A stretch of DNA of 64,000 nucleotides from Mucilaginibacter mali (lineage in GTDB: Bacteria > Bacteroidota > Bacteroidia > Sphingobacteriales > Sphingobacteriaceae): the NCBI RefSeq assembly GCF_013283875.1, contig NZ_CP054139.1, positions 3,782,001 to 3,846,000 on the forward strand, in the 5' to 3' direction. The notes beneath the pieces are model-generated. The model was not told the origin of the DNA. It did not search any database and saw only the letters and a program-made list of their open reading frames with translations. This document shows positions 1 to 64,000 of this stretch, in pieces. Each line of letters opens with the position of its first letter. Positions within the stretch are counted from its first letter, which is position 1. Both the position numbers and the translations under genes were made by a program.

Positions 1-159
1 CCCGACGCGCAAACCAAACGTTTCGACCCCGAACTGAAGTACATAAAAAAATGGGTTCCGGAATATGCCGACTTTAGCCGGTATCCAAAACCCATCGTCG
101 ATCACGCTTTCGCGCGCGACCGTTGTCTTAAGGCATTTAAAACCGCCTTCAATAAATAA
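1..159 (+). CDS. Deoxyribodipyrimidine photolyase / cryptochrome family, C-terminal fragment
   Basis: Only the last 52 codons are present because the gene runs off the left edge. The peptide contains QTKRFDPELKYIKKWVPE followed by YPKPIVDH and a basic tail. This is the conserved C-terminal signature of the FAD-binding domain of photolyases, where the RFDP...YIRRWVPEL and P.PIVDH...R blocks recur. The enzyme repairs UV-induced cyclobutane pyrimidine dimers with blue light. The stop codon at 157-159 lies one base from the convergent stop of the next gene, so there is no room for a separate terminator. Subtype (CPD class I versus cryptochrome) cannot be decided from this fragment. Confidence 0.8.
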   Translation, partial: PDAQTKRFDPELKYIKKWVPEYADFSRYPKPIVDHAFARDRCLKAFKTAFNK

Positions 160-160
160 T

Positions 161-1129
161 TTAATCTATCGATAGTACATTCATCTCGTAACGCATGCAG
201 CTATTAACCGGGATAGTGCCATTAGCGGCAGAGATAGTGCCGTAAGCCATCCTGGATGGCATAATTAATGATAGTTTAGCACCTGGTGTTACCAATTGCA
301 ACCCTTCAACAAAACCTGCCTTAACTTCGCTGGATAATTCTGTGCTTATACCTACACCTGTGTCGTTATTATACTGGTCGCCAGTCATAAACCCATTCAA
401 TAAATAACCGGTATATTGTACAGATACGGTAGATGTATTTGTGATAGATGCGCCGCTGCCGGCCTGCAATATCTTGTAGTAAAGGCCCGATGTTGTTTTA
501 GTATAACCGGTAAGATTATTGGCGGCAATGTAATTTTTGCAAACCGCGTCATCGTAAACGTCCTGCCCGCTCACTTGCTTGCCACTTACCGGGTCGGTAA
601 CCTTATCTGTATTAATAAGGTTGATATAATAATCAAGGCCCTGGTTACCCTTTACCCTGTTATTAGCATCGCTGCTACCCGTTCCAAAACCCGATGAGCC
701 ATAGCCAAGGTGCGATGGTATCAGCACGCGCGCCCTTGTACCTTTTTTCTTTAATATATTAATAAGGGCCAGTTGCACACCTTGTGGCAAGTTATTACTT
801 GTTAGGTGCCCTACATAATTGTAAACATGGTTAACAATGGTATCTGCGGCTATAAATTGTCCGTCGAAACTTCTTACCGTAAAAACTATTGCTACCTTAT
901 CCGGGAAATCAACGGCCGATCCGGTGCCGGCGCTAAGTATTTTGTAATAAATGCCTGTAGTATCACCTGCCGACAGATCACGCTGCATCCCGGTAAGTCC
1001 GTTACCGCTGATGTAATTCTGCATTTCCTGGTCGTCAAATTGTTTTATGTTCAAATCGGTGCTTTTACGGCACGAGAACAACCCGGCGGCCACACAAAAA
1101 AACAATAGCGTAAAAAGTATTCGTTTCAT
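161..1129 (-). CDS. FKBP-type peptidyl-prolyl isomerase lipoprotein with two FKBP domains
   Basis: A 322-residue predicted lipoprotein. A short hydrophobic signal ends in the lipobox GLFSC with Cys20, so it should be membrane-anchored outside the cytoplasm. Two FKBP-like domains follow, about residues 30-175 and 195-322. Each is introduced by a YI..N.LTG segment and a GxYYKIL..G strand. Each keeps an FKBP core: V.FTVRSFDG and the AR..IPS..GYG block in the first, VQYTGYL and LI.PS.MAYG in the second. FKBPs catalyse cis-trans proline isomerisation and act as chaperones, here probably for exported proteins. It lies 6 bp downstream of a smaller paralogue and is probably cotranscribed. Whether both domains are active is unknown. 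Confidence 0.85.
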   Translation of the reverse strand: MKRILFTLLFFCVAAGLFSCRKSTDLNIKQFDDQEMQNYISGNGLTGMQRDLSAGDTTGIYYKILSAGTGSAVDFPDKVAIVFTVRSFDGQFIAADTIVNHVYNYVGHLTSNNLPQGVQLALINILKKKGTRARVLIPSHLGYGSSGFGTGSSDANNRVKGNQGLDYYINLINTDKVTDPVSGKQVSGQDVYDDAVCKNYIAANNLTGYTKTTSGLYYKILQAGSGASITNTSTVSVQYTGYLLNGFMTGDQYNNDTGVGISTELSSEVKAGFVEGLQLVTPGAKLSLIMPSRMAYGTISAANGTIPVNSCMRYEMNVLSID

Positions 1130-1135
1130 TTAAAA

Positions 1136-1642
1136 TTAGTTCGTTACATCAAAAAGTTCAATATCAAAATCAAGTATCGAATTGGCCTGCAAACCCAGCG
1201 ACAACTGATCGTATGGGCCATAAGCATACCTGGATGCTATGAGCAAACGCACCTTACCGCCTTTTTTCACTTGCGATTTGGTAAGGCCATATTGCCAGCC
1301 CTTTATCATATCACCCAGCCTGTACGATGGATGAAAATTAGTTGTTTGCGTAAACACCTTACTGCTCCCCATCACCCTGCCTTCATAACCCACAGTTAAC
1401 AACGATGAGTTAGTGATCAGCGCGGCCTCGTTACCGGTTTGGGTGTTTATAAACCATACACCGGTAGTATCGGCATTGCCTATCATCACTTTAGTTGCCT
1501 GCAGGTTATTTTTGCTGATATAATCAACAATCAGCTGGTCATCAATTTTGGCCTGTGCCTGCACTTTTTTTATAGCATCGTCAGATTTTTTGCAACCCGC
1601 GATAGCTAACACGCATAAACAAGTGATCAATACCCTAATCAT
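1136..1642 (-). CDS. FKBP-type peptidyl-prolyl isomerase lipoprotein, single domain
   Basis: A 168-residue predicted lipoprotein with signal and lipobox AIAGC (Cys17). One FKBP domain carries LTVGYEGRVMGSSKVF, GWQYGL and RLLIASRYAYGPY, matching the FKBP core strands and the SRLAYG loop. The N-terminal spacer (VDYISKNNLQATK..GNADTTGVWF) resembles the spacers before both domains of the downstream gene, so the three domains look like products of duplication. It is the first gene of a two-gene operon with the two-domain FKBP. The likely role is proline isomerase or chaperone in the periplasm. Confidence 0.82.
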   Translation of the reverse strand: MIRVLITCLCVLAIAGCKKSDDAIKKVQAQAKIDDQLIVDYISKNNLQATKVMIGNADTTGVWFINTQTGNEAALITNSSLLTVGYEGRVMGSSKVFTQTTNFHPSYRLGDMIKGWQYGLTKSQVKKGGKVRLLIASRYAYGPYDQLSLGLQANSILDFDIELFDVTN

Positions 1643-1809
1643 CTATTTTCAATCGGCAAATTTATTCTTTTAAATGGAAACATCAGCAGCTTAACATTTT
1701 TTAACATATAAAGCCGTTAAATAACCATTTTGCAGCTACATCAACAGCAAAACGAATTTTCACCGGTGATATTTCACTACCGTTCACTAATAAATTATTT
1801 AACACGATT

Positions 1810-2265
1810 TTATTCCGGCTTGAAATTTAGCGTGAGTGTATTGATCTTCTTAAGGGTATTGATCAGTTGATCTTTATCCTTTTCGCTGATGTGGGCATTC
1901 AGGTAATTGTTAAACTGCTTAACAAGCGCACGCGCCAGGTGGCGTTTTTCTTTCCCCAGGTCGGTAAGGTATATTTTAACAGAGCGTTTATCGCCTTTGT
2001 TCGATTCGCGGTAGATGAGGTCCATCTGTTCCAATTGGGTCAGCATGCGCGAAAGGCTGGTTGATTTTAGCCCAAGCAACGCGGCAACTTCCGATACGGT
2101 GTTCCCCTCCTTCTCATCAATATTAATAAGCAGGTAACCGATAGATTGAGTAATGCCAAAATCGGCCACTAACTGGTTGTAGCGGTTAGCAACCGTTTGC
2201 CAAACTATCTTCAAAAAGTAGTCTATAGTTTCCTGGTGTTTTATATTAGCCGCCATAACATTCAA
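1810..2265 (-). CDS. MarR-family transcriptional regulator
   Basis: A 151-residue protein with MarR winged-helix features. The recognition-helix region is TVSEVAALLGLKSTSLSRMLTQLEQMDLIYRE, followed by the wing DKRSVKIYLTDLGKE, and flanking helices build the dimer interface. MarR proteins are usually ligand-responsive repressors of efflux or stress genes. The gene stands alone between the FKBP operon and a divergent small gene, so the target is not evident from context. An alternative start is Met4 (MAANIKHQE). Confidence 0.85.
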   Translation of the reverse strand: MNVMAANIKHQETIDYFLKIVWQTVANRYNQLVADFGITQSIGYLLINIDEKEGNTVSEVAALLGLKSTSLSRMLTQLEQMDLIYRESNKGDKRSVKIYLTDLGKEKRHLARALVKQFNNYLNAHISEKDKDQLINTLKKINTLTLNFKPE

Positions 2266-2424
2266 AAATAAAAATAAAATCCATCAATTTACTGTACTAC
2301 AATAAATGCCCGGTTTACAGGCCAATATATCGCATAACTTCGCAATTTCTTAACCGAACTTTAAAACAAAGCTAACTTTCAAGTGATTATACTTGTATCG
2401 TTTCACTTTATTAATTTGGAAGAG

Positions 2425-2631
2425 ATGAGTTCAATACTTGAAATAACAGAAAAAGAATATTTGATCAAATTAAACCGCAGCCGGTTCAATTTATCATTTG
2501 TGCGCAGCTTGCTGAAGATGGTGGAAGTATCAAACCCGTCAGACGATGTGGAGATACCCGACAGGCATATCGCTCCAAACCAAAACCGCAATTCGGAGCC
2601 TGATTATTTCGGTTCGATAGACGAAAAGTAG
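2425..2631 (+). CDS. Small hypothetical protein (68 aa)
   Basis: A short open frame with ATG at 2425, after AATTTGGAAGAG; an in-frame ATG lies upstream at 2383. The product is mixed-charge and hydrophilic, beginning MSSILEITEKEYLIKLNRS. It has no signal peptide, membrane segment or motif I recognise. It is divergent from the MarR gene. A self-complementary repeat begins immediately after its stop. The helical, Leu-rich first half suggests a small folded domain, but expression is uncertain and no function is proposed. Confidence 0.5.
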   Translation: MSSILEITEKEYLIKLNRSRFNLSFVRSLLKMVEVSNPSDDVEIPDRHIAPNQNRNSEPDYFGSIDEK

Positions 2632-2727
2632 TTCTAAGCCTTTAGTCTCAAAAAGTAAGTCAGGGCAGATTATACCTTTAAAGGTATATCCTTTTTACTT
2701 TTAACTTTTAGACTTTGGCCTTAAGAC
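2632..2727. repeat. Self-complementary intergenic element, AAGTCTTAA-type
   Basis: The two halves are imperfect inverted copies. One begins TTCTAAGCCTTTAGTCT, the other ends AGACTTTGGCCTTAAGACT. The centre at 2671-2688 is a perfect 18-bp palindrome (TATACCTTTAAAGGTATA). It fills the whole gap between two convergent genes. A larger relative lies at 40136-40332. Confidence 0.75.
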
Positions 2728-3273
2728 TTAAAAATTGCGGTAACCGCGTACAACCTGCTTATCCATCTGTGCCATCTGGCCCTTCATCATTTTTATCTGT
2801 TCGGCCAGCAGTTTATTTTTATCGTCCTTTGCAGCTTCCTGCAAATACATTTGTGCTTCGCGCTTGTTACGTTTGGCCATAGCGATACCTGCCAGGCTTA
2901 GTTTAGCCAGCGCCACATTGTGCGACATGCGCATACCCAGGCTTAACGATTTTTTGAAATATTTTTCTGATTTCATCGGCGTGCGGCGCGATTCGATCAA
3001 GCCCATCAGCAGGTTATAGTAACCGTACTGATTTTTGTGCAGTTGCTTTTCGTAGTCGGTTATTTTCAGTAACCATCCCTCGGCTTTTTCCGAATTTTCT
3101 TTACGCAGGTAAAACTGCGCGATGATCATATTCTCGTTAAAGAAGAAGCTTAATAATACTACGCCTCCTAAAAACAACACCAGTATCCCCCAGCCCCAAA
3201 TGCCAAAACCGGCCATGGTTACGGCAGCACCCATTATCACACACGCTATAATTAAGCGAACAATATTTGACAT
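2728..3273 (-). CDS. Membrane protein with two TM helices and a TPR-like cytosolic part
   Basis: 181 residues. Residues about 5-25 and 28-45 are strongly hydrophobic and separated by GFGIWGWG, giving a two-helix hairpin at the N terminus. The rest is soluble and helical with tetratricopeptide-like periodicity (YYNLLMGLIESRR..KSEKYFKKSLSLG....ALAKLSLAGIAMAKRNKREAQMYLQEA). TPR-like repeats normally mediate protein contacts. The gene is divergent from ung. No specific function can be assigned. Confidence 0.65.
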   Translation of the reverse strand: MSNIVRLIIACVIMGAAVTMAGFGIWGWGILVLFLGGVVLLSFFFNENMIIAQFYLRKENSEKAEGWLLKITDYEKQLHKNQYGYYNLLMGLIESRRTPMKSEKYFKKSLSLGMRMSHNVALAKLSLAGIAMAKRNKREAQMYLQEAAKDDKNKLLAEQIKMMKGQMAQMDKQVVRGYRNF

Positions 3274-3346
3274 AATTTGATATACTTTTTTACAGGCTGC
3301 AAATATCCGTTAATTTGCACTCTAAATCAAATACAAAGCAATAATT

Positions 3347-4024
3347 ATGTCGATAGGATTACCGCCATCGTGGCTGGATGTTTTAAAGGGCGAATTTGAT
3401 AAGCCATACATGGCCCAACTGAAAAAATTCCTGCAGCAGGAAAAGGAAGCCGGCAAGGTAGTTTATCCCCGCAATGCCGATATTTTTAACGCGTTTAATA
3501 AAACTCCGTTTGATAAAGTAAAGGTGGTGATATTGGGGCAAGACCCCTACCACGGCCCCAACCAGGCGCACGGCCTGTCGTTCTCGGTACAAAAGGGCAT
3601 CGATATCCCACGGTCGCTTATTAATATCTATAAAGAGCTTGCTACCGATATCCCTGGCTTTGTGAAGCCATCACACGGCAACCTGGAAAGCTGGGCCGAA
3701 CAAGGAGTACTGCTGCTGAACGCCACGCTAACCGTCCGTGCAGCCGAGGCCGCATCGCACCAAAAAAAGGGTTGGGAGCAATTTACTGATGAGGTGATCC
3801 ACACACTATCCGAAAAAAAGAAAGGACTGGTATTTATCCTTTGGGGAGCCTATGCCCAATCAAAAATACCGCTGATAGATCAAAGCAAGCACCACATCAT
3901 TAAATCGGTACACCCATCGCCCCTATCGGTAGAGCGTGGTTTTTGGGGTTCGAAACCCTTTTCGAAAGCTAACGCGTTTTTGGAAAAAGAGGGAGAGACG
4001 CCGATTGATTGGCAGATACGTTAA
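3347..4024 (+). CDS. ung: Uracil-DNA glycosylase
   Basis: 225 residues, normal for family 1 UDG. The water-activating motif [18 protein letters not shown] has Asp66, and the DNA-intercalation motif HPSPLS begins at His189. LLLNATLTV and ILWGAYAQ match the uracil-recognition and core strands. It excises uracil from DNA and starts base-excision repair in the cytoplasm. A near-consensus -7 element TTAATTTG lies at 3310-3317. The gene is monocistronic, and a hairpin-forming repeat starts directly after its stop. Confidence 0.97.
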
Positions 4025-4117
4025 GATGTGCAAATGTGCGTATATGCAGATGTGCAAATGATGGATATGCTGTAACTTTCTCATCTGCATATTTGCACAT
4101 CCGCACATCTGCACATC
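4025..4117. repeat. Self-complementary intergenic element, GATGTGCA-type
   Basis: It starts at the base after the ung stop and ends 3 bp before the convergent Lrp-gene stop. The left half is built from units such as GATGTGCAAATGTGC. The right half is its imperfect reverse complement (CATCTGCATATTTGCACATC). It could fold into a long hairpin and serve as a bidirectional terminator, although it has no U-tract. Confidence 0.8.
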
Positions 4118-4120
4118 AGA

Positions 4121-4591
4121 TCAATACTCCAACGGCACTATCGGCTCCTTTTTACTGGTCGACATGATCATCATCGTCTGGAAGGTTTTTACCACGGGGA
4201 TGCGGCTGATCTTTTCCATGATCAGTTGCTCGTAGGCTTTGATATTGCTTACGTAAACTTTCAGCAAAAAGTCGCACTGACCAGTTACGTGGTGGCACTC
4301 GGTAATCTCTTTGATGTTTTGTATCTCATCCAAAAAAATCTGGATGGTGTTCTTCTGGTGAAAGTCCAGCGAGATCTGGATAAAGGTTTTAATACCCAGG
4401 CCCAGCTTCTCCTCATCTACCAGGGCATGATAGCTTTTTATGTATTCGGCGTTTTCCAGTTTGCGCACACGCTCAAGCGTTGGCGCCGGCGAAAGGCCAA
4501 TTTCGTTTGACAACTGCAGGTTGGTAATACGCCCGTTTTCCTGTAGTATTCTTAGTATCTGTAAGTCTGTTTTATCAAGTTCTGCTGCCAT
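4121..4591 (-). CDS. Lrp/AsnC-family transcriptional regulator
   Basis: 156 residues. The N-terminal AsnC helix-turn-helix (LDKTDLQILRILQENGRITNLQLSNEIGLSPAPTLERVRKLE) is followed by a RAM/AsnC effector domain with CHHVTGQCDFLLKVYV, the G-x-x-D turn that forms the amino-acid pocket. Such proteins assemble as octamers and adjust amino-acid metabolism genes. It is divergent from mntR across a 119-bp AT-rich gap. The target is unknown, and autoregulation is usual in the family. Confidence 0.92.
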   Translation of the reverse strand: MAAELDKTDLQILRILQENGRITNLQLSNEIGLSPAPTLERVRKLENAEYIKSYHALVDEEKLGLGIKTFIQISLDFHQKNTIQIFLDEIQNIKEITECHHVTGQCDFLLKVYVSNIKAYEQLIMEKISRIPVVKTFQTMMIMSTSKKEPIVPLEY

Positions 4592-4673
4592 GTGGGAACA
4601 AATATAGAATTAAACAAAATTAAATTTTTTACAAAACCATCAAAACAATAAATAATTTTTTTCTTGTTTGATT

Positions 4674-4689
4674 TTTAGATAAGTCTAAA
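4674..4689. promoter_or_regulatory. Candidate MntR operator upstream of mntR-mntH
   Basis: A perfect 6-4-6 palindrome TTTAGATAAGTCTAAA lies 21 bp before the mntR start and just upstream of a promoter-like element. DtxR/MntR-family boxes are AT-rich palindromes of this kind. The position would let bound repressor block RNA polymerase. Binding is inferred, not shown. Confidence 0.6.
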
Positions 4690-4697
4690 TTTATTAT

Positions 4698-4705
4698 TAG
4701 ATTTG
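4698..4705 (+). promoter_or_regulatory. Bacteroidota -7 element of mntR (TAGATTTG)
   Basis: Exact match to TAnnTTTG, five bases from the ATG at 4711. If used, transcription would begin at or next to the start codon, giving a leaderless mRNA. No good -33 TTTG sits at the usual spacing. Confidence 0.5.
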
Positions 4706-4710
4706 CCTTA

Positions 4711-5361
4711 ATGAATACTTTTACCGAGGAGAATTATCTTAAGACCATATACCACTGCGTGTTAGATTCGGGCAGCGCCAGCACCAACCAAATAGCCGCG
4801 GCCACTAATACCCGCGCCGCGTCGGTTACCGATATGCTGAAAAAGCTGGCCGAAAAGCAACTCATTAACTATACCAGGTACCAGGGGGTAACCCTGACCG
4901 AAGAAGGCGAGAAGATAGCCTTAGGCATCATCCGCAAGCACCGCTTATGGGAATACTTTTTGGTAGAAAAGCTGGATTTTAAATGGGACGAGGTGCACGA
5001 AATGGCCGAGGAACTGGAACACATTTCATCAACCGAGTTGATTGACCGCCTGGATAAGTTTATGGAATATCCTAAGTACGATCCACACGGCGACCCTATC
5101 CCCGACCGTGATGGCAAGTTTAAACGGCAGGAATTGAAACCGGTATCGGGCATGGTGATTGGCCAAAGCGGCGTAGTAGCCGGCGTTGGCGATCATTCGC
5201 CAGCGTATTTGCAATACCTCGAAAAAGCATCGCTAACACTGGGGACCAGCCTAACTGTAGTAGAAGTAGTAGCGTACGATCATTCGGTGATCATACAGAT
5301 CGACAACAAGAAGGTAAACATCAGCCGCGAGGTGGCGAAAAACTTATTGGTGGCTATATGA
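4711..5361 (+). CDS. mntR: DtxR-family metal-dependent repressor, MntR-like
   Basis: 216 residues. A winged-helix domain (about 1-65) is followed by the metal-dependent dimerisation domain and a C-terminal FeoA/SH3-like domain (about 145-214). His77, Glu100, Glu103 and His104 fall where MntR has its ligands; DtxR would have Cys at the position of Glu100, so manganese is favoured over iron. The conserved DPHGDPIP turn is present. It overlaps the mntH start by 4 bp (ATGA), so the two are translationally coupled. It probably represses the operon when manganese is plentiful, through the palindrome at 4674-4689. Confidence 0.85.
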   Translation: MNTFTEENYLKTIYHCVLDSGSASTNQIAAATNTRAASVTDMLKKLAEKQLINYTRYQGVTLTEEGEKIALGIIRKHRLWEYFLVEKLDFKWDEVHEMAEELEHISSTELIDRLDKFMEYPKYDPHGDPIPDRDGKFKRQELKPVSGMVIGQSGVVAGVGDHSPAYLQYLEKASLTLGTSLTVVEVVAYDHSVIIQIDNKKVNISREVAKNLLVAI

Positions 5362-7265
5362 GCAAAAAACATACACAAGCGCAATCTTTAGCAAACGTAC
5401 ACAGCACGGTTGATACCAATAAGGCCACCGGCTGGAAGCGCCTGCTGGCATTTATAGGCCCGGCTTACTTAGTGAGCGTAGGCTATATGGATCCCGGCAA
5501 CTGGGCTACCGACATTGCCGGCGGCAGCGCCTTTGGCTATAAACTGATCTGGGTGCTGTTCGCCTCGAACATGATCGCCCTACTGTTGCAATCGCTTGCA
5601 GCGCGATTAGGCATTGTACGCGGATTGGACCTGGCACAGGCATCAAAGCATAACTACCCGCCCTTTGTTAATTTTTGGCTATATATACTGGCGCAAATAG
5701 CCATCATCGCCTGCGATCTGGCCGAGATCATCGGGATGGCCATCGGTTTAAAACTGCTGTTCAACCTGCCGCTGATATGGGGCGTATCGCTTACCATTAC
5801 CGACACCGTGCTGATGCTTTGGCTGATGAACAAGGGCATGCGCAAGCTGGAGGGCTTTATTGTATCGATGATCTTTATTATCGGCCTGTCGTTTTTGATA
5901 GAGATGTTTATTGTAAAGCCCGATGTAATGGAAATTGCCAAAGGCTTTTTGCCCAATAACCTGTTTAAGGGCGATAAGGTAAGCCAGCAAATGTTGTACA
6001 TCGCCATCGGGATCATCGGCGCCACGGTGATGCCCCATAATTTGTACCTGCACTCGTCGCTGGTGCAAACCCGCAAGATCAACCGTACTAACGAGGGGAT
6101 CCGCTCGGCCATTAAGTTCAATTTATTCGATACCACCATCGCCCTTAACCTGGCCTTTTTTGTAAACGCGGCGATATTGATACTGGCCGCCAGCGCCTTT
6201 TTCCGTAACGGTTATTTTGAAGTGGCCGAGATCCAGGACGCCTATAAACTGCTGGAACATATCTTCGGCACAACAGCCCCGGTGTTGTTTGCTGTAGCGC
6301 TGATCGCCTCCGGGCAAAGTTCAACCATTACCGGTACGCTGGCCGGACAAATTATTATGGAGGGGCATATCAATCTGCGTATTGAACCATGGATGCGCCG
6401 CCTGTTGACCCGTTTGCTGGCCATCCTGCCGGCAGTATTCACGATATTACATTACGGCGAAAGCGGCCTTGGCGGACTCATCATCCTAAGCCAGGTGGTA
6501 TTAAGTTTGCAACTGGGCTTCGCCGTTATACCGTTGATCCACTTTACATCAGATAAAAAGCGCATGGGCGATTTTGCCATCAGCACTAAAGTTAAAATAG
6601 TAGCCTGGGCCAGCGCCATACTCATCGTATCGTTAAATGCCAAGCTGGTGGTAGACCAGGTAAACGAATGGCTGAAGGAAAGCCCTAACAGCATATGGAT
6701 GTACGCTGTGATAATTCCGGTGGTGATTGGCGTGGGGCTATTGCTTATCTACGTATTTATCCGTCCGCTGATATTTAAGTATCGCGAAACGCCTAACTAT
6801 GTGCCGCATGGCTTGGCTGAGGCTTTGGACGAGATGGATCCCATTACGTATCATCACATCGGCATCACCATCGATTTTTCGAAGAACGATAAAGACACCA
6901 TCCGCCACGCGATGATGCAGGGTGGCAAAAGGGCTAAATACACGCTGATACACGTAGTAGAAACCGCAGGCGCGCGTTACCATGGTACCGAAGTAATGGA
7001 CCATGAGACCCAAAGTGACGTGGATAACCTGGATAAGTACGTAGAAGAAATAAAAACCCTGGGCTATCACGCCTCCGCGCAAATTGGTTATGGCTTCCCG
7101 GCCGATGCCATTACCACCGTTGTAAAAAAACAGGAGGTTGATTTCCTGGTGATGGGATCGCACGGGCACAAGGTGTTGAAAGACCTGATCTATGGATCGA
7201 CGGTAGATAAGGTACGCCATAACGTGAATATACCTGTGCTGATTGTTAAGCCGCCTAAGCGGTAG
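5358..7265 (+). CDS. mntH: Nramp divalent-metal transporter fused to a universal stress protein domain
   Basis: 635 residues, about 200 longer than a plain MntH. Residues about 25-470 form an Nramp permease with the two metal-site motifs: DPGN at 45-48 in TM1 and MPH at 225-227 in TM6. It should drive proton-coupled import of Mn2+ (or Fe2+) across the inner membrane. After a linker (471-498) the C terminus (about 499-635) is a UspA domain ending in MGSHGHK...IYGSTVDKV. It contains the nucleotide-binding spacing G600-x2-G603-x9-G613-S614, so ATP or another nucleotide may gate transport. Translationally coupled to mntR. Confidence 0.92.
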   Translation: MSKKHTQAQSLANVHSTVDTNKATGWKRLLAFIGPAYLVSVGYMDPGNWATDIAGGSAFGYKLIWVLFASNMIALLLQSLAARLGIVRGLDLAQASKHNYPPFVNFWLYILAQIAIIACDLAEIIGMAIGLKLLFNLPLIWGVSLTITDTVLMLWLMNKGMRKLEGFIVSMIFIIGLSFLIEMFIVKPDVMEIAKGFLPNNLFKGDKVSQQMLYIAIGIIGATVMPHNLYLHSSLVQTRKINRTNEGIRSAIKFNLFDTTIALNLAFFVNAAILILAASAFFRNGYFEVAEIQDAYKLLEHIFGTTAPVLFAVALIASGQSSTITGTLAGQIIMEGHINLRIEPWMRRLLTRLLAILPAVFTILHYGESGLGGLIILSQVVLSLQLGFAVIPLIHFTSDKKRMGDFAISTKVKIVAWASAILIVSLNAKLVVDQVNEWLKESPNSIWMYAVIIPVVIGVGLLLIYVFIRPLIFKYRETPNYVPHGLAEALDEMDPITYHHIGITIDFSKNDKDTIRHAMMQGGKRAKYTLIHVVETAGARYHGTEVMDHETQSDVDNLDKYVEEIKTLGYHASAQIGYGFPADAITTVVKKQEVDFLVMGSHGHKVLKDLIYGSTVDKVRHNVNIPVLIVKPPKR

Positions 7266-7282
7266 ACGTTCCAAAAACAAAA

Positions 7283-7370
7283 CCCGTCATGCTGAACGTA
7301 GTGAAGCATCCCCAAACAGCAGGGCGAACTTTGTATAGTGGGGATCCTTCGCTATCGCTCAGGATGACGG
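7283..7370. repeat. Self-complementary intergenic element, CGTCATCCTGAGC-type
   Basis: The left arm begins CCGTCATGCTGAACGTAGTG. The right arm, read as reverse complement, begins CCGTCATCCTGAGCGATAGC. They pair imperfectly over about 31 bp. It follows the mntH stop. A close relative with perfect arms lies at 56751-56837. Confidence 0.8.
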
Positions 7371-7385
7371 ATTGAACCCCGTACC

Positions 7386-7408
7386 GGCTTCAGCATGCGA
7401 CTGAAGCC
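7386..7408. repeat. Short GGCTTCAG/CTGAAGCC hairpin
   Basis: GGCTTCAG at 7386-7393 and its exact complement CTGAAGCC at 7401-7408 flank a 7-nt loop. The same unit builds the compound element at 35539-35661. Confidence 0.65.
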
Positions 7409-7469
7409 AGTAAATATATACATCCAGTGTGATTTTTTTCGCATATTTGCATCTCCCAAAAGGAATGTG

Positions 7470-7922
7470 ATGAGTAAGGAAAACATCTATATCAAGAATA
7501 AAAGGGCTTATTTCGAGTACTTCATATCCGACAAATATGTAGCCGGGATAAAACTGCTTGGTACCGAGATCAAATCCATCCGCGAAGGTAAGGCTAACCT
7601 TAACGATGCGTTCTGCACATTTATCAACGGCGAATTATACGTGCGTGCCCTGCACATTTCTGAATATACATTCGGTTCGTTTTACAACCACGAGCAAAAG
7701 CGCGACCGGGTACTACTGCTCAATAAAAAGGAGTTGAAAAAACTGGCCACCAAAGGCGAGGAAAAAGGGTTTACGATTGTACCGCTTGCCCTGTTCATCA
7801 GCGAGCGTGGCTTTGCCAAATTGGAAATAGGCCTGGGCCAGGGTAAAAAGCTGTACGATAAGCGGGAGACCATGAAGGAGCGCGATACCAAGGTTGAGAT
7901 GGACCGCGCAATGAAGCAGTAA
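7470..7922 (+). CDS. smpB: SsrA-binding protein SmpB
   Basis: 150 residues from ATG 7470. That start is chosen because AAAAGGA lies just upstream and the protein then begins MSKENIYIKNKRAYFEYF, as in other SmpB proteins; an upstream ATG at 7395 would add an unrelated tail. The OB-fold core has GIKLLGTEIKSIREGKANLNDAF and the C-terminal tail GLGQGKKLYDKRETMKERD. It binds tmRNA and delivers it to stalled ribosomes for trans-translation. The ssrA gene is not in this window. Confidence 0.96.
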   Translation: MSKENIYIKNKRAYFEYFISDKYVAGIKLLGTEIKSIREGKANLNDAFCTFINGELYVRALHISEYTFGSFYNHEQKRDRVLLLNKKELKKLATKGEEKGFTIVPLALFISERGFAKLEIGLGQGKKLYDKRETMKERDTKVEMDRAMKQ

Positions 7923-7990
7923 GCTGTACTCCTTCATCTTATCCACCGCGTCATTGCGAGGCACAATGACCGGGGGGGGTTATAAGGCTT

Positions 7991-8206
7991 CTAACTCGTC
8001 TTCTTCCCCGTCAGCAATAACACAATACCGCCAACAACTAAAATACAACCTGCATAAGGCGGCCAGTTAACCGTGTGCTGCTTATCTGCCGAAACCTGGA
8101 TAGGCCCGGCATCAATTACTTTTTCCTTTTTAGTATAAGTGAAGCCGGTATAGATCAGCATAAGGATGCCGATAACCAGCAGTATGATCCCGATAGGTCT
8201 GTTCAT
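7991..8206 (-). CDS. Small two-TM membrane protein (DUF3185-like)
   Basis: 71 residues. Helix 1 (MNRPIGIILLVIGILMLIYTGF) and helix 2 (YAGCILVVGGIVLLLTG) flank a charged loop containing KKEKVIDAGPIQVSADKQHTVNWPP. This layout matches the small DUF3185 family of unknown function. It lies 51 bp downstream of the alpha-galactosidase stop, in the same direction. Its start codon is inside a perfect 13-bp inverted repeat (8201-8241). A run of eight G residues (7972-7979) follows its stop. Confidence 0.7.
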   Translation of the reverse strand: MNRPIGIILLVIGILMLIYTGFTYTKKEKVIDAGPIQVSADKQHTVNWPPYAGCILVVGGIVLLLTGKKTS

Positions 8207-8241
8207 CGCATTAGTTTTGGTATGATGATAATGCGATGAAC
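8201..8241 (-). promoter_or_regulatory. Perfect inverted repeat enclosing the start codon of the small membrane protein
   Basis: GTTCATCGCATTA at 8201-8213 is the exact complement of TAATGCGATGAAC at 8229-8241, with a 15-nt loop. In the mRNA the ATG (8206-8204) would be buried in the 3' stem. It may restrain translation, or end transcription of the upstream gene; there is no U-tract. Confidence 0.55.
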
Positions 8242-8257
8242 AGGGAAAATGTTTTAC

Positions 8258-10423
8258 CTATTGGGCGGTTAATTCAAGCACGTTACTGGTTTGCTGTAGC
8301 GTGCTGCCTCTTGGCATGCCGAGGCCGATGGTCATCAGGTAATCGCCGCTGAGGGTTTTGCCATTGTCGGGCATGGTGCCTTTAGTGCCTTCCATCAGGT
8401 TAATTTCGGTGATCTTATATTTCTTTTGCGGGTCAAGGCCTTGCAGTTTTACGTTGGTCATTACCTCCTTGTAGCGCTTATTTAGGAAGTAATTAAAAAA
8501 TACGGCTTTATCTTTTTTCTCGCTCACAAACATCATGTCGGCACGGTTCTCATCGTAAGGAGATATCAGGCGGTACAGATCGCCCTGCCAGATCACCGGG
8601 CTTAGCCGGGTATAATCGGCAACAGCCTGGTGGCTAAATTTCAACTCAGCCGGTGTCATTTTATCTACATCGATATCGTAACCCATGCGTCCCATCATAG
8701 CCACATCGGTACGATATTTAATGCTGGCCGTTTTATTCCACGAGGTAATGTGCGCCGCCATGGTGTTCGACGGAAAGAAATTGCTATAGCCCCACTGTAT
8801 ATAAATACGTTCCAGTGGGTCGGTATCATCGCTCAGCCAAAACTCGTTGAAGTACTTCAGCGCGCCGTAATCGGTACGGCCGCCGCCGCCGCTGCATAGC
8901 ATAATGGGCAGGTGCGGATATTTGGCACGTACGCGGTCTAACACTTTATAAAGGCTCAGCACATAATCCACATACAGGTGACTTTGCTGATCTTTCAGGT
9001 AAGTAGAATAGGCGTTGCTCATGGTACGGTTGCAGTCCCATTTAATAAAGGCGATGCCTGGGTTTTTGGTCATCATATTATCCAGAATACCGTACACGTA
9101 GTCCTGCACCTTGGGATTGGTCAAATCGAGCACTAACTGGTTACGCTGATAGTTCTCATCGCGCATGGGGTTTTTCAATATCCATTCGGGATGCTTTTCG
9201 TACAGTTCGCTTTTGGGGTTCACCATTTCGGGCTCAATCCAAATACCAAATTTAACACCTTTGGCTTCGGCCTGCTTTACCAGGTATTCGATATTGTGCG
9301 GCAGGATAGATTTATTCTCGTCCCAATCGCCCAAGCCTGCTTTATCGTTCACACGAGGGTACTTATTACCAAACCAGCCGTCATCAAGCAGAAACAGCGG
9401 AACGCCTAATTTATTAGCGCCATCAAACAAGGTTACCAGCTTCTGCTCATCAAACTTAAAGCCGGTGGTTTCCCAGTTGTTCAGCAGCGTCATGCGGGGT
9501 TGGGTGCCATCAAGCACACCGTATTGGCGTGCCCATTTATGCAGGTTGCGGCTGGCCTGCCCCTTGCCTGTTGTGCTGTAAGTGAGCACCAGCGCGGGGG
9601 TGGTAAAGGTTTTGCCGGGCGCCAGGTGATATTCAGATCCGTAAGGGTTAATACCGGTAATTACCCGCAGGCTGTTCAATTGGTCAACCTCAAACTGGAA
9701 GCGGAAATTGCCTGTCCAGGCCAGTGTGCCCAGCATCACCTCGCCGCTGGTCTCATCGGCCTTTTTATTAAGTGCCAGCATAAACAAGGGAGAGGTGTAT
9801 TCGTTGGCGCGGGTGCCCAGTTTACTGTCTATCACTTTGCTGCCATTGGTCAGTTCGCTTTCCTGCATCTTCGCTTCGGAAGCCCAATCACCATGAAACT
9901 GTGTAAGGAAGTATTTATCCGCATCAAAATGCAGCATGTTTGATGCATAACTGGTTAAGGTAAGCGCGCTTTTTTCGGCGTTCTTAATTTCTGTCCAGGC
10001 TTTTATTACGTCTTCCTTATCGTAGGCCAGGTAGTGCAGTACCACACTTACCGGGTATTTCGGGTCCTTCAGTTCAATGCTGGTCTCAGTAGCGCCATCG
10101 GCGGCTTTGGTTTGGGCGTCGCTAACATATTGCAGCACCAGTGATGGGTTGCCGTCGGAGTGGGTCACTTTAATGGCCGGCTCAAACTGATCTTCCATAC
10201 TGCCGGTGATATAAGCCTCATGGCGGGTGGATACCAACGCGGCGTTATCGGCCGGGTTAAGCAACTTTTTACCGAAATAGTTTTGGTAAACGCGGCCATT
10301 AACGCCAACACTTAACAGCAGGCTGATGTTATTGGTTTGTACCGCAATTTGCTTTGGCGCTTGTGCTTCGGCATTAAAAAAACAGGCAATAGCCAACAGG
10401 CCAATGGTAATTTTTTTGATCAT
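8258..10423 (-). CDS. Alpha-galactosidase, glycoside hydrolase family 36
   Basis: 721 residues with an N-terminal signal peptide (cleavage probably after AEA, about residue 20), so secreted to the periplasm. A beta-sandwich N-terminal domain precedes the (beta/alpha)8 barrel. GH36/clan-D motifs are clear: PLFLLDDGWFG, KFGIWIEPEMVNP, the nucleophile motif FIKWDCN with Asp463, LCSGGGGR, and the acid/base motif SDDTDP at 531-536. It releases alpha-linked galactose from raffinose-type or galactomannan oligosaccharides with retention of configuration. No transporter or SusCD pair is adjacent. A promoter-like TAATTTTG lies upstream at 10471-10478. Confidence 0.93.
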   Translation of the reverse strand: MIKKITIGLLAIACFFNAEAQAPKQIAVQTNNISLLLSVGVNGRVYQNYFGKKLLNPADNAALVSTRHEAYITGSMEDQFEPAIKVTHSDGNPSLVLQYVSDAQTKAADGATETSIELKDPKYPVSVVLHYLAYDKEDVIKAWTEIKNAEKSALTLTSYASNMLHFDADKYFLTQFHGDWASEAKMQESELTNGSKVIDSKLGTRANEYTSPLFMLALNKKADETSGEVMLGTLAWTGNFRFQFEVDQLNSLRVITGINPYGSEYHLAPGKTFTTPALVLTYSTTGKGQASRNLHKWARQYGVLDGTQPRMTLLNNWETTGFKFDEQKLVTLFDGANKLGVPLFLLDDGWFGNKYPRVNDKAGLGDWDENKSILPHNIEYLVKQAEAKGVKFGIWIEPEMVNPKSELYEKHPEWILKNPMRDENYQRNQLVLDLTNPKVQDYVYGILDNMMTKNPGIAFIKWDCNRTMSNAYSTYLKDQQSHLYVDYVLSLYKVLDRVRAKYPHLPIMLCSGGGGRTDYGALKYFNEFWLSDDTDPLERIYIQWGYSNFFPSNTMAAHITSWNKTASIKYRTDVAMMGRMGYDIDVDKMTPAELKFSHQAVADYTRLSPVIWQGDLYRLISPYDENRADMMFVSEKKDKAVFFNYFLNKRYKEVMTNVKLQGLDPQKKYKITEINLMEGTKGTMPDNGKTLSGDYLMTIGLGMPRGSTLQQTSNVLELTAQ

Positions 10424-10470
10424 ATCCCCGGGAAATAATTTGGTCGATGGTTAATATTGTGCTTATGCCG

Positions 10471-10478
10471 CAAAATTA
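10471..10478 (-). promoter_or_regulatory. Candidate -7 element for the alpha-galactosidase gene (TAATTTTG)
   Basis: On the reverse strand this matches TAnnTTTG exactly and would give a leader of about 40 nt before the ATG at 10423. No TTTG is seen at the ideal -33 spacing. Confidence 0.4.
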
Positions 10479-10574
10479 TGGGCATGCTGCAAGGCAATTA
10501 TAGTTCAAATTAACCATTTATTCAATGGACTAAACCAAAGTTAAAATGGACAATTTTCTTTTTAAAGGATGAGC

Positions 10575-10928
10575 TTACTGGTGCAGGCTAAACGCGTTAC
10601 CGTCAGGATCGGTAACTGTAGCGAACCTGCCCCAGGGTGTTTTCTCAATCGGGCCGGGTTCAATGCCGTTAGCCTGCATGTTCTTTACTTCCTGTTCGAT
10701 GTCATTGGTATCAATCACCAGGCCGCGCACGCTGCCCGCCGGCATATTGGGGAACCAATTAACAAGGGTAATGCTGGTTTCGGCGCCGGGGATACCTAAC
10801 TGTATCCACGTTTGGCCGGGCATGGCATTTTCTACAATCAGTTTAAAACCGGCTTTCAGGTAAAACTCCTTAGCGCGTTGCTGGTCGGTTACGGGGATGG
10901 ATATGATGCTGATCTTTTTGAGGGCCAT
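10575..10928 (-). CDS. VOC-family (glyoxalase/bleomycin-resistance-like) protein
   Basis: 117 residues forming one vicinal-oxygen-chelate domain: MALKKISIISIPVTDQQRAKEFY at the start, RGLVIDTNDIEQEVKNM in the middle and ATVTDPDGNAFSLHQ at the end. The last is the classic DPDGN.... strand that carries a metal ligand in many members. Members include lyases, dioxygenases and binding proteins, so the substrate cannot be named. It begins 6 bp after the small ORF that follows the zeta-toxin-like gene, so the three may be cotranscribed. Confidence 0.85.
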   Translation of the reverse strand: MALKKISIISIPVTDQQRAKEFYLKAGFKLIVENAMPGQTWIQLGIPGAETSITLVNWFPNMPAGSVRGLVIDTNDIEQEVKNMQANGIEPGPIEKTPWGRFATVTDPDGNAFSLHQ

Positions 10929-10934
10929 TTGATT

Positions 10935-11120
10935 TTATTTGGGCAGTTTCTTTAGCAATTCCTTTGCAGGGATGGATTTAAATGAGCCATTATTATCACC
11001 TACAATTAATTCCTCATTATTTAATGCAGCCTTCTCAGCCATCTTACGGATAGCTTTGTTAACACTTTCCGTTATCTTGACAGCAAACTCGTTGATATCT
11101 GTTGGCACTTTACTTATCAT
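10935..11120 (-). CDS. Small protein paired with the zeta-toxin-like gene (possible antitoxin)
   Basis: 61 residues, soluble and helical. It starts MISKVPTDINEFAVKITESV, then a charged helix, then EELIVGDNNGSFKSIPAKELL, which resembles the short C-terminal strand and helix of small proteins next to P-loop toxins. Its start overlaps the end of the zeta-like gene by 11 bp, a coupling typical of toxin-antitoxin pairs. Here the putative toxin is first, the reverse of the classic epsilon-zeta order. An antitoxin role is inferred from position only. Confidence 0.6.
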   Translation of the reverse strand: MISKVPTDINEFAVKITESVNKAIRKMAEKAALNNEELIVGDNNGSFKSIPAKELLKKLPK

Positions 11121-11685
11121 GACTTTTCTTAACGATAGTATCCCAAATATCGTTATTTATAACTATTTCACCTAATTCTTTTGAGCCATGGGCTACGGTT
11201 TCAGAAAAATCCATATTGCTATTTACCAACCATCTGTTGCATATAGGTATGTATAAATTTAACAGGTTTTCAATTCCCCTATGATATCTTCGCTTAATTA
11301 CATCGTCAGGAATATGATGCCCACCCTTACTCACACGCTTTGCTACACGTTTTATCGCAGCTTCCGGCGAGCTTAACCAAAAATACAGCAACGTAACTTC
11401 ATACCCCATGCCTTGCGCCCTTTTTATAAACGATACATAACTACGTGTAGCCAGCGTTGTTTCAAAAGCAAAATCGGCCCCTGTATCCAATAGTGTGTTT
11501 ATCCTTTGCAGCATAATACGCCCGGCTTCCCGCGCTACACCTTCGGGATTGAAGGGTGATAATCCGGCGGCAATGTTATCGGCATTAACAAATTCATGGC
11601 AGTTCAGCAATTCGGGTAGTACCGTATAGCTGGCGGTGGTTTTCCCTGCGCCATTGCAGCCGGCAATAATATATAAGTCAGGCAT
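11110..11685 (-). CDS. Zeta-toxin-like P-loop kinase
   Basis: 191 residues. The Walker A motif GCNGAGKTT lies at 9-17. An ADNIAAGLSPFNPE segment with Asp36 is in the catalytic position of zeta kinases, FAFETTLATRSY follows, and the basic lid is KRVAKRVSKGGHHIPDDVIKRRYHRG. Zeta toxins phosphorylate UDP-N-acetylglucosamine and poison wall synthesis; related cellular kinases act on other small molecules. The GGHHIPDDVI.RR.RG lid is typical of the chromosomal Bacteroidota/Proteobacteria branch. It is the first of three closely spaced genes and is divergent from an unknown gene. Confidence 0.8.
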   Translation of the reverse strand: MPDLYIIAGCNGAGKTTASYTVLPELLNCHEFVNADNIAAGLSPFNPEGVAREAGRIMLQRINTLLDTGADFAFETTLATRSYVSFIKRAQGMGYEVTLLYFWLSSPEAAIKRVAKRVSKGGHHIPDDVIKRRYHRGIENLLNLYIPICNRWLVNSNMDFSETVAHGSKELGEIVINNDIWDTIVKKSHDK

Positions 11686-11809
11686 CTATAACCACGTGTT
11701 TATACAAATCTACAAATTCAAATTGTTTGAATTAACACATCCACAACATCATACCCCCCCTTTTGGCCTGATGATTGCTTAATTATTCCCGTAAACAGCC
11801 GTTAATTTT

Positions 11810-12340
11810 ATGACAGAGCCGATAGACTTTTTAGTAAACAGCCCCGACGGGCAACGCAGTATTACCATCGATCCGATATTAGTTACCCCCATGAGTGGTA
11901 TTACCTACGCCACTGGTCAGTACGATCTGAAGGAGGGAAATGTAGGCATCGGTACACTCACCTTTAACACCAACAACGACTGGAGTTTTGATGGCGTAAC
12001 CGACCTGCTAAGCGAGCAGGACTTAAGCCGGATAGCCCGCTTTATTAAAAGTAAAGACCATACGCCCGCCGGCTTAAGCGACAGCCCAAAAGCAGGCCCT
12101 GCCGAAGCCCCGGCAACTAAACCGCAAACGCTTTATTTTTTAACTGAAGCAAATGGTAAAAAGATAGACGTGCGCGTAGTGGTCAATTATCCTTTTTACG
12201 ATGTAAGCCTGAGCGGGCGGCCGGCCGCGCAATTAGAGCAGGACCATCACAGCAACTGGTTCGTCACCAAAGGGCAAATGGATGATGGTTTGGTGCAGGC
12301 TATAGGGAAGCGTATAGCTAAGGAAATTACCGGGTATTAA
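11810..12340 (+). CDS. Hypothetical protein with two similar halves
   Basis: 176 residues, no signal peptide and no membrane segment. The N-terminal half (about 1-85) is beta-rich and ends in a helix (SEQDLSRIARFIKSK). A Pro/Ala linker (86-106, AGPAEAPATKPQ) leads to a second beta-rich part (TLYFLTEANGKKIDVRVVVNYPFYDVSLSG) that also ends in a helix (GLVQAIGKRIAKEI). This suggests a duplicated small domain. I do not recognise the family. Its stop overlaps the convergent FMN-reductase stop by 4 bp. Confidence 0.7.
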   Translation: MTEPIDFLVNSPDGQRSITIDPILVTPMSGITYATGQYDLKEGNVGIGTLTFNTNNDWSFDGVTDLLSEQDLSRIARFIKSKDHTPAGLSDSPKAGPAEAPATKPQTLYFLTEANGKKIDVRVVVNYPFYDVSLSGRPAAQLEQDHHSNWFVTKGQMDDGLVQAIGKRIAKEITGY

Positions 12341-12858
12341 TAAGCTATAAACTTATCCATCTGTTCATCGGTAAATTTAACGGTATCGGCCAAAAATAGG
12401 TTACCATCCATATCCAGTTCCTGGCGGATGTTGGCTATATGGATACGCAGCGGCATTACATGCAGGTGCACATAACCGCAAACGCCGTTAAAATGTTCGA
12501 TACCGCGAATATTGCCATACTTGCCTGAGGACAGGCCAACCAGGGCGGCCTTCTTCTCATAAAAACTGGCCGGGAAATCACAGGCGTCTATAAAGGTTTT
12601 TAATACGCCGGGGAAACTGCCGTTATATTCAGGTATTACAAAAAGGAACTTATCGGTATTTGTAACCAGTTCCTGTATCGGCCTGAAAGCTTCGCTGCGC
12701 TTACCGTACAGATCGGTGCCGATCAGGGTTTCCGGCAGATCCATCAGCGATAATAAATTAGTTTCTAAACCTTTTGAAGCCAGCCTGCGCTGGTAATATT
12801 GCGCCAGTTTAAGCGTTGAACTATTCGGGCGGTTTGTTGATGCGATGATAGTAACCAT
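12337..12858 (-). CDS. NADPH-dependent FMN reductase family protein
   Basis: 173 residues with a flavodoxin-like fold. The N-terminal phosphate loop is STNRPNSSTLKLAQYY, followed by the flavin-contacting PEYNGSFPGVLKTFIDACD and the LVGLSSGKYGN loop. Members reduce FMN, azo dyes, quinones or chromate with NAD(P)H. The substrate is not evident. It is monocistronic and followed on its 5' side by a self-complementary element and then parA. Confidence 0.88.
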   Translation of the reverse strand: MVTIIASTNRPNSSTLKLAQYYQRRLASKGLETNLLSLMDLPETLIGTDLYGKRSEAFRPIQELVTNTDKFLFVIPEYNGSFPGVLKTFIDACDFPASFYEKKAALVGLSSGKYGNIRGIEHFNGVCGYVHLHVMPLRIHIANIRQELDMDGNLFLADTVKFTDEQMDKFIAY

Positions 12859-12867
12859 ATTTTGCAG

Positions 12868-12957
12868 AGGTGAAAGGCTAAAGGTAAAGGGTTAAAGGTC
12901 AAATTGGAAAAGCCGATGTCTATCAACCTCTTACCTTTTACCTTTGGCCTTTCACCT
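12868..12957. repeat. Self-complementary intergenic element, AGGTGAAAGGC-type
   Basis: The left arm begins AGGTGAAAGGCTAAAGGTAA. The right arm, reverse-complemented, begins AGGTGAAAGGCCAAAGGTAA. The arms consist of repeated AAAGGT words. It lies 9 bp upstream of the FMN-reductase start and within the parA upstream region. Confidence 0.75.
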
Positions 12958-13118
12958 AAAAAACACTCAAATTTGTTTGTAAATAGGGCAAAGCTGTGGA
13001 TTACTTCAATTATTAAACTCGTATCTTTAGCCCCGGTAAAAACTGTACGAAAATAGCTATTTTCGTGTTTGCTTTCCGTTATAAAAAATCATTGATCAAT
13101 TATAATTTATAAAGTATA

Positions 13119-13922
13119 ATGGGTAAAATAATTGCTTTGGCTAACCAAAAAGGCGGTGTTGGCAAAACCACTTCATCTATAAATCTTGCTGCAAGCCTTG
13201 CCGTACTCGATTATAAAACATTGTTGGTGGATGCAGATCCGCAGGCTAACTCTACCTCGGGTATCGGTTACGATCCGCGTACCATAAAGGATAGCATTTA
13301 CGAATGTATTATTAACCAAACCGATCCGCACGTAGCTATCCAACATACCGAAACACCTAACCTTGATCTGCTGCCCGCGCATATCGATCTGGTAGGTGCC
13401 GAGATAGAAATGATCAACCTTACCGACCGCGAGTACAAAATGAAAGCCGTGCTGGATAAGGTGATCGATGAGTACGATTTTATTATTATCGATTGTTCGC
13501 CGTCGCTGGGTTTAATTACCATCAACGCGCTTACAGCGGCCAACTCGGTTATCGTACCTGTACAGTGCGAGTACTTCGCTTTGGAAGGTTTAGGTAAATT
13601 GTTAAACACCATTAAGATCGTCCAAAACCGTTTAAATACCAATCTTGATATCGAGGGTATTTTATTAACTATGTACGACGTACGTTTGCGCCTGAGCAAC
13701 CAGGTAGTTGAAGAAGTACGCTCGCACTTTGAAGACCTGGTGTTTGATACCATTATACAGCGCAATACCCGCTTAAGCGAGGCGCCAAGCTTTGGCATGT
13801 CGGTAATTATGCACGATGCCAACTGCAAGGGCGCTATCAATTATTTGAACCTGGCACGCGAGATCATCCGCAAAAACGGACTAATGACAACCGAAGAAAC
13901 CGCCAGCACAGCAACCGTTTAA
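13119..13922 (+). CDS. parA: Chromosome-partitioning ATPase ParA (Soj-like)
   Basis: 267 residues. The deviant Walker A motif is QKGGVGKTTSS at 10-20, with LLVDADPQANST and IIIDCSPSLG as the Walker A' and B strands. ATP-driven dimerisation on DNA lets ParA move ParB-parS complexes apart before division. It is followed 5 bp later by parB. Upstream, TATCTTTA at 13022-13029 is a near match to the -7 consensus. The lack of plasmid genes and the dapB/lepB context point to the chromosomal copy. Confidence 0.95.
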   Translation: MGKIIALANQKGGVGKTTSSINLAASLAVLDYKTLLVDADPQANSTSGIGYDPRTIKDSIYECIINQTDPHVAIQHTETPNLDLLPAHIDLVGAEIEMINLTDREYKMKAVLDKVIDEYDFIIIDCSPSLGLITINALTAANSVIVPVQCEYFALEGLGKLLNTIKIVQNRLNTNLDIEGILLTMYDVRLRLSNQVVEEVRSHFEDLVFDTIIQRNTRLSEAPSFGMSVIMHDANCKGAINYLNLAREIIRKNGLMTTEETASTATV

Positions 13923-13927
13923 GATAA

Positions 13928-14842
13928 ATGAGTTTAGATAGAAAAAGAGGATTAGGAAAAGGTTTAAGCGCGCTGCTTGATGATTCCACGCAGGTAAACA
14001 GCCATGCCGGCCCCACAAGGTCGGTAGCTACTGCCCCCGAGGTTAACGATGCCGGTTCGGTAAACGAGATCAGGATTGACGAGATCGAGGTAAACCCGTT
14101 TCAGCCACGTACCGAGTTTGAGGCACAGGCATTAAACGAACTGGCCGACTCCATTAAATTACAGGGATTAATACAACCTATTACTGTAAGGCGTTTAAGC
14201 GCGCATAAATACCAGCTGATATCGGGCGAACGCCGCTTACGTGCCTCCAAAATTGCAGGTTTAACACAGATCCCGGCCTATATCCGCACAGCGAACGACC
14301 AGCAGATGCTGGAAATGGCGCTGATTGAAAATATCCAGCGCGAAAACCTGAACGCTATTGAAACGGCGCTCAGTTTTCAGCGTATGATAGATGAATGCAA
14401 CCTGAAGCAGGAGGAACTGGGCGAGCGCGTAAGTAAAAACCGCACAACCGTTACCAACTACCTGCGCTTGTTAAAACTGCCACCGGCTATACAGGCTTCC
14501 ATCCGCGATGGTGGTATCAGCATGGGCCATGCCCGCGCGCTGATATCGGTAGAAAGCCCGAGCGACCAGCTTTACATCCACCAGATGATACTGAAGCAGG
14601 GCCTTTCGGTGCGTAAGGTTGAAGAAATGGTGCGCAACATGGCTAAAAACGCCGGCAAAAAACCGGTTGAAAAGGCCGACTCGCCACTAACCTACCAGGC
14701 ACAAAAGATCCAGGACGACCTGGCATCGAAATTTAGCAGTAACGTAAAATTAAAGGTAAGCAGCAAAGGCGCCGGCAGTATCGAAATACCATTTTTGTCG
14801 GAAGATGACCTGAATCGGATCCTCGAAATGCTGGACTGGTAG
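13928..14842 (+). CDS. parB: Chromosome-partitioning protein ParB (Spo0J-like)
   Basis: 304 residues. The N-terminal CTP-binding region has NPFQPR (56-61) and GERRLRAS (100-107), followed by ENIQRENLN (134-142). The HTH domain includes LKQEELGERVSKNRTTVTNYLRLLKL and the C terminus dimerises. It loads on parS sites, slides along DNA in a CTP-dependent way and acts with ParA. I did not find a canonical parS sequence by eye in this window. Confidence 0.95.
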   Translation: MSLDRKRGLGKGLSALLDDSTQVNSHAGPTRSVATAPEVNDAGSVNEIRIDEIEVNPFQPRTEFEAQALNELADSIKLQGLIQPITVRRLSAHKYQLISGERRLRASKIAGLTQIPAYIRTANDQQMLEMALIENIQRENLNAIETALSFQRMIDECNLKQEELGERVSKNRTTVTNYLRLLKLPPAIQASIRDGGISMGHARALISVESPSDQLYIHQMILKQGLSVRKVEEMVRNMAKNAGKKPVEKADSPLTYQAQKIQDDLASKFSSNVKLKVSSKGAGSIEIPFLSEDDLNRILEMLDW

Positions 14843-14892
14843 CCGGAACCATATGACACTAAATTCAACATTGCTACGTTAGGCTTGGTAAT

Positions 14893-15579
14893 ATGCGCCA
14901 GTATCTCATCATTATAAGCTTATTAGGCATTGCCTGCTTTGCCGCAAAAGCGCAAACAGCCGATTCGCTTACCCGTAAAAGCAAAACCGATAGTGTTTAC
15001 CGCAATCAGGATACCGACCCGGCCAAACGCTTTGTACCTAAGGCAAAAAAGGAAAGGGTTTATCACCCTGATAGCACCCACAGCCCGCGTAAAGCCTGGA
15101 CACGTTCGGCTTTTGTACCCGGTTGGGGGCAGGTATATAATCATCACTGGTGGAAAGTGCCTGCCATTTACGCGGGCTTAGGTTCGTTAGGATACGCTAT
15201 TGTATCTAATCACCAAAGTTATAAAGACTTTTTAGCGGTGGCCAAGTTTCAGCAACAGGGCAAACCCTATACCGACCCGATGTTTGATAACGACCCCAAC
15301 CGGGATTTATATATCCGGTACGGAACAATTTCAAAAGAAGGCATTATTAATGCCAAGGATGGCTATTTCCGCAATTTTGAAATAAGTATCCTGGGTTTTA
15401 TTGCCGTATGGGGCGTAAACATTGTTGATGCCTATATTTACGGTAAGCTGCAACACTCCTATTCTATGGATAACAACTTTAGCTTTAAAGTTGAACCAAC
15501 TATCTACCAGCCTGTTTACGCTTCAAATTTTAATACTACCTTTACGCCTGCACTAAAAGTCACCATTACACTACGATGA
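14893..15579 (+). CDS. DUF5683-type exported membrane protein
   Basis: 228 residues with a signal peptide (MRQYLIIISLLGIACFAAKA|QT). A positively charged region precedes the conserved patch RKAWTRSAFVPGWGQVYNHHWWKVPAIYAGLG, the hallmark of DUF5683 proteins of Bacteroidota. A second hydrophobic stretch (ISILGFIAVWGVNIVDAYIYGKL) follows, ending in beta-like sequence. The function is unknown. The family is often next to parB and dapB, as here. It overlaps dapB by 4 bp, so the genes are coupled. Confidence 0.85.
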   Translation: MRQYLIIISLLGIACFAAKAQTADSLTRKSKTDSVYRNQDTDPAKRFVPKAKKERVYHPDSTHSPRKAWTRSAFVPGWGQVYNHHWWKVPAIYAGLGSLGYAIVSNHQSYKDFLAVAKFQQQGKPYTDPMFDNDPNRDLYIRYGTISKEGIINAKDGYFRNFEISILGFIAVWGVNIVDAYIYGKLQHSYSMDNNFSFKVEPTIYQPVYASNFNTTFTPALKVTITLR

Positions 15580-16328
15580 AGATCGCTATATTAGGTTACG
15601 GAAAAATGGGCAAGATCATTGAGAAGATCGCCACCGACCGTAAACACGAAATTGTTTTAAAAATAGACGTTACCAACCAGGACGAACTGACCACCGAAAA
15701 CCTGCAAAAGGCCGACGTGGCTATCGAGTTTAGTACCCCGGGTACCGTATTAGATCATATCGATGCCTGCTTTAAAGCCAAAGTGCCGGTGATTGTGGGC
15801 ACCACAGGCTGGTATGGCCACCTGCAACGCCTTAAAGACGAATGCGAGCAAAATGGCACTACTATGCTTTACGCTTCAAACTTTAGCGTTGGCGTAAACA
15901 TATTCTTCCATATCAATAAAATGCTGGCTAAGTTGATGAACAACTACCCTTATTATGATGTGCAGGTAGAAGAAATTCATCATACCCAAAAGCTTGATTC
16001 GCCCAGCGGCACAGCCATTACCATTGCCGAAGGCATTGTTGATGAACTGGATAACAAAAAGGAATGGGTGAACATTCTGAGTACCGATGGCACCGAAGGT
16101 TTGGCAGACACTATCAAAGCAGATCAGTTACTGATCGAATCCTTCCGCATAGAAAATGTACCCGGTACCCATACCGTGGTATACGATAGCGAGGTGGACA
16201 GCATTGAGTTTAAGCATACCGCGCATAACCGCAATGGCTTTGCCCTCGGCGCCGTTTTGGCTGCTGAATGGGTACAAGGTAAAAAAGGATTTTATTCGGC
16301 CAAAGATATGTTTAACTTTAGCCTGTAA
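15576..16328 (+). CDS. dapB: 4-hydroxy-tetrahydrodipicolinate reductase
   Basis: 250 residues. The N-terminal Rossmann motif is GYGKMG (7-12), followed by VGTTGW, YASNFSVGVN and the catalytic block EEIHHTQKLDSPSGTA (His135, Lys139). It reduces 4-hydroxy-tetrahydrodipicolinate with NAD(P)H in the diaminopimelate/lysine pathway and so feeds peptidoglycan synthesis. It lies in the forward parA-lepB run, overlapping the DUF5683 gene and 30 bp before lepB. Confidence 0.96.
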   Translation: MKIAILGYGKMGKIIEKIATDRKHEIVLKIDVTNQDELTTENLQKADVAIEFSTPGTVLDHIDACFKAKVPVIVGTTGWYGHLQRLKDECEQNGTTMLYASNFSVGVNIFFHINKMLAKLMNNYPYYDVQVEEIHHTQKLDSPSGTAITIAEGIVDELDNKKEWVNILSTDGTEGLADTIKADQLLIESFRIENVPGTHTVVYDSEVDSIEFKHTAHNRNGFALGAVLAAEWVQGKKGFYSAKDMFNFSL

Positions 16329-16358
16329 CCATTATAGATATTTAAAAACCCCTGTATC

Positions 16359-17789
16359 GTGAACGTTGTTGAAATTGTAATTTTTGTTGCCTTATATTAC
16401 ATACTGCCTTGTGTTGGCTTAGCCAAACTATTTGAAAAAGCCGGCGAAGCCGGTTGGAAGGGCTACATACCGCTGTACAACTGGTTTGTAATGATACAGC
16501 TAAGCGGCAAACCCGCCTGGTGGTTTGTATTATTACTGCTGCCCGGCATTAACATCCTGGTGCTGATTGGCGTACACCTTGATTTTGCAAAATCGTACGG
16601 CAAGTTTGGCTTAGGTGAGCAGATACTAAGCGTGTTGTTTCCATTTGTGTATTTACCTAAATGGGGCTTTGATGAGCATACCAAATACTTAGGCAAATCA
16701 ACCTCGCCCGATTTTAAAACGAAGTATCAAAAAACGCTGAAGAAATCGTCAGGCCGCGAATGGACCGAAGCTATCATTTTCGCAGTGGTTGCCGCTACCC
16801 TTATCCGTACCTTCTTTATCGAAGCATACACCATCCCAACGCCATCAATGGAGCGGTCGTTACTGGTTGGCGACTTCTTGTTTGTAAGTAAGGTAAACTA
16901 TGGCCCGCGTACACCGATGACACCTATCGCATTCCCCTTCGCGCACCATACCATGCCGCTTATCGGTACAAAAGCTTATTGGGATGGCATCGAACTGCCA
17001 TACTATCGTTTACCTGGCTTAAGCGAGGTAAAAAAAGGCGACGTGGTAGTATTCAACTGGCCAATGGAAGCCGATTCGCCACTGTTGCGCCCGGTTGATA
17101 AGCGCGAAAACTATATTAAACGCTGCCAGGGAGCCCCTGGTGATACTTTATCAATTGTTGACGCCCAGGTTTACGTAAACGGTAAAGCCGCGCCAAACCC
17201 TCCGGGCGAACAGATAGATTATGCCCTGCAAACCGATGGCACCGAGATAAACCCTACCGTACTGGAAGATCTTAACATTAACTATTACGAGGGCCAAAAC
17301 CCTACCATGACCCAGGAATCGGCCACTAAGCTGAAAAGCTTTAGCAATATTAAGGTTGTTAAACCGCTGATCCAGCAAAAAGGCATGGCCGACCCGCAGG
17401 CTTTCCCTGGCGATATTAACCATAAATGGAATGCGGATAATTTCGGCCCGCTGATCATCCCCAAAAAGGGCTGGACCGTTAAGCTTGATAGCCTAAGCAT
17501 TCCGCTATACAAACGCGCCATTGAGGTTTACGAGCATAATACCGTAAAACTTGACGGCAAGAATGGCATCATCATTAACGGTGTTAAGGCTGATAGCTAT
17601 ACCTTTAAAATGAACTATTACTGGATGATGGGCGATAACCGCCACGATTCGTTAGACTCGCGCTTCTGGGGCTTTGTTCCTGAAGATCACATCGTAGGTA
17701 AAGCCCTGTTCATCTGGATGAGCTGGGATGACAACGGTTCGTTCCTGAACAAGATCAGGTGGAGCAGGATATTCAGAGGGATACATTAA
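16359..17789 (+). CDS. lepB: Signal peptidase I, long Bacteroidota form
   Basis: 476 residues starting at GTG (16359). The N terminus (about 1-110) has three hydrophobic stretches of the DUF5684 type with GWKGYIPLYNWF. A further TM (about 136-153) leads to the S26 domain with catalytic Ser163 in IPTPSMERSLLVGD and Lys254 in RENYIKRCQGAPGD. The domain ends GDNRHDSLDSRFWGFVPEDHI. Between the Lys box and the final motif is an insertion of about 160 residues not seen in the E. coli enzyme. It cleaves signal peptides outside the inner membrane. Its original terminator has been split by an insertion sequence. Confidence 0.95.
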   Translation: MNVVEIVIFVALYYILPCVGLAKLFEKAGEAGWKGYIPLYNWFVMIQLSGKPAWWFVLLLLPGINILVLIGVHLDFAKSYGKFGLGEQILSVLFPFVYLPKWGFDEHTKYLGKSTSPDFKTKYQKTLKKSSGREWTEAIIFAVVAATLIRTFFIEAYTIPTPSMERSLLVGDFLFVSKVNYGPRTPMTPIAFPFAHHTMPLIGTKAYWDGIELPYYRLPGLSEVKKGDVVVFNWPMEADSPLLRPVDKRENYIKRCQGAPGDTLSIVDAQVYVNGKAAPNPPGEQIDYALQTDGTEINPTVLEDLNINYYEGQNPTMTQESATKLKSFSNIKVVKPLIQQKGMADPQAFPGDINHKWNADNFGPLIIPKKGWTVKLDSLSIPLYKRAIEVYEHNTVKLDGKNGIIINGVKADSYTFKMNYYWMMGDNRHDSLDSRFWGFVPEDHIVGKALFIWMSWDDNGSFLNKIRWSRIFRGIH

Positions 17790-17804
17790 TTCGTTTCCAA
17801 TATT

Positions 17805-17820
17805 AAACAAAAGAGGCGCC
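17805..17820. terminator. Left half of an interrupted bidirectional terminator
   Basis: AAACAAAAGAGGCGCC, 15 bp after the lepB stop, is the exact complement of 19558-19573. Removing the IS and one TGATG copy restores a 16-bp perfect stem with a 5-nt loop, A-rich on one side and T-rich on the other, between the convergent lepB and oxidoreductase genes. Confidence 0.85.
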
Positions 17821-17825
17821 TGATG
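17821..17825. repeat. Target-site duplication TGATG (left copy)
   Basis: TGATG directly before the left IS end. The same five bases follow the right end at 19553-19557. It equals the loop of the split terminator. Confidence 0.75.
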
Positions 17826-17858
17826 GGGAGGGCACTGAAAAAGTCCAATAGGGAAAAG

Positions 17859-17892
17859 GGAGCAGAAGGCGAAAGTTTTCTGCTCCTTTTTT
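17859..17892 (+). terminator. Intrinsic terminator inside the IS left end
   Basis: GGAGCAGAA at 17859-17867 pairs exactly with TTCTGCTCC at 17878-17886, followed by six T (17887-17892). It would stop read-through from lepB before the transposase gene and also stands in for the lepB terminator broken by the insertion. Confidence 0.8.
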
Positions 17893-17902
17893 AGTATATT
17901 AA

Positions 17903-17922
17903 AGTGTCAAAAGAAAGACACT
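17903..17922 (+). promoter_or_regulatory. Small hairpin just before the transposase start
   Basis: AGTGTC (17903-17908) and GACACT (17917-17922) can pair three bases before the ATG at 17926. It could limit ribosome access to the transposase message. Function is inferred from position. Confidence 0.4.
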
Positions 17923-17925
17923 AAG

Positions 17926-19377
17926 ATGCTCATTCAGCAACAGCAGATCCAGTTCAGTGCATACTCAGGGTTATATGACCTGATCGTTCCGAAAGATAAT
18001 CTTCTGCGGAAGATCAATGACCTGATAGATTTTACGTTTATCTACGAGGAATTGATCAGCAAATATTGCACAACCAATGGGCGGACAGCCGAAAGCCCTG
18101 TACGGATGTTCAAATATCTGCTGTTGAAAACGATCTATACGGTTTCAGATGTAGATGTGGTGGAACGTTCGCAGTATGACATGTCCTTCAAATATTTTCT
18201 GGAGATGTCTCCAGAGGAAGGGGTTATCGATCCGAGCTCATTGACCAAGTTCAGAAAGCTTCGGCTGAAGGATAACGATCTGTTAAACCTGCTCATCAAT
18301 AAAACGGTAACCATCGCCATTGAAAAGGGGATCATCCGGTCAAAGTCCATTACAGTTGATGCTACACATTCCCTGTCAAGATCAAATCCGTATTCAGCCT
18401 TAGAAGTATTAAGGGAGCGCTCGAAACGGCTTCGCAAAGCGGTGTATGCCATAGATGAAGATATGAAGGCAGGGATGCCGGAAAAGAACACCACGGATGA
18501 ACTGGAAAAAGAACTTGCCTATTGCAGTGCATTGGAAAAGTATATTGAAGCCGACCCGCCGTTAAGCCAGATACCTGCGGTAAAAGAAAAGCTGAACCTG
18601 TTGAAGGAGACGGTAGCAGACACGCAGGAGCACTATACGTTATCCAAAGACAAGGATGCTAAAACCGGCCATAAATCGGCTGATAGCTCCTTCTTTGGCT
18701 ATAAGACCCATCTGGCGATGACCGAAGAACGCATCATTACCGCAGCGGTGGTCACCTCGGGTGAAAAAGGCGATGGCCCGGAACTCCCTAAGCTTTTGGA
18801 GATCAGTCAGCAGAATGGCATTGACGTAAAAACGATCATCGGGGATTCTGCTTATTCAGGGAAAGAGAACCTTGAAATGACAAATGAACAAGATATCAAA
18901 CTGGTGGCTAAACTCAACCCGTCGATCACCCAGGGCTTCAGAAAAGATGAAAATAAGTTTGATTACAATAAAGATGCTGATCGGTTCGTCTGCCCGGCCG
19001 GGCATCTGGCTATCCGGAAGGCGCGCGGGGGTAAAAAGGATATCGGAGAGAATCAGGTTGATACTTATTACTTTGATGTTGAAAAGTGTAAGGTATGTCC
19101 ATTGAGAGATGGTTGCTATAAGCCTGGGGCCAAAACCAAAACCTATTCCGTTAGCATTAAATCAGGTCTGCACCAACAGCAAATGGCATTTCAGGAAACT
19201 GACGAGTATAAACAAAGCAGCAAACACAGGTATAAGATCGAAGCCAAGAACAGCGAGTTGAAAAATGCTCATGGTTATGACCGGGCAATAGCCTACGGAA
19301 TCGAAAATATGCAGATGCAGGGCGCCTTGGCTATCTTCACCGTCAATCTGAAAAGGATCATCAAATTGATGAGCTAA
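17926..19377 (+). CDS. IS1182-family transposase
   Basis: 483 residues, full length for the family. The N-terminal DUF772-type domain (YDLIVPKDNLLRKINDLIDF...RMFKYLLLKTIY) is followed by the DDE domain. Acidic positions are visible in SITVDATHS, IIGDSAYSGKENLE and KIEAKNSELKNAHGYDRA, and a Cys-rich stretch (CPAGH...CKVCPLRDGCY) lies between. It cuts and joins the ends of the element. The frame is intact, so it may be active. Codon and base use look less GC-rich than the neighbouring genes, as expected for a mobile gene. Confidence 0.93.
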   Translation: MLIQQQQIQFSAYSGLYDLIVPKDNLLRKINDLIDFTFIYEELISKYCTTNGRTAESPVRMFKYLLLKTIYTVSDVDVVERSQYDMSFKYFLEMSPEEGVIDPSSLTKFRKLRLKDNDLLNLLINKTVTIAIEKGIIRSKSITVDATHSLSRSNPYSALEVLRERSKRLRKAVYAIDEDMKAGMPEKNTTDELEKELAYCSALEKYIEADPPLSQIPAVKEKLNLLKETVADTQEHYTLSKDKDAKTGHKSADSSFFGYKTHLAMTEERIITAAVVTSGEKGDGPELPKLLEISQQNGIDVKTIIGDSAYSGKENLEMTNEQDIKLVAKLNPSITQGFRKDENKFDYNKDADRFVCPAGHLAIRKARGGKKDIGENQVDTYYFDVEKCKVCPLRDGCYKPGAKTKTYSVSIKSGLHQQQMAFQETDEYKQSSKHRYKIEAKNSELKNAHGYDRAIAYGIENMQMQGALAIFTVNLKRIIKLMS

Positions 19378-19471
19378 GTCTTAGCTAAAATAGCGCTTAG
19401 CCGCACATCGCTACCCTAACTGGCCTGTATCATCAACGACAAATAATCTTCCTCCTGTAAACTCAAATAAA

Positions 19472-19511
19472 AAAGCGACCAAGTAAAGGTTGCCTTTCTC
19501 TTGATCGCTTT
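19472..19511. terminator. Hairpin terminator near the IS right end
   Basis: AAAGCGACCAAGTAAAGG and CCTTTCTCTTGATCGCTTT form an imperfect stem around a 3-nt loop, with A- and T-rich flanks. It lies about 95 bp after the transposase stop and could end transcription from either side. Confidence 0.6.
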
Positions 19512-19557
19512 AAGTGCGCCGTTTTATTGAGCTACTTTTTCAGTGACCTCCCTGATG

Positions 19558-19573
19558 GGCGCCTCTTTTGTTT
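19558..19573. terminator. Right half of the interrupted bidirectional terminator
   Basis: GGCGCCTCTTTTGTTT directly follows the right TGATG copy (19553-19557) and is the exact complement of 17805-17820. Confidence 0.85.
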
Positions 19574-19608
19574 GATGGTAGTGTCAGTAAAAGCGAGGCC
19601 TCGTGCGA

Positions 19609-19714
19609 TTCCCTCCCCTGGGAGGGGGAGGGAGGGGTTTAACCATTACTCGCTATCGTATAAACCCCTCCCTGCCACAACACAATTCTGCCGCACCCCT
19701 CCCAAGGGAGGGAA
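19609..19714. repeat. Self-complementary intergenic element, CCCTCCC-type
   Basis: Outer arms at 19609-19625 and 19698-19714 match at 16 of 17 positions. Inner arms at 19630-19641 (GGGAGGGGTTTA) and 19661-19672 (TAAACCCCTCCC) are perfect. It ends 10 bp from the oxidoreductase stop. A related element lies at 32417-32506. Confidence 0.8.
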
Positions 19715-19724
19715 CTTATCGTTT

Positions 19725-20720
19725 CTATAACCTAACCCACTCCCCCATCTCCCCACTTTCAAACAACGCGTCTATCACCCGCATATTTCCCAAAGCATCA
19801 CTCAAAGGCGTAGGCACAGGCGCATCATCCAAAATAGCTTTAGAAAAAGCGTCAACCTGCAGGGCGTACTGATTAGCAACAGGTATTTCTATTTCTTCTA
19901 TCACCCTGTCACGCTGTAAAAACATCCGGTTAGGTTTATCGTTGTGGGCATTACAGGGCAGTTCAATTTCCAACCGGCCTTTGCTGCCGATGATGTTTAT
20001 CCGTTGATAAGGCTCCAACTGGGTAGAGCAGGTAAGCGTGGCGGTATGGCCGTTGCCAAAATCAAGCAGGCCGGAGGTAAGGCTATCCGTTTTAAATTCA
20101 GGATCGAGATGTACCAGGCCCATTACCCGCACCGGTTCAGCGTTAAACACATATCGCGGGAACGATACGCAATAACAGCCGATATCCATCAGCGCGCCAC
20201 CACCGGTATCAACCCGGTTGCGGATGTTATTCCCATCCATATTGCTGTACGAGAAGATAGACTGCACATGCTTCACCTCGCCCAGCAGGCCAGCGTTGAT
20301 GATCTCCTTTGCCTTTTCCCATTGCGGGTGAAAGCGGTACATAAAAGCCTCCATCAATTTTAAATGCGGGTACTGCGCAGCGCCGTCAATCAGTCGTTGC
20401 GCGTCGGCGGCATTCAAGCCGATCGGTTTTTCGCACAATACGTGTTTACCGGCGGCAAGGGCTTGCAGGGTGTAATCCACATGTAAGTGATTGGGCAGCG
20501 GGATATATACCGCATCGATATCGGTGGCCGATAACAGTTCTTGGTAATCATTATAAACTTTAGGGATACCCAAATCGGCGGCGGTTTGCCGGGCTTTGCT
20601 TTTATCGCCCGATGCGATGCCGGTTACTTCGGCGTATTGGCATTGCTGTATAGCGGGGATTACTTGCGTGCGGCCAATTTTGGCGGTACTAAGTATACCC
20701 CAGCGGATTTTCTTACTCAT
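19725..20720 (-). CDS. Gfo/Idh/MocA-family NAD(P)-dependent oxidoreductase
   Basis: 331 residues. The N-terminal Rossmann domain has WGILSTAKIGRT and YIPLPNHLHVDYTLQALAAGKHVLCEKPIGLN; the EKP lysine is the usual catalytic or cofactor-contact residue. The C-terminal domain contains GGGALMDIGCYCVSFPRYVF. Relatives act on sugars, inositols or dihydrodiols (such as 1,5-anhydro-D-fructose or xylose reductases). It is divergent from a GH105 hydrolase gene, so a carbohydrate role is plausible but not proven. Confidence 0.88.
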   Translation of the reverse strand: MSKKIRWGILSTAKIGRTQVIPAIQQCQYAEVTGIASGDKSKARQTAADLGIPKVYNDYQELLSATDIDAVYIPLPNHLHVDYTLQALAAGKHVLCEKPIGLNAADAQRLIDGAAQYPHLKLMEAFMYRFHPQWEKAKEIINAGLLGEVKHVQSIFSYSNMDGNNIRNRVDTGGGALMDIGCYCVSFPRYVFNAEPVRVMGLVHLDPEFKTDSLTSGLLDFGNGHTATLTCSTQLEPYQRINIIGSKGRLEIELPCNAHNDKPNRMFLQRDRVIEEIEIPVANQYALQVDAFSKAILDDAPVPTPLSDALGNMRVIDALFESGEMGEWVRL

Positions 20721-20897
20721 TGGTTTTGATATTTTTGGCAGATATTAAATGTACTATTTACAGTAAAGCTAATTTACACCCATTTGCCAATTAAACAGTT
20801 AACCGTGTTGAATTAATTGCATACCGGGCATTTTTTAGCGTTTATAAATATTGGGTATCTTTAAAAACTTAACCAAATCAAAACCATACTAAAAGAC

Positions 20898-22049
20898 ATG
20901 ACATCTGCAAAAAACAAATTGCTGGCAGCTGCCGCGCTGTTACTTTTTTCAGGTTCGCAAGCCTTTGCCACTGGTAAGCCCGCGGCCGAGAAGGATTCGA
21001 CCCTGCAAAAGGATTATATTTTAAATACCATGCACCGCGTGGCCGACTGGCAACTGAACGCCTGGAACACCACCGGCTTTAAGCACAATAAAGTAGACTG
21101 GACCAACGGCGCAGCCTATACCGGTCTGTATGCCTTAGGCAGCATGAAAGGGAACGACAAATACCTTGATTTTTTGGTGAAGATAGGAAACGATTTGAAC
21201 TGGAATACAGGTAAAGACCGCTTTATGGCTGATGATTATTGCATTGGCCAAATGTACTCGTTGCTGTACACCAAATACAAGGATAAAAAGATGATCGCGC
21301 CATTCACACTGCTGGCCGACAGCATTGTGGCCAAACCGCACGACGAAGGTTTGGAGTGGAAGAACCGCATCCAATCGCGCGAGTGGGCCTGGTGCGATGC
21401 CTTGTTTATGGGGCCAACCGCGTTGAGCTACCTCAGCACCGCCACCGGCGATCCAAAATACCTGAACATCGCCGCCAAACTATGGTGGAAAACCACCGAT
21501 TACCTGTACGACAACGAAGAACACCTGTACTTTCGCGATGGCAGCTACTTACAAAAGAAAGAAAAGAACGGCAAAAAGGTATTCTGGAGCCGCGGTAATG
21601 GCTGGGTATTAGGCGGCCTGGTGCGTGTGCTTGATAACATGCCTGCAAATCACCCCGACCGTAAGAAGTTTGAGGCCCTGTATAAAGATATGGAAGCCAA
21701 AATCGCATCCATCCAACAACCCGATGGCAGCTGGCATGCCTCGCTGCTTGATCCGGAAAGTTACCCGGTTAAGGAAACCAGTGGCACCGGCTTTTACTGC
21801 TACAGTATTTTATGGGGATTGAACCATGGCTTGCTTGACGAGAAAACCTACTGGCCGGTAGCTAAAAAGGCCTGGGCGGCATTAACATCATCAGTACACC
21901 CCGATGGTATGCTGGGCTACGTACAACGCATTGGCGCCGCGCCCGATAGTGTGGACCTTAACAGTACAGAAGTTTATGGTGTTGGCGCTTTCCTGCTAAG
22001 TGGCACGCAGTTGTACCAATATGTGAGCAAGCACCCTAAAGCGTGGTAG
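20898..22049 (+). CDS. GH105-type unsaturated rhamnogalacturonyl/glucuronyl hydrolase
   Basis: 383 residues with a signal peptide (MTSAKNKLLAAAALLLFSGSQAFA). An (alpha/alpha)6-barrel hydrolase of the GH88/GH105 type. The motifs DDYCIGQMYSLLYTKY (its Asp is in the catalytic position), EWAWCDALFMGP, FWSRGNGWVLGGLVRVL and KETSGTGFYCYSILWG are all present. It removes unsaturated uronic acid from oligosaccharides left by pectin or other polysaccharide lyases, probably in the periplasm. A near-consensus -7 element TATCTTTA lies at 20856-20863. No polysaccharide lyase or SusCD pair is adjacent. Confidence 0.9.
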   Translation: MTSAKNKLLAAAALLLFSGSQAFATGKPAAEKDSTLQKDYILNTMHRVADWQLNAWNTTGFKHNKVDWTNGAAYTGLYALGSMKGNDKYLDFLVKIGNDLNWNTGKDRFMADDYCIGQMYSLLYTKYKDKKMIAPFTLLADSIVAKPHDEGLEWKNRIQSREWAWCDALFMGPTALSYLSTATGDPKYLNIAAKLWWKTTDYLYDNEEHLYFRDGSYLQKKEKNGKKVFWSRGNGWVLGGLVRVLDNMPANHPDRKKFEALYKDMEAKIASIQQPDGSWHASLLDPESYPVKETSGTGFYCYSILWGLNHGLLDEKTYWPVAKKAWAALTSSVHPDGMLGYVQRIGAAPDSVDLNSTEVYGVGAFLLSGTQLYQYVSKHPKAW

Positions 22050-22210
22050 TGGCAATTTAACCACAAAGGGCACGAAGGTTTGCACAAAGGCCACAAAGGC
22101 ATAGCTAATAATAGCTTGTTTTGTGACCTTTTTTTAATTCAGAAGAATTGAAAATAGCTTTGTGACCTTTGTGTATTCTCTCTTTGTGTGCATTGTGGTT
22201 AAATAGCCAC
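22049..22210. repeat. Self-complementary intergenic element, CACAAAGG-type
   Basis: Ends GTGGCAATTTAACCAC (22049-22064) and GTGGTTAAATAGCCAC (22195-22210) are inverted copies with one mismatch. The interior repeats words such as CACAAAGG on the left and CCTTTGTG on the right. It fills the space between two convergent genes. Relatives lie at 34784-34930, 62004-62136 and, as a variant, 63951-64000. Confidence 0.85.
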
Positions 22211-22216
22211 AATGCC

Positions 22217-22903
22217 CTACAAAGCAAACTTATACCCTATTCCCCTTACCGTTTGCAGGTATTTAGGCGAATCGGGGTTATCTTCAATTTTTTTGCGCAG
22301 GCGTACAATGTGCATATCTAATGTGCGGGTATTTACATCGGCGTTGTAGCCCCATACTTCCATCATCAGTTCTTCGCGGTTTATCACCTTGTTTTTATTC
22401 TTCAGGAAGTACAGCAGTATACGGTTCTCTAATATGGTCAGCTCTACCTTTTTGCCATCCTTTACCAGGATGTGGGTATTGGGCTGATGCTCCATATTAG
22501 CAAACTTGTACGATTCGGACTTCTCGCTATTCAACGAGAATTTGATCTTGTTGTCGATCAGCGCCACCAGCACATCCATGTTATATGGCTTAGTGATATA
22601 GTCGGATACGCCAAACTTATAAGCGTCTATTTTATCAATATCCTGCGCCTTAGCCGTGGTCATAATGATCAGCTTATCAAAACCCTGCTCGCGGATATTG
22701 CTGCAAACCTCGCTGCCCTGCTTGCCGGGGAGCATCCAGTCAAGTAATACAATATCGGGCTGTTCGGCCAATATCATTTTTTCGGCTTCATCACCATTAG
22801 CGGCTTCAAAAACCTTGTAACCTTCAGTTTGCAAACGCTCGGCTACCAGGAAGCGAAGGTTTTCATCATCTTCTACCAGTGCAATTTTTATTTCTTTGTT
22901 CAT
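22217..22903 (-). CDS. OmpR-family response regulator (RprY-like)
   Basis: 228 residues. The receiver domain has the acidic pair Glu11-Asp12-Asp13, phospho-acceptor Asp55 in IVLLDWMLPG and the conserved Lys in YITKPYN. The C-terminal winged helix has ENRILLYFLKNKNKVINREELMMEVWGYNADVNTRTLDMHIVRLRKKI. It should bind DNA when phosphorylated by the kinase encoded just upstream. The pair resembles the RprXY system of Bacteroides. The 131-bp gap between the two genes contains a self-complementary element. Confidence 0.92.
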   Translation of the reverse strand: MNKEIKIALVEDDENLRFLVAERLQTEGYKVFEAANGDEAEKMILAEQPDIVLLDWMLPGKQGSEVCSNIREQGFDKLIIMTTAKAQDIDKIDAYKFGVSDYITKPYNMDVLVALIDNKIKFSLNSEKSESYKFANMEHQPNTHILVKDGKKVELTILENRILLYFLKNKNKVINREELMMEVWGYNADVNTRTLDMHIVRLRKKIEDNPDSPKYLQTVRGIGYKFAL

Positions 22904-22913
22904 GCTTTGTTTT

Positions 22914-23033
22914 AGATTTGAGATGCGAGATATGAAAACCCGGATTCAAGATATGAGATTAAAGATGTGAGATAAACGCACACCCCTACCTTCTTGTATC
23001 TTGAATCTAAATTCCTGAATCTCTCACCTCCAT
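22914..23033. repeat. Self-complementary intergenic element, GAGATTTGAGAT-type
   Basis: GATTCAAGATA (22943-22953) and TATCTTGAATC (22997-23007) are perfect inverted copies inside longer imperfect arms made of GAGATATGAG-like words. It lies between the sensor-kinase stop and the response-regulator start, in one operon. A half-copy (CTCAAATCTCATATC) lies near 63090-63115. Confidence 0.7.
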
Positions 23034-23034
23034 T

Positions 23035-24678
23035 TCAATTATCATAAGGAAGCGTAACTATAAATTCCGATCCCTCGTTTACCTTGCTTTTAACAGCAAT
23101 TTGTCCATCCATAAAGTTAACCAGTTCTTTGCAGAAAGCCAAACCAAGGCCCACACTGCCGTTTTGGTTATATTTATTTTCTATACGGTAAAACTTTTTA
23201 AATACGTTAGCAATCTCACTTTTAGGGATGCCAATGCCTTTATCAGCAAATGAAAATACAATATTTCGTTTCTCCAACAAAATGCTTATCAAAACTTCCT
23301 TTTTATCCGGATGCGAATATTTGTAGGCGTTCTCTATCAAATTCTGAAAGATACTGCCCAGCAGCACCGGGTCGGTAGAAAAGGTTTTCACGCCCTTACC
23401 AATTTTATAACTCAGTTTCAAATCGGGATATTTCAGGCGGAAGGTATCTACATATTTTATAACAAATGCTTCTACATCTGTCTCTTCCGATTTTATCTTG
23501 ATCGACCGGTTCTCTATCTGGGTAAACGATAGCAGTTTGTTCATCAGTTCGTTCAGCTTATCGGCTTCCTCGTCCAGTATTTTACCGTAGTGCTTGCGTT
23601 GTCGTTCGGTTAGTTCGGCCTCGCTTCGCAGGTTCGATCCGGCAATTTTTATTACGCTTACCGGTGTTTTAAACTCGTGGGTAAAGTTATTAATGAAATC
23701 GTACTGCAACTTAAACAGTTTAATATTGATGCCCAGGTTACGATAGATCAGCCAGCCGATCACCAGTACAAATATGTAGATGAGTACCACAATGCCAGCG
23801 GTAGGCAAAAACCTCCGCCTGATCTCGGAAATGAGGTAATTACTATCCGATTTGAAATACAGCTTATAGTTAACAAAGGCGCCGGGGAACGCAGCTTCGG
23901 TAAACAACTTATCGGTACCCGTGTCAACCGGGTCATAAACCACAGGTTGTATCGATATATCGCGATACAACTCTTTATGCGTGTTCTTTATTTCCAGTTG
24001 GTAAGGATCGAGAAAGAACGTCATCATGTTTTGCCTTGAAAAGGCCGATGGCTGCCCGCTTAGTTGCAACTCGCGATAGGTTTTTATCTCCGTCGGCCGG
24101 GGTATGTTCATGTAGCTGATCTTGTCGGGCTGTACATTATAAAAAGTTTTAAACTTTTCGTCCTCGGTGGCATTGCGGGTAGTATCAGCCTGCGAGATAT
24201 AGTTACTCAGCTTTTCCGCCATTAACTTAAAATCTTCTTCTTCGGCATGGCCCGATTTCCGCATCCCGGTTAGTACCCCATCATTTTGCGTATACTGATA
24301 TACGGCGCGGGGGGCAATATCCAATTTGCCTTTGGTATGTTTTGCGGTGCGGTTGCCAATGGCTATATCATAAAAAACAATGCGCTGCACAAAAGGATAT
24401 TCATCAAACACCGAATCGGCATACCGGGCGGCCGAAAGTGAATCGAGATAGCCGTAATACGAAGTGATCTCGGGTATCTTGTTTTGAAAAAGGTAAAAGT
24501 AGGGTTTGGTGGTTTGATCCCAGATATCGTTCTTTTTTGAGTAAAACTCGTTTTGGATGGATTTGGTGGTGAAGTTATAAGTAATTACCAGCGCTATCAC
24601 CAGCGTTACCGATATCATGACCAGGAAAGCGCTGATCAAAAAAAGGTTCTTCCGGAAAACGTTTTGAGTAACCTGCAT
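23035..24678 (-). CDS. Membrane sensor histidine kinase (RprX-like)
   Basis: 547 residues. TM1 is about 12-34 and TM2 about 294-316, enclosing a periplasmic sensor domain of about 255 residues with no family I recognise. The HisKA box FINNFTHEFKTPVSVI has His334. The ATPase domain has an N box with NLIENAYKYS, a G1 box DKGIGIPKS and a G2 box GLGLAFCKELV. It phosphorylates the downstream response regulator. It starts 10 bp after the S9-like lipoprotein gene, so signal detection by the two may be linked. Confidence 0.92.
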   Translation of the reverse strand: MQVTQNVFRKNLFLISAFLVMISVTLVIALVITYNFTTKSIQNEFYSKKNDIWDQTTKPYFYLFQNKIPEITSYYGYLDSLSAARYADSVFDEYPFVQRIVFYDIAIGNRTAKHTKGKLDIAPRAVYQYTQNDGVLTGMRKSGHAEEEDFKLMAEKLSNYISQADTTRNATEDEKFKTFYNVQPDKISYMNIPRPTEIKTYRELQLSGQPSAFSRQNMMTFFLDPYQLEIKNTHKELYRDISIQPVVYDPVDTGTDKLFTEAAFPGAFVNYKLYFKSDSNYLISEIRRRFLPTAGIVVLIYIFVLVIGWLIYRNLGINIKLFKLQYDFINNFTHEFKTPVSVIKIAGSNLRSEAELTERQRKHYGKILDEEADKLNELMNKLLSFTQIENRSIKIKSEETDVEAFVIKYVDTFRLKYPDLKLSYKIGKGVKTFSTDPVLLGSIFQNLIENAYKYSHPDKKEVLISILLEKRNIVFSFADKGIGIPKSEIANVFKKFYRIENKYNQNGSVGLGLAFCKELVNFMDGQIAVKSKVNEGSEFIVTLPYDN

Positions 24679-24688
24679 ACAAGCAAAC

Positions 24689-26590
24689 CTACGGTTTAAC
24701 CCGCATATTATTATCCAGGAACTTCTCTATATCGGCATACACCTGCATCCTGCTTTCTTCGTTAAAAAAGGAACGCTCATTATCCTTATAAACAAAAGTT
24801 ACAGGCACTTTACGATTTTTCAACTCGCGTACAAACAACTTCAACTCGCTGATATTGGTACGCGGATCCCGTCCGCCCTGGAATATTAATAGTGGCAATT
24901 TAATTTTATCAGGATGAAACACCGGCGATATAGCCCTAAACATATCGGCATCGGTTTCGGGGTTACCAACCATTTCATATCGCATTTTCAACTGCGATTT
25001 TAAAAATGGCGGTACATCTTTTATATAACTAATAAAGTTGATAAGCCCTGATTGCACAATGGCGCAGTTATATAACTCGGGATGATTGGCTATACCATAT
25101 AATGCCGAGAAACCACCAAAACCGCTACCCATAAGGGCTATCTTTTTAGGATTGGCTATTTTTTGACTGATGAGCCATTTTACACCATCGGTAATATCAT
25201 CCTGCATTTTGCCACCTACCTGCTTAAAGCCGGCACTGTGAAATGCCTTACCATAACCGGTAGACCCGCGGTAATTCACCTGGAACACCGCATAGCCGCG
25301 GTTTGCCAAAAACTGCACCTCGCTGCTATATCCCCAACTATCACGACGCCATGGGCCGCCATGCGGCATTACCACTACCGGCAAATTAGTTTTGGTTTTA
25401 GTTTGCGGCAAGGTTAAATACCCGTTTATTACCAGGCCATCGCTTGCCTTAAAAGAAACGGGCTGCATGGCGCACAATTCATCAGGTGTAAGACCGGGGT
25501 TGGTTTCGCCTATTTTTGTCAGCTTTTTCCCATCGGGCTGATACAGGTAATACGAGCCTGGATCGCGATCGGTATAGGTATTAATAATGTATTTCTTCTC
25601 GGCACTGTCCCTGTCTACTATCCTTATTTTATTGCCTTTCAGTTGCACGCCCAGGTCGTGGTAGATACCCTCTATCCCTTTATCAAAAAAATGGCTCTGC
25701 TTTTTAGCATCTTCCCACGATACTGATTCCAATTTATGCGAGTATTTTGAAAACCCTACGTCCGACAGGTCGGCCGCGTCGCTGGCATAGATCACCTTTT
25801 CTTCCTTACCCGTCTGCGCGTTTATTTCAACTAAAGCGCTTTTATCGCGGTTCACGTTAGATACGGCATAGAACAGGTCTTTGTGCGTAGTGAACATGAT
25901 CGGTTCAACCGAGTTTTTAAAGTTGTTTTTGATGATGGGCTTAAACGGGGCTTCATCTGACGGGCGATAAAGAATCGTTTCATCTACCCCGTCAGATACC
26001 TTAGCCAGGTGGATCTTCCCATCCGCATCAGGAAACCATTCGCTCACATTGCCGGGATTAACTACGTATGCCCTTAATTCTGAGGTGCGGATGTTGAGGC
26101 GATAGATATCAAAATTGGCCGAATCGCGCTTGTTCATGGCAATGGTGATCACATCCGGCTGCTGCTTGTTTTTGGTCATGATCAGCTGCATGGTAGCCTT
26201 ATCCTGCGAAAGCAGTGTGCGTACCCGCCGGGTAGCCACGTCAAGCGCGCAGATCCTGAACTGACGGAACGAGATCATATCCTGCGAGAACACGATCTGG
26301 TTATTATACGTCCACGAGTAATCGCGGCGAACGGCATAATCGGTAAACGATGTTACCCGTTGCTCCTGTCCCGTAGCCAGGTCCTGTACAAACAGGTTCT
26401 GCTTTTTTTGGTACGGTTTCAGGTACGATATGTATTTGCCGTCAGGCGATATTTTGAATGTACTTTTTTCAGGGGTTTTAAAAAAGTCGCGCACGGGTAT
26501 CTCCCTCACCTGCTGATCTCTACAGCCCTGTAAGGTAAACACCAGTAAAACAGCAACAGCGATATTTTTTAAATGATATAGTTTATCCAC
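24689..26590 (-). CDS. S9 peptidase-like lipoprotein lacking catalytic Ser and His (predicted pseudoenzyme)
   Basis: 633 residues from a GTG start. Lipobox LQGC with Cys23 predicts membrane anchoring outside the cytoplasm. Residues about 35-350 resemble the beta-propeller of prolyl-oligopeptidase proteins (FKISPDGKYISYLKP). About 385-630 is the alpha/beta-hydrolase domain (VVMPHGGPWRRDSWGYSSEV, VNYRGSTGYGK, GGRDPRT). The nucleophile elbow, normally G-x-S-x-G-G, reads G488-S-G490-F-G-G493, so the serine position is Gly490. Asp575 is kept, but the DEGH motif reads DNER with Arg606 for His. Hydrolysis by the usual mechanism is therefore unlikely. It is the first gene of an operon with a sensor kinase. 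Confidence 0.88.
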   Translation of the reverse strand: MDKLYHLKNIAVAVLLVFTLQGCRDQQVREIPVRDFFKTPEKSTFKISPDGKYISYLKPYQKKQNLFVQDLATGQEQRVTSFTDYAVRRDYSWTYNNQIVFSQDMISFRQFRICALDVATRRVRTLLSQDKATMQLIMTKNKQQPDVITIAMNKRDSANFDIYRLNIRTSELRAYVVNPGNVSEWFPDADGKIHLAKVSDGVDETILYRPSDEAPFKPIIKNNFKNSVEPIMFTTHKDLFYAVSNVNRDKSALVEINAQTGKEEKVIYASDAADLSDVGFSKYSHKLESVSWEDAKKQSHFFDKGIEGIYHDLGVQLKGNKIRIVDRDSAEKKYIINTYTDRDPGSYYLYQPDGKKLTKIGETNPGLTPDELCAMQPVSFKASDGLVINGYLTLPQTKTKTNLPVVVMPHGGPWRRDSWGYSSEVQFLANRGYAVFQVNYRGSTGYGKAFHSAGFKQVGGKMQDDITDGVKWLISQKIANPKKIALMGSGFGGFSALYGIANHPELYNCAIVQSGLINFISYIKDVPPFLKSQLKMRYEMVGNPETDADMFRAISPVFHPDKIKLPLLIFQGGRDPRTNISELKLFVRELKNRKVPVTFVYKDNERSFFNEESRMQVYADIEKFLDNNMRVKP

Positions 26591-26689
26591 TTGGCCCTCG
26601 CTTATATTAATCAGGTTAAAATAGATAATTTGTTTAACGGATGCAGTATGTCACTACAATTTTACTTTCCTGCCGCTTCTTTTTTTTCT

Positions 26690-26697
26690 TAGCTTAG
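26690..26697 (+). promoter_or_regulatory. Variant -7 element before the restriction gene (TAGCTTAG)
   Basis: One base off the TAnnTTTG consensus, 8 bp before the ATG at 26706. The same TAnnTTAG variant occurs before the genes at 14893 and 63150. Confidence 0.3.
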
Positions 26698-26705
26698 TAT
26701 TCAAT

Positions 26706-27536
26706 ATGCCTCGAAAAATTGATATAAATATCCATGAACATTTAAACCCGTGGATAAAGAAAAGTTTAGATCTGTTTAATAATAATAACTATTTAGATCA
26801 AATACTGGAAATATATCCTTTTCAAATTGCTGTACCAACGCGGTTGAACAAAGAATTGAGCAGGGAGATCATGATGGCTCATGCGGCTCGGGACACCCCC
26901 AAATTATTCAGCTTGTTAAAAAACCTTACCAAATTCCCCTACGATGACCCGATATGGTATTTATTAAAATCCGTTAAAGGGTGTTTTGATAATAACCCGC
27001 GGCAAGTGCAGCGTATAGCAGATTCTTTATATTCGATGACGGCCGAAGAAGTGGTGGTCAGGCTGGAATCAGCGCCCAAGATCAACACCCAAATGGGACC
27101 GATGTTTACCAAGTGGCTTAAAAACAGATATAAATCTTTGCATGCGGATGAGTTCATGAACTCGGATACCGGAATAGTGAATCTGCATGCCAGCGAAGAA
27201 GAAGCTAAAAGGTTTGTTAACGATGTACTAAAGCAGGATCTGCCTAAAAGGCCCGATCTTTTTGTAAAAGTAAACAGTACCTACATTATTGGCGAAGCCA
27301 AATGGATAGGGCAACCAGGCGGCAACCAGGAAAAACAGGTTGGCGAGGTAGTACAATTTTGCTCAAAACAACGCGGTTCTGTAATTCGTATCGGTATTGT
27401 TGATGGTTTCCCCTGGGCTATACATAATTTAAGCGGCAGGTTAATTAATAATAAAGAGGCGGTAAATATCCAGGAATCGCCCTATAATATTATCAGTGCG
27501 CTGCTGTTAGATGAATACCTTGGTGGGTTTCTGTAA
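26706..27536 (+). CDS. Probable type II restriction endonuclease (PD-(D/E)XK)
   Basis: 276 residues, no membrane segment. The C-terminal half contains the nuclease signature PDLFVKVNSTYIIGEAKW: Pro183-Asp184 then Glu197-Ala198-Lys199, a PD-x12-EAK motif. It is followed by an EKQVGEVVQF helix. The N-terminal half is helical and presumably recognises DNA. It is convergent with, and overlaps by 44 bp, a DNA methyltransferase gene, which strongly supports a restriction role. The target sequence cannot be read from the protein. I do not recognise a named family. Confidence 0.75.
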   Translation: MPRKIDINIHEHLNPWIKKSLDLFNNNNYLDQILEIYPFQIAVPTRLNKELSREIMMAHAARDTPKLFSLLKNLTKFPYDDPIWYLLKSVKGCFDNNPRQVQRIADSLYSMTAEEVVVRLESAPKINTQMGPMFTKWLKNRYKSLHADEFMNSDTGIVNLHASEEEAKRFVNDVLKQDLPKRPDLFVKVNSTYIIGEAKWIGQPGGNQEKQVGEVVQFCSKQRGSVIRIGIVDGFPWAIHNLSGRLINNKEAVNIQESPYNIISALLLDEYLGGFL

Positions 27537-28821
27537 CATGCTCAAACAGGTTGTATTTTATATCTTCCTTGTTAAAAAGCTTTTTAATGGTATCAATAGC
27601 ATGTTGCGAATTATCTATACCTACCCAATGCCTGTTTAATTTAGCGGCGGCGATAAGTGTAGTCCCCGAACCTGCAAAGCAATCTAAAACAATAGATCCG
27701 GGATTGGAAGAGTTGAGGATAATACGGTTTAACAAATCTATATTTTTTTGCGTAGGATAGTCAGAGTACGATAATCCTTTATCCTTATATTCCCAAACAT
27801 CCTGGGTTTTAACGCCGGCGTGGTCTTTCGCGTAAACAATTTTTCGCGGGTTCCCTTTTTCCGACCATTCTATCAATCCCAAACTTTCAAGCCGTGTCAG
27901 TTCTTCCCGGCTATACCTCCAGTGCCTGCCTTTAGGGGGCATTAAGCCGTTCCATTCCTTCCCGGTATCTCCCGAAAGGGTTTCGCCGGGGGCATGTAAG
28001 GGGTGGGTAGTGTATCGCCCATGCTGAGGGTGTTTTTTAGGGAACAGTTCCTCTATTTTCCTTTCAGACAGGTCTTCTTTTATATTATTCCAGATATTGT
28101 TATCCCGCTTCTTCGCGTAAAAAAGGATCATGTCCGAATAATTCCCGTAGGCATTTCTTGCAAAGTTTTTTGGGTTGCACTTAATGCGGGTAATATCATT
28201 GATAAAATTGTCGTAGCCAAAAATTTCGTCCATTACAATTTTAATGTAATGCCCTATCTTTTTATCTATATGCAGGTAAATGCTGCCTTTATCCGAAAGG
28301 ATATCCCTCAATAAAATTAACCTTTGCCTGATAAACTCTATAAACTCATTATGCGTCAGTTTATCCGAGTAAGCGTGTTGATTGTCGATATCAGCAAAAT
28401 CATTACCTGTGGCAAATGGCGGGTCGATATAGATCAGGTCGACCTTGCCTTGCAGTTCTTTACTTAATATTTTTAATACTTCTAAATTATCGCCAAAAAA
28501 TAAGCTGTTATAAGGGCCGCTGTGTTGCTGATCGGTATGAGTTAACGTCCCACTGGCGCTTTCGCTAAGCAGCGCGTGTTCCGAAACCTTACCATCGTAA
28601 TCTAAAATACAATTGCGGCTTTTTTTAAGATAAAAGCGTACCGGCCTTTCGAGTGTTGAATTTGATAAGATAAAGTTGATGAAATCATCCTCTAATATTC
28701 TATAACTTTTGTTTACCTTAATTGCATTCAGCTCGTTATTTATAATATATTTAGAAACTGTTTGGCGGGTTACTTGTAACTTTTTAGCAACTTCATCAAT
28801 AGTTAGAAAAGTATTTCCCAT
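27493..28821 (-). CDS. DNA methyltransferase (type II, beta order) with N-terminal HTH domain
   Basis: 442 residues. Residues 1-55 form an excisionase/MerR-like helix-turn-helix (FLTIDEVAKKLQVTRQTVSKYIINNELNAIKVNKSYRI). The methyltransferase follows with the catalytic motif IV YIDPPF at 131-136 and the AdoMet motif I FAGSGTT at 382-388, the order of beta-class N4-cytosine or N6-adenine enzymes. A TRD-like region lies between. It should protect host DNA from the convergent nuclease. The extra HTH may let it repress its own promoter, where two direct repeats lie (28840-28871). Confidence 0.88.
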   Translation of the reverse strand: MGNTFLTIDEVAKKLQVTRQTVSKYIINNELNAIKVNKSYRILEDDFINFILSNSTLERPVRFYLKKSRNCILDYDGKVSEHALLSESASGTLTHTDQQHSGPYNSLFFGDNLEVLKILSKELQGKVDLIYIDPPFATGNDFADIDNQHAYSDKLTHNEFIEFIRQRLILLRDILSDKGSIYLHIDKKIGHYIKIVMDEIFGYDNFINDITRIKCNPKNFARNAYGNYSDMILFYAKKRDNNIWNNIKEDLSERKIEELFPKKHPQHGRYTTHPLHAPGETLSGDTGKEWNGLMPPKGRHWRYSREELTRLESLGLIEWSEKGNPRKIVYAKDHAGVKTQDVWEYKDKGLSYSDYPTQKNIDLLNRIILNSSNPGSIVLDCFAGSGTTLIAAAKLNRHWVGIDNSQHAIDTIKKLFNKEDIKYNLFEHVTETHQGIHLTAAH

Positions 28822-28839
28822 ATTAGATTACTGATTTCG

Positions 28840-28871
28840 ACACAAATTAACCGGTTTTAACACAAATCAAC
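28840..28871. promoter_or_regulatory. Direct-repeat candidate operator between methyltransferase and TPR genes
   Basis: ACACAAATTAAC (28840-28851) and ACACAAATCAAC (28860-28871) are 12-bp direct repeats with one mismatch and a 20-bp period, about two helical turns, so both face the same side. They lie 19 bp from the methyltransferase start. The reverse strand also reads TTAATTTG, near the -7 consensus. Confidence 0.5.
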
Positions 28872-28882
28872 AAGTGACATAA

Positions 28883-30706
28883 ATGTTTTTTTATCTAAAA
28901 AAATATATCACATTGATCCTCCTGCTTTTAGGATTTAGCACGGTGTTTGCCCAAAACACCGACCTGCAACTGGCGCAGCAATTTAGCGCCAATGGCGAGG
29001 AGCAAAAGGCCCTGGAAATATATCAGCGCCTGTATAAGCAGGATAACGATGCCTACTACACCGGCTATCTGAATAGCCTGCTTGCACTGAAAAAAACAGA
29101 CGAGGCCGAGAGCATCACCAAAAAGATGATGAAAAAGCACCCGGCCGATTTTCAGTATGCCATAGCGCTGGGCAAGGTATACCGCGAGCAGGGGCACCCC
29201 GAAAAAGCTGAAAAAGTTTACGATGACCTGCTGAAGAACCTGCCTACCGATTATAATAGTATTGTGCAATTAGCCACCCAGTTTTACCAGTCAGAAAATT
29301 CGGATGTGGCCGTTCGCATATTTCAGCAGGGGCGCAAGACTTTACATAACGATCAGGCATTTACGCTTGAACTCATCAGCCTGTACCGTTTTAAACATCA
29401 GAAAGCGCCGCTGATCAACGAATACCTCAACTTTTTACCGTTGAATCCCGGCTATATCAATTCGGCCGAAAACACCATGGCCGGCGTATTTGAGAACAAT
29501 GCCGATTACGATATGCTAAAAACCGAACTGCTGAAACGTATACAGGCCGCCCCTCAACAAGTGATATTTGCCGATCTGCTTACCTGGCAATACCTGCAAA
29601 TTAAAGATTACGAGCAGGCCCTTAACCAGGCCATAGCACTAAGCCGCAGGCGTAATGACGATGGCAGCAGCATTTTTGAACTTTGCCAAACCCTGGTAAG
29701 TAACGAAGCTTATGACGAGGCCATCCGCGGGTACGAATACATTATCGCCAAAAGTGCAAAAGACCAGCAGATCTACGTAGCCGCCAAGGTTGAACTGATC
29801 AACACCAAAAATCTTAAAGTAACATCGGGCAAGTACACCCAGGCCGATCTGGAGGGCTTGGAAAAAGATTACTTTGAACTGCTCACCGAGTTTGGCCGGA
29901 ACAATGGCACCGCCTTCGCCATGCAAAAACTGGCCCGCTTACAGGCATTTAAAATGCACAAACTCCCCGAAGCGCAAAAGCTGCTGGAGGAGATGATCAA
30001 GCTGCCCAACCTCAATACATCTATGCTGGCCGCCTGCAAGCTTGATTTGGGCGATGTGTACGTAATGAGCAACCAGCCCTGGGAAGCTACCCTAATTTAC
30101 AGCCAGGTTGAAAAAAGTAACGCCGATGTAGCCACAGTACAGGATGCTAAACTGCGCAACGCCAAACTGGCTTATTACACCGGCGATTTTGCATGGGCCA
30201 AAGGACAGTTAGATGTGTTGAAAGCTGCTACCACCCAATTAATTGCTAACGATGCCTTGAATTTATCGCTGTTAATTAAGGATAATATTGAAGAGGATAG
30301 CACCGGCGCCGCCTTGAAAATTTATGCCCGTGCCGATTTGTGGATATTTAAAGAACAGCCGGATAAAGCCCTGATGGCGCTTGATAGCATCGATAAGAAA
30401 TTCCCCAATAACGAACTGGCCGATGATATCCTGATGGCGAAGGCACGCATCCATATCCAGCAAAACGATTATTCGGGTGCCGCCCCTTTACTGCAAAAAA
30501 TAGTTGACGAGCACAAAACCGAGCTTTGGGCAGATGACGCGGTTTTTATGCTGGGCGATATTTACGAGAACCACCTGAATGATAAAGAAAAAGCGAAAAC
30601 CTTTTATCAAAAGATCATCACCGATTACCCCGGCAGCCTGTTTATTAACGATGCACGCAAACGTTTCAGGATTTTAAGAGGCGATAAAATGAACGGCCAA
30701 CTATAA
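28883..30706 (+). CDS. Exported tetratricopeptide-repeat protein
   Basis: 607 residues with a signal peptide (KKYITLILLLLGFSTVFA|Q). The rest is alpha-solenoid: repeated helix pairs such as QQFSANGEEQKALEIYQRLYKQ, ALGKVYREQGHPEKAEKVYDDLLK and, near the end, DDAVFMLGDIYENHLNDKEKAKTFYQKIITDYPGS. The spacing is that of TPR units. Such periplasmic solenoids scaffold envelope complexes. The last part resembles the BamD/Tol-type repeats, but the exact role is unknown. The next gene has its own candidate promoter 7 bp after this stop. Confidence 0.85.
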   Translation: MFFYLKKYITLILLLLGFSTVFAQNTDLQLAQQFSANGEEQKALEIYQRLYKQDNDAYYTGYLNSLLALKKTDEAESITKKMMKKHPADFQYAIALGKVYREQGHPEKAEKVYDDLLKNLPTDYNSIVQLATQFYQSENSDVAVRIFQQGRKTLHNDQAFTLELISLYRFKHQKAPLINEYLNFLPLNPGYINSAENTMAGVFENNADYDMLKTELLKRIQAAPQQVIFADLLTWQYLQIKDYEQALNQAIALSRRRNDDGSSIFELCQTLVSNEAYDEAIRGYEYIIAKSAKDQQIYVAAKVELINTKNLKVTSGKYTQADLEGLEKDYFELLTEFGRNNGTAFAMQKLARLQAFKMHKLPEAQKLLEEMIKLPNLNTSMLAACKLDLGDVYVMSNQPWEATLIYSQVEKSNADVATVQDAKLRNAKLAYYTGDFAWAKGQLDVLKAATTQLIANDALNLSLLIKDNIEEDSTGAALKIYARADLWIFKEQPDKALMALDSIDKKFPNNELADDILMAKARIHIQQNDYSGAAPLLQKIVDEHKTELWADDAVFMLGDIYENHLNDKEKAKTFYQKIITDYPGSLFINDARKRFRILRGDKMNGQL

Positions 30707-30712
30707 AATCCG

Positions 30713-30720
30713 TATTTTTG
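30713..30720 (+). promoter_or_regulatory. Bacteroidota -7 element of the DUF4286 gene (TATTTTTG)
   Basis: Exact TAnnTTTG, five bases before the ATG at 30726. This is the same geometry as at mntR and implies a leaderless or nearly leaderless transcript. Confidence 0.5.
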
Positions 30721-30725
30721 CCCTG

Positions 30726-31034
30726 ATGATCGTATACAACGAAACCTACGTAATGGATGAAGCCATTAAAGACGAATGGCTTACCTGGATGCAAACAGAA
30801 CAGATACCGGCCATTATGAAAACCGGTTGGTTCAATTCCTATAAAATTCTTTCAGTGTTAGATTCGCCAAACGAGGGCGTAACTTATTGTGTGCAGTTTA
30901 TTACCGATAAAGAGGGTAACTATACATACTTTCGGAACAAGCACTCAAACTGGTTTCACCAACTACATAACCAAAAGTTCGAGAACAGGTTTGTGCTTTT
31001 TAATACCTTAATGCAATTGATTGACGAAAAATGA
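30726..31034 (+). CDS. DUF4286 family protein
   Basis: 102 residues, soluble. MIVYNETYVMDEAIKDEWLTWMQTEQIPAIMKTG and the later QFITDKEGNY match the DUF4286 family, a small ferredoxin-like alpha/beta fold found in Bacteroidota. Biochemical function is unknown. It overlaps the rfbC start by 4 bp (ATGA), so both are probably translated together. Confidence 0.88.
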   Translation: MIVYNETYVMDEAIKDEWLTWMQTEQIPAIMKTGWFNSYKILSVLDSPNEGVTYCVQFITDKEGNYTYFRNKHSNWFHQLHNQKFENRFVLFNTLMQLIDEK

Positions 31035-31579
31035 ATGTAAAAACCACCGCCATTGATGGCCTGTTAATAATCGAACCACGTATTTTCCCTGATGACCGCG
31101 GTTATTTTTATGAAAGCTATAACCAGCAAAAATACGTTGCCGCTGGAATTACGGATACCTTTGTACAAGACAATCAATCGTTCTCTCAAAAAGGGGCTTT
31201 ACGCGGCTTACACGGCCAGGCCGATCCATTTGCACAAGGTAAACTGGTGCGTGTTATTCAAGGCCGGGTACTGGATGTAGCGGTTGATATCCGCAAAAAC
31301 TCGCCAACCTACGGACAGTATGTTACTGTTGAATTGAGTGGAGATAACCATGTACAATTTTGGGTTCCGCCCGGCTTTTTACATGGCTTTGTAACGCTTG
31401 AGGATGATACCATTTTCACCTACAAAGTAACCAACGTTTACGATAAAGCTTCAGAAATAGGTGTGATATGGAACGATCCAACTTTAAACATCGATTGGGG
31501 TATCGACGCTGGCGATGCAATATTATCACCAAAAGACCTGGTACTGCCTTCGTTTAACGATTTTGTAAGTCCGTTTTAG
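31031..31579 (+). CDS. rfbC: dTDP-4-dehydrorhamnose 3,5-epimerase
   Basis: 182 residues with a cupin fold. IEPRIFPDDRGYFYESYN at the start, LRGLHGQ carrying the catalytic histidine, and FWVPPGFLHGFVTLEDDTIFTYKVTNVYD with the catalytic tyrosine are all typical of RmlC. It epimerises dTDP-4-keto-6-deoxyglucose at C3 and C5 on the way to dTDP-L-rhamnose for surface polysaccharide. The other rml genes are not in the window. Translationally coupled to the DUF4286 gene. Confidence 0.94.
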   Translation: MNVKTTAIDGLLIIEPRIFPDDRGYFYESYNQQKYVAAGITDTFVQDNQSFSQKGALRGLHGQADPFAQGKLVRVIQGRVLDVAVDIRKNSPTYGQYVTVELSGDNHVQFWVPPGFLHGFVTLEDDTIFTYKVTNVYDKASEIGVIWNDPTLNIDWGIDAGDAILSPKDLVLPSFNDFVSPF

Positions 31580-31642
31580 GTCATTAGTCATTAGTGAGAA
31601 TATCACTTTGGCTATATTGTTTGCCTGATTTCTAATCTCGGA

Positions 31643-32416
31643 TTAACTGATCACTACCCGCAAATCTTTTGGCATCCTGCCGTGTAGCAAGAACCTGGCC
31701 GCGTCGGGATTGCCATTTTGCCTGGCGGTTTCGGCGGCGGCTTTCCAATCGTAAGTGCAAAGTACTTGTTCTATATTAATGTCATTGCCTTCTGCGCTAA
31801 CTATCGCATATTTGGCATGCGGCGTCATCGACTCCATTGCGAAACGGTGCTCGCCGGTACCCAGGTAAGCCGGCAAGCCAACACTACCGGGATTCAGGAT
31901 AATTTTTCCGTTCGATAACCAGATCATCCGGTTTACATGCGAGTGGCCACACAGGATAATGCGCTCGGCTATGTGTTGTGTTTTTGCAATCAGATCTTCA
32001 TCGTTATAAACAAATACGCCGTTGGCGGTTACCTTTTCTAACAAATACTCATTATCGCTTTCGGGCGTGCCGTGGCATACAAAAAACAAGCTATCACAGG
32101 TAGCGGTTTTCGGCAGCCCTCGCATCCAATTGATGCTTTCGTCCGACAAATCCCCTACCACTCTATCCATACCCGGTTTATGCTTGCCCGATGGGTTATC
32201 AATAGCTTCCAGTATTTCTCTGTCCGTATTCCCGGTGATGCATAACATCGGGTTTTGGCGCAATAAGTCTGCAACCTTCTCAGGCTCCAACGCTCCGAAA
32301 AAGAAATCGCCCAGGTTAATGGTATTACTGATACCACGGCTTTTAATATCTGCTAAAACTGCTTCCAGTGCTAAAGCATTGCCGTGTATGTCTGATATAA
32401 TGGCGTATAGCTGCAT
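31643..32416 (-). CDS. Calcineurin-like metallophosphoesterase
   Basis: 257 residues. The metal-binding motifs are in order: SDIHGN (Asp9, His11), NLGDFFFG, GNTDREI, VCHGTPES and CGHSHVNRM. This is the YfcE/MJ0936-like branch of small phosphodiesterases, which often need Mn2+ or Ni2+. There is no signal peptide, so it is cytoplasmic. The substrate is unknown. It follows the OmpA-like gene with a self-complementary element between them. Confidence 0.88.
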   Translation of the reverse strand: MQLYAIISDIHGNALALEAVLADIKSRGISNTINLGDFFFGALEPEKVADLLRQNPMLCITGNTDREILEAIDNPSGKHKPGMDRVVGDLSDESINWMRGLPKTATCDSLFFVCHGTPESDNEYLLEKVTANGVFVYNDEDLIAKTQHIAERIILCGHSHVNRMIWLSNGKIILNPGSVGLPAYLGTGEHRFAMESMTPHAKYAIVSAEGNDINIEQVLCTYDWKAAAETARQNGNPDAARFLLHGRMPKDLRVVIS

Positions 32417-32506
32417 AAACCTCTCCTAAATCCTCTCCAAAGGAGCGGACTTTAAAATACAAGCTTCCCCAAAAGCCCTCCCTTTCGGGGAGGGTTGGGA
32501 GGGGTA
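32417..32506. repeat. Self-complementary intergenic element, CCTCTCC/CCCTCCC-type
   Basis: The left half has CCTCTCC...CTCTCCAAAGGAG. The right half has CCCTCCCTTTCGGGGAGGG and GGGAGGGG. The halves pair imperfectly, and each also forms a local hairpin. It exactly fills the space between the OmpA-gene stop and the phosphoesterase start. Related to 19609-19714. Confidence 0.7.
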
Positions 32507-33355
32507 TTACTTCGTTATCAAATTATACAGCTCATCCAGCTTAGGTGATAGTACAATCTCTATGCGCCTGTTCCTGGCTAAACCTTCAGGTGTATTGCTG
32601 GTGTCTATCGGTTGGAATTCGCCCTTGCCGGTGGCTGTTAAACGGTGAGGATCGATATTTTCGACTTCGGTAAGATAGCGGGTTACCGATGTGGCACGTA
32701 ATACGCTCAGGTCCCAGTTATCTTTTATCTGGCCAAGGTTTTTTATCTTTTTATCGTCGGTATGGCCTTCAACTGCCATATTGATATCCGTTTCTTTATT
32801 TAGTACCGCAGCCAGTTGTTTCAACGCTTGCTTACCCTTATCATCAATTATAATACTGCCCGACGGGAATAGCAACTTATCGGTAAGCGATACATACACC
32901 TTGCCATTACGGATATCAACCGACAATCCGTTCTGCGTGAAGCCTAACAGCGCTTTTTGCAATTTTTCCTTCAGCGCATTGGTAGCTTCGTCTCGTTTGC
33001 GCAAAATATCTTCCACCTCTTTCAGGCGTGCTTCACGTTTGGCCAAATCGCCTGATAGCTGAGTTACTTTGCTTGATGACGCATTGTATTTACCATTCAG
33101 CGCGTCGATATTTTTGTTGGCGGTGGCCAGGTTATCGTTCAGGTCGCTGATATTCTTTTTCAGGTCGGCAATTTCGTGATGCAGACGGGCGGTATCGCCT
33201 TGCAGCCTACTGCGTTCGTCTTCCAGGCTCATCGTGCGCGACGACAGCGAATCGCGCTGGGCCAGCAGGGCTTTATATTTTTTAGGCGACAATACCACGC
33301 ACGATTGCAGCGCGATACCGGCAAACAAGGCTAACAGCAAATACTTCATTTTCAT
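32507..33355 (-). CDS. OmpA-family lipoprotein with coiled coil
   Basis: 282 residues. Lipobox LQSC with Cys19. A long coiled coil (about 28-135, heptads such as LHHEIADLKKNISDLNDNLATANKNI) is followed by an OmpA/MotB peptidoglycan-binding domain (about 150-275) with VEGHTDD, LSVLRATSVTRYL and NRRIEIVL. It should link the outer membrane to the cell wall. It lies 20 bp after the DUF2461 gene, so it is probably in the same reverse transcript. Confidence 0.9.
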   Translation of the reverse strand: MKMKYLLLALFAGIALQSCVVLSPKKYKALLAQRDSLSSRTMSLEDERSRLQGDTARLHHEIADLKKNISDLNDNLATANKNIDALNGKYNASSSKVTQLSGDLAKREARLKEVEDILRKRDEATNALKEKLQKALLGFTQNGLSVDIRNGKVYVSLTDKLLFPSGSIIIDDKGKQALKQLAAVLNKETDINMAVEGHTDDKKIKNLGQIKDNWDLSVLRATSVTRYLTEVENIDPHRLTATGKGEFQPIDTSNTPEGLARNRRIEIVLSPKLDELYNLITK

Positions 33356-33375
33356 ATCATATGATGGGTTAGTGG

Positions 33376-34038
33376 TTAAACAAGTGCGTTTTGTAAAAAG
33401 CCAAGCAAAGGGTAAAGTTCCTTAAATACCCCGGCAACATTTTTCGCGATATCGATTTTTTTCAGTTCGGCATCTTTAAGCTGATGAACAGCGGCAAAGC
33501 TTTTTAGTTTCAGCAGGCTGATGTTTTCGTTATCAGCGTCATAACCATTAGGGATGGTTTTCAATTGCTCCTGGTCACGGAATTCACCAAATGTTTTTTT
33601 GAACGAGGACTTATCTACGATGGCTTTAAAATCGGTAGCGTTGTAATCTATCTCCTGGCGGATCATTTTTACATGTTCGCCCTCAGGCATCCAGTAGCCC
33701 CCGCCTACAAACGAGTTACCTGGTTCGATATGCATATAGTAGCCTATACCGGCAGCGTACCTGCCCTGGCTTAGCTTATGAATGCCTATCCAGTGCTTAT
33801 ACGGGGTTTTATCTTTGCTGAAGCGGATATCGCGGTAAATGCGCATGATGCATTTTTTTGGATCGGTGTGCGCATCCACCAGGGGATCTATCTTGCTTAG
33901 CTCTTTTAAAACATCGCCGGTAAATTGTACAATGTTATCATAAGCAAGCTGGTATTTGTCTTTATTATCAAGGAACCATTCGCGGTTGTTATTTTCCTTT
34001 ATTTCGGTTATAAAGTCAAGCGTTTGTTGGGTGATCAT
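33376..34038 (-). CDS. DUF2461 domain-containing protein
   Basis: 220 residues, cytoplasmic. TLDFITEIKENNNREWFLDNKDKYQLAYDNI, MRIYRDIRFSKDKTPYKHWIG and GGGYWMPEG are the hallmark blocks of DUF2461 (TIGR02453). The family is widespread but of unknown function. Its start overlaps the upstream DUF983 gene by 23 bp. Confidence 0.9.
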   Translation of the reverse strand: MITQQTLDFITEIKENNNREWFLDNKDKYQLAYDNIVQFTGDVLKELSKIDPLVDAHTDPKKCIMRIYRDIRFSKDKTPYKHWIGIHKLSQGRYAAGIGYYMHIEPGNSFVGGGYWMPEGEHVKMIRQEIDYNATDFKAIVDKSSFKKTFGEFRDQEQLKTIPNGYDADNENISLLKLKSFAAVHQLKDAELKKIDIAKNVAGVFKELYPLLGFLQNALV

Positions 34039-34423
34039 CGGTATCTAAATGCGGCTGGTAATGTATTTTGGGCGACAGCCAATATAACATCAATATACGC
34101 GAATATCGGTAATTAAAAGGCGCCAGCAAAAGGCATCCCGATAAAATGACACTTAAATATAACCAGGGCGATTCCATATTGCCGGTAAGCAACCATGTGC
34201 CTAAAGCCAGCGTAACCAGTTCGGCTACGTTCATGGCGTAGCTTACGTACATGGCGGCGTAAAAGTACCCCGGCTCTATCTCGAACAGTAAATTACAATG
34301 CGGGCAAACATCGCGCATCCCCGCCGACCGCAGCGAATACATCGGCCCCTTAAACATATCTCCCCTGCGGCAACGCGGGCATTTGCCATGCAACATTGCC
34401 CATACTTTAGGTGTTTCGGCCAT
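34016..34423 (-). CDS. DUF983 domain-containing membrane protein
   Basis: 135 residues. Two CxxC pairs (GKCPRCRRGDMF and DVCPHCNLLFEIEPGYFYAAMYVSY) form a likely zinc ribbon at the N terminus. Two hydrophobic stretches follow (about 60-80 and 88-105). DUF983 proteins are frequent near haem-copper oxidase genes. Here it lies downstream of the oxidase cluster on the same strand, which fits an accessory role, unproven. Confidence 0.88.
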   Translation of the reverse strand: MAETPKVWAMLHGKCPRCRRGDMFKGPMYSLRSAGMRDVCPHCNLLFEIEPGYFYAAMYVSYAMNVAELVTLALGTWLLTGNMESPWLYLSVILSGCLLLAPFNYRYSRILMLYWLSPKIHYQPHLDTDDHPTNA

Positions 34424-34505
34424 TATCTAATAGTAATTTTGGGGTAGATTTTTAGAAAATCAAAAAGTATGATCGTACAATAATTCACTCAAAACGAATG
34501 ATGAA

Positions 34506-34757
34506 CTACGCGGGGTTGGCCGCATTTTTGCGACGGTATTTTCGATACCACACGAAACCCACCGTACCTACGGCCAGGTAAGGGGCTGCAAGCAGATACA
34601 TCACGCCGTTATTTAAACCTTTGGTGGTACCGGCGCCGCTTTTGTTATTGGTTTCTACCATGGTAGAACACATGGCGCATTGCGCGTTTGCAGTTTTCAC
34701 ACTGCCCGCGGCCAGCATCAACACCATAACAGCTAAAAGCAATCGGAAGCTTTTCAT
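34506..34757 (-). CDS. Small exported membrane protein with CxxC motif
   Basis: 83 residues. A signal sequence (MKSFRLLLAVMVLMLAAGSVKTANA) is followed by QCAMCSTMVETN, a membrane helix (YLLAAPYLAVGTVGFVWY) and a basic tail. The paired cysteines could bind copper or take part in thiol exchange. Its position after DUF420 and SCO suggests a part in oxidase metallation, but that is inference from neighbours only. Confidence 0.7.
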   Translation of the reverse strand: MKSFRLLLAVMVLMLAAGSVKTANAQCAMCSTMVETNNKSGAGTTKGLNNGVMYLLAAPYLAVGTVGFVWYRKYRRKNAANPA

Positions 34758-34783
34758 GTTACAAATTTACGGAATATTTCGGG

Positions 34784-34930
34784 TGATTTAACCACAAAGG
34801 ACACAAAGAATTTGCGGGAATAAATAAGCACAAAGAACACAAAGAAAAACACTGACACTCCAGTGGTTTGTGCAAATTATATTCCTTTGTGTCCTTTGTG
34901 AAAACCTTTGTGCCCTTTGTGGTTAAGTCA
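34784..34930. repeat. Self-complementary intergenic element, CACAAAGG-type
   Basis: The first and last 25 bases are inverted copies matching at 23 positions (TGATTTAACCACAAAGG and CCTTTGTGGTTAAGTCA-like ends). The interior again repeats CACAAAGA/CCTTTGTG words. It lies between the DUF420 stop and the small Cys-motif gene on one strand, so it would sit inside a shared transcript. Confidence 0.85.
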
Positions 34931-34944
34931 AATCATCACTAAAA

Positions 34945-35517
34945 TTAAAAATGATAATACGGCGATATCAACAGGTAAACCACTACGCCGGTAATGGTTA
35001 CATACAGCCATATCGGGTAGGTCCAGCGTACCAGTTTGCGGTGTTTTTCTACCTGCATTTGCAGGCCGCGGTAAAAGCTTAGTAATATCAATGGTAATAC
35101 GGCAGCGGCCAGGATGATGTGCGATATCAGTATGGTTAGATAAATGGTACGTACGCTACCAATCGCGGCTTTTTCCATCGCGTCCAGCACGCCATCACCA
35201 TTAATGTCGCCAAAGATGGTCTCGGGCGCCATATAGTGAAACGTAATGTACGATACCAAAAACAGCGAGGACAAGCAGAAGGCTGCTATGTTGATGCTTT
35301 TATGCACCGCAATATTCCCCATCCTGATAAAGATGAGGGAAAGCACCAGTAAAAACGCACAGGTACCATTTAAAATGGCGTTTAGCTTAGGCAGGTAAAT
35401 AGTGAACGATGGCAGATGTTCGGGCGGAGGCAATACTTTCCTGTTCAGTAACACTACTACTAAAAATACAAACACCGATACAGCGGCTACAAAACGAAAT
35501 ATAAATTTATCTGTCAT
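34945..35517 (-). CDS. DUF420 membrane protein (CtaM-like) with an EF-hand-like loop
   Basis: 190 residues with five hydrophobic helices (about 8-25, 42-64, 75-94, 124-147, 164-186). DUF420 proteins assist assembly of haem-copper oxidases. The unusual part is a loop between the third and fourth helices: residues 104-115 read DINGDGVLDAME, which fills every ligand position of a calcium-binding EF-hand loop (D1, N3, D5, G6, D9, E12). It lies downstream of SCO after a 256-bp repeat-filled gap. Calcium binding is an inference from the motif. Confidence 0.85.
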   Translation of the reverse strand: MTDKFIFRFVAAVSVFVFLVVVLLNRKVLPPPEHLPSFTIYLPKLNAILNGTCAFLLVLSLIFIRMGNIAVHKSINIAAFCLSSLFLVSYITFHYMAPETIFGDINGDGVLDAMEKAAIGSVRTIYLTILISHIILAAAVLPLILLSFYRGLQMQVEKHRKLVRWTYPIWLYVTITGVVVYLLISPYYHF

Positions 35518-35538
35518 TCTTTTTATTATCGCTATTCA

Positions 35539-35661
35539 CACTGGCTTCAGTTTATAACTGAAGCCCATTGATATCTGCAAGTCTGTGACTTGCGTTGCTA
35601 TGTTAATAAAGTCACAGACTTTATCTTATCCGCAGGCTTCAGTTACAAACTGAAGCCAGTG
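35539..35661. repeat. Compound three-hairpin intergenic element, GGCTTCAG-type
   Basis: Outer arms 35539-35553 and 35647-35661 are perfect 15-bp inverted repeats. Inside are three more perfect hairpins: 35543-35565 (GGCTTCAGTT/AACTGAAGCC), 35579-35621 (AAGTCTGTGACT/AGTCACAGACTT) and 35635-35657. It can fold as one long stem or three stem-loops. Confidence 0.85.
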
Positions 35662-35695
35662 GGGGTTGTTGGTGTCAACACCAACAGTTGCCCAA

Positions 35696-35770
35696 TGTAG
35701 AGCCACATATTTGTGGCTCAAGCCTGCGCGACCGATCTGTATACGGGAGACGCAATTATGCGTCTCTACA
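35696..35770. repeat. Self-complementary intergenic element, TGTAGAG-type
   Basis: Ends TGTAGAG and CTCTACA are inverted. Each arm also forms its own hairpin (GAGCCACA/TGTGGCTC and GAGACGCA/TGCGTCTC). It ends 3 bp from the SCO stop. A relative lies at 52654-52723. A further small palindrome, TTGGTGTCAACACCAA, lies just left of it. Confidence 0.75.
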
Positions 35771-35773
35771 AAA

Positions 35774-36466
35774 TCAATACAACGGCTTCTCCTTCTTCCG
35801 CAACTCTTCCGATATCTGCACCTTCAACTCATCCACCAATCGCGTAACATCCGTGGCGGATGTACCATCGTAGTACCCCCTGATGCGGCGCTCCGGATCC
35901 AGCAGTACAATTTTGCTGCTGGCTATAAATTCGTCTTTACCGCTTTGCAGGGCATCCACAAATAGTCCCTTGCGGGCCAATGTATAAATTGTGGTGGTAT
36001 CGCCGGTCAGGAACTTCCATTTGCTGGCCGGCTGCCTGTATTGGGCGGCGAAGCTTTTCAATACGGCAGCGTTATCTCTTTGCGGATCGACCGTTATCGA
36101 TGCAAACGTTACCAGCTTGTTTTTGATGTAATATCCCGCCAGGCTATCCATATTGGCATTCACCTTTGTGCAGATATCCGGGCAATGGGTATAAAAAAAA
36201 CTGATCACCAGTATTTGCCCCTCAAGGGTTTTGAACGATACGGGTTTGCCATCCTGATCCAGCAAATTAAAGTCGCCCGCTTTGTGAAAAAGCGTATCGG
36301 GGATCTTTTTACCATGAAAGGTATGAAATGTGCCCGAGAGCGGCTTGGGGCCATAAAAGGGCAGCGGTTTGTACCTGTTTTTACCCTGACTGGTTAGTAA
36401 ATAATATAAAAATCCTGGTACCGCTAATATCAGTACCAGGATCACTATCTTTTTTATGCTGCTCAT
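35774..36466 (-). CDS. SCO1/SenC-family protein, conserved His ligand missing
   Basis: 230 residues with one N-terminal membrane helix (about 7-24) and a thioredoxin-fold domain outside the membrane. The copper/thiol motif CPDIC is at 95-99. SCO proteins deliver copper to the CuA site of oxidase subunit II. The third copper ligand, a histidine before the strand ending in a .VD.-type turn, appears replaced: the segment reads EFIASSKIVLLD with Ala182 at the expected place. It may act as a thiol reductase instead, or use another ligand. It lies 5 bp after the subunit IV gene. Confidence 0.88.
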   Translation of the reverse strand: MSSIKKIVILVLILAVPGFLYYLLTSQGKNRYKPLPFYGPKPLSGTFHTFHGKKIPDTLFHKAGDFNLLDQDGKPVSFKTLEGQILVISFFYTHCPDICTKVNANMDSLAGYYIKNKLVTFASITVDPQRDNAAVLKSFAAQYRQPASKWKFLTGDTTTIYTLARKGLFVDALQSGKDEFIASSKIVLLDPERRIRGYYDGTSATDVTRLVDELKVQISEELRKKEKPLY

Positions 36467-36471
36467 TTATC

Positions 36472-36828
36472 TCAGTAACCGGCAGCTTGATGTACATCTA
36501 CCCAATGGTGGCTTTCGTTGGTCAGCACCAGTATTAAACCGATGATAAACAGAATAGGCACTATAATAGTGTAAATTAAGGCCGTTGCTTCAAATTTTAA
36601 GTGCATGAAGAATGCAACAATAAAATAAGCTTTTGCAAGTGTTAATATAATGTATATAGGGTTAGCCACGCCGTATTCAATTATATGGTGCGGCACCATA
36701 TAAAGTGCTATAAAAAACTCAATAGCGGTTATAGCGGTCAGGATCCCCAATACCTGGAAGATCTTCTTCTTGGTCATTCCTTCGTGGTCGCCGTGATCTT
36801 CGTGCAGATGGTGTGTTGCTGATGACAT
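36472..36828 (-). CDS. Cytochrome c oxidase subunit IV family protein
   Basis: 118 residues with three hydrophobic helices (about 26-45, 58-78, 85-104), the layout of the small prokaryotic subunit IV. The N terminus is His/Glu-rich (ATHHLHEDHGDHEGM). It probably stabilises the caa3-type oxidase. It is 21 bp downstream of a subunit III gene, on the reverse strand with the rest of the cluster. Confidence 0.85.
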   Translation of the reverse strand: MSSATHHLHEDHGDHEGMTKKKIFQVLGILTAITAIEFFIALYMVPHHIIEYGVANPIYIILTLAKAYFIVAFFMHLKFEATALIYTIIVPILFIIGLILVLTNESHHWVDVHQAAGY

Positions 36829-36849
36829 AATATATCAGGTTGTGATGTT

Positions 36850-37569
36850 TTAAACTAAATAGAAGAATGTAAATACAAATACCCAAACAAGGTCTACAAA
36901 GTGCCAGTAAAGGCCAACTTTTTCAATCATCAGGTAGCTGCCACGTTTTTGGTAGGTGCCCAGTAAAACGTTAATCGTTATAACGATATTGATGATCACC
37001 CCGCTAAATACGTGGAAACCGTGGAAACCGGTGATAGTGAAGAACAGGTTAGCAAACTGCTGTGTATAAACCGGGTTAACCAGTTTCTCATCGTGGAAGA
37101 ACTCTTTTAGCGCTTCGTGGCTTGGGATATGTCCCCACCAAAAACCTTCTTCGTGCAGGTGTGTCCATTCTAAAGCCTGGCAACCCAGGAACATGAAACC
37201 ACCAATAACGGTAGCTATCATCCACCAAACAACCTCTTTTTTAGCATTACGATGACCGGCCTCTACCGCCAAAACCATCGTTACCGAACTGGCGATCAGG
37301 ATAAAGGTCATGATACCTACAAACACCAGTGGCGCGCCATGGGTTATGCTGGTTAATGGTACTGATTGGAAAACCAGATCGGGTGCAGGCCAGCTTGGAG
37401 AGCTGAAACGCAACGCGCCGTAAGAGATCAGTAACGTTGAAAATGTAAACGCATCCGAAAGCAGGAAGAACCACATCATTAGCTTGCCATACTCAACCGA
37501 GAATGGCGAACGGCCCCCGGCCCAGGCTGTGGTCTTTACTTCGTCAATTTGTGATGTTGTTGTACTCAT
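36850..37569 (-). CDS. Cytochrome c oxidase subunit III (second of two)
   Basis: 239 residues with about five to six membrane helices. Family motifs include GKLMMWFFLLSDAFTFSTLLISYGALR, TGFHGFHVFSGVIIN and YWHFVDLVWVFVFTFFYLV. The last HFVDxVWxF block is diagnostic of haem-copper oxidase subunit III. Subunit III has no redox centre but supports proton uptake and enzyme stability. It follows a shorter subunit III paralogue by 21 bp. Confidence 0.92.
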   Translation of the reverse strand: MSTTTSQIDEVKTTAWAGGRSPFSVEYGKLMMWFFLLSDAFTFSTLLISYGALRFSSPSWPAPDLVFQSVPLTSITHGAPLVFVGIMTFILIASSVTMVLAVEAGHRNAKKEVVWWMIATVIGGFMFLGCQALEWTHLHEEGFWWGHIPSHEALKEFFHDEKLVNPVYTQQFANLFFTITGFHGFHVFSGVIINIVITINVLLGTYQKRGSYLMIEKVGLYWHFVDLVWVFVFTFFYLV

Positions 37570-37590
37570 CTGTACTAAAATAAGAGATGT

Positions 37591-38178
37591 TTAAATTTGA
37601 TTCAAAAGTAAAAAAACGTATAGATAAATCCATATAATATCCAAGAAATGCCAAAAAATAGCTGACATTTCCATCCGATATAAATTCTTAACCTGTGGTA
37701 TCCCTTTAATGCTGCCCGCCAATGCAGCGCCCAGCCATACCAGGCCGCCCAAAATGTGCAGGATATGCATAAAAGTGATCACATAAACAAACGACCGCGA
37801 CGCGTTCGGGTCGGTTAAAAACACCTGCATTTTGTACGACAGGATGTACCAGCCATAAACCTGCAGGCATAAAAAGGTGATGCCTAAACCAATGGTGAGC
37901 CATAAAAACAGTCCCTGCAGGCCGCGCTCGTTCTGTTTGGCCGCCCTTGATGCCATAAACAGCGTAATGCTGCTTATTACCAGCACAATAGTGCTGTACC
38001 TGAACGATGCAGGCAATATCACATTCAACCCGTGCCCCTTGCCGCCGGCATATACGATAAAGCCGCTGCTAAAGGCCGCGAAAAGCATAAACGAGCAGAA
38101 AATAAAGATCCACATGTTAAACTTTTTGGCGCCAAGCTGTTGTATCTTCTCGTTATCTTGTTGTAACTGAGCCATCAT
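37591..38178 (-). CDS. Cytochrome c oxidase subunit III (first of two, short)
   Basis: 195 residues with five membrane helices. The C-terminal motif EMSAIFWHFLDIIWIYLYVFLLLNQI is the conserved subunit III block, and FMHILHILGGLVWLGAAL is the matching helix with histidines. It lies 3 bp after ctaB. Two different subunit III genes in tandem are usual in Bacteroidota oxidase clusters. The two may together replace one canonical subunit. Confidence 0.9.
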   Translation of the reverse strand: MMAQLQQDNEKIQQLGAKKFNMWIFIFCSFMLFAAFSSGFIVYAGGKGHGLNVILPASFRYSTIVLVISSITLFMASRAAKQNERGLQGLFLWLTIGLGITFLCLQVYGWYILSYKMQVFLTDPNASRSFVYVITFMHILHILGGLVWLGAALAGSIKGIPQVKNLYRMEMSAIFWHFLDIIWIYLYVFLLLNQI

Positions 38179-38181
38179 TAT

Positions 38182-39069
38182 TTATTTCGCAATAAAATCA
38201 AACAAAAACATTAATTGCACCACCGGCAAATAAAAGAACGATCCGAACATCAGCGATCGGGCCGCTTTAATTTCGCAGGTGCGCAAAAGTACAAATCCCT
38301 GGTATAAAAATATCAAACTGCACACCAGCGATACGCCCCCTACATAATAACCGCCATAGTGGTAAATAGTTGGGAGTAAACTTACCGGCACCAGGATGGC
38401 GGTAAACAAAAACGTAATGGCGGCGCTCACTTTATCGCGCCCGCCGCTGGGCAGCAGGCGGAAACCCGCCAGTTTATAATCATCGTCAAGCACCCAGGCG
38501 ATAGCCCAAAAATGCGGGAACTGCCATACAAATTGTATCCCGAACAGGATCAGGGCAATTTCATCTATCCGGCCATGTGGCTGCGCGGCTACATAACCGA
38601 TAAGTGGTGGCAATGCACCCGGTATAGCGCCAACAAAAACCGCGATGGGTGATTTTTGCTTCAAAGGCGTATAAGCGAATGCGTATAGCAATATCGAAAA
38701 TACCGATAGCAGGCCGGTCAGCAAATTCAGGCTGCCCAGCAGATAAGTTCCGGCTATGCCCATACCCAAACCCAGTACCAAACCTTGCCCGGTGGTCATA
38801 CGTCCGGCAGGCATCGGGCGGTCCATGGTGCGCTTCATCAGCTTATCCAGGTCTTTTTCAATCACCTCGTTAAAGCAATTGGCTGCCGATGTTACCAAAA
38901 AGCCGCCGATAACCAGCTTCAGCCAGTTGATCCACATTTGTGTGCTGTACAACGAAGCCTCGGGATTAGGGTTATGCTTAACACCAATAATAAATGATAT
39001 CGACGCCGAGAACACTACCAAAAAGGTAAGCCTGGTTTTGATCAGTTTTGAAAAGTCTTTCCCTGTCAT
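38182..39069 (-). CDS. ctaB: Haem O synthase (protoheme IX farnesyltransferase)
   Basis: 295 residues with about nine membrane helices, UbiA superfamily. The prenyl-diphosphate motif is NCFNEVIEKDLDKLMKRTMDRPMPAGR, and the second Asp motif lies in WVLDDDYKLAGFRLLP. It adds a farnesyl group to haem B to make haem O. Its first codon overlaps the ctaA stop by 4 bp, so haem O and haem A synthases are made together. Confidence 0.95.
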   Translation of the reverse strand: MTGKDFSKLIKTRLTFLVVFSASISFIIGVKHNPNPEASLYSTQMWINWLKLVIGGFLVTSAANCFNEVIEKDLDKLMKRTMDRPMPAGRMTTGQGLVLGLGMGIAGTYLLGSLNLLTGLLSVFSILLYAFAYTPLKQKSPIAVFVGAIPGALPPLIGYVAAQPHGRIDEIALILFGIQFVWQFPHFWAIAWVLDDDYKLAGFRLLPSGGRDKVSAAITFLFTAILVPVSLLPTIYHYGGYYVGGVSLVCSLIFLYQGFVLLRTCEIKAARSLMFGSFFYLPVVQLMFLFDFIAK

Positions 39070-40127
39070 GCCAATGCCCCCCTGTTATTAACCGACCGTG
39101 ATAAATTGAGCAGCAGGTAAAACTGCGCGCCAAACACCAAACTGGCCAGTACAATGTGCGATGCCTGCGCGAAAGGCGGCAGCGCGAAGTATGACAGCGC
39201 TATGCCTGTGCCTATTTGCAGCATGATCATCAAAAAAATAAAACTCATTATTTGCTGCTGTATGGAGTGGCGGCTGTAACTTTTGCGGATCAAACCATAC
39301 AACATCACATTCAACACAAAAACTGCCAGCGCTATGTCGCGGTGTTGGTTAAATATATCACCGGCTTTTGCTACCCAATCCTGGCGGTAACCGCCTTGTA
39401 AATGGGCCGAAACCTCGTCTATCTTTTCGCGTACCGATGTACCAAAAGTGATCTGTACAATGCTTAATATTAATACGGCCACGGCCAGCAGGTATAAAAA
39501 GCCTTTTATAGCCATTTTGGGCCTGCCCACCACTTTCGCGGCGTGGTAACTATAAATGCACAATGCCAGTATGGCTAATGCCAGCAGCATATGTACAGTA
39601 ACTATCCATGCCACCAAATTGGTTGAAACCACGATAGAACCTAACCATCCCTGGAAAACAACCAAAAGCAAGTTAAAAACGCTTGCTACAGGTATCCAGT
39701 TATTAATCCCCCTGTAATTGAATGAGTAGATAGCCGTCAGCAATAAAAATATGCCTGATAAAACGCCTGCTATGCGATTGGCATATTCTATCCAGGTTTT
39801 AACAGCATTAAATTCTTCGGGAACCAGTATCGACTTGTCTTCGCGGATGCGGGTGGCAAGTTCGCTATAGCCAAATACATCAAGTGTTTTAGCAAAGCGG
39901 TCGTTCTTTTTCTTGCGACCGGCCACGTATTTCTCTTTATAATCGGCCGGTAATTGCGATACGTTGGTGGGCGGGATATAGCCACCAAAACATTTAGGCC
40001 AATCCGGGCATCCCATACCCGAACCAGAGCTGCGCACCACACCACCCGCCAAAATCACAACAAATAGCAAAATAATTGCAGTAAGGTTAAATTTCCGAAA
40101 CCGTTCTTTTGCTGATGCTTTACTCAT
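39066..40127 (-). CDS. ctaA: Haem A synthase (COX15/CtaA family)
   Basis: 353 residues with eight predicted membrane helices. The N-terminal block AGGVVRSSGSGMGCPDWPKCFGGYIPP is typical of COX15/CtaA. Histidines that bind haem lie in WIVTVHMLLALAI, HQHRDIALAVF-like and QASHIVLASLVFG segments. It oxidises the C8 methyl of haem O to a formyl group for haem A. It is the first gene of the second half of the oxidase cluster, after a 236-bp gap full of inverted repeats. Confidence 0.93.
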   Translation of the reverse strand: MSKASAKERFRKFNLTAIILLFVVILAGGVVRSSGSGMGCPDWPKCFGGYIPPTNVSQLPADYKEKYVAGRKKKNDRFAKTLDVFGYSELATRIREDKSILVPEEFNAVKTWIEYANRIAGVLSGIFLLLTAIYSFNYRGINNWIPVASVFNLLLVVFQGWLGSIVVSTNLVAWIVTVHMLLALAILALCIYSYHAAKVVGRPKMAIKGFLYLLAVAVLILSIVQITFGTSVREKIDEVSAHLQGGYRQDWVAKAGDIFNQHRDIALAVFVLNVMLYGLIRKSYSRHSIQQQIMSFIFLMIMLQIGTGIALSYFALPPFAQASHIVLASLVFGAQFYLLLNLSRSVNNRGALA

Positions 40128-40135
40128 TCTTCTTC

Positions 40136-40332
40136 TAAGTCGCGACTCTTAAGCCGGTAGTTCTAAGCCTGTAGTCAGTAGCCTTAAGTCGATAGTCCGT
40201 AGTTAGAAATACCTTAGACTTGATGCTTAAGACTTCAAACTTGCTGCTTAAGGCTTCAAACTTGATACTGTCTTTTAAAAAACTAAGTCTTAAGTCGGGA
40301 ATTTGACTTCGCTCTCCGGACTTAAGACTTAG
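40136..40332. repeat. Self-complementary intergenic element, CTTAAGTC-type (long)
   Basis: A 197-bp run of CTTAAG, AGTCTTAAG and GTAGTC words. The right part has perfect 14-bp inverted arms: 40283-40296 (CTAAGTCTTAAGTC) and 40319-40332. The rest pairs imperfectly. It separates ctaD from ctaA and could divide the cluster into two transcripts. Related to 2632-2727. Confidence 0.75.
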
Positions 40333-40363
40333 GATATATTGAACAGGGGCAATGCCCTGTTAA

Positions 40364-42253
40364 TTAGCTTTCTTGGTTGCCCGATTTGTTTTTAGCCACC
40401 CACTCGTGGTAAGCTTTCAAACCCGCCTCATTATCTTCGAAATCGTGCTCGGTGTTAGAGCTCATAGTTTGAGAGAAAGGCGTAGTTTGCGGGATAAAAT
40501 CATGATCGGCACCCGGCTTGCTGTAATCATAAGGCCAACGGTAGATGGTTGGGATCTCGCCCGGCCAGTTACCATGCAGGTGCTCAACAGGTGTAGTCCA
40601 CTCCAGGGTATTTGATTCCCATGGATTTTCGGTGGCTTTTTTACCCCAGAATATCGAGTGAATAAAGTTGATCAGGAAGCCAACCTGTGCTAAAGCTGAT
40701 ATGATAGCAGCCCATGTAATGAACATGTTTACTGATAACCAGCGTTTCATCGATTCGAACTCGGTGAAAGCATAGTAACGGCGTGGCACACCATCCAGAC
40801 CCATAAAGTGCATCGGGAAGAATACCAGGTAAGCGCCAATAAATGTCAGCCAGAAGTGCAGGTAACCTAAACGGTCATCCATCATCTTACCGAACATTTT
40901 AGGGAACCAGTGGTAAACACCGGCCAACATACCGAATATTGCTGCCGAACCCATTACCAGGTGAAAGTGGGCCACTACGAAGTAAGTATCGTGCAGGTTG
41001 ATATCCAAAGCGGCGTTACCCAGGAAGATACCTGTTAAACCACCAGAGATGAAGAACGATACCATACCGATAGCGAAAAGCATAGCAGGCGTAAACCTGA
41101 TGTTACCGCGCCACAGCGTAGCCAGCCAGTTGAATGTTTTTACCGCAGATGGTACCGCGATGATCAGCGTAGTGATCATGAACACACCGCCCAGGAACGG
41201 GTTCATACCCGTAACAAACATGTGGTGGCCCCATACGATGAACGACAGTACAGTGATACCGATCAGCGAGTAAACCATCGCGTGGTAACCGAAGATAGGT
41301 TTGCGTGAGTTAACCGACATGATCTCTGATGAGATACCCATGGCCGGCATAATTACGATATATACCTCAGGGTGGCCCAGGAACCAGAATAAATGCTGGA
41401 ACAGGATCGGGCTACCACCCTCAAATGATAATACTTTTCCGTTTAATACGATGTCCGACAGGTAGAAGCTGGTACCAAAGCTACGGTCGAAGATCAGCAA
41501 TACCACACCTGCAACCAGTACCGGGAATGCTAATACACCCAGGATAGCGGTAAGGAAGAATGCCCAGATAGTCAAAGGCATTTTCCACAGGTCCATACCT
41601 TTTGTACGCATGTTTAATACGGTACTAACGTAGTTGATACCGCCCAACAATGATGAAGCGATAAAGCACACCATACTGATCAGCCACAGGGTCATACCCA
41701 GATCAGAACCTTTCATTGCTTTTGGCAATGCAGATAATGGCGGGTAAATTGTCCAGCCACCGCTTGCAGGGCCTTTTTCAATGAAGAACGAGCTTAACAT
41801 GATCACGCTGGCAGTAAAGAAGAACCAGTAAGATAACATGTTCATGAACGGCGATGCCATATCACGCGCGCCAACCTGTAAAGGGATCAGCAAGTTACTG
41901 AAAGTACCGCTTAAGCCGGCAGTTAACACAAAGAATACCATGATGGTACCGTGGATGGTTACCAGCGAGAGGTAGAAACCCGGGTCTAAACGGCCATTAG
42001 GCGCAAAGCGGCCCAGCAAAGTTTCTAACAAAGGGAATGCCTTATCAGGATAAGCCAACTGGATCCTGAAAAGTATAGATAAGATCATCGCGATAACGGC
42101 CATCGTAATACCTGTGATCAGGAACTGCTTGGCGATCATCTTGTGGTCCTGACTGAAGATATATTTGGTCAGGAAAGTATCGTGATGGTGCTCGTGATCA
42201 TGGTCGTGGTCATGCTGATGTGCTCCGTGATCTTGAACTGATAATGTTGACAT
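40364..42253 (-). CDS. ctaD: Cytochrome c oxidase subunit I
   Basis: 629 residues with at least 12 membrane helices plus extensions. Catalytic motifs: GHPEVYI (CuB histidine and cross-linked tyrosine), WGHHMFVTGM (CuB histidines) and HDTYFVVAHFHLVMGSA (haem a and a3 ligands). It reduces O2 to water and pumps protons. The extra N-terminal tail has the His-rich stretch HGAHQHDHDHDHEHHHD, an unusual potential metal-binding region. It is 18 bp after ctaC, in the long Act-oxidase transcript. Confidence 0.97.
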   Translation of the reverse strand: MSTLSVQDHGAHQHDHDHDHEHHHDTFLTKYIFSQDHKMIAKQFLITGITMAVIAMILSILFRIQLAYPDKAFPLLETLLGRFAPNGRLDPGFYLSLVTIHGTIMVFFVLTAGLSGTFSNLLIPLQVGARDMASPFMNMLSYWFFFTASVIMLSSFFIEKGPASGGWTIYPPLSALPKAMKGSDLGMTLWLISMVCFIASSLLGGINYVSTVLNMRTKGMDLWKMPLTIWAFFLTAILGVLAFPVLVAGVVLLIFDRSFGTSFYLSDIVLNGKVLSFEGGSPILFQHLFWFLGHPEVYIVIMPAMGISSEIMSVNSRKPIFGYHAMVYSLIGITVLSFIVWGHHMFVTGMNPFLGGVFMITTLIIAVPSAVKTFNWLATLWRGNIRFTPAMLFAIGMVSFFISGGLTGIFLGNAALDINLHDTYFVVAHFHLVMGSAAIFGMLAGVYHWFPKMFGKMMDDRLGYLHFWLTFIGAYLVFFPMHFMGLDGVPRRYYAFTEFESMKRWLSVNMFITWAAIISALAQVGFLINFIHSIFWGKKATENPWESNTLEWTTPVEHLHGNWPGEIPTIYRWPYDYSKPGADHDFIPQTTPFSQTMSSNTEHDFEDNEAGLKAYHEWVAKNKSGNQES

Positions 42254-42271
42254 AATTGCTATCTGAAAATA

Positions 42272-43462
42272 TTAATTATTTAATGCTAACCTGTTAGTAC
42301 CCTGGTTCACCGGCTGATCGTTACCGGCCAGTTTCAATTCTTTTCTTAAACCATCGCTCAGGTAAGGTTTTTGGTGGCTCAGCCAGGCCTGGTATTCAGC
42401 CTCGGTTACCACACGAACAAATTTCTTCATGTTATAGTGACCGTCGCCGCATATTTTGGCGCAATACAGCAGGTATTCAAAGTTAGGATCGCCCACTTTC
42501 TCTCTCATCTCCTGGGTAGTGAAGCGTGGTACAAATTTAAAGTAGGTTGGCAAGCCCGGCACCGCGTTCATTTGCAAACGGAAGTGCGGCATGTAAACGC
42601 TATGGATAACGTCCTGCGCAGTAATGTTCAGCCTGATCGATTTACCTTTTGGAATAACGATGGTATCGGCACGCAGGTCATCAAACGAGTTGCGGTCCTG
42701 GAAATTAACGCCTAAGTTATTCAGCGCACTAACCAGTTTGTAGTTCTTTTTACCTAACTCGCCGTCTTTACCCGGGTAGCGTACTTCCCATGCAAACTGG
42801 TGGCCGGTAATATCAATGTTGATATCGCCTTTAACATTGGTGGTATTGGTGATGGTTCTCCAGGTGAAGAAACCGAACACAACCAAAACAGTTAATACGA
42901 TAGCCGGGATAATGGTCCAAACCTTTTCAATAGTGTTATTGTGGGGCAGGAAGAATGCACGGCGTTTTTTTGAATATCTGTAAACAAACAGGAATACAAA
43001 CAGCAATACCTGGGTGATAACAAATACGATGAAGGTGAACACCGTAGTTGTCCAGAACATCGAATCGGTTTTTAAGCCGTGCTCTGATGCTGATTCCGGC
43101 AGCGACATGGCGCCCTGTACCGAGAACGACCAGTAAGCACCGTAAGAACCGCCGATCAGGAATATCAGGCACAGTACACCCATAAAATTATTCCAGTTGA
43201 ACGGTTTTTTACCGTGAAGCTGATTGGTCAAATCGTACACCTTTATAATACGGCCTACAATGGCAATGCCAACACAAACCAGTACAAAAAGCAGTACATA
43301 GTACTCCACGCCGGCCCACATTGCCGCTTTATCCTCGTCGGTAGTGGTTGAAGCTGTTGTAGCAGCGGCGGTTTGCGCCATCAGCACCTGTGTGCCGCCT
43401 AACAGTAACGCAGCGAACAGCGCAGCTATCTTTTTAGAATTTATTAAATTTCTGAATCCCAT
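42272..43462 (-). CDS. ctaC: Cytochrome c oxidase subunit II
   Basis: 396 residues. A signal-like first helix (about 10-30) and two more TM helices (about 50-70 and 90-110; another at 145-165) precede the periplasmic cupredoxin domain. The CuA site is C334-AKI-C338-GDG-H342-YN-M345, with the fourth ligand in DVIHSVYMP. Lys replaces the usual Glu between the cysteines, which also occurs in other Bacteroidota. It accepts electrons from the cytochrome subunits of complex III. It lies 44 bp after actF. Confidence 0.95.
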   Translation of the reverse strand: MGFRNLINSKKIAALFAALLLGGTQVLMAQTAAATTASTTTDEDKAAMWAGVEYYVLLFVLVCVGIAIVGRIIKVYDLTNQLHGKKPFNWNNFMGVLCLIFLIGGSYGAYWSFSVQGAMSLPESASEHGLKTDSMFWTTTVFTFIVFVITQVLLFVFLFVYRYSKKRRAFFLPHNNTIEKVWTIIPAIVLTVLVVFGFFTWRTITNTTNVKGDINIDITGHQFAWEVRYPGKDGELGKKNYKLVSALNNLGVNFQDRNSFDDLRADTIVIPKGKSIRLNITAQDVIHSVYMPHFRLQMNAVPGLPTYFKFVPRFTTQEMREKVGDPNFEYLLYCAKICGDGHYNMKKFVRVVTEAEYQAWLSHQKPYLSDGLRKELKLAGNDQPVNQGTNRLALNN

Positions 43463-43506
43463 TATTGTGTTCTTTTGGTATTCTCTTATTATTTACGATA
43501 TAACGA

Positions 43507-44778
43507 TTAAATATGGTGGTGCAAGCTTTCCTGTAAAAACGGGTGCTGCTTTGGTATAAGCGATTTAAATTTGCTCAGCGCGGTCAGCATCAGGAAGGTG
43601 AACAAACCTGCAAAACCGATAAACGTACCAGCCTCTATCCAGCTGATCTCCTGCCACCATTGCTCCTGCGGACCAACAGTACCCGGCATGATCATCATAA
43701 AGTAATCTAACCAGTGGCCTACGATCAGTATCAAACAGGTGATCTTTAACACCTTGGTCATACGCTTAGCGTCGCGCATCATCAGTACAAATAACGGACC
43801 GCAGAAGTTAAGTACAATGTTTAACCAGAACCATGGTTTAAACTGCGGCTCCCAGCGGCGGTAGAAATATACTGCCTCTTCAGGTAAGTTAGCATAGTAG
43901 ATCAGTAAGAACTGGGCGAACCATACGTAAGTCCAGAAGATAGAGAACGCGAACATGAACAAACCCATGTTGTGCAGGTGGTTTTCGGTGATCCATGGGA
44001 AATAACCTTGTTCGCGCAGTTTAATAATAACATAGGTCATTACCGCCAAACCGCTAACCCACATGGCGGCAAAGTTATACCAGCCAAACATGGTAGAGAA
44101 CCAGTGTGCCTCTAAAGACATGATCACGTCGAAAGCGAATACCGGCGTGGTGAAACCAAATATCACCAGGAATATGCACGACATTTTAAAGCTTTTCTCG
44201 TAGTTGCTCATGCCGCCCAGTTCGTCCTCGTTCTGCGAGTATTTGATCAGCAGGTTACCAAATATGGTATAGCAGCCTAAAAATGCCAGCAAACGGATCA
44301 GGAAGAAAGGTATATTCAGGAACGATGCCTTACCTGCCATAATCGGGTCGTAGTTTTCGTTACCCGGTGTAGATACCCCCTTCATAGCCCACAGTTTATA
44401 CAGGTATGGAGCGACAACGGTTTTACCATTTTCTTCGTTAACTACATTATGGGTAAGGAATAAACCCGCCAGGATGATCACGATCAGGATCAGCGAAGCT
44501 ATACCTAAGTTTTTTGCAAATGCCTGCGGTATACGCAATATCGCTGCAGACCAGCCTGCCTGCGCCGCGTATTGTACCGCGCAAAAAAATACGCCGCACA
44601 TACAAACGCAGGTAAAGTAATAGCCCATCAGCAACAAGTTGGCAAAGGTACGCTCGGCCTGGCCTATTAAAAAGCCCGCCAGTATTACCAAAACACCAAC
44701 TATAATGCCGGCCAGGCTCCAGGTTTTCGCCTTGCCTGTAAATTCGTATTGTCCGTCAAAATTATTATGAGTGCCCAT
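43507..44778 (-). CDS. actF: Alternative complex III subunit ActF (quinol-binding membrane subunit 2)
   Basis: 423 residues with about ten hydrophobic helices and no cofactor motifs, related to the NrfD/PsrC-like ActC. Typical blocks are FAFDVIMSLEAHWFSTMFGWYNFA and WFLN-like WFWLNIVLNF. It helps form the quinol site and possible proton path of the menaquinol:cytochrome c oxidoreductase. It is 14 bp after actE and directly before oxidase subunit II. Confidence 0.92.
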   Translation of the reverse strand: MGTHNNFDGQYEFTGKAKTWSLAGIIVGVLVILAGFLIGQAERTFANLLLMGYYFTCVCMCGVFFCAVQYAAQAGWSAAILRIPQAFAKNLGIASLILIVIILAGLFLTHNVVNEENGKTVVAPYLYKLWAMKGVSTPGNENYDPIMAGKASFLNIPFFLIRLLAFLGCYTIFGNLLIKYSQNEDELGGMSNYEKSFKMSCIFLVIFGFTTPVFAFDVIMSLEAHWFSTMFGWYNFAAMWVSGLAVMTYVIIKLREQGYFPWITENHLHNMGLFMFAFSIFWTYVWFAQFLLIYYANLPEEAVYFYRRWEPQFKPWFWLNIVLNFCGPLFVLMMRDAKRMTKVLKITCLILIVGHWLDYFMMIMPGTVGPQEQWWQEISWIEAGTFIGFAGLFTFLMLTALSKFKSLIPKQHPFLQESLHHHI

Positions 44779-44792
44779 TTAATTTTAATTTC

Positions 44793-45368
44793 TTATAAAG
44801 TTTGTAAATGGTGAACGTACATGATCACCTTCCAGCGTTCCTCAGGCGATAACTGCGATGCGTACGATCCCATCGCGTTGTTACCATAAGTAATGGTATG
44901 ATAAATTTTACCGTCTGTGAGATCCTTCATGGCGCCACCGCGAGATGATTGCCCTTTAGAGTATGATGGCGGTGGTGGATAACCGTGCTGAACTACCAAA
45001 CCATCGCCCTGGCCTGTTTCGCCATGGCAAGGCGAGCAAAAGTGCATAAACAATACCTTACCTTCGGCATAGTTAGCTTGTGTTTGTGGCAAAGTGCTAT
45101 GTACTTCAGCGCCGGCCAGTTCATAACCTTCTTTGGTTTTCGGATAATCAAATTTCACAAAGCCCACAGGGATAGTTCCATTTGGTGGTACCTGCGCTGT
45201 TTTACCATCTGCAAAATTCGGATTTTTCTGATCCGGGTCGTATGCAATGTGTTCGTACATATTGGGGGCGTATTCCCAACCGGTACTTCTTTTATCCTTG
45301 CACGATGTTATTAAAACCGTGGCAGCGATAGCGGCAACCGATGCACCCAATATTCTTAATTTATTCAT
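44793..45368 (-). CDS. actE: Alternative complex III subunit ActE (monohaem cytochrome c lipoprotein)
   Basis: 191 residues from ATG 45368; another in-frame ATG nine bases upstream (45377) is possible. Both overlap the actD end. Lipobox VLITSC predicts lipid anchoring. One c-type haem site, CSPCHG, is followed by ETGQGDGLVVQ, and a distal methionine is available near NNAMGSYASQL. It probably carries electrons from the complex toward the oxidase CuA centre. Confidence 0.92.
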   Translation of the reverse strand: MNKLRILGASVAAIAATVLITSCKDKRSTGWEYAPNMYEHIAYDPDQKNPNFADGKTAQVPPNGTIPVGFVKFDYPKTKEGYELAGAEVHSTLPQTQANYAEGKVLFMHFCSPCHGETGQGDGLVVQHGYPPPPSYSKGQSSRGGAMKDLTDGKIYHTITYGNNAMGSYASQLSPEERWKVIMYVHHLQTL

Positions 45369-45900
45369 AGCTAACATATTTTCTGTCGTTATGCTTAACT
45401 TCTACTGCTCCCGCTTCTTTTAATATACTGTCGATATCGGCATGCGGGGTATTGCCTTTAGCGTCAATTGCTATTACAAACCTGTCGTCTGTAGCCCTGT
45501 AGTCCATTACCCTTGGCGTACGGCCCGGGAACAAATGGGTAGCGAATAAAAACGTTGCCACCATACCAAAGGCTGTAAATAATACGGTCCACTCAAAAGT
45601 GATTGGAATAAAGTCGGGTATAGCGAATGGATTTTTACCACCAATGTTCATCGGCCAATCGTGCACCATGGTGAAGTAGATGATAGCGAATATGGTACTG
45701 CCACCCAAACAACCGAACATGAATGCCGCGTAACCCAGGCGCGATTCCTTAATGCCTAATTTAGCTTCGATACCGTGGATAGGCATCGGAGTATATACAT
45801 CATAGATAGGCACGCTGTTTTTTTGCAGTTTCTCGATCCCGTGTAACATATTATCCGGATCGTCAAAAAGGCCCAATATAAATTTAGTACTGCTCATCAT
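45361..45900 (-). CDS. actD: Alternative complex III subunit ActD (DUF3341)
   Basis: 179 residues. A soluble N-terminal part (FILGLFDDPDNMLHGIEKLQKNSVPIYDVYTPMPIHG) is followed by two membrane helices (about 58-80 and 98-120) and a soluble tail with VEVKHNDRKYV. It matches DUF3341, the ActD subunit, which has no cofactor and whose function is unclear. It lies 9 bp after actC. Confidence 0.93.
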   Translation of the reverse strand: MMSSTKFILGLFDDPDNMLHGIEKLQKNSVPIYDVYTPMPIHGIEAKLGIKESRLGYAAFMFGCLGGSTIFAIIYFTMVHDWPMNIGGKNPFAIPDFIPITFEWTVLFTAFGMVATFLFATHLFPGRTPRVMDYRATDDRFVIAIDAKGNTPHADIDSILKEAGAVEVKHNDRKYVSYE

Positions 45901-45909
45901 TAATTGTGT

Positions 45910-47376
45910 TTATTGGTAATCAGCTACGTCTACGCTATCAAATTTGGTTAACGATTCTTTGTAGAACTGAACATGGCTTGGGTCAAGGTGGCCTTCGTCT
46001 ATCAATTTCTTCTTAGCCTGCTCGCTCGATCCTTTCAGCAACAGTTTTACCTCGGCCATCGCTACTGATGGCAGCACCCTGATGAATAACAGGAACAGGG
46101 TAAAGAACACACCTATCGAACCGATGAATACGCTCACGTCTATCCAGGTTGGGTAGAACATCGCCCAGCTTGATGGGATATAATCCCTGTGCAGCGAGGT
46201 TACGATGATCACAAAACGCTCGAACCACATACCGATGTTCACTACGATAGATAATACCCATGAGAACGCGATATTGGTACGCCATTTCTTCACCCAGAAC
46301 AACTGCGGGCTAATTACGTTACAGCTCATCATGCTCCAGTATGCCCACCAGTACGGACCGGTTGCACGGTTAATGAAGGCGTATTGCTCATATTCAACAC
46401 CCGAATACCAGGCGATAAAGAACTCGGTTAAGTAAGCCACACCCACAATAGAACCGGTTAAGATGATGATCTTGTTCATCGATTCGATGTGGAACATGGT
46501 GATGTAGTTTTCCAGCGCTAATACTTTACGGGCTACCAGTAACAGGGTTTGCACCATGGCGAAACCCGAGAAGATAGCACCCGCAACGAAGTATGGCGGA
46601 AAGATGGTGGTGTGCCATCCCGGCTCAAGCGAGGTAGCAAAGTCCATTGATACGATGGTGTGTACCGAAAGTACCAGTGGTGTAGATACACCTGCCAGGA
46701 TAAGCGATACGGTTTCAAAACGCTGCCAGGTTTTTACCGAACCGGTCCAGCCGAATGAGCATATCGAATATATTTTGCGGCGGATGCCTTGTGCACGGTC
46801 GCGGATGGAAGCGATATCGGGCAATAAACCAGTGTACCAGAATACTAACGATACCGAAAAGTAAGTCGAGATCGCGAATACGTCCCAGATCAGCGGTGAG
46901 TTAAAGTTAACCCAAAGCGAGCCGTACTGGTTAGGGATCGGCAGCGAGTAGATCGCCATCCAGGGGCGGCCCATGTGCGCTACAATGTAGGTAGCGGCGC
47001 AAATTACCGCGAAGATGGTCATCGCCTCGGCCGAGCGGTTGATGGAGTTACGCCAGTTTTGACGGAACAGTAACAGTACCGCCGAGATCAGTGTACCGGC
47101 GTGACCGATACCTACCCACCACACGAAACCGGTGATATCCCAGGCCCAGCCTACTGTTTTGTTTAAGCCCCACGAGCCAATACCGAACCAAAACGTCCAG
47201 CTTACGGCAAATACCCAAAGCAAAGCGCCAAGCGATGAAACGGTGAAACCGATCCACCAGGCCTTAGTAGGCATATTTTCTACAGGGCGCAAAACATCCT
47301 CGGTAATTTGGGCATAGGTAATATCCTTGCCGGTAATTAACGGTTCCCTGATTATTGATTCATTATGAGATGCCAT
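45910..47376 (-). CDS. actC: Alternative complex III subunit ActC (NrfD/PsrC-like)
   Basis: 488 residues with ten membrane helices. NrfD-type blocks include [32 protein letters not shown] and VVGMWFERF-like [12 protein letters not shown]. It forms the main menaquinol-binding membrane subunit and passes electrons to the iron-sulphur subunit ActB. It follows actB by 27 bp. Confidence 0.95.
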
Positions 47377-47403
47377 ATATATTAATCTCTGTTGTAATAA
47401 AAA

Positions 47404-50400
47404 TTAAGCCTGTTGTTCGTTAATATTTCTCACTTTAACCTGGTAACCAATACCCGGCTGTACGTTCAATTCTTCCAGTACATAGTAAGTACGCTCGCTC
47501 TTCAGTGCTTTTGATACTTCCGAGTTAGGATCGTTAGCGTTACCGAATACGATAGCGTTAGCGGTACAGGTTTGCTGGCAAGCCACTTTAACGTCGCCAT
47601 CTTTCAATGGGCGTTTCTCTATCTTGGCTTTCAATTTACCGGCCTGGATACGCTGGATACACATCGAGCATTTTTCCATCACACCACGGAAACGGGTAAC
47701 CACATCAGGGTTAAGCACTAATTGCGTGTACTCGCTTTGCAGGTAGTTTTCAAAGCGCGAATCGTTCCAGTAGTTGAACCAGTTGAAGCGGCGTACTTTA
47801 AACGGACAGTTGTTAGCGCAGTAACGGGTACCGATACAACGGTTGTAAGCCATGTGGTTCAAGCCTTCGCTCGAGTGTACGGTAGCCAGTACCGGGCAAA
47901 CGGTCTCGCAAGGAGCGTGATCGCAATGCTGGCACATCATTGGCTGGTGCACAACCGATACGTTATCAAGATCGGTTAACTTAGCTATTTCCTTTTCTTT
48001 AGTTACAGCGGTATTTCCGTTATCGTTAAAGCTGTAATAACGGTCGATACGGATCCAATGCATCTCGCGACGACGGCGAACCTCGTCCTTACCTACAACG
48101 GGGATGTTATTTTCGGCATTACAAGCAACCACGCAGGCACCGCAACCGGTACAGGCGTTCAGGTCGATAGCCATAACCCAGTTGTATTGTGGTCTTTCCC
48201 AATCGTCCCAAAGGCTTTCCGAATTGTAATCCTTCTTCTTTTCACCACGGCCGCTACCTGCTGCCGGATCTTTTAAATATTCTTTAAAGGAAGCTTCGCG
48301 GATAACGCTGCGGCCTTCGTAGCTATGGTGTGTTTGTGTTTGAGCCAGCAGGTTTATTTCGCCGGTCTTTTTTATAGTAGCAACAGTGGTGGTTTGGAAT
48401 GTACCATTGCGGAAACCGTAGAAAGGATAAGCGTTAGCACCTACGCCATCGCCAACTTTACCGCTGGCAGTACGGCCGTAACCCAAAGCTACCGAAACGG
48501 TGCCCTGTGCCTGGCCAGGCTGGAATAATACCGGTACTTTAATGCTATTACCGTCAACTGTAATTTCAACTACGTCGCCTTCTTCAGCTTTTAATACTTC
48601 ACGGCCAAATTTCTCAGATACTGCGGCGAAGTTATCCCAGGTAACTTTCGATACCGGATCCGGCATTTCCTGTAACCATGGGTTGTTGGCTTTGTTACCA
48701 TTACCAACACCGTTGTTTTGATATAAGGCTAATTCTACGTCGCCATTGCCTTTTGCAGTTAAAGCAGGGCTTTGATTAACAATAGCTTGTGCAACCGCGT
48801 TCAGGTCCTTGCTGAAGGTGTAAACGCCGGCAGGTTTAGCGGCAGCTTTTACAAAACCTGTTTGCAGCAGGGCTTCCCACGATTTTTGACCGGCAGCCAT
48901 ACCCACTTTAGGGAAGATGGCGGTATCCCAGGTATTACGTACAAAAGTGTAGTAATCTTTAACAGCGGCATCGCTCCAGATCAGCAGGGTGTGCTCGGCC
49001 TGGCGGGTGCTATATACCGGGTTGATGGTTGGCTGTACAATGCTGTAATAACCTTCCATCACCTGCGCATCGCCCCACGACTCTAAGTAGTGGTGGTTTG
49101 GCGCTAATACGTTACAAAGCTGGGCAGTCTCGTCTTTCTGATCGGCAAATGAAACCTTCAGTTTCACTTTAGACAACGCTTCGGTAAAGTCTTTTGATTT
49201 ATAGTAGTTATAAGCAGGGTTGGCATCTATAAATAATACAGCGTCAACCTCTCCCCTCTTCATCTCACCGATGAAATCAGCAAATTCCTGATCGTTACCG
49301 GCGTATTTGTAGTTCGGGGTATCCAGGTCGATAGTAGTACCGTAGCTGCCTAACAACGAGTTGATGGCGTTAACCAGCACCTGCGCGGCAACATCGTTAG
49401 TACCCGCTACTACCAGGGCTTTACCTTTAGCGGCAACCAATTCCTTAGCAACAATAGTGATAGCGTTGGCCAACACATTGTTATCTATTTTTTTAGTACC
49501 TGGCAAGGTAGTGCCCGAAATGGCGTTATATAAGGCAACCAATGCTAAACCTTCTTCCGATGGTTTCAGCGGAACGCGGGTATCGGCGTTGGTACCGGTC
49601 ATGCTCATACCAGTTTCGAACTGGATATGGCGCGACATTTTCTTTTCTTCTAATGATTTTGCGTTACGGTTTGATACGTATTGCAGGGTGTGCTCTTCAC
49701 CAGCTATCCAGCTACCTAAAAAGTCGGCGCTGAAGCTTACAATTACATCGGCTTTATCAAAATTATAGTGCGGCACCACGGCTTTACCAAAGCTGTTTTG
49801 GTTAGCCTGAATAATACCGGTGTATGATACAGCATCATAATTGATGTGTTTGGTGTTTGGATAAGCAGCAACAAAGCCGTTGATAACCGCTAAGGTTGAA
49901 GGGCTGTAAACTGTTGATGATACGATGCGGATCTTTTTGCCACCGGCTTTAATGGCAGCCAATTGGTTTTTAACAAAGGCATCAACTGCATCCCAGTTGC
50001 TTTCGCCACCGTTCATTTCAGGTTTTTGCAGGCGGCCCGAGTTGTAAAGATCTAATACCGAAGCCTGGCCCTGCGCGCTAACGCCACCCTTGGTAAGGAT
50101 ATCGGCAGGGTTACCCTCAATTTTAATAGGGCGGCCCTCGCGGGTTTTAACCAGGATAGGCTGGCCCTCGAAGCTGGAAACATAGTAGTTTGCCACGCCC
50201 GGAGTAACCTCTTCCGGTTTAATAAGGTATGGGATAGACTTGTGTACAGGTACTTTTTGGCAAGCTGCCAGTGTAACCGCACCCACACCAAAACCCAGCG
50301 CCTTTAAAAAGTCGCGGCGGGGAGTTTTGGTTGATAAACCGCCTCCGCTCAGCACATCCTCGATAGGGATGGGCTCGGCGAATTCGTGTTTATTCATCTC

Positions 50401-50463
50401 AACAAATTCCGGCGTATTGTTTAGTTCTTCTAAACCTTTCCAGTATTTTTTATTGCTGTCCAT
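47404..50463 (-). CDS. actB: Alternative complex III subunit ActB (molybdopterin-like domain fused to ferredoxin domain)
   Basis: 1019 residues. The Tat-like signal PRRDFLKALGFGVGAVTLAAC follows an N-terminal extension. Residues about 90-740 resemble the catalytic chain of molybdopterin oxidoreductases but should lack the cofactor. About 765-1000 is a four-cluster ferredoxin with CTGCGACVVAC, MMCQHCDHAPCETVCP, CIGTRYCANNCP and CSMCIQR. It conducts electrons from quinol to the haem subunits. It lies 41 bp after actA. Confidence 0.95.
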   Translation of the reverse strand: MDSNKKYWKGLEELNNTPEFVEMNKHEFAEPIPIEDVLSGGGLSTKTPRRDFLKALGFGVGAVTLAACQKVPVHKSIPYLIKPEEVTPGVANYYVSSFEGQPILVKTREGRPIKIEGNPADILTKGGVSAQGQASVLDLYNSGRLQKPEMNGGESNWDAVDAFVKNQLAAIKAGGKKIRIVSSTVYSPSTLAVINGFVAAYPNTKHINYDAVSYTGIIQANQNSFGKAVVPHYNFDKADVIVSFSADFLGSWIAGEEHTLQYVSNRNAKSLEEKKMSRHIQFETGMSMTGTNADTRVPLKPSEEGLALVALYNAISGTTLPGTKKIDNNVLANAITIVAKELVAAKGKALVVAGTNDVAAQVLVNAINSLLGSYGTTIDLDTPNYKYAGNDQEFADFIGEMKRGEVDAVLFIDANPAYNYYKSKDFTEALSKVKLKVSFADQKDETAQLCNVLAPNHHYLESWGDAQVMEGYYSIVQPTINPVYSTRQAEHTLLIWSDAAVKDYYTFVRNTWDTAIFPKVGMAAGQKSWEALLQTGFVKAAAKPAGVYTFSKDLNAVAQAIVNQSPALTAKGNGDVELALYQNNGVGNGNKANNPWLQEMPDPVSKVTWDNFAAVSEKFGREVLKAEEGDVVEITVDGNSIKVPVLFQPGQAQGTVSVALGYGRTASGKVGDGVGANAYPFYGFRNGTFQTTTVATIKKTGEINLLAQTQTHHSYEGRSVIREASFKEYLKDPAAGSGRGEKKKDYNSESLWDDWERPQYNWVMAIDLNACTGCGACVVACNAENNIPVVGKDEVRRRREMHWIRIDRYYSFNDNGNTAVTKEKEIAKLTDLDNVSVVHQPMMCQHCDHAPCETVCPVLATVHSSEGLNHMAYNRCIGTRYCANNCPFKVRRFNWFNYWNDSRFENYLQSEYTQLVLNPDVVTRFRGVMEKCSMCIQRIQAGKLKAKIEKRPLKDGDVKVACQQTCTANAIVFGNANDPNSEVSKALKSERTYYVLEELNVQPGIGYQVKVRNINEQQA

Positions 50464-50504
50464 TTAAGCTATATAAACTGTAATTGCTACGTTCTATTTA
50501 ATTA

Positions 50505-51749
50505 TTAATAGTGGCACTTGCCGCACTCCAAACCGCCCATTTGCGCTTCGGTGATCTTCTCACCTTTCTTAATGCGGTCGTGAATGGCTAACATGTTTTC
50601 GTAATAAGCGTTGCCTTTAGTGCTGATCTCGGTGCGTTTGTGGCACTGAATACACCATTTCATGGTCAACGGCGAGTATTGGTAAACCTCTTTCATGGTT
50701 TCAACCGGGCCGTGGCAGGTTTGGCATTTTAACTGGCCAACCTTAACGTGCTGCGAGTGGTTGAAGTAAACCAGATCAGGCAGGTTGTGTACACGTACCC
50801 ATTGGATTGGGTGTGCTTTAGTGCTGTCGTATTTAGACGTGGTTGGATCGTAACCCAACGCGTCGTAAATTTTGTGTATCTCTGGCGATTCGGTCTTAAC
50901 CGAGTTGTGGCAGTTCATACAAACGTTAAGCGACGGGATAGAAGCGTTTTTAGATTTGTAAGCGCCCGTGTGGCAGTACTGGCAATCGATCTTCATTACA
51001 CCGGCGTGTAACTCGTGCGAGTATTTGATAGGCTGCACCGGCTGGTAACCAGTGTGTACGTTGGTGTTCCAAAGCGTTTCGAATGTCCAAACGCTGCTGA
51101 TCACCATACCGCAGAACAGTACAAAGAATACAAACTTTTTATTTTTAGCCAGTTCTTTCAACTTAGCCATGCTGTCAACTTCAGCAACTTCTTCGTGCTC
51201 AGCAATAAGGCCCTGTTTCTTTAACAGCAGGCGCTCTAAGCTACCAACGGCCCTGTTCAGCACCAGGATCACCACAAACGCGATAACCACGATACCCAAC
51301 AAACCGAAGATCATCAGATCGCTTGGAGCAGAACTCTCAGCCGGAAGGTTCGGGTTAACCGCAGGAGCTTCAGGTTTCCAGGCACGGGCGTAAGCAATAA
51401 TGTCGGCCACGTCGCCATCGCTCAGATCGGCAAAAACGGTCATGCCTTTTTGCTGAAACTCGTTGTAGATCTTTAAAGCTTTAGGGTCTTTAGCGTCTAT
51501 CAGCGCCTGGTTGTTCTGGATCCATTTGGTCAGCCACTTGTCATCAGTTTCTGATTTGATGGTTGGCGAAAGCGCCGGGCCGGTCATTACCTGATCCATT
51601 TTGTGACAAGCCGTACATTTGGCTTTAAACAAGGCCTCACCTTTTTTCGCATCTCCCTGTGCACGGGCAGCAAAGCCCATTACCGCCAATCCGGCGATCA
51701 GTAAAACCGACCTGGAAAATTGTTTAAGAATCAATGAGATACTTCTCAT
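50505..51749 (-). CDS. actA: Alternative complex III subunit ActA (hexahaem cytochrome c fusion)
   Basis: 414 residues. A signal peptide leads to a monohaem domain with CTACHK (Cys45). Membrane helices are at about 145-165 and 205-222, followed by a multihaem domain with CxxCH at 256, 277, 342, 366 and 409, so six haem sites in all. The usual ActA has five; the first domain is an added cytochrome c module of the Bacteroidota form. It starts the long operon and has a good promoter upstream. Confidence 0.94.
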   Translation of the reverse strand: MRSISLILKQFSRSVLLIAGLAVMGFAARAQGDAKKGEALFKAKCTACHKMDQVMTGPALSPTIKSETDDKWLTKWIQNNQALIDAKDPKALKIYNEFQQKGMTVFADLSDGDVADIIAYARAWKPEAPAVNPNLPAESSAPSDLMIFGLLGIVVIAFVVILVLNRAVGSLERLLLKKQGLIAEHEEVAEVDSMAKLKELAKNKKFVFFVLFCGMVISSVWTFETLWNTNVHTGYQPVQPIKYSHELHAGVMKIDCQYCHTGAYKSKNASIPSLNVCMNCHNSVKTESPEIHKIYDALGYDPTTSKYDSTKAHPIQWVRVHNLPDLVYFNHSQHVKVGQLKCQTCHGPVETMKEVYQYSPLTMKWCIQCHKRTEISTKGNAYYENMLAIHDRIKKGEKITEAQMGGLECGKCHY

Positions 51750-52255
51750 AAAGTGTATTTGTGCTTAATAATTTCTGTTTTTTTGTTTGAAAGCTGAGGC
51801 AGATGCATAGTTTACCCCCGATTTTCAGTCCACAAAAGTAAAATTTATTACAGTATCGCTGACAAATTAATGACACTAAACTATAATTTATAATTATTCT
51901 AAATAATCAACAAAAACAGCCTAAACGATATCAAAAACGCAGATTTTGACGATCAACCCCCATTCCCGGATTTTATCAACACCCAACTTCTTTTTGCAAA
52001 ATTTGTTAATATCTGTCGTAAATAAATGTTGTTATGGCATTTTCAGCAATACCGGGGGCAAAAATTCGGTAATCGTAAAAAAAGAGCAGCTAAAGTGCCA
52101 GTCCCGTAATTTTCAGGCAGATATCCGACGTTCTATTTGTTCCGTATCCTGAACAACATCTGTTATTTATCGACACATTACCGTCATCCATCGGCACCTA
52201 TATAAACAGCATACAAAAACAGGCTGATATTTAATTAAAATTAAACAGCCGCGCT
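51750..52255. other. 506-bp AT-rich intergenic region upstream of two divergent genes
   Basis: It holds the actA promoter (51833-51866) and the unlocated promoter of the orphan receiver gene. A 68-codon open frame at 51946-52152 has no coding features (poor start context, cysteine-rich odd composition) and is not called. No hairpin element of the repeat families occurs here. The length suggests complex regulation of the respiratory operon, with no motif I can name. Confidence 0.6.
51833..51866 (-). promoter_or_regulatory. Promoter of the Act-oxidase operon (TTTG, 22 bp, TACTTTTG)
   Basis: On the reverse strand TTTG (51866-51863) and TACTTTTG (51840-51833) match the Bacteroidota -33 and -7 elements with a 22-bp spacer. 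The start of transcription would lie near 51828, giving a leader of about 80 nt before actA. This is the most complete promoter match in the window. Confidence 0.65.
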
Positions 52256-52633
52256 ATGGAAGTTTTAAACAAACAAAAAAGGTTATTGGTTTTAGATAAG
52301 AACAACAGGATCCAATCTGTTGTTGACGAAATGATGTATTACGGCGATTGGGATGTCTCGATCACCTACGATCCTTATGCCGTATACGATATGGCCCAAA
52401 GCTATAAACCCGACCTGATCATCCTGGATTACCTGCTGCTGGATAACGATTGCGCCCTCATCTGCCAGGATATTAAAGACGATGCCACCCTGCACCATAC
52501 CCCCATCATTGTGGTAACCGCCTACAAAACCCGTAAAGCCCGTGCCGATTACTATAAATGCGACGCCCTTTTCATTAAGCCCCTTGATATGGAGGTGCTG
52601 GCTTCGCGCATGGACTATTTGATCGCCTCGTAA
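52256..52633 (+). CDS. Orphan single-domain response regulator
   Basis: 125 residues consisting only of a receiver domain: phospho-acceptor Asp58 in LIILDYLLLDND, the Thr in IIVVTAYKT and the Lys in FIKPLD. The acidic pair that binds magnesium is reduced to a single Asp14 (VLDKN), so phosphorylation could be weaker. It has no output domain, so it must work by protein contact. It is divergent from actA. No kinase is adjacent. Confidence 0.85.
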   Translation: MEVLNKQKRLLVLDKNNRIQSVVDEMMYYGDWDVSITYDPYAVYDMAQSYKPDLIILDYLLLDNDCALICQDIKDDATLHHTPIIVVTAYKTRKARADYYKCDALFIKPLDMEVLASRMDYLIAS

Positions 52634-52653
52634 ACTATCTGATCTATATATAC

Positions 52654-52723
52654 CTGTAGAGGCACGATACTTCGTGCCTCTATTTTTGCAAAGCCTGAGA
52701 CACGAAGTATCGCGTCTCTACAG
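52654..52723. repeat. Self-complementary intergenic element, TGTAGAG-type
   Basis: Arms at 52654-52680 and 52697-52723 match at 24 of 27 positions and contain CACGATACTTCGTG-like inner palindromes. It ends directly at the FAD-oxidoreductase stop (52724), between convergent genes. Related to 35696-35770. Confidence 0.85.
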
Positions 52724-53971
52724 TTATTTATACCTATCCGCCGCAAAAGCCCCAATATCCATCGATAAAGCCTGGCCCGTTATCAATTCGCTGATCAGTT
52801 TCCCTGTGGCAGGCCCTAAACTTAAGCCCATCATCCCATGCCCGCCGGCTATCAGCAGGTTTTGATATTGCTGCACCCGGCCAATATACGGCAGTCCGTC
52901 AGGCGAGCACGGCCTGAAGCCATACCATATTTTTGATTGCGGCGGCACCTGCGGTTTAAGATCGGGCAGGTATTTTGGGATGGCCTCCACAATGCCTTGC
53001 ACTCTGTTCATATTGATCTTGTCATTCAGCGGGCCTAATTCCATCGTGCCCCCAAAACGGATCTGATCGCCCATCGGCGTTACCGACACCCGGGCTTCCA
53101 TCAGCAGGGCGGCGATGTGCATGCGCCTGGCCGGTTCATCAAACATAAACGAATAGCCCTTGCCCGGCATCAGCGGCAGCTTCAACCCCGCCAGCTTAGC
53201 CACAGCCGGCGACCATGCGCCACCTGCTACCAATACTTCATCGGCTTCGTAAACGCCTGTAGTAGTATGCAGCTTGCCGATTTTATTTTGCTGATGTTCT
53301 ATCTTGGTCACCTCGCTATTGCGCTTAATAATTACCCCAGCATTTTCAAGATAAGCCGTAAGTTGCTTCATCAACACGTGCGGTGCCAGGTGCGAATCGC
53401 AGCGATAATGTACCGCGCCCGCTACATCCAGTTGCAGGGTGGGTTGTAATTGTTGTGCTTCGGCAGCTGATAGCACTTTGACATCCAGCCCAAGTTGTAC
53501 CGCCCTTTCGGCCATGTGGATCTCTTCTTCGCCGGTGCGCTGGGTTTTATACAGCATCAGGATGCCGTTATTCTCCAGCCCGAAATTGAAGCCGGGTTCT
53601 TTGGCGATATCCTGGTAAAGCGCCTTGCTCAACAGCGACAAGTCGCGCAGGGGAATAGCCGCCTTCTCTACATTGTCCTTCGTAGCGCTTTTCATAAACT
53701 TCAAGCCCCAACTGATCAGATCGGCACTTAAGGACGGCCGCACATAAAACGGACTTTTGCTATCGAACATCCAGCGGATGCCCTGTTCGATCATCCCCGG
53801 CGCAGCCAACGGTACAAAATGGCTGGGCACGATCATCCCCGCGTTACCGAACGAGCAATTATCGTCCAGCGTACCTTTATCTAAAATGGTAACACTGTAA
53901 CCCGCCTTGTTTAAATAATAAGCCGAGCTTAAACCGATGATACCGCCGCCTATGATTATTACTTTTTGCAT
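52724..53971 (-). CDS. FAD-dependent D-amino-acid (D-hydroxyproline) dehydrogenase
   Basis: 415 residues from ATG 53971, chosen because the protein then starts MQKVIIIGGGIIGLSSAYYL with the FAD GxGxxG motif at the very N terminus; a longer frame begins at 54040. The DAO-type domain ends in GFRPCSPDGLPYIGR and AGGHGMMGLSLGPATGKL. In the hydroxyproline pathway it oxidises cis-4-hydroxy-D-proline to a pyrroline carboxylate. It is the last gene of the reverse hydroxyproline group. Substrate is inferred from neighbours. Confidence 0.88.
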   Translation of the reverse strand: MQKVIIIGGGIIGLSSAYYLNKAGYSVTILDKGTLDDNCSFGNAGMIVPSHFVPLAAPGMIEQGIRWMFDSKSPFYVRPSLSADLISWGLKFMKSATKDNVEKAAIPLRDLSLLSKALYQDIAKEPGFNFGLENNGILMLYKTQRTGEEEIHMAERAVQLGLDVKVLSAAEAQQLQPTLQLDVAGAVHYRCDSHLAPHVLMKQLTAYLENAGVIIKRNSEVTKIEHQQNKIGKLHTTTGVYEADEVLVAGGAWSPAVAKLAGLKLPLMPGKGYSFMFDEPARRMHIAALLMEARVSVTPMGDQIRFGGTMELGPLNDKINMNRVQGIVEAIPKYLPDLKPQVPPQSKIWYGFRPCSPDGLPYIGRVQQYQNLLIAGGHGMMGLSLGPATGKLISELITGQALSMDIGAFAADRYK

Positions 53972-53994
53972 TTTGTTGTGTATAATGGGTACCA

Positions 53995-54040
53995 GTGTGG
54001 ACACAGGCACCGGATGTATCTCCGTGGTCTGTGTCCACAC
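53995..54040 (-). repeat. Perfect 12-bp inverted repeat upstream of the dehydrogenase start
   Basis: GTGTGGACACAG (53995-54006) and CTGTGTCCACAC (54029-54040) pair exactly around a 22-nt loop, 23 bp before the ATG. In the mRNA it forms a hairpin close to the ribosome site. It might be a regulator-binding palindrome or an RNA element. Confidence 0.6.
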
Positions 54041-54054
54041 AGACCAACCAATCC

Positions 54055-54139
54055 GTCATGCCGAACTTGTTTCGGCATCCCACTTGATAAGTTGCCAGGC
54101 GGCTCTTCTGATGGGATACCGAAACAAGTTCGGCATGAC
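54055..54139. repeat. Self-complementary intergenic element, GTCATGCCGAACTTG-type
   Basis: Arms 54055-54082 and 54112-54139 match at 27 of 28 positions, and each arm holds an inner palindrome (GCCGAA...TTCGGC). It lies between two genes of one operon, 8 bp after the epimerase stop. Related to 62889-62980. Confidence 0.88.
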
Positions 54140-54147
54140 TTTATATT

Positions 54148-55149
54148 TTATATCACCTGGAACCCATGCGCATATGGGTCATCATCATCTATCTTAATCG
54201 TATTATACCCGTAAACCCTCGCCCAGCCTTCAATACTTGGCACAATGGCCGGTTGGCCGGCAACCTCGGTTACCTCCTCTACCCTGCCGGTAAATTTGCT
54301 GCCGATGATGCTTTCGTGGATAAACTCGTCGCCTTTTTTCAGTTTACCTTTGGCAAACCATTGCGCCATGCGGGCCGATGTACCGGTGCCGCAGGGTGAG
54401 CGGTCGATAGCCTTATCGCCATAAAAAACAGCGTTGCGGGCGGTTGATGTTTCATCGATCACTTTACCAGCCCATAATACGTGTGTACAGGTGTTGATGG
54501 TTGGGTTAAGCGGATGCACGAAGTTATACTTTTGGTTGATCAGCTTGCGGATCTCGCGGCTCCAGGAGATCAGTTGATCTGCCGTATAATTTTCCAGCCC
54601 GCTGAAATTTTCCTGCGGATCGACAATGGCATAATAATTACCGCCATAGCTCACATCAAAAGTAATGCGGCCTAAACCGGGGCAATCCACCTCCAGATCG
54701 GTAGCGGCAAGATAGGCCGGTACGTTGGTCAGCTTTACCGAGGTTACCTTTTGGCCCTCCTGTTTATATTCGATCAGCACCAAACCAGCCGGGGCCTCCA
54801 TGCGCACCATGCCCGGTGTTTTGGGCTGGATCAAACCCTCCTCGATAGCGATGGTAATGGTGCCGATGGTGCCGTGGCCACACATGGGCAGGCAGCCGCT
54901 GGTTTCGATAAACAGCACAGCCACATCGTTAGCGGGATCATGAGGCGGATACAGGATACTGCCCGACATCATATCGTGGCCCCTTGGCTCGAACATCAGT
55001 CCCTTGCGAATCCAATCGTACTCTTTTAAAAAGTGCTGCCGCTTTTCGCTCATGTTAGCGCCGTGCAGCACCGGTCCGCCGCCTGCCACCAACCGCACGG
55101 GATTGCCACAGGTGTGGGCATCTACACAGAAAAATGTTTTTACTGCCAT
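54148..55149 (-). CDS. 4-hydroxyproline 2-epimerase (proline racemase family)
   Basis: 333 residues. Both catalytic cysteines of the two-base racemases are present: Cys90 in MCGHGTIG and Cys253 in SPCGTGTSA. Dehydratase relatives have Thr or Ser at one of these, so epimerase activity is favoured. It converts trans-4-hydroxy-L-proline to cis-4-hydroxy-D-proline, the first step of the pathway. It starts 1 bp after the aldehyde dehydrogenase stop. Proline racemase activity cannot be excluded by sequence alone. Confidence 0.88.
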   Translation of the reverse strand: MAVKTFFCVDAHTCGNPVRLVAGGGPVLHGANMSEKRQHFLKEYDWIRKGLMFEPRGHDMMSGSILYPPHDPANDVAVLFIETSGCLPMCGHGTIGTITIAIEEGLIQPKTPGMVRMEAPAGLVLIEYKQEGQKVTSVKLTNVPAYLAATDLEVDCPGLGRITFDVSYGGNYYAIVDPQENFSGLENYTADQLISWSREIRKLINQKYNFVHPLNPTINTCTHVLWAGKVIDETSTARNAVFYGDKAIDRSPCGTGTSARMAQWFAKGKLKKGDEFIHESIIGSKFTGRVEEVTEVAGQPAIVPSIEGWARVYGYNTIKIDDDDPYAHGFQVI

Positions 55150-55150
55150 A

Positions 55151-56725
55151 TTATTTCGTCCATTGCTGGTTTACCATTCGCCATATATTTAAAGGGTTGC
55201 CGGGCTTCAACTCGTCGGGCAACAAAGCCGGCTCCCAATTCTGCCAGCTTACCGGCCGCACAAAACGCCTGATGGCTGATGTGCCGACAGATGTAAAACG
55301 GCTATCGGTAGTAGCCGGGAAGGGGCCGCTATGCTGCATGGCCCCGCAAACCTCCACGCCAGTCGGCACACCGTTCAATATCACACGACCGGCAATATCT
55401 GTCGCTTTATTTATCAGGTCTGTATATCCGCCTAATTCACTGTTCTCTGCCATCAGCGTGAGCGTTAACTGGCCTTCTAATGATGCAACCACTTCAGTTA
55501 ACTGCACTATATCATCAGCCACTACCAGTAATGAATATGGGCCAAATACTTCCTCCTTCAGTTTAGCGTTAGCCAAAAACTGCGCGGCACTCACCTTGGT
55601 CACTACGGCCAACGCCTGGTTACTTTTAACCGCCTTACTGGTTGCCTGCGCTATCACCTCTACACCCGGTTGCTGAAGCATATCGATAGCCAGATGCTCA
55701 TAGTTAGCACAAATGCCACCCGTAAGCATGGTAGCTGATGGAATAGCGCCCACGGCTTCCGCCAAAGCGGTTTCAAACCTATCCAAGCCCGCCGATTTAA
55801 CACCCAGCATTAAACCGGGGTTAGTACAAAACTGTCCCGCCCCTAAAGTTATAGAAGCTGCGTATTGCTTAGCCAGTTCTTCGGCTTTATTTTCTAACGC
55901 CTGCGGTAAAAAGATGACTGGGTTGATGCTGCCCATCTCGGCAAAAAGCGGGATAGGTACCGGGCGCTGCTGTGCTAAATGATACAGCGCCATACCTCCC
56001 TTGTACGAACCGGTAAATGTTACCGCCTTCGCCAGATCATGCTGAACCAGCGCCGTGCCAACCGTAAAACCATCATCATACAACAAAGAGAAAACGCCAT
56101 CAGGCATGCCTGTTTTTTGGGCGGCCTTCATTATCGCTTCGCCAACCAGCGCGCTGGTACCGGGATGCGCTGCATGGGCCTTTACCACCACCGGGCAACC
56201 GGCAGCCAACGCCGAAGCCGTATCGCCACCGGCAACTGAGAATGCCAGCGGAAAATTACTGGCCCCAAAAACCACCACCGGACCAAGCGGTACCAGCATT
56301 TTGCGGAGATCCGGCCGGGGCAGTGGCTGGCGTTCGGGCAGGGCTTCATCAATCACAGCCTCCACCCACGAGCCTTCGGCTACCAGGTCGGCAAACATTT
56401 TAAGCTGTGCGGTGGTTCGACCACGCTCTCCCTGTAAACGGGCTTGCGGCAAACCGCTTTCGGCCATGGCGCGGTCGATCAGTTCATCACCCAAAGCATC
56501 AATTCCGGCAGCTATCGCGCGCAGAAATTCAGCTTTACGGTTTTTGCTGATGCTTTTGTATACCGGATAGGCAGTAGCGGCCAATTGCATGGCATCGTTA
56601 ACTATGGCAGCGCTGGCGGGATAAAAATCACCGTCGAGATTTGTTGCCGTGGCCGGGTTGGTGGCTTTAAAGGTTGTGCCCTGTAGAGGGGCGTATTTAA
56701 AGCCGATTATGTTTTGTCCGTTCAT
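55151..56725 (-). CDS. Alpha-ketoglutaric semialdehyde dehydrogenase (ALDH family)
   Basis: 524 residues of the aldehyde dehydrogenase superfamily. The catalytic Glu263 is in FAEMGSINPV and the catalytic Cys300 in LGAGQFCTNPG, with the NADP-binding FGASNFPLAFS before them. This glycine-rich, long ALDH type oxidises 2,5-dioxopentanoate (alpha-ketoglutaric semialdehyde) to alpha-ketoglutarate with NAD(P)+. That is the last step of hydroxyproline breakdown. It is 1 bp from the epimerase gene. Confidence 0.9.
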   Translation of the reverse strand: MNGQNIIGFKYAPLQGTTFKATNPATATNLDGDFYPASAAIVNDAMQLAATAYPVYKSISKNRKAEFLRAIAAGIDALGDELIDRAMAESGLPQARLQGERGRTTAQLKMFADLVAEGSWVEAVIDEALPERQPLPRPDLRKMLVPLGPVVVFGASNFPLAFSVAGGDTASALAAGCPVVVKAHAAHPGTSALVGEAIMKAAQKTGMPDGVFSLLYDDGFTVGTALVQHDLAKAVTFTGSYKGGMALYHLAQQRPVPIPLFAEMGSINPVIFLPQALENKAEELAKQYAASITLGAGQFCTNPGLMLGVKSAGLDRFETALAEAVGAIPSATMLTGGICANYEHLAIDMLQQPGVEVIAQATSKAVKSNQALAVVTKVSAAQFLANAKLKEEVFGPYSLLVVADDIVQLTEVVASLEGQLTLTLMAENSELGGYTDLINKATDIAGRVILNGVPTGVEVCGAMQHSGPFPATTDSRFTSVGTSAIRRFVRPVSWQNWEPALLPDELKPGNPLNIWRMVNQQWTK

Positions 56726-56750
56726 TGTTTAAAATTTAAGCATAACAATA

Positions 56751-56837
56751 CGTCATCCTGAGCGATAGTGAAGGATCCCAAACTATGCATTTTTTGATCT
56801 GCTTATCGGGGATCCTTCACTATCGCTCAGGATGACG
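56751..56837. repeat. Self-complementary intergenic element with perfect 29-bp arms, CGTCATCCTGAGC-type
   Basis: Positions 56751-56779 and 56809-56837 are exact 29-bp inverted repeats around a 29-nt spacer. It lies between two genes of the hydroxyproline operon. A diverged relative lies at 7283-7370. The perfection suggests recent mobility, gene conversion or strong selection. Confidence 0.92.
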
Positions 56838-56860
56838 GCTTGGTTGAGAGATGAAGTCTC

Positions 56861-57778
56861 TTACACACCCCAACTCCCCGCCGGCAACTCCGGCCTGTTA
56901 GCGATGGTGGTATTAATAATATCCAGCACCCGCTCCCGCTCCGCGCCAATGATCTTCAATCGCGGCGCGCGTACTTCCTCGGTGCCCAAACCAGTACAAG
57001 CTTCGGCCAGTTTAATGTATTGCACCAGTTTGGGGTGAATATCCAACTCCAACACCGGCAGGAACCAGCGGTAAATGGCCAGCGCCTCTTCGTAGCGACC
57101 GGCCTTCATCAAACGGAAGATGGCCACCGTTTCTTTAGGGAACGCGCAAACCAATCCGGCCAGCCAACCATCGGCGCCAAGGGCCAGGCTTTCCATCGCC
57201 AATGGATCGACACCGGTTAGTATCTTAAAGCGATTACCGAAGCGATTGAACATACGGGTAATATTAGTCACATCGCGCGATGATTCTTTCACAGCCTCGA
57301 TATTATCGTATTCGGCCAATTGGGCGAACATATCAAGGGTAACGTTGATGGCGTAATCAACCGGGTTGTTATAGATCATGATGGGGAGCGAAACATTTTT
57401 GGCAACCTCGGTAAAATAGGTTACGGTTTCGCGGTCATCTGCCTTGTAGCGCAATGGGGGTAACAGCATCAGGCCGTCGGCGCCATTATCTAAAGCCTGC
57501 TTGCCTAAATTGATAGCCACCTTTGTGCTTTGTTCGGCGATGTTGAAGATAACCGGGACGCGACCGTTTGATAGCGACACGCTATGCTTCAAAAGGGCAA
57601 TCTTTTCTTCACCCGTCATGGTGCTGGCCTCGCCCAGCGAACCGCCGATCACAAAACCGTTGATGCCGGCTTCAATTTGTGCCTCGATATTTTTGCTGAA
57701 CGCGGCGAAGTCTAATTCGTCATCGGCTGTAAACTTGGTAGTTACCGCGGGGATCACCCCTGTCCATGTTACCTTCAT
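56861..57778 (-). CDS. DapA-family lyase: probable 1-pyrroline-4-hydroxy-2-carboxylate deaminase
   Basis: 305 residues, a (beta/alpha)8 barrel. The Schiff-base Lys164 is in IEAVKESSRD, the conserved Tyr136 in IMIYNNPVDY, and GGSLGEASTMTGEEK is the family phosphate-binding-like turn. In hydroxyproline catabolism this enzyme deaminates the pyrroline intermediate to alpha-ketoglutaric semialdehyde. It is first in the reverse operon. Alternatives are other dihydrodipicolinate synthase-like aldolases; the neighbours decide the call. Confidence 0.85.
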   Translation of the reverse strand: MKVTWTGVIPAVTTKFTADDELDFAAFSKNIEAQIEAGINGFVIGGSLGEASTMTGEEKIALLKHSVSLSNGRVPVIFNIAEQSTKVAINLGKQALDNGADGLMLLPPLRYKADDRETVTYFTEVAKNVSLPIMIYNNPVDYAINVTLDMFAQLAEYDNIEAVKESSRDVTNITRMFNRFGNRFKILTGVDPLAMESLALGADGWLAGLVCAFPKETVAIFRLMKAGRYEEALAIYRWFLPVLELDIHPKLVQYIKLAEACTGLGTEEVRAPRLKIIGAERERVLDIINTTIANRPELPAGSWGV

Positions 57779-58090
57779 AATTTTTTTTTGGTTGGATATG
57801 TATAGTGCAAAGCTAACGAGGCGGATGGATACTGGTTAACTGTAAATTAGCTGATATTAACCGGATATTAACCATATTGCATTTTAAAAGACATTCCAAA
57901 AGGCAATATTTAGTCAAACAGCGTTAGGGATAGCAGCGGATACCGGCCTTGTGGCTAAGGCCTGTGCAGTATGAGCGGATAACCCGGGCCGCAGGCAACG
58001 CCCAATTAGTCATTAGTCATTCGCTGCGCTGTCATTAGGTCATATCTACACTGTCTCATTGTTGTGAGGTACAAAGAAAATACAAACTGT
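57779..58090. other. Intergenic region between the hydroxyproline operon and its regulator
   Basis: 312 bp. It contains the candidate promoter at 57808-57815 and a small hairpin GGCCTT/AAGGCC near 57945-57962. A TCATTAGTCATT motif near 58010 also occurs after rfbC near 31585. No coding region is supported. Confidence 0.5.
57808..57815 (-). promoter_or_regulatory. Candidate -7 element of the hydroxyproline operon (TAGCTTTG)
   Basis: Exact TAnnTTTG on the reverse strand, 29 bp before the ATG at 57778. No clear -33 TTTG; an AraC-type activator could compensate for that. Confidence 0.5.
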
Positions 58091-58972
58091 TTACTCTGCC
58101 ACTTTAGCCTTGTAACCATCCAAATACTGCCGTGGCGATGTACCCATAATGCTTTTAAAAGTGCGGTTAAAATTGGTGAGGCTGTTGAAGCCGCAGGTAT
58201 AGGCCACCGTGGCAATGCCATCGGTTTGGCTGGTGGTGAGTTTTTTGCAAGCTTCGTTTACGCGCAGGCGGTTTAAAAAGGTAACAAGGGTTTGGCCAGT
58301 ATGCTTTTTAAAATAACGACAAAAGGCTTGTGGGGTCATGTGCGCTTCGGCGGCTACAGCTTCCAGACTGATGGCGGTATCATAACGCTGCATCAGGTAG
58401 TTATAAATATGGCCGATGCGGATCCCCTCGCTCTCGCTCACCTGCTGGGTGCTAACATCCGACAAGGGCGTCAATTCATTATTGGCCAAATACAGCGTTT
58501 TCAGCAATTGCAGGAAGAGAGTCAGCTTATCTACATTACCCGCTTCACGGATAGCTAATATTTGTTGAAAAACAGCCGGTGCCATAGCTGCAGGTATTTT
58601 GAAACCGCCCGCATACTGCTGTATAAAACCACGCAGCAAGGTCATTTCGGGCAGACTGAATAGCGGCTCCAGCTTGCCATTCGGATCGAAAAAGATCATG
58701 GTCGATCGCGATTGCCTGTTACTATCCTGCGCGAAATATTCGGGATTGCTTTTAAATAAATGCGGCTGATTAGCGCCCAGCATAAAGATGTCTCCGGGTT
58801 TAAAGGGATGCATGGCCGTGCCGGCCAGCAGGGTACCCTCGCCCTCCTGTATCCACATTAGCTGTGCCTCGTGATGGCGGTGCAGGTAGGGATAAAAGGC
58901 AGCCATGATATCTTCCTGCACGATGACTGAGTTCTCGTGCGCGACGGGGAGGGTAAATTGGAGGACTTTCAT
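58091..58972 (-). CDS. AraC-family transcriptional regulator
   Basis: 293 residues. An N-terminal cupin-like domain (YPYLHRHHEAQLMWIQEGEGTLLAG, GDIFMLGANQPHLF) is followed by two HTH motifs (ISLEAVAAEAHMTPQAFCRYFKKHTGQTLVTFLNRLRVNEACKKL and VAYTCGFNSLTNFNRTFKSIMGTSPRQYL). It probably senses hydroxyproline or a pathway intermediate and activates the adjacent reverse operon. It is on the same strand but separated by 312 bp. Confidence 0.9.
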   Translation of the reverse strand: MKVLQFTLPVAHENSVIVQEDIMAAFYPYLHRHHEAQLMWIQEGEGTLLAGTAMHPFKPGDIFMLGANQPHLFKSNPEYFAQDSNRQSRSTMIFFDPNGKLEPLFSLPEMTLLRGFIQQYAGGFKIPAAMAPAVFQQILAIREAGNVDKLTLFLQLLKTLYLANNELTPLSDVSTQQVSESEGIRIGHIYNYLMQRYDTAISLEAVAAEAHMTPQAFCRYFKKHTGQTLVTFLNRLRVNEACKKLTTSQTDGIATVAYTCGFNSLTNFNRTFKSIMGTSPRQYLDGYKAKVAE

Positions 58973-59202
58973 GATGCTGGATTAAACATACAATATATTA
59001 GCATTATTTACAATTCAGATAGTGGGAATATGGTTAATATTTGGTTAGAAATTTAGGCTAAAGCCCCTTTTGTATTCTTTAATTCCGTCCCCTAAAGAGG
59101 ACGGCAATGAACTTTATCCATTATTGCTGGTCTCAACCTATAGCTAACATCTTTTATAATTACATTCCATAAATGAGTTGGCAATGAATTTAGAACCACA
59201 TT

Positions 59203-59274
59203 CATTGCCGTTGGCTTCAGCCAACGGATGGTTGGCGCGCTTTTCATTGGCTTTAGCCAAACCCGCCTGCAATG
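59203..59274. repeat. Compound hairpin element, TTGGCTTnAGCCAA-type
   Basis: Two perfect hairpins (CGTTGGCT/AGCCAACG near 59209-59228 and TTGGCT/AGCCAA near 59248-59261) lie inside an outer CATTGC/GCAATG pair. The layout parallels the three-hairpin element at 35539-35661. Confidence 0.65.
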
Positions 59275-59349
59275 TTTTTAACTATTCTTTAAACAAGCTC
59301 AGTCAAATAAATAAATCCCTGCCTTAAGAAATGTTTTATCTATTAACTT

Positions 59350-59357
59350 TACATTTG
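59350..59357 (+). promoter_or_regulatory. Candidate -7 element of ftsK (TACATTTG)
   Basis: Exact TAnnTTTG, inside the palindrome TTTACATTTGTAAA (59348-59361), 20 bp before the ATG. Confidence 0.5.
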
Positions 59358-59377
59358 TAAATTAAGCTACGTAAAGG

Positions 59378-61999
59378 ATGCCGGTAAAAGGAAACCAGTT
59401 TAAAGCAAATACATTTAAGGGAGATAACGAACCAAGGGAGAGGGGCAAACCCGGCCGCGAAAAGCCGGCGCGGGAACGCGTGGAAATGCCTCAATTTAAT
59501 TTAAAAGATGGCAGGGCGATAAAAATAGCCGGCTTAATTTGCCTGGTTTGCTCTATATTTTTTCTCATCGCCTTTACCAGTTACCTGTTTACCTGGCGCG
59601 AAGATCAAAGCTACCTGTTTCCCACCAATGGCGGCTGGGACAATATTTTTAAAACCGGGCAGGAACTAAAGAACAGCGCCCCTGATGCCGCCCCTGTGGT
59701 TGGCAACTGGCTGGGTAAGCTGGGCGCGCTGCTGGCCAATCAGTTTATTTATGAGTGGTTTGGCGTGGCCTCGTTCATCTTCATCGCCGTATTTTTTATT
59801 ATCGGGTACCGACTGTTGTTTAGGGTGCAGTTGTATTCTATTGTTAAAACTTTGGGCTACGCCTTTTTCGGGCTGATATTTATTTCGCTGACCATTGGCT
59901 TTGCCCACGGCTTTGTGAACGATTACCCGCACTTTTTAGAGGGTTGGTTCGGCTACGAAAGTAACCGCATGTTGGACGCGCTGATCGGCCAGGCTGGTGT
60001 GGGCTTTGGGCTGATATTTGTAGTGTTGGTATTTTTGGTGATCGCCTATAACATTGATTTTAAACTGCCTGAGCGCAAGACTAAGGAAGTGGCTTTGGCC
60101 GACGACCTGGGCCTGAACACCCTCGCCGCCGAACCTGTTGAATTGGAGGACGAGGAAATATCTGAACCTGTAGAATGGCGCAAGAATGGCCGTAACCATG
60201 TGCCGATGGAGAATACCGAACGTTTGCAGCAACCAAACGTATCCGTCCGTCCGCTTAATTTAGAGGTGGATGACGAGCCGGTTGTGCCACGTAACGTTGA
60301 CCCGAGCATACAAAACACCATGCGCCACGAGCCGGTTACCCTGATGCCCGAACTGACCGCCGAGCCTGAGGCCGGAAGCGATATCCCGCTAACAGTGGAA
60401 ACCGCCCGCCCTACCCCGATAACCGCCATTGAGGAACCCGATACCAATAAAATGGCCGGCGACCTGGTGGAGCAATTCGGCACGTTTGACCCAAAGCTGG
60501 ACCTATCAAGCTACCGCTATCCTACGCTGGATCTGTTAGAGAATTATGGCTCGAACAAGATCTCTGTTAACCCAGAAGAACTGGAAGCCAACAAGAACAA
60601 GATTGTTGAAACGCTGAACCATTATAATATCGAGATCGACAAGATCAAAGCTACTATTGGCCCGACTGTTACCTTGTACGAGATAATTCCGGCGCCGGGT
60701 GTGCGGATCTCTAAAATTAAAAATCTGGAGGATGACATCGCGCTGAGTTTGGCCGCTTTGGGCATCCGTATCATCGCGCCTATGCCGGGCAAGGGTACTA
60801 TCGGTATCGAGGTGCCTAACCAGCACCCTGAAATGGTTTCGATGCGGTCGGTACTGGCTACCGAGAAGTGGCAAAGCAATACTATGGACCTGCCCATTGC
60901 CATGGGTAAAACCATCAGCAACGAGGTATTTATTGCCGACCTGGCCAAGATGCCGCACTTGCTTGTTGCCGGTGCTACCGGACAGGGTAAATCAGTAGGT
61001 ATCAACGCCATCCTGGTATCATTGCTATACAAACGCCATCCAGCCGAATTGAAGTTTGTACTGGTGGATCCTAAAAAGGTGGAGTTAACCTTATTCCGCA
61101 AGATAGAGCGCCACTTTTTGGCCAAGCTACCTGATGAGGCCGATGCGGTTATTACCGATACCAAAAAGGTGGTGAATACCCTTAACTCGCTTTGTATTGA
61201 GATGGACCAGCGTTACGACCTGCTAAAAGATGCCGGCGTGCGTAACCTGAAGGAATACAACACCAAATTTGTTAACCGCAAGCTGAACCCTAACGAGGGC
61301 CACCGTTTTTTGCCATTCATCGTACTGATAGTAGACGAGTTTGCCGACCTGATGATGACCGCCGGCAAGGAAGTAGAAACGCCGATAGCCCGTTTGGCGC
61401 AGTTAGCCCGTGCCATTGGTATTCACCTGGTTATTGCTACGCAACGACCGTCTGTAAACGTAATTACGGGTACCATCAAGGCCAACTTCCCGGCGCGTCT
61501 GGCGTTCAGGGTATTATCGAAAATAGATTCGCGCACGATATTGGATTCGGGCGGCGCCGATCAGCTGATCGGTCGCGGCGATATGCTGCTGGCTACCGGC
61601 AGTGATTTGATACGCCTGCAGTGCGCCTTTGTGGATACGCCGGAAGTTGAAAAGATCGCCGAGTTTATTGGTAACCAGCGCGGTTACCCATCAGCCCTGT
61701 TACTGCCCGAATTTTTAGGCGAGGGTGAAACCAGCAGTCCTAAAGAATTTGACCCGGACGATCGCGACCCGATGTTTGAGGATGCCGCGCGTTTGATCGT
61801 ATTGCATCAGCAAGGCTCTACCTCACTCATCCAGCGTAAACTGAAACTTGGCTATAACCGCGCCGGCCGCATTATTGATCAGCTAGAAGCCGCAGGCATT
61901 GTTGGCCCGTTTGAAGGCAGCAAGGCACGGGATGTGCTATATCCTGATGAGTATAGTTTAGAGCGTCATTTGGAAACTTTGGCCAAGGGGGAAGACTAA
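59378..61999 (+). CDS. ftsK: DNA translocase FtsK/SpoIIIE
   Basis: 873 residues. Four membrane helices (about 50-70, 128-147, 155-178, 205-225) follow a basic head. A low-complexity linker rich in Glu and Pro (about 230-440) leads to the motor. The Walker A motif GATGQGKS is near 531-538, Walker B is IVLIVDEFADLMM, and ATQRPSVNVITG follows. The C-terminal gamma domain has RKLKLGYNRAGRIIDQLE. It pumps chromosome ends across the septum and helps dimer resolution. A self-complementary element lies just after the stop. Confidence 0.96.
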   Translation: MPVKGNQFKANTFKGDNEPRERGKPGREKPARERVEMPQFNLKDGRAIKIAGLICLVCSIFFLIAFTSYLFTWREDQSYLFPTNGGWDNIFKTGQELKNSAPDAAPVVGNWLGKLGALLANQFIYEWFGVASFIFIAVFFIIGYRLLFRVQLYSIVKTLGYAFFGLIFISLTIGFAHGFVNDYPHFLEGWFGYESNRMLDALIGQAGVGFGLIFVVLVFLVIAYNIDFKLPERKTKEVALADDLGLNTLAAEPVELEDEEISEPVEWRKNGRNHVPMENTERLQQPNVSVRPLNLEVDDEPVVPRNVDPSIQNTMRHEPVTLMPELTAEPEAGSDIPLTVETARPTPITAIEEPDTNKMAGDLVEQFGTFDPKLDLSSYRYPTLDLLENYGSNKISVNPEELEANKNKIVETLNHYNIEIDKIKATIGPTVTLYEIIPAPGVRISKIKNLEDDIALSLAALGIRIIAPMPGKGTIGIEVPNQHPEMVSMRSVLATEKWQSNTMDLPIAMGKTISNEVFIADLAKMPHLLVAGATGQGKSVGINAILVSLLYKRHPAELKFVLVDPKKVELTLFRKIERHFLAKLPDEADAVITDTKKVVNTLNSLCIEMDQRYDLLKDAGVRNLKEYNTKFVNRKLNPNEGHRFLPFIVLIVDEFADLMMTAGKEVETPIARLAQLARAIGIHLVIATQRPSVNVITGTIKANFPARLAFRVLSKIDSRTILDSGGADQLIGRGDMLLATGSDLIRLQCAFVDTPEVEKIAEFIGNQRGYPSALLLPEFLGEGETSSPKEFDPDDRDPMFEDAARLIVLHQQGSTSLIQRKLKLGYNRAGRIIDQLEAAGIVGPFEGSKARDVLYPDEYSLERHLETLAKGED

Positions 62000-62003
62000 C
62001 CCA

Positions 62004-62136
62004 GTGTGGCAATTTAACCACAAAGAACACGAAGAAAGGGAAACACAAAGATCGCAAAGCCTTTAATAGTTTATAAGAGCTCTGTGATCTTTGTGAAAAA
62101 ACTTTGCGCTCTTTGTGGTTAATTTGCCACCCACAC
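62004..62136. repeat. Self-complementary intergenic element, CACAAAGG-type
   Basis: The left part contains GTGTGGCAATTTAACCACAA and the right its inverted counterpart TTGTGGTTAATTTGCCAC. Interior words CACAAAGA and TCTTTGTG recur. It begins 4 bp after the ftsK stop. Ends closely match those at 22049-22210. Confidence 0.85.
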
Positions 62137-62185
62137 TTTAAACCCTCCCAAACAAAACCCATCCAAATAACATTTATACAGCACA

Positions 62186-62860
62186 ATGAAAAAAGCTACC
62201 CTATATATCGCCCTTGTACTTTCAACCATTACCCACGCGTTTGCACAGCAGGATGCAAAGGCTAAAGCGATCCTGAGCCAGATGAGCGCCAGGTTTAAAA
62301 CTTATAATACCGTAAAAACCGATTTTACTTTTACGTTGGATAATCCGCAGGCCGGTGGCAAGCAAACACAGGGCGGCACGCTGGTTACCAGCCCTAAAAG
62401 CGGCAAATTTAAGGTAACCATGTTTGATGCGGATAATAAGACTGACATAGAGCAGGAGATCATCAGCGATGGTAAAACACAGTGGACCTACCTGAAAAAG
62501 GACAAGGAGGTACAGGTAAACAACGCCGCCAAGGCGGACGAGGAGCTGAACCCATCGCGCTTGTTTACACTTTACGAACACGGCTACAAATACATTTACA
62601 CCGGCGACCAAAAACTAAACGGCAAAACCTGCGCGGTGATAGATCTGAGTCCAGAAGATGCCAACAAAGCCTTTTTCAAGATCAGGCTGTTTGTTGATAA
62701 TGTGAAGAAGCAATTGTACAGCGCCACCATGTTTGATAAGGGCGGCAGCAAGTATACTTATACGCTCAACACTATCACCCCCAATACTAAGGTGTCCGAC
62801 GACACTTTTACCTTTGATAAAAAAGCGCATCCAGGGGTTGAGGTGGTGGATTTGAGGTAG
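62186..62860 (+). CDS. lolA: LolA-family outer-membrane lipoprotein carrier protein
   Basis: 224 residues with a signal peptide (KKATLYIALVLSTITHAFA|QQ). The rest follows the LolA half-barrel pattern: LSQMSARFKTYNTVKTDFTFTL, GGTLVTSPKSGKFKVTM, WTYLKKDKEVQVNNA, KKQLYSATMFDKGGSKYTYTLN and VSDDTFTFDKK. It should shuttle lipoproteins across the periplasm to the outer membrane. It follows ftsK, as in many bacteria. Confidence 0.88.
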   Translation: MKKATLYIALVLSTITHAFAQQDAKAKAILSQMSARFKTYNTVKTDFTFTLDNPQAGGKQTQGGTLVTSPKSGKFKVTMFDADNKTDIEQEIISDGKTQWTYLKKDKEVQVNNAAKADEELNPSRLFTLYEHGYKYIYTGDQKLNGKTCAVIDLSPEDANKAFFKIRLFVDNVKKQLYSATMFDKGGSKYTYTLNTITPNTKVSDDTFTFDKKAHPGVEVVDLR

Positions 62861-62888
62861 CATAAATTAGGTATAATGTTGTATTGGG

Positions 62889-62980
62889 GTATGCTGAACT
62901 TGTTTCAGCACCCCATAGTGCAGGTCTGACATGCAAAGTTCAACTTTGCATGTGGGATGCCGAAACAAGTTCGGCATGAC
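62889..62980. repeat. Self-complementary intergenic element, GTCATGCCGAACTTG-type, with nested hairpin
   Basis: The outer arms are imperfect inverted copies (GTATGCTGAACTTGTTTCAG and CGAAACAAGTTCGGCATGAC). The centre holds a perfect hairpin, ACATGCAAAGT (62929-62939) with ACTTTGCATGT (62943-62953). It lies 28 bp after lolA. Related to 54055-54139. Confidence 0.82.
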
Positions 62981-63137
62981 ATTTTCTACCGCCGCGGTAA
63001 GCGTTCACGCCTACCGTCATTTTTTAATGTGGGCATCTACGCTCACGAAGCAACACGCTTGAACCGGCAGTTTTGACGGAATGTTGTCATACTTGTCTCA
63101 AATCTCATATCAAACAGCTCACATCTAAAAAAAAGCC

Positions 63138-63145
63138 TACCTTAG
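63138..63145 (+). promoter_or_regulatory. Variant -7 element of cdaA (TACCTTAG)
   Basis: One base off TAnnTTTG, four bases before the ATG at 63150. Same close-to-start placement as at mntR and the DUF4286 gene. Confidence 0.35.
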
Positions 63146-63149
63146 CTAT

Positions 63150-63941
63150 ATGCTTTTGTTTGATATCAATTTCCTGAAGCTTACGCCGTTTGATGTGCTT
63201 GATATTGTGCTGGTGGCTTTTATATTTTACCAGCTCTTTAACCTGATAAAGGGTACCATTGCCGCCAACATTGCTATTGGGATGGTTATTGTTTGCCTGC
63301 TTTACTTCGCGGTGCAAAAGCTACACATGCAAATGCTTACTTACATACTGGGCAACTTTATGAAGGTGGGCATCATTGCCCTGGTGGTGGTTTTTCAGCA
63401 GGAGATCAGGCGGTTTTTACTATTGGTGGGCAAAAACGCGTCCTTTCAGCGTAACCGGGCCTGGTGGCAATACCTGTTTGGCAAGCGCGAAGCCGAAAAG
63501 AATAACTACGCCCGCATTAAACCTATTATCGATGCCTGCAAAAGCATGAAGCAAACCCGTACGGGCGCGCTTATTGTATTTGTGAAATACTACGACGAGC
63601 AGTTCTACCAAAACAGCTGCGAACTGCTGGAATCGAAAATATCCAAACGTCTGCTGGAAAGCATCTTTCAAAAGCACAGTCCGCTGCATGATGGCGCGGT
63701 GGTGATATCGGGCAACCGCATTAAATCGGCCAGTTGTATTTTGCCGTTGACGGATAAGACCGACCTCCCCGCACAATTCGGCCTGCGGCACCGCGCCGGC
63801 ATTGGCGTAACCGAAGCTAACGACGCTACGGCCATTATCATCTCTGAAGAGACCGGCGAATTATCCTACGCCAAACAAGGCAAAGTGAAGATCAATATCA
63901 GCTTTGCGGAGTTAGAGAAGTTGCTGAATAAGGATTTTTAG
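63150..63941 (+). CDS. cdaA: Diadenylate cyclase CdaA
   Basis: 263 residues. Three membrane helices (about 15-35, 39-60, 66-88) precede the DisA_N catalytic domain. Its motifs are LHDGAVVISGNRI (about 178-190, the DGA motif) and FGLRHRAGIGVTEAND (RHR near 213-215), which bind ATP and metal. It makes cyclic di-AMP from two ATP. That messenger controls osmolyte and potassium balance and wall integrity. No CdaR-like regulator follows before the window ends. Confidence 0.95.
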   Translation: MLLFDINFLKLTPFDVLDIVLVAFIFYQLFNLIKGTIAANIAIGMVIVCLLYFAVQKLHMQMLTYILGNFMKVGIIALVVVFQQEIRRFLLLVGKNASFQRNRAWWQYLFGKREAEKNNYARIKPIIDACKSMKQTRTGALIVFVKYYDEQFYQNSCELLESKISKRLLESIFQKHSPLHDGAVVISGNRIKSASCILPLTDKTDLPAQFGLRHRAGIGVTEANDATAIIISEETGELSYAKQGKVKINISFAELEKLLNKDF

Positions 63942-63950
63942 TTAAAATCT

Positions 63951-64000
63951 AACCACGGAGGGCACAGAGAAAGAAGCACGGAGGGCACGGAGCTTTTGTT
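63951..64000. repeat. Start of a CACAAAGG-like self-complementary element, cut by the window edge
   Basis: ACCACGGAGGGCACAGAG and GCACGGAGGGCACGGAG repeat the pattern of the CACAAAGG family with GGAG in place of AAAG. Only the left half is in the window, so the inverted half is not seen. Confidence 0.5.

Follow-up and report, generated by a model that had tools for sequence, protein, structure and literature searches.

Gene content of the locus

The minus strand of the window (the whole 64,000-nucleotide stretch of Mucilaginibacter mali DNA analysed here) carries a gene for a putative S9-fold lipoprotein, followed by those for a sensor histidine kinase and a response regulator (Table 1). The S9 open reading frame is complete in the window, starts with GTG and matches Peptidase_S9 (PF00326; E = 2.9e-39), and its full-length AlphaFold2 model has a pLDDT of 92.6. 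The closest solved chains are acylaminoacyl peptidases; one of them, the cold-adapted enzyme 5l8s, was both the top phmmer match and the top structural match of the model (VIA-align; Z 35.9, 3.5 Å, 579 residues, 21% identity). The prolyl-oligopeptidase (S9) fold named in the first-pass annotation is thus borne out by Pfam, AlphaFold2, Foldseek and VIA-align, with an acylaminoacyl-peptidase-like character. The lipobox Cys comes after an N-terminal helix, and from this motif the protein would be an exported lipoprotein. An Rfam scan of 15–35 kb of the window gave no match.

Table 1. Features of the locus, with window coordinates
Feature	Coordinates	Strand	Basis
S9-fold lipoprotein, 633 aa, catalytically broken by sequence, beta-propeller + alpha/beta-hydrolase	24689..26590	(-)	ORF, Pfam, AlphaFold2 model
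Signal peptide + lipobox, Cys23 of LQGC at 26522-26524	26522..26590	(-)	sequence motif
Codon 490, GGT = Gly replacing nucleophile Ser	25121..25123	(-)	alignment to S9 relatives
Codon 575 = Asp, retained	24866..24868	(-)	alignment
Codons 606-607 = Arg (Gly column), Ser (catalytic His column)	24770..24775	(-)	alignment
Sensor histidine kinase of 547 aa; His334 (phospho-acceptor), 23677-23679	23035..24678	(-)	ORF, Pfam
Periplasmic sensor domain of kinase, residues 37-288, no Pfam family	23815..24570	(-)	Pfam scan
OmpR/PhoB-type response regulator, 228 aa, third gene	22217..22903	(-)	ORF, Pfam

The kinase ATG lies 10 bp past the S9 stop, as first described. HisKA and HATPase_c are the Pfam matches of the kinase (residues 327–546), and structure matches of the whole kinase model mostly cover this core, in which His334 and seven further checked residues are invariant in 85/85 aligned kinases (the frameshifted locus L141 is left out of this count and of the lipobox-Cys and junction counts below). 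The large unassigned periplasmic domain reported earlier also held up, with no Pfam match at E ≤ 1. A profile of this domain was positive in 6/6 genomes of the family (Sphingobacteriaceae) and gave a single marginal partial match (E = 0.006) in 192 genomes from the rest of the class; judged by profile, the sensor domain appears family-restricted, the order-level kinase search having sampled genomes of the same family alone.

The response regulator gene was absent from the first-pass description. In the named set, a regulator match lies on the same strand past the kinase in 32 of 33 family loci, and the remaining locus ends inside the kinase. The pair resembles RprX/RprY of Bacteroides in being an OmpR-type two-component system of Bacteroidota. 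However, the RprX-like label had to be dropped: the regulator scores 129.6 bits, far under the curated RprY cut-off of 370, and is only the fifth-best RprY match of its own genome, in which the best of the four higher-scoring regulators reaches 310.8 bits and no gene passes the cut-off. RprX/RprY identity is rejected on these scores.

The active site of the S9 lipoprotein and its relatives

S9 proteins were compared in an alignment of 194 rows (143 kinase-linked, 51 unlinked; six duplicate proteins merged). Unlinked means that no such kinase was found beside the S9 gene; 6/51 of these loci stop <700 nt past the gene, so that a downstream kinase could escape notice there. The nucleophile elbow of the window protein reads G-S-G490-F-G-G and departs from the GxSxGG pattern, and alignment with S9 relatives confirmed Gly490 in place of the nucleophile Ser. 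Asp575, which sits in QGGRDPR, was likewise confirmed as the retained triad residue (Asp in 140/142 linked proteins). The catalytic His is absent as claimed, but its proposed replacement by Arg606 was one column off, because intact relatives (E-G-H) put Ser607 in the His column and Arg606 in that of Gly. In 5l8s, unlike in the window protein, the aligned positions are occupied by a catalytic Ser and His. Judged by its sequence, the window protein is an S9 homologue and no peptidase.

An intact Ser-Asp-His triad was found in 25 of 142 scorable linked orthologues (including the window protein and two cut ones, L076 and L140), versus 51/51 unlinked S9 relatives. None of 71 aligned proteins of the Mucilaginibacter clade is intact, this clade comprising the 50 rows of genus code g1 and 21 loci of the named collection assigned by similarity, five of which are titled just Bacteroidetes bacterium. 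Breakage of the triad is therefore beyond chance, and a quirk of one strain is ruled out, since 71/71 are broken. The earlier description as a pseudo-peptidase stands as to catalytic loss and falls as a family-wide state: the 25 intact linked proteins are the outcome set beforehand as counting against it.

In the Mucilaginibacter clade, residue 490 is Gly, Arg or Ser, and many different residues occur in the His column. Position 489 is also variable (Gly 38, Ser 10, Ala 9 and Arg 7 of 71), and Ser489 was rejected on this ground as a substitute nucleophile. A basic residue occupies 606 or 607 in 90/117 broken proteins; with the near-invariant Asp575, this indicates that the site is not random. 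Even among the 25 intact linked proteins, 24 have Phe in place of Tyr491 beside the nucleophile, so their activity may already be changed. A Cys stands at the lipobox position (≤20 residues before Phe36) in 139/139 linked proteins with an N-terminus versus 18/51 unlinked ones, and a loose lipobox pattern was matched by 132/142 linked proteins.

Conservation of the gene set

Of 301 genomes drawn from the family, 288 are S9-positive, and every one of these has the kinase (this compares genome rows; the neighbourhoods examined are those of 141 loci and of the window). Among the good-quality genomes of the draw, 285/286 have the kinase. The two genes lie on the same strand with a junction of -4 to 43 nt in 140/141 loci, as measured with the kinase start extrapolated from the alignment, and the linkage anticipated for related genomes is thus kept. 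Five reduced genomes (genus code g11) have the kinase and regulator and lack the S9 gene, in two g16 genomes the S9 gene beside the kinase is frameshifted, and one complete 2.3-Mb genome (G067) has neither S9 gene nor kinase. A divergent TPR gene lies upstream in 24/24 loci and in 35/40 further ones (absent in five); since this wider block is also conserved, the gene order is in part plain synteny. These results support lipoprotein, kinase and regulator as a conserved gene set.

Repeated loss of catalysis and selection

The tree, thinned to 113 rows (the window, 30 of 70 other Mucilaginibacter-clade rows, 12 of 51 unlinked rows and the remaining linked rows, omitting L140 and L141), implies 10–12 separate triad losses. 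A single clade for the broken rows was rejected (p-AU 2.8e-59; 45 rows, LG+G4; the group to be tested was chosen after tree inspection). Together these two results rule out a single loss event, and the tree fits an order in which kinase linkage came first and catalytic loss followed, 10–12 times.

Broken S9 genes are under strong purifying selection: of the 13 broken pairs whose dS was finite, 12 had a dN/dS of 0.016–0.071, similar to three intact pairs (0.039–0.068). The pairs were hand-picked, and of the 17 broken ones four were dS-saturated and three more had dS > 2. Three S9 genes among the matches listed have an internal stop. A truncated pseudogene in the window is ruled out by the complete reading frame and the constrained close relatives. 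Relative to the kinase core, the S9 rate was higher in broken lineages (median ratio 2.02 over 32 broken pairs versus 1.29 over 6; p = 0.03, from permutations that, like those for the covariation below, ignore shared ancestry). This somewhat faster evolution is a sign of some relaxation.

Covariation of the S9 protein with the sensor domain

Given the kinase core, S9 and sensor distances had a partial correlation of 0.668 (85 rows). The neighbouring TPR gene served as a control, enlarged with upstream stretches of 40 more genomes; rows with a cut frame or without a paired kinase were dropped. Over the resulting 59 rows the correlations were 0.678 for S9-sensor, 0.388 for S9-TPR and 0.146 for sensor-TPR, and in Mucilaginibacter plus g3 (22 rows) they were 0.668, 0.393 and 0.173. 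Outside these groups (37 rows) the values were 0.495, 0.538 and 0.386; in the first non-Mucilaginibacter set (12 rows), S9-sensor was 0.002 versus 0.483 and 0.434. The larger control thus weakened specificity outside Mucilaginibacter. A specific S9-sensor covariation is partly supported: it holds overall and in Mucilaginibacter, not elsewhere.

Discussion

Histidine kinases tuned by accessory proteins have been described, as have S9 non-peptidases in animals. Among the latter, DPP6 and DPP10 are S9B proteins that serve, in the excerpted accounts, as auxiliary Kv4 channel subunits, an accessory role shared with the one proposed below. As excerpts of PMC4350108 describe them, they resemble the window protein in having the S9 propeller/hydrolase fold, a membrane anchor (a predicted one in the window protein) and a replaced nucleophile Ser (Gly in DPP10, which modulates Kv4). 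An active orthologue exists too: fly DPP10, according to an excerpt of PMC4873792, has both peptidase activity and channel binding, just as intact S9 forms exist here. Unlike DPP6/DPP10, the window protein is a bacterial lipoprotein beside a sensor kinase, its putative partner in place of an ion channel; it has also lost the His, and its tree carries 10–12 losses. The S9 lipoprotein may work like DPP6/DPP10 without belonging to them.

On the kinase side, QseG-QseE-QseF is likewise an operon of kinase, regulator and lipoprotein, although QseG, to our knowledge, is not of the S9 fold. Excerpts of PMC12691602 and PMC6075780 have QseG bind QseE, contact the periplasmic loop of this kinase and activate it; the likeness to the window protein is one of description. 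Also by description, the window genes resemble LpqB-MtrAB of actinobacteria, an accessory lipoprotein with a kinase, where LpqB interacts with MtrB and lowers its activity in Mycobacterium smegmatis (excerpt of PMC5845573).

Our preferred reading, to which we give somewhat better than even chances, is that the three genes form a three-component signalling system in which the S9 lipoprotein is a co-receptor of the kinase, with catalysis repeatedly discarded. The lipoprotein would be tethered to the envelope through the lipid at its N-terminus, face the periplasm and, as an accessory subunit, touch the family-specific periplasmic domain of the adjacent kinase, whose activity it would set, probably via a ligand (peptide or other) occupying the propeller/hydrolase cavity. 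Ancestral members could have cleaved as well; Mucilaginibacter and many sister lineages would have dropped cleavage and retained fold, anchor, gene junction and constraint. Here we infer that the genes are co-transcribed, that the protein is lipidated and lies where proposed, that it touches the kinase and binds a ligand, and in which direction it shifts kinase activity. The pattern suggests that the S9 protein is now the sensing partner of the kinase instead of an enzyme. More tentatively, and at somewhat less than even odds, an envelope-anchored S9 peptidase may have been recruited once as co-receptor of a kinase specific to the family and then have lost catalysis independently 10–12 times, in most cases with Gly as the final residue at the nucleophile position, making it a DPP6/DPP10 counterpart and a ligand-binding signalling subunit.

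A variant compatible with the co-receptor reading, possible although we would not bet on it, has the intact S9 protein mainly cleave the ligand of the kinase or the kinase itself to terminate the signal, so that loss of catalysis made a standing receptor out of what had been an off-switch. The 25 linked proteins with Ser-Asp-His beside the same kinase and the dual activity of fly DPP10 (excerpt of PMC4873792) favour it, and the Phe for Tyr491 in nearly all of these intact forms speaks against it. Less probable, and in our view unlikely, is that the broken lipoprotein has a task apart from the kinase, binding peptides or serving envelope proteins as chaperone or scaffold, and that regulator control or block inheritance keeps the genes together. 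The TPR gene is also kept and has no known kinase link, S9 covaries as much with TPR as with the sensor outside Mucilaginibacter, and in g11 the kinase persists without S9; however, S9 tracks the sensor above TPR over the 59 rows and in Mucilaginibacter plus g3, and both the tight same-strand junctions and the unbroken S9-kinase co-occurrence argue for a tie to the kinase.

That the lipoprotein is a decaying ex-peptidase retained by operon position alone (drift or polar effects) is highly improbable: variability at residue 490 and in the His column, the g16 frameshifts, the absence from g11 and the raised rate in broken pairs point that way, whereas the low dN/dS, the confinement of internal stops to three of the matches listed and the retained lipobox-position Cys and Asp575 point the other. 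Slightly less probable still is an enzyme with a non-classical mechanism, such as another nucleophile or a different bond, which the retained Asp575 and the basic residues at 606/607 would suit and the variable position 489 argues against.

Our literature searches listed no conserved bacterial S9 pseudo-peptidase that is joined to the operon of a kinase and occurs across one family in both intact and repeatedly inactivated form at the same locus. The S9 lipoprotein is a candidate co-receptor for a kinase present in nearly every good-quality genome of the family draw, and it cautions that genes annotated as S9 peptidases in these bacteria may encode proteins without activity. The locus would offer a natural replicated experiment in how an enzyme may turn into a receptor; if the reading is true, active and inactive versions in the same operon would let what a peptidase gains from catalytic loss be tested.

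Results

The genome holding the window is a single contig of 6.04 Mb. The S9 stop codon lies 10 bp from the kinase ATG, as the first-pass annotation had claimed for these adjoining genes. We rejected the RprX/RprY label for the kinase and regulator; essentiality of rprX/rprY in B. fragilis, reported in PMC4072883, is relevant to that label only.

Coordinates of the three-gene locus in the window
Feature	Position	Strand	Basis
S9-fold lipoprotein	24689-26590	minus	ORF + Pfam
Sensor histidine kinase	23035-24678	minus	ORF + Pfam
OmpR-type response regulator	22217-22903	minus	ORF + Pfam

The kinase-regulator spacer (22904-23034, 131 nt) carries repeated ATCTCA/ATCTTGAAT-like tracts and is longer than in most related loci, locus L066 being an exception. 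Between S9 and the divergent TPR gene, 26706-28821 holds genes for a Tsp45I-like restriction enzyme (PF06300, E 1e-38) and an N6/N4 DNA methylase with an HTH domain; a related methylase (67% identity) occupies this slot in locus L052. The stretches 28883-30706 and 30726-31579 hold a TPR-like gene, a small ORF and an rfbC-like gene, and the 483-aa ORF at 17926-19377 resembles an insertion-sequence transposase. This divergent neighbourhood upstream of S9 is conserved, with TPR (24/24), the small ORF (23/24) and the rfbC-like gene (19/24) in 24 long loci; the TPR gene was also upstream in 35/40 further genomes and, by eye, present in genus g11, which lacks S9.

The alignment comprised 194 distinct proteins, with the window copy as query. 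Gly490 stands at the nucleophile position (Ser in S9 enzymes) and Asp575 is retained, both as first proposed. The catalytic His is indeed absent, but its proposed replacement by Arg606 was one column off: Ser607 occupies the His column, and Arg606 replaces the preceding Gly. The predicted prolyl-oligopeptidase fold was recovered by an AlphaFold2 model (pLDDT 92.6, pTM 0.90), whose nearest structure was acylaminoacyl peptidase 5l8s (Z 35.9, 3.5 A, 579 residues). A crude pattern, reading the motif only and not the His, found a GxSxGG-type motif in 5/5 weaker S9-like paralogues of this genome.

In a draw of genomes from the family (code f1, which includes Solitalea, assigned by NCBI to Sphingobacteriaceae), S9 was found in 288/301 (E<=1e-80) and the kinase in 296/301 (E<=1e-60). 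Comparison of the genome tables showed the kinase in all 288 S9-positive genomes, with 8 kinase only and 5 neither. Two of the eight (G153, G262) are contig-edge cases, and another (G123) has a diverged, shorter S9 gene whose triad, on visual inspection, is Gly-Asp-His. The other five, reduced genomes of genus g11, gave no S9 match; one of them (G033) has little sequence upstream of the kinase. The g11 loci L224, L225, L226, L232 and L233 (1.7-2.0 Mb genomes) keep kinase and regulator, with no S9 gene found. In two single-contig genomes of genus g16, frameshift-split S9 frames lie beside the kinase (L228, ~2900-2930; L229, ~3840-3930); one frameshift falls at a G-tract, by decay or sequencing error. 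The expected conservation of linkage held throughout: the kinase adjoins every fetched family orthologue (142 loci plus the window; 141 without frameshifted L141). The junction, with kinase starts extrapolated from alignment, was -4 to 43 nt in 140/141 loci, the exception being L178 (186 nt).

The Ser-Asp-His triad is intact in 51/51 unlinked relatives (47 best named-collection relatives of 39-45% identity plus four family paralogues; 6/51 sequences stop within 700 nt of the gene). Intact orthologues, which the first-pass annotation regarded as contrary to its reading, do occur among scorable linked proteins (25/142), but there are none among 71 of the Mucilaginibacter clade; genus code g1 was equated with Mucilaginibacter because two proteins from named Mucilaginibacter records match g1 loci identically over their last 560 residues. 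Among the 142 linked proteins, residue 490 is Gly in 96, Ser in 30, Arg in 14 and Asn in 2, position 575 is Asp in 140, and the His column holds His in 30. The nucleophile codon in 25/25 intact linked proteins is AGT or AGC, either of which can turn into a Gly, Arg or Asn codon in one step, so convergence on Gly490 need not imply selection for Gly. Five linked proteins lost Ser and kept His, and five kept Ser without His. The latter are all from Mucilaginibacter, and the four placed in the tree all nest within a broken clade. This pattern suggests that Ser was usually the first catalytic residue to go. The residue after the nucleophile is Tyr or His in unlinked proteins and Phe in 71/71 Mucilaginibacter-clade and 24/25 intact linked proteins; thus the linked branch altered the elbow ahead of catalytic loss. 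A basic residue at 606 or 607, found in 90/117 broken versus 1/25 intact proteins, possibly pairs with Asp575.

Intact and broken rows were intermixed in a 113-row tree built with three trait columns excluded (11 changes by parsimony; 12 losses under an assumption of irreversibility, or 11 and 10 with branches below 80 and 95 support collapsed). A single broken clade was rejected (p-AU 2.8e-59, 45 rows). Together these argue that the ancestral linked protein was most likely intact and that linkage preceded loss.

Constraint was estimated from 20 hand-picked close pairs (17 broken, 3 intact). Finite dS was obtained for 13/17 broken pairs; dN/dS was 0.016-0.071 in 12 of these and 0.149 in the remaining one (dS 0.08; His kept), and 0.039-0.068 in the intact pairs. 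The S9 rate relative to the kinase core was somewhat higher in broken proteins (median 2.02, 32 pairs, vs 1.29, 6 intact pairs; p 0.03). A Cys within 20 residues before Phe36 is present in 139/139 linked proteins with an N-terminus, compared with 18/51 unlinked.

The kinase looks active, since His334 and seven other checked core residues are invariant in 85/85 sequences. Its residues 37-288, the periplasmic domain first described as unassigned, indeed hit no Pfam family at E<=1. A profile of this sensor domain matched 6/6 family genomes, with one marginal partial match (E 0.006) in 192 other genomes of the class; in a separate class draw, the full kinase was found in 0/144 non-family genomes at E<=1e-50.

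Covariation was measured as pairwise-distance correlation with kinase-core distance removed. The S9-sensor partial correlation was 0.668 (85 rows): 0.68 in the Mucilaginibacter clade plus genus g3 (43), 0.393 in other broken (26) and 0.637 in intact rows (16), with 0/1000 permutations as high overall or in any group, although the permutations carry no ancestry model. When the TPR gene served as control, an initial set of 25 rows gave 0.746 for S9-sensor, 0.232 for S9-TPR and 0.041 for sensor-TPR; its 12 non-Mucilaginibacter rows gave 0.002, 0.483 and 0.434. The larger control (59 rows) gave 0.678, 0.388 and 0.146, respectively, S9-sensor exceeding S9-TPR in 98.5% of 1000 half-samples. Its values were 0.668, 0.393 and 0.173 in the 22 rows from the Mucilaginibacter clade and g3, and 0.495, 0.538 and 0.386 in the other 37 rows, where S9 covaries equally with sensor and TPR. 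The excess over the control therefore comes from the Mucilaginibacter clade and from the between-group contrast, and the covariation lends moderate, not strong, support to physical contact.

Discussion

A catalytic remnant or a chaperone unrelated to the kinase fits these data less well than a putative kinase co-receptor, because the junction is conserved, the lipobox-position Cys universal, constraint persists without catalysis, and the distribution is co-extensive with the sensor domain. As working parallels for such an accessory we take the lipoprotein QseG, which binds and activates QseE (PMC12691602; PMC6075780), and LpqB, an interaction partner of MtrB (PMC5845573). A third is DPP10, a Kv4 modulator of the S9 family in which Gly replaces the Ser (PMC4350108), its fly orthologue remaining a peptidase (PMC4873792). 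In a literature largely without subscription journals and bioRxiv, no description of a bacterial S9 pseudo-peptidase associated with a kinase was found, which does not prove absence. For the putative co-receptor, the g11 genomes would offer a natural experiment on the kinase's dependence on S9.
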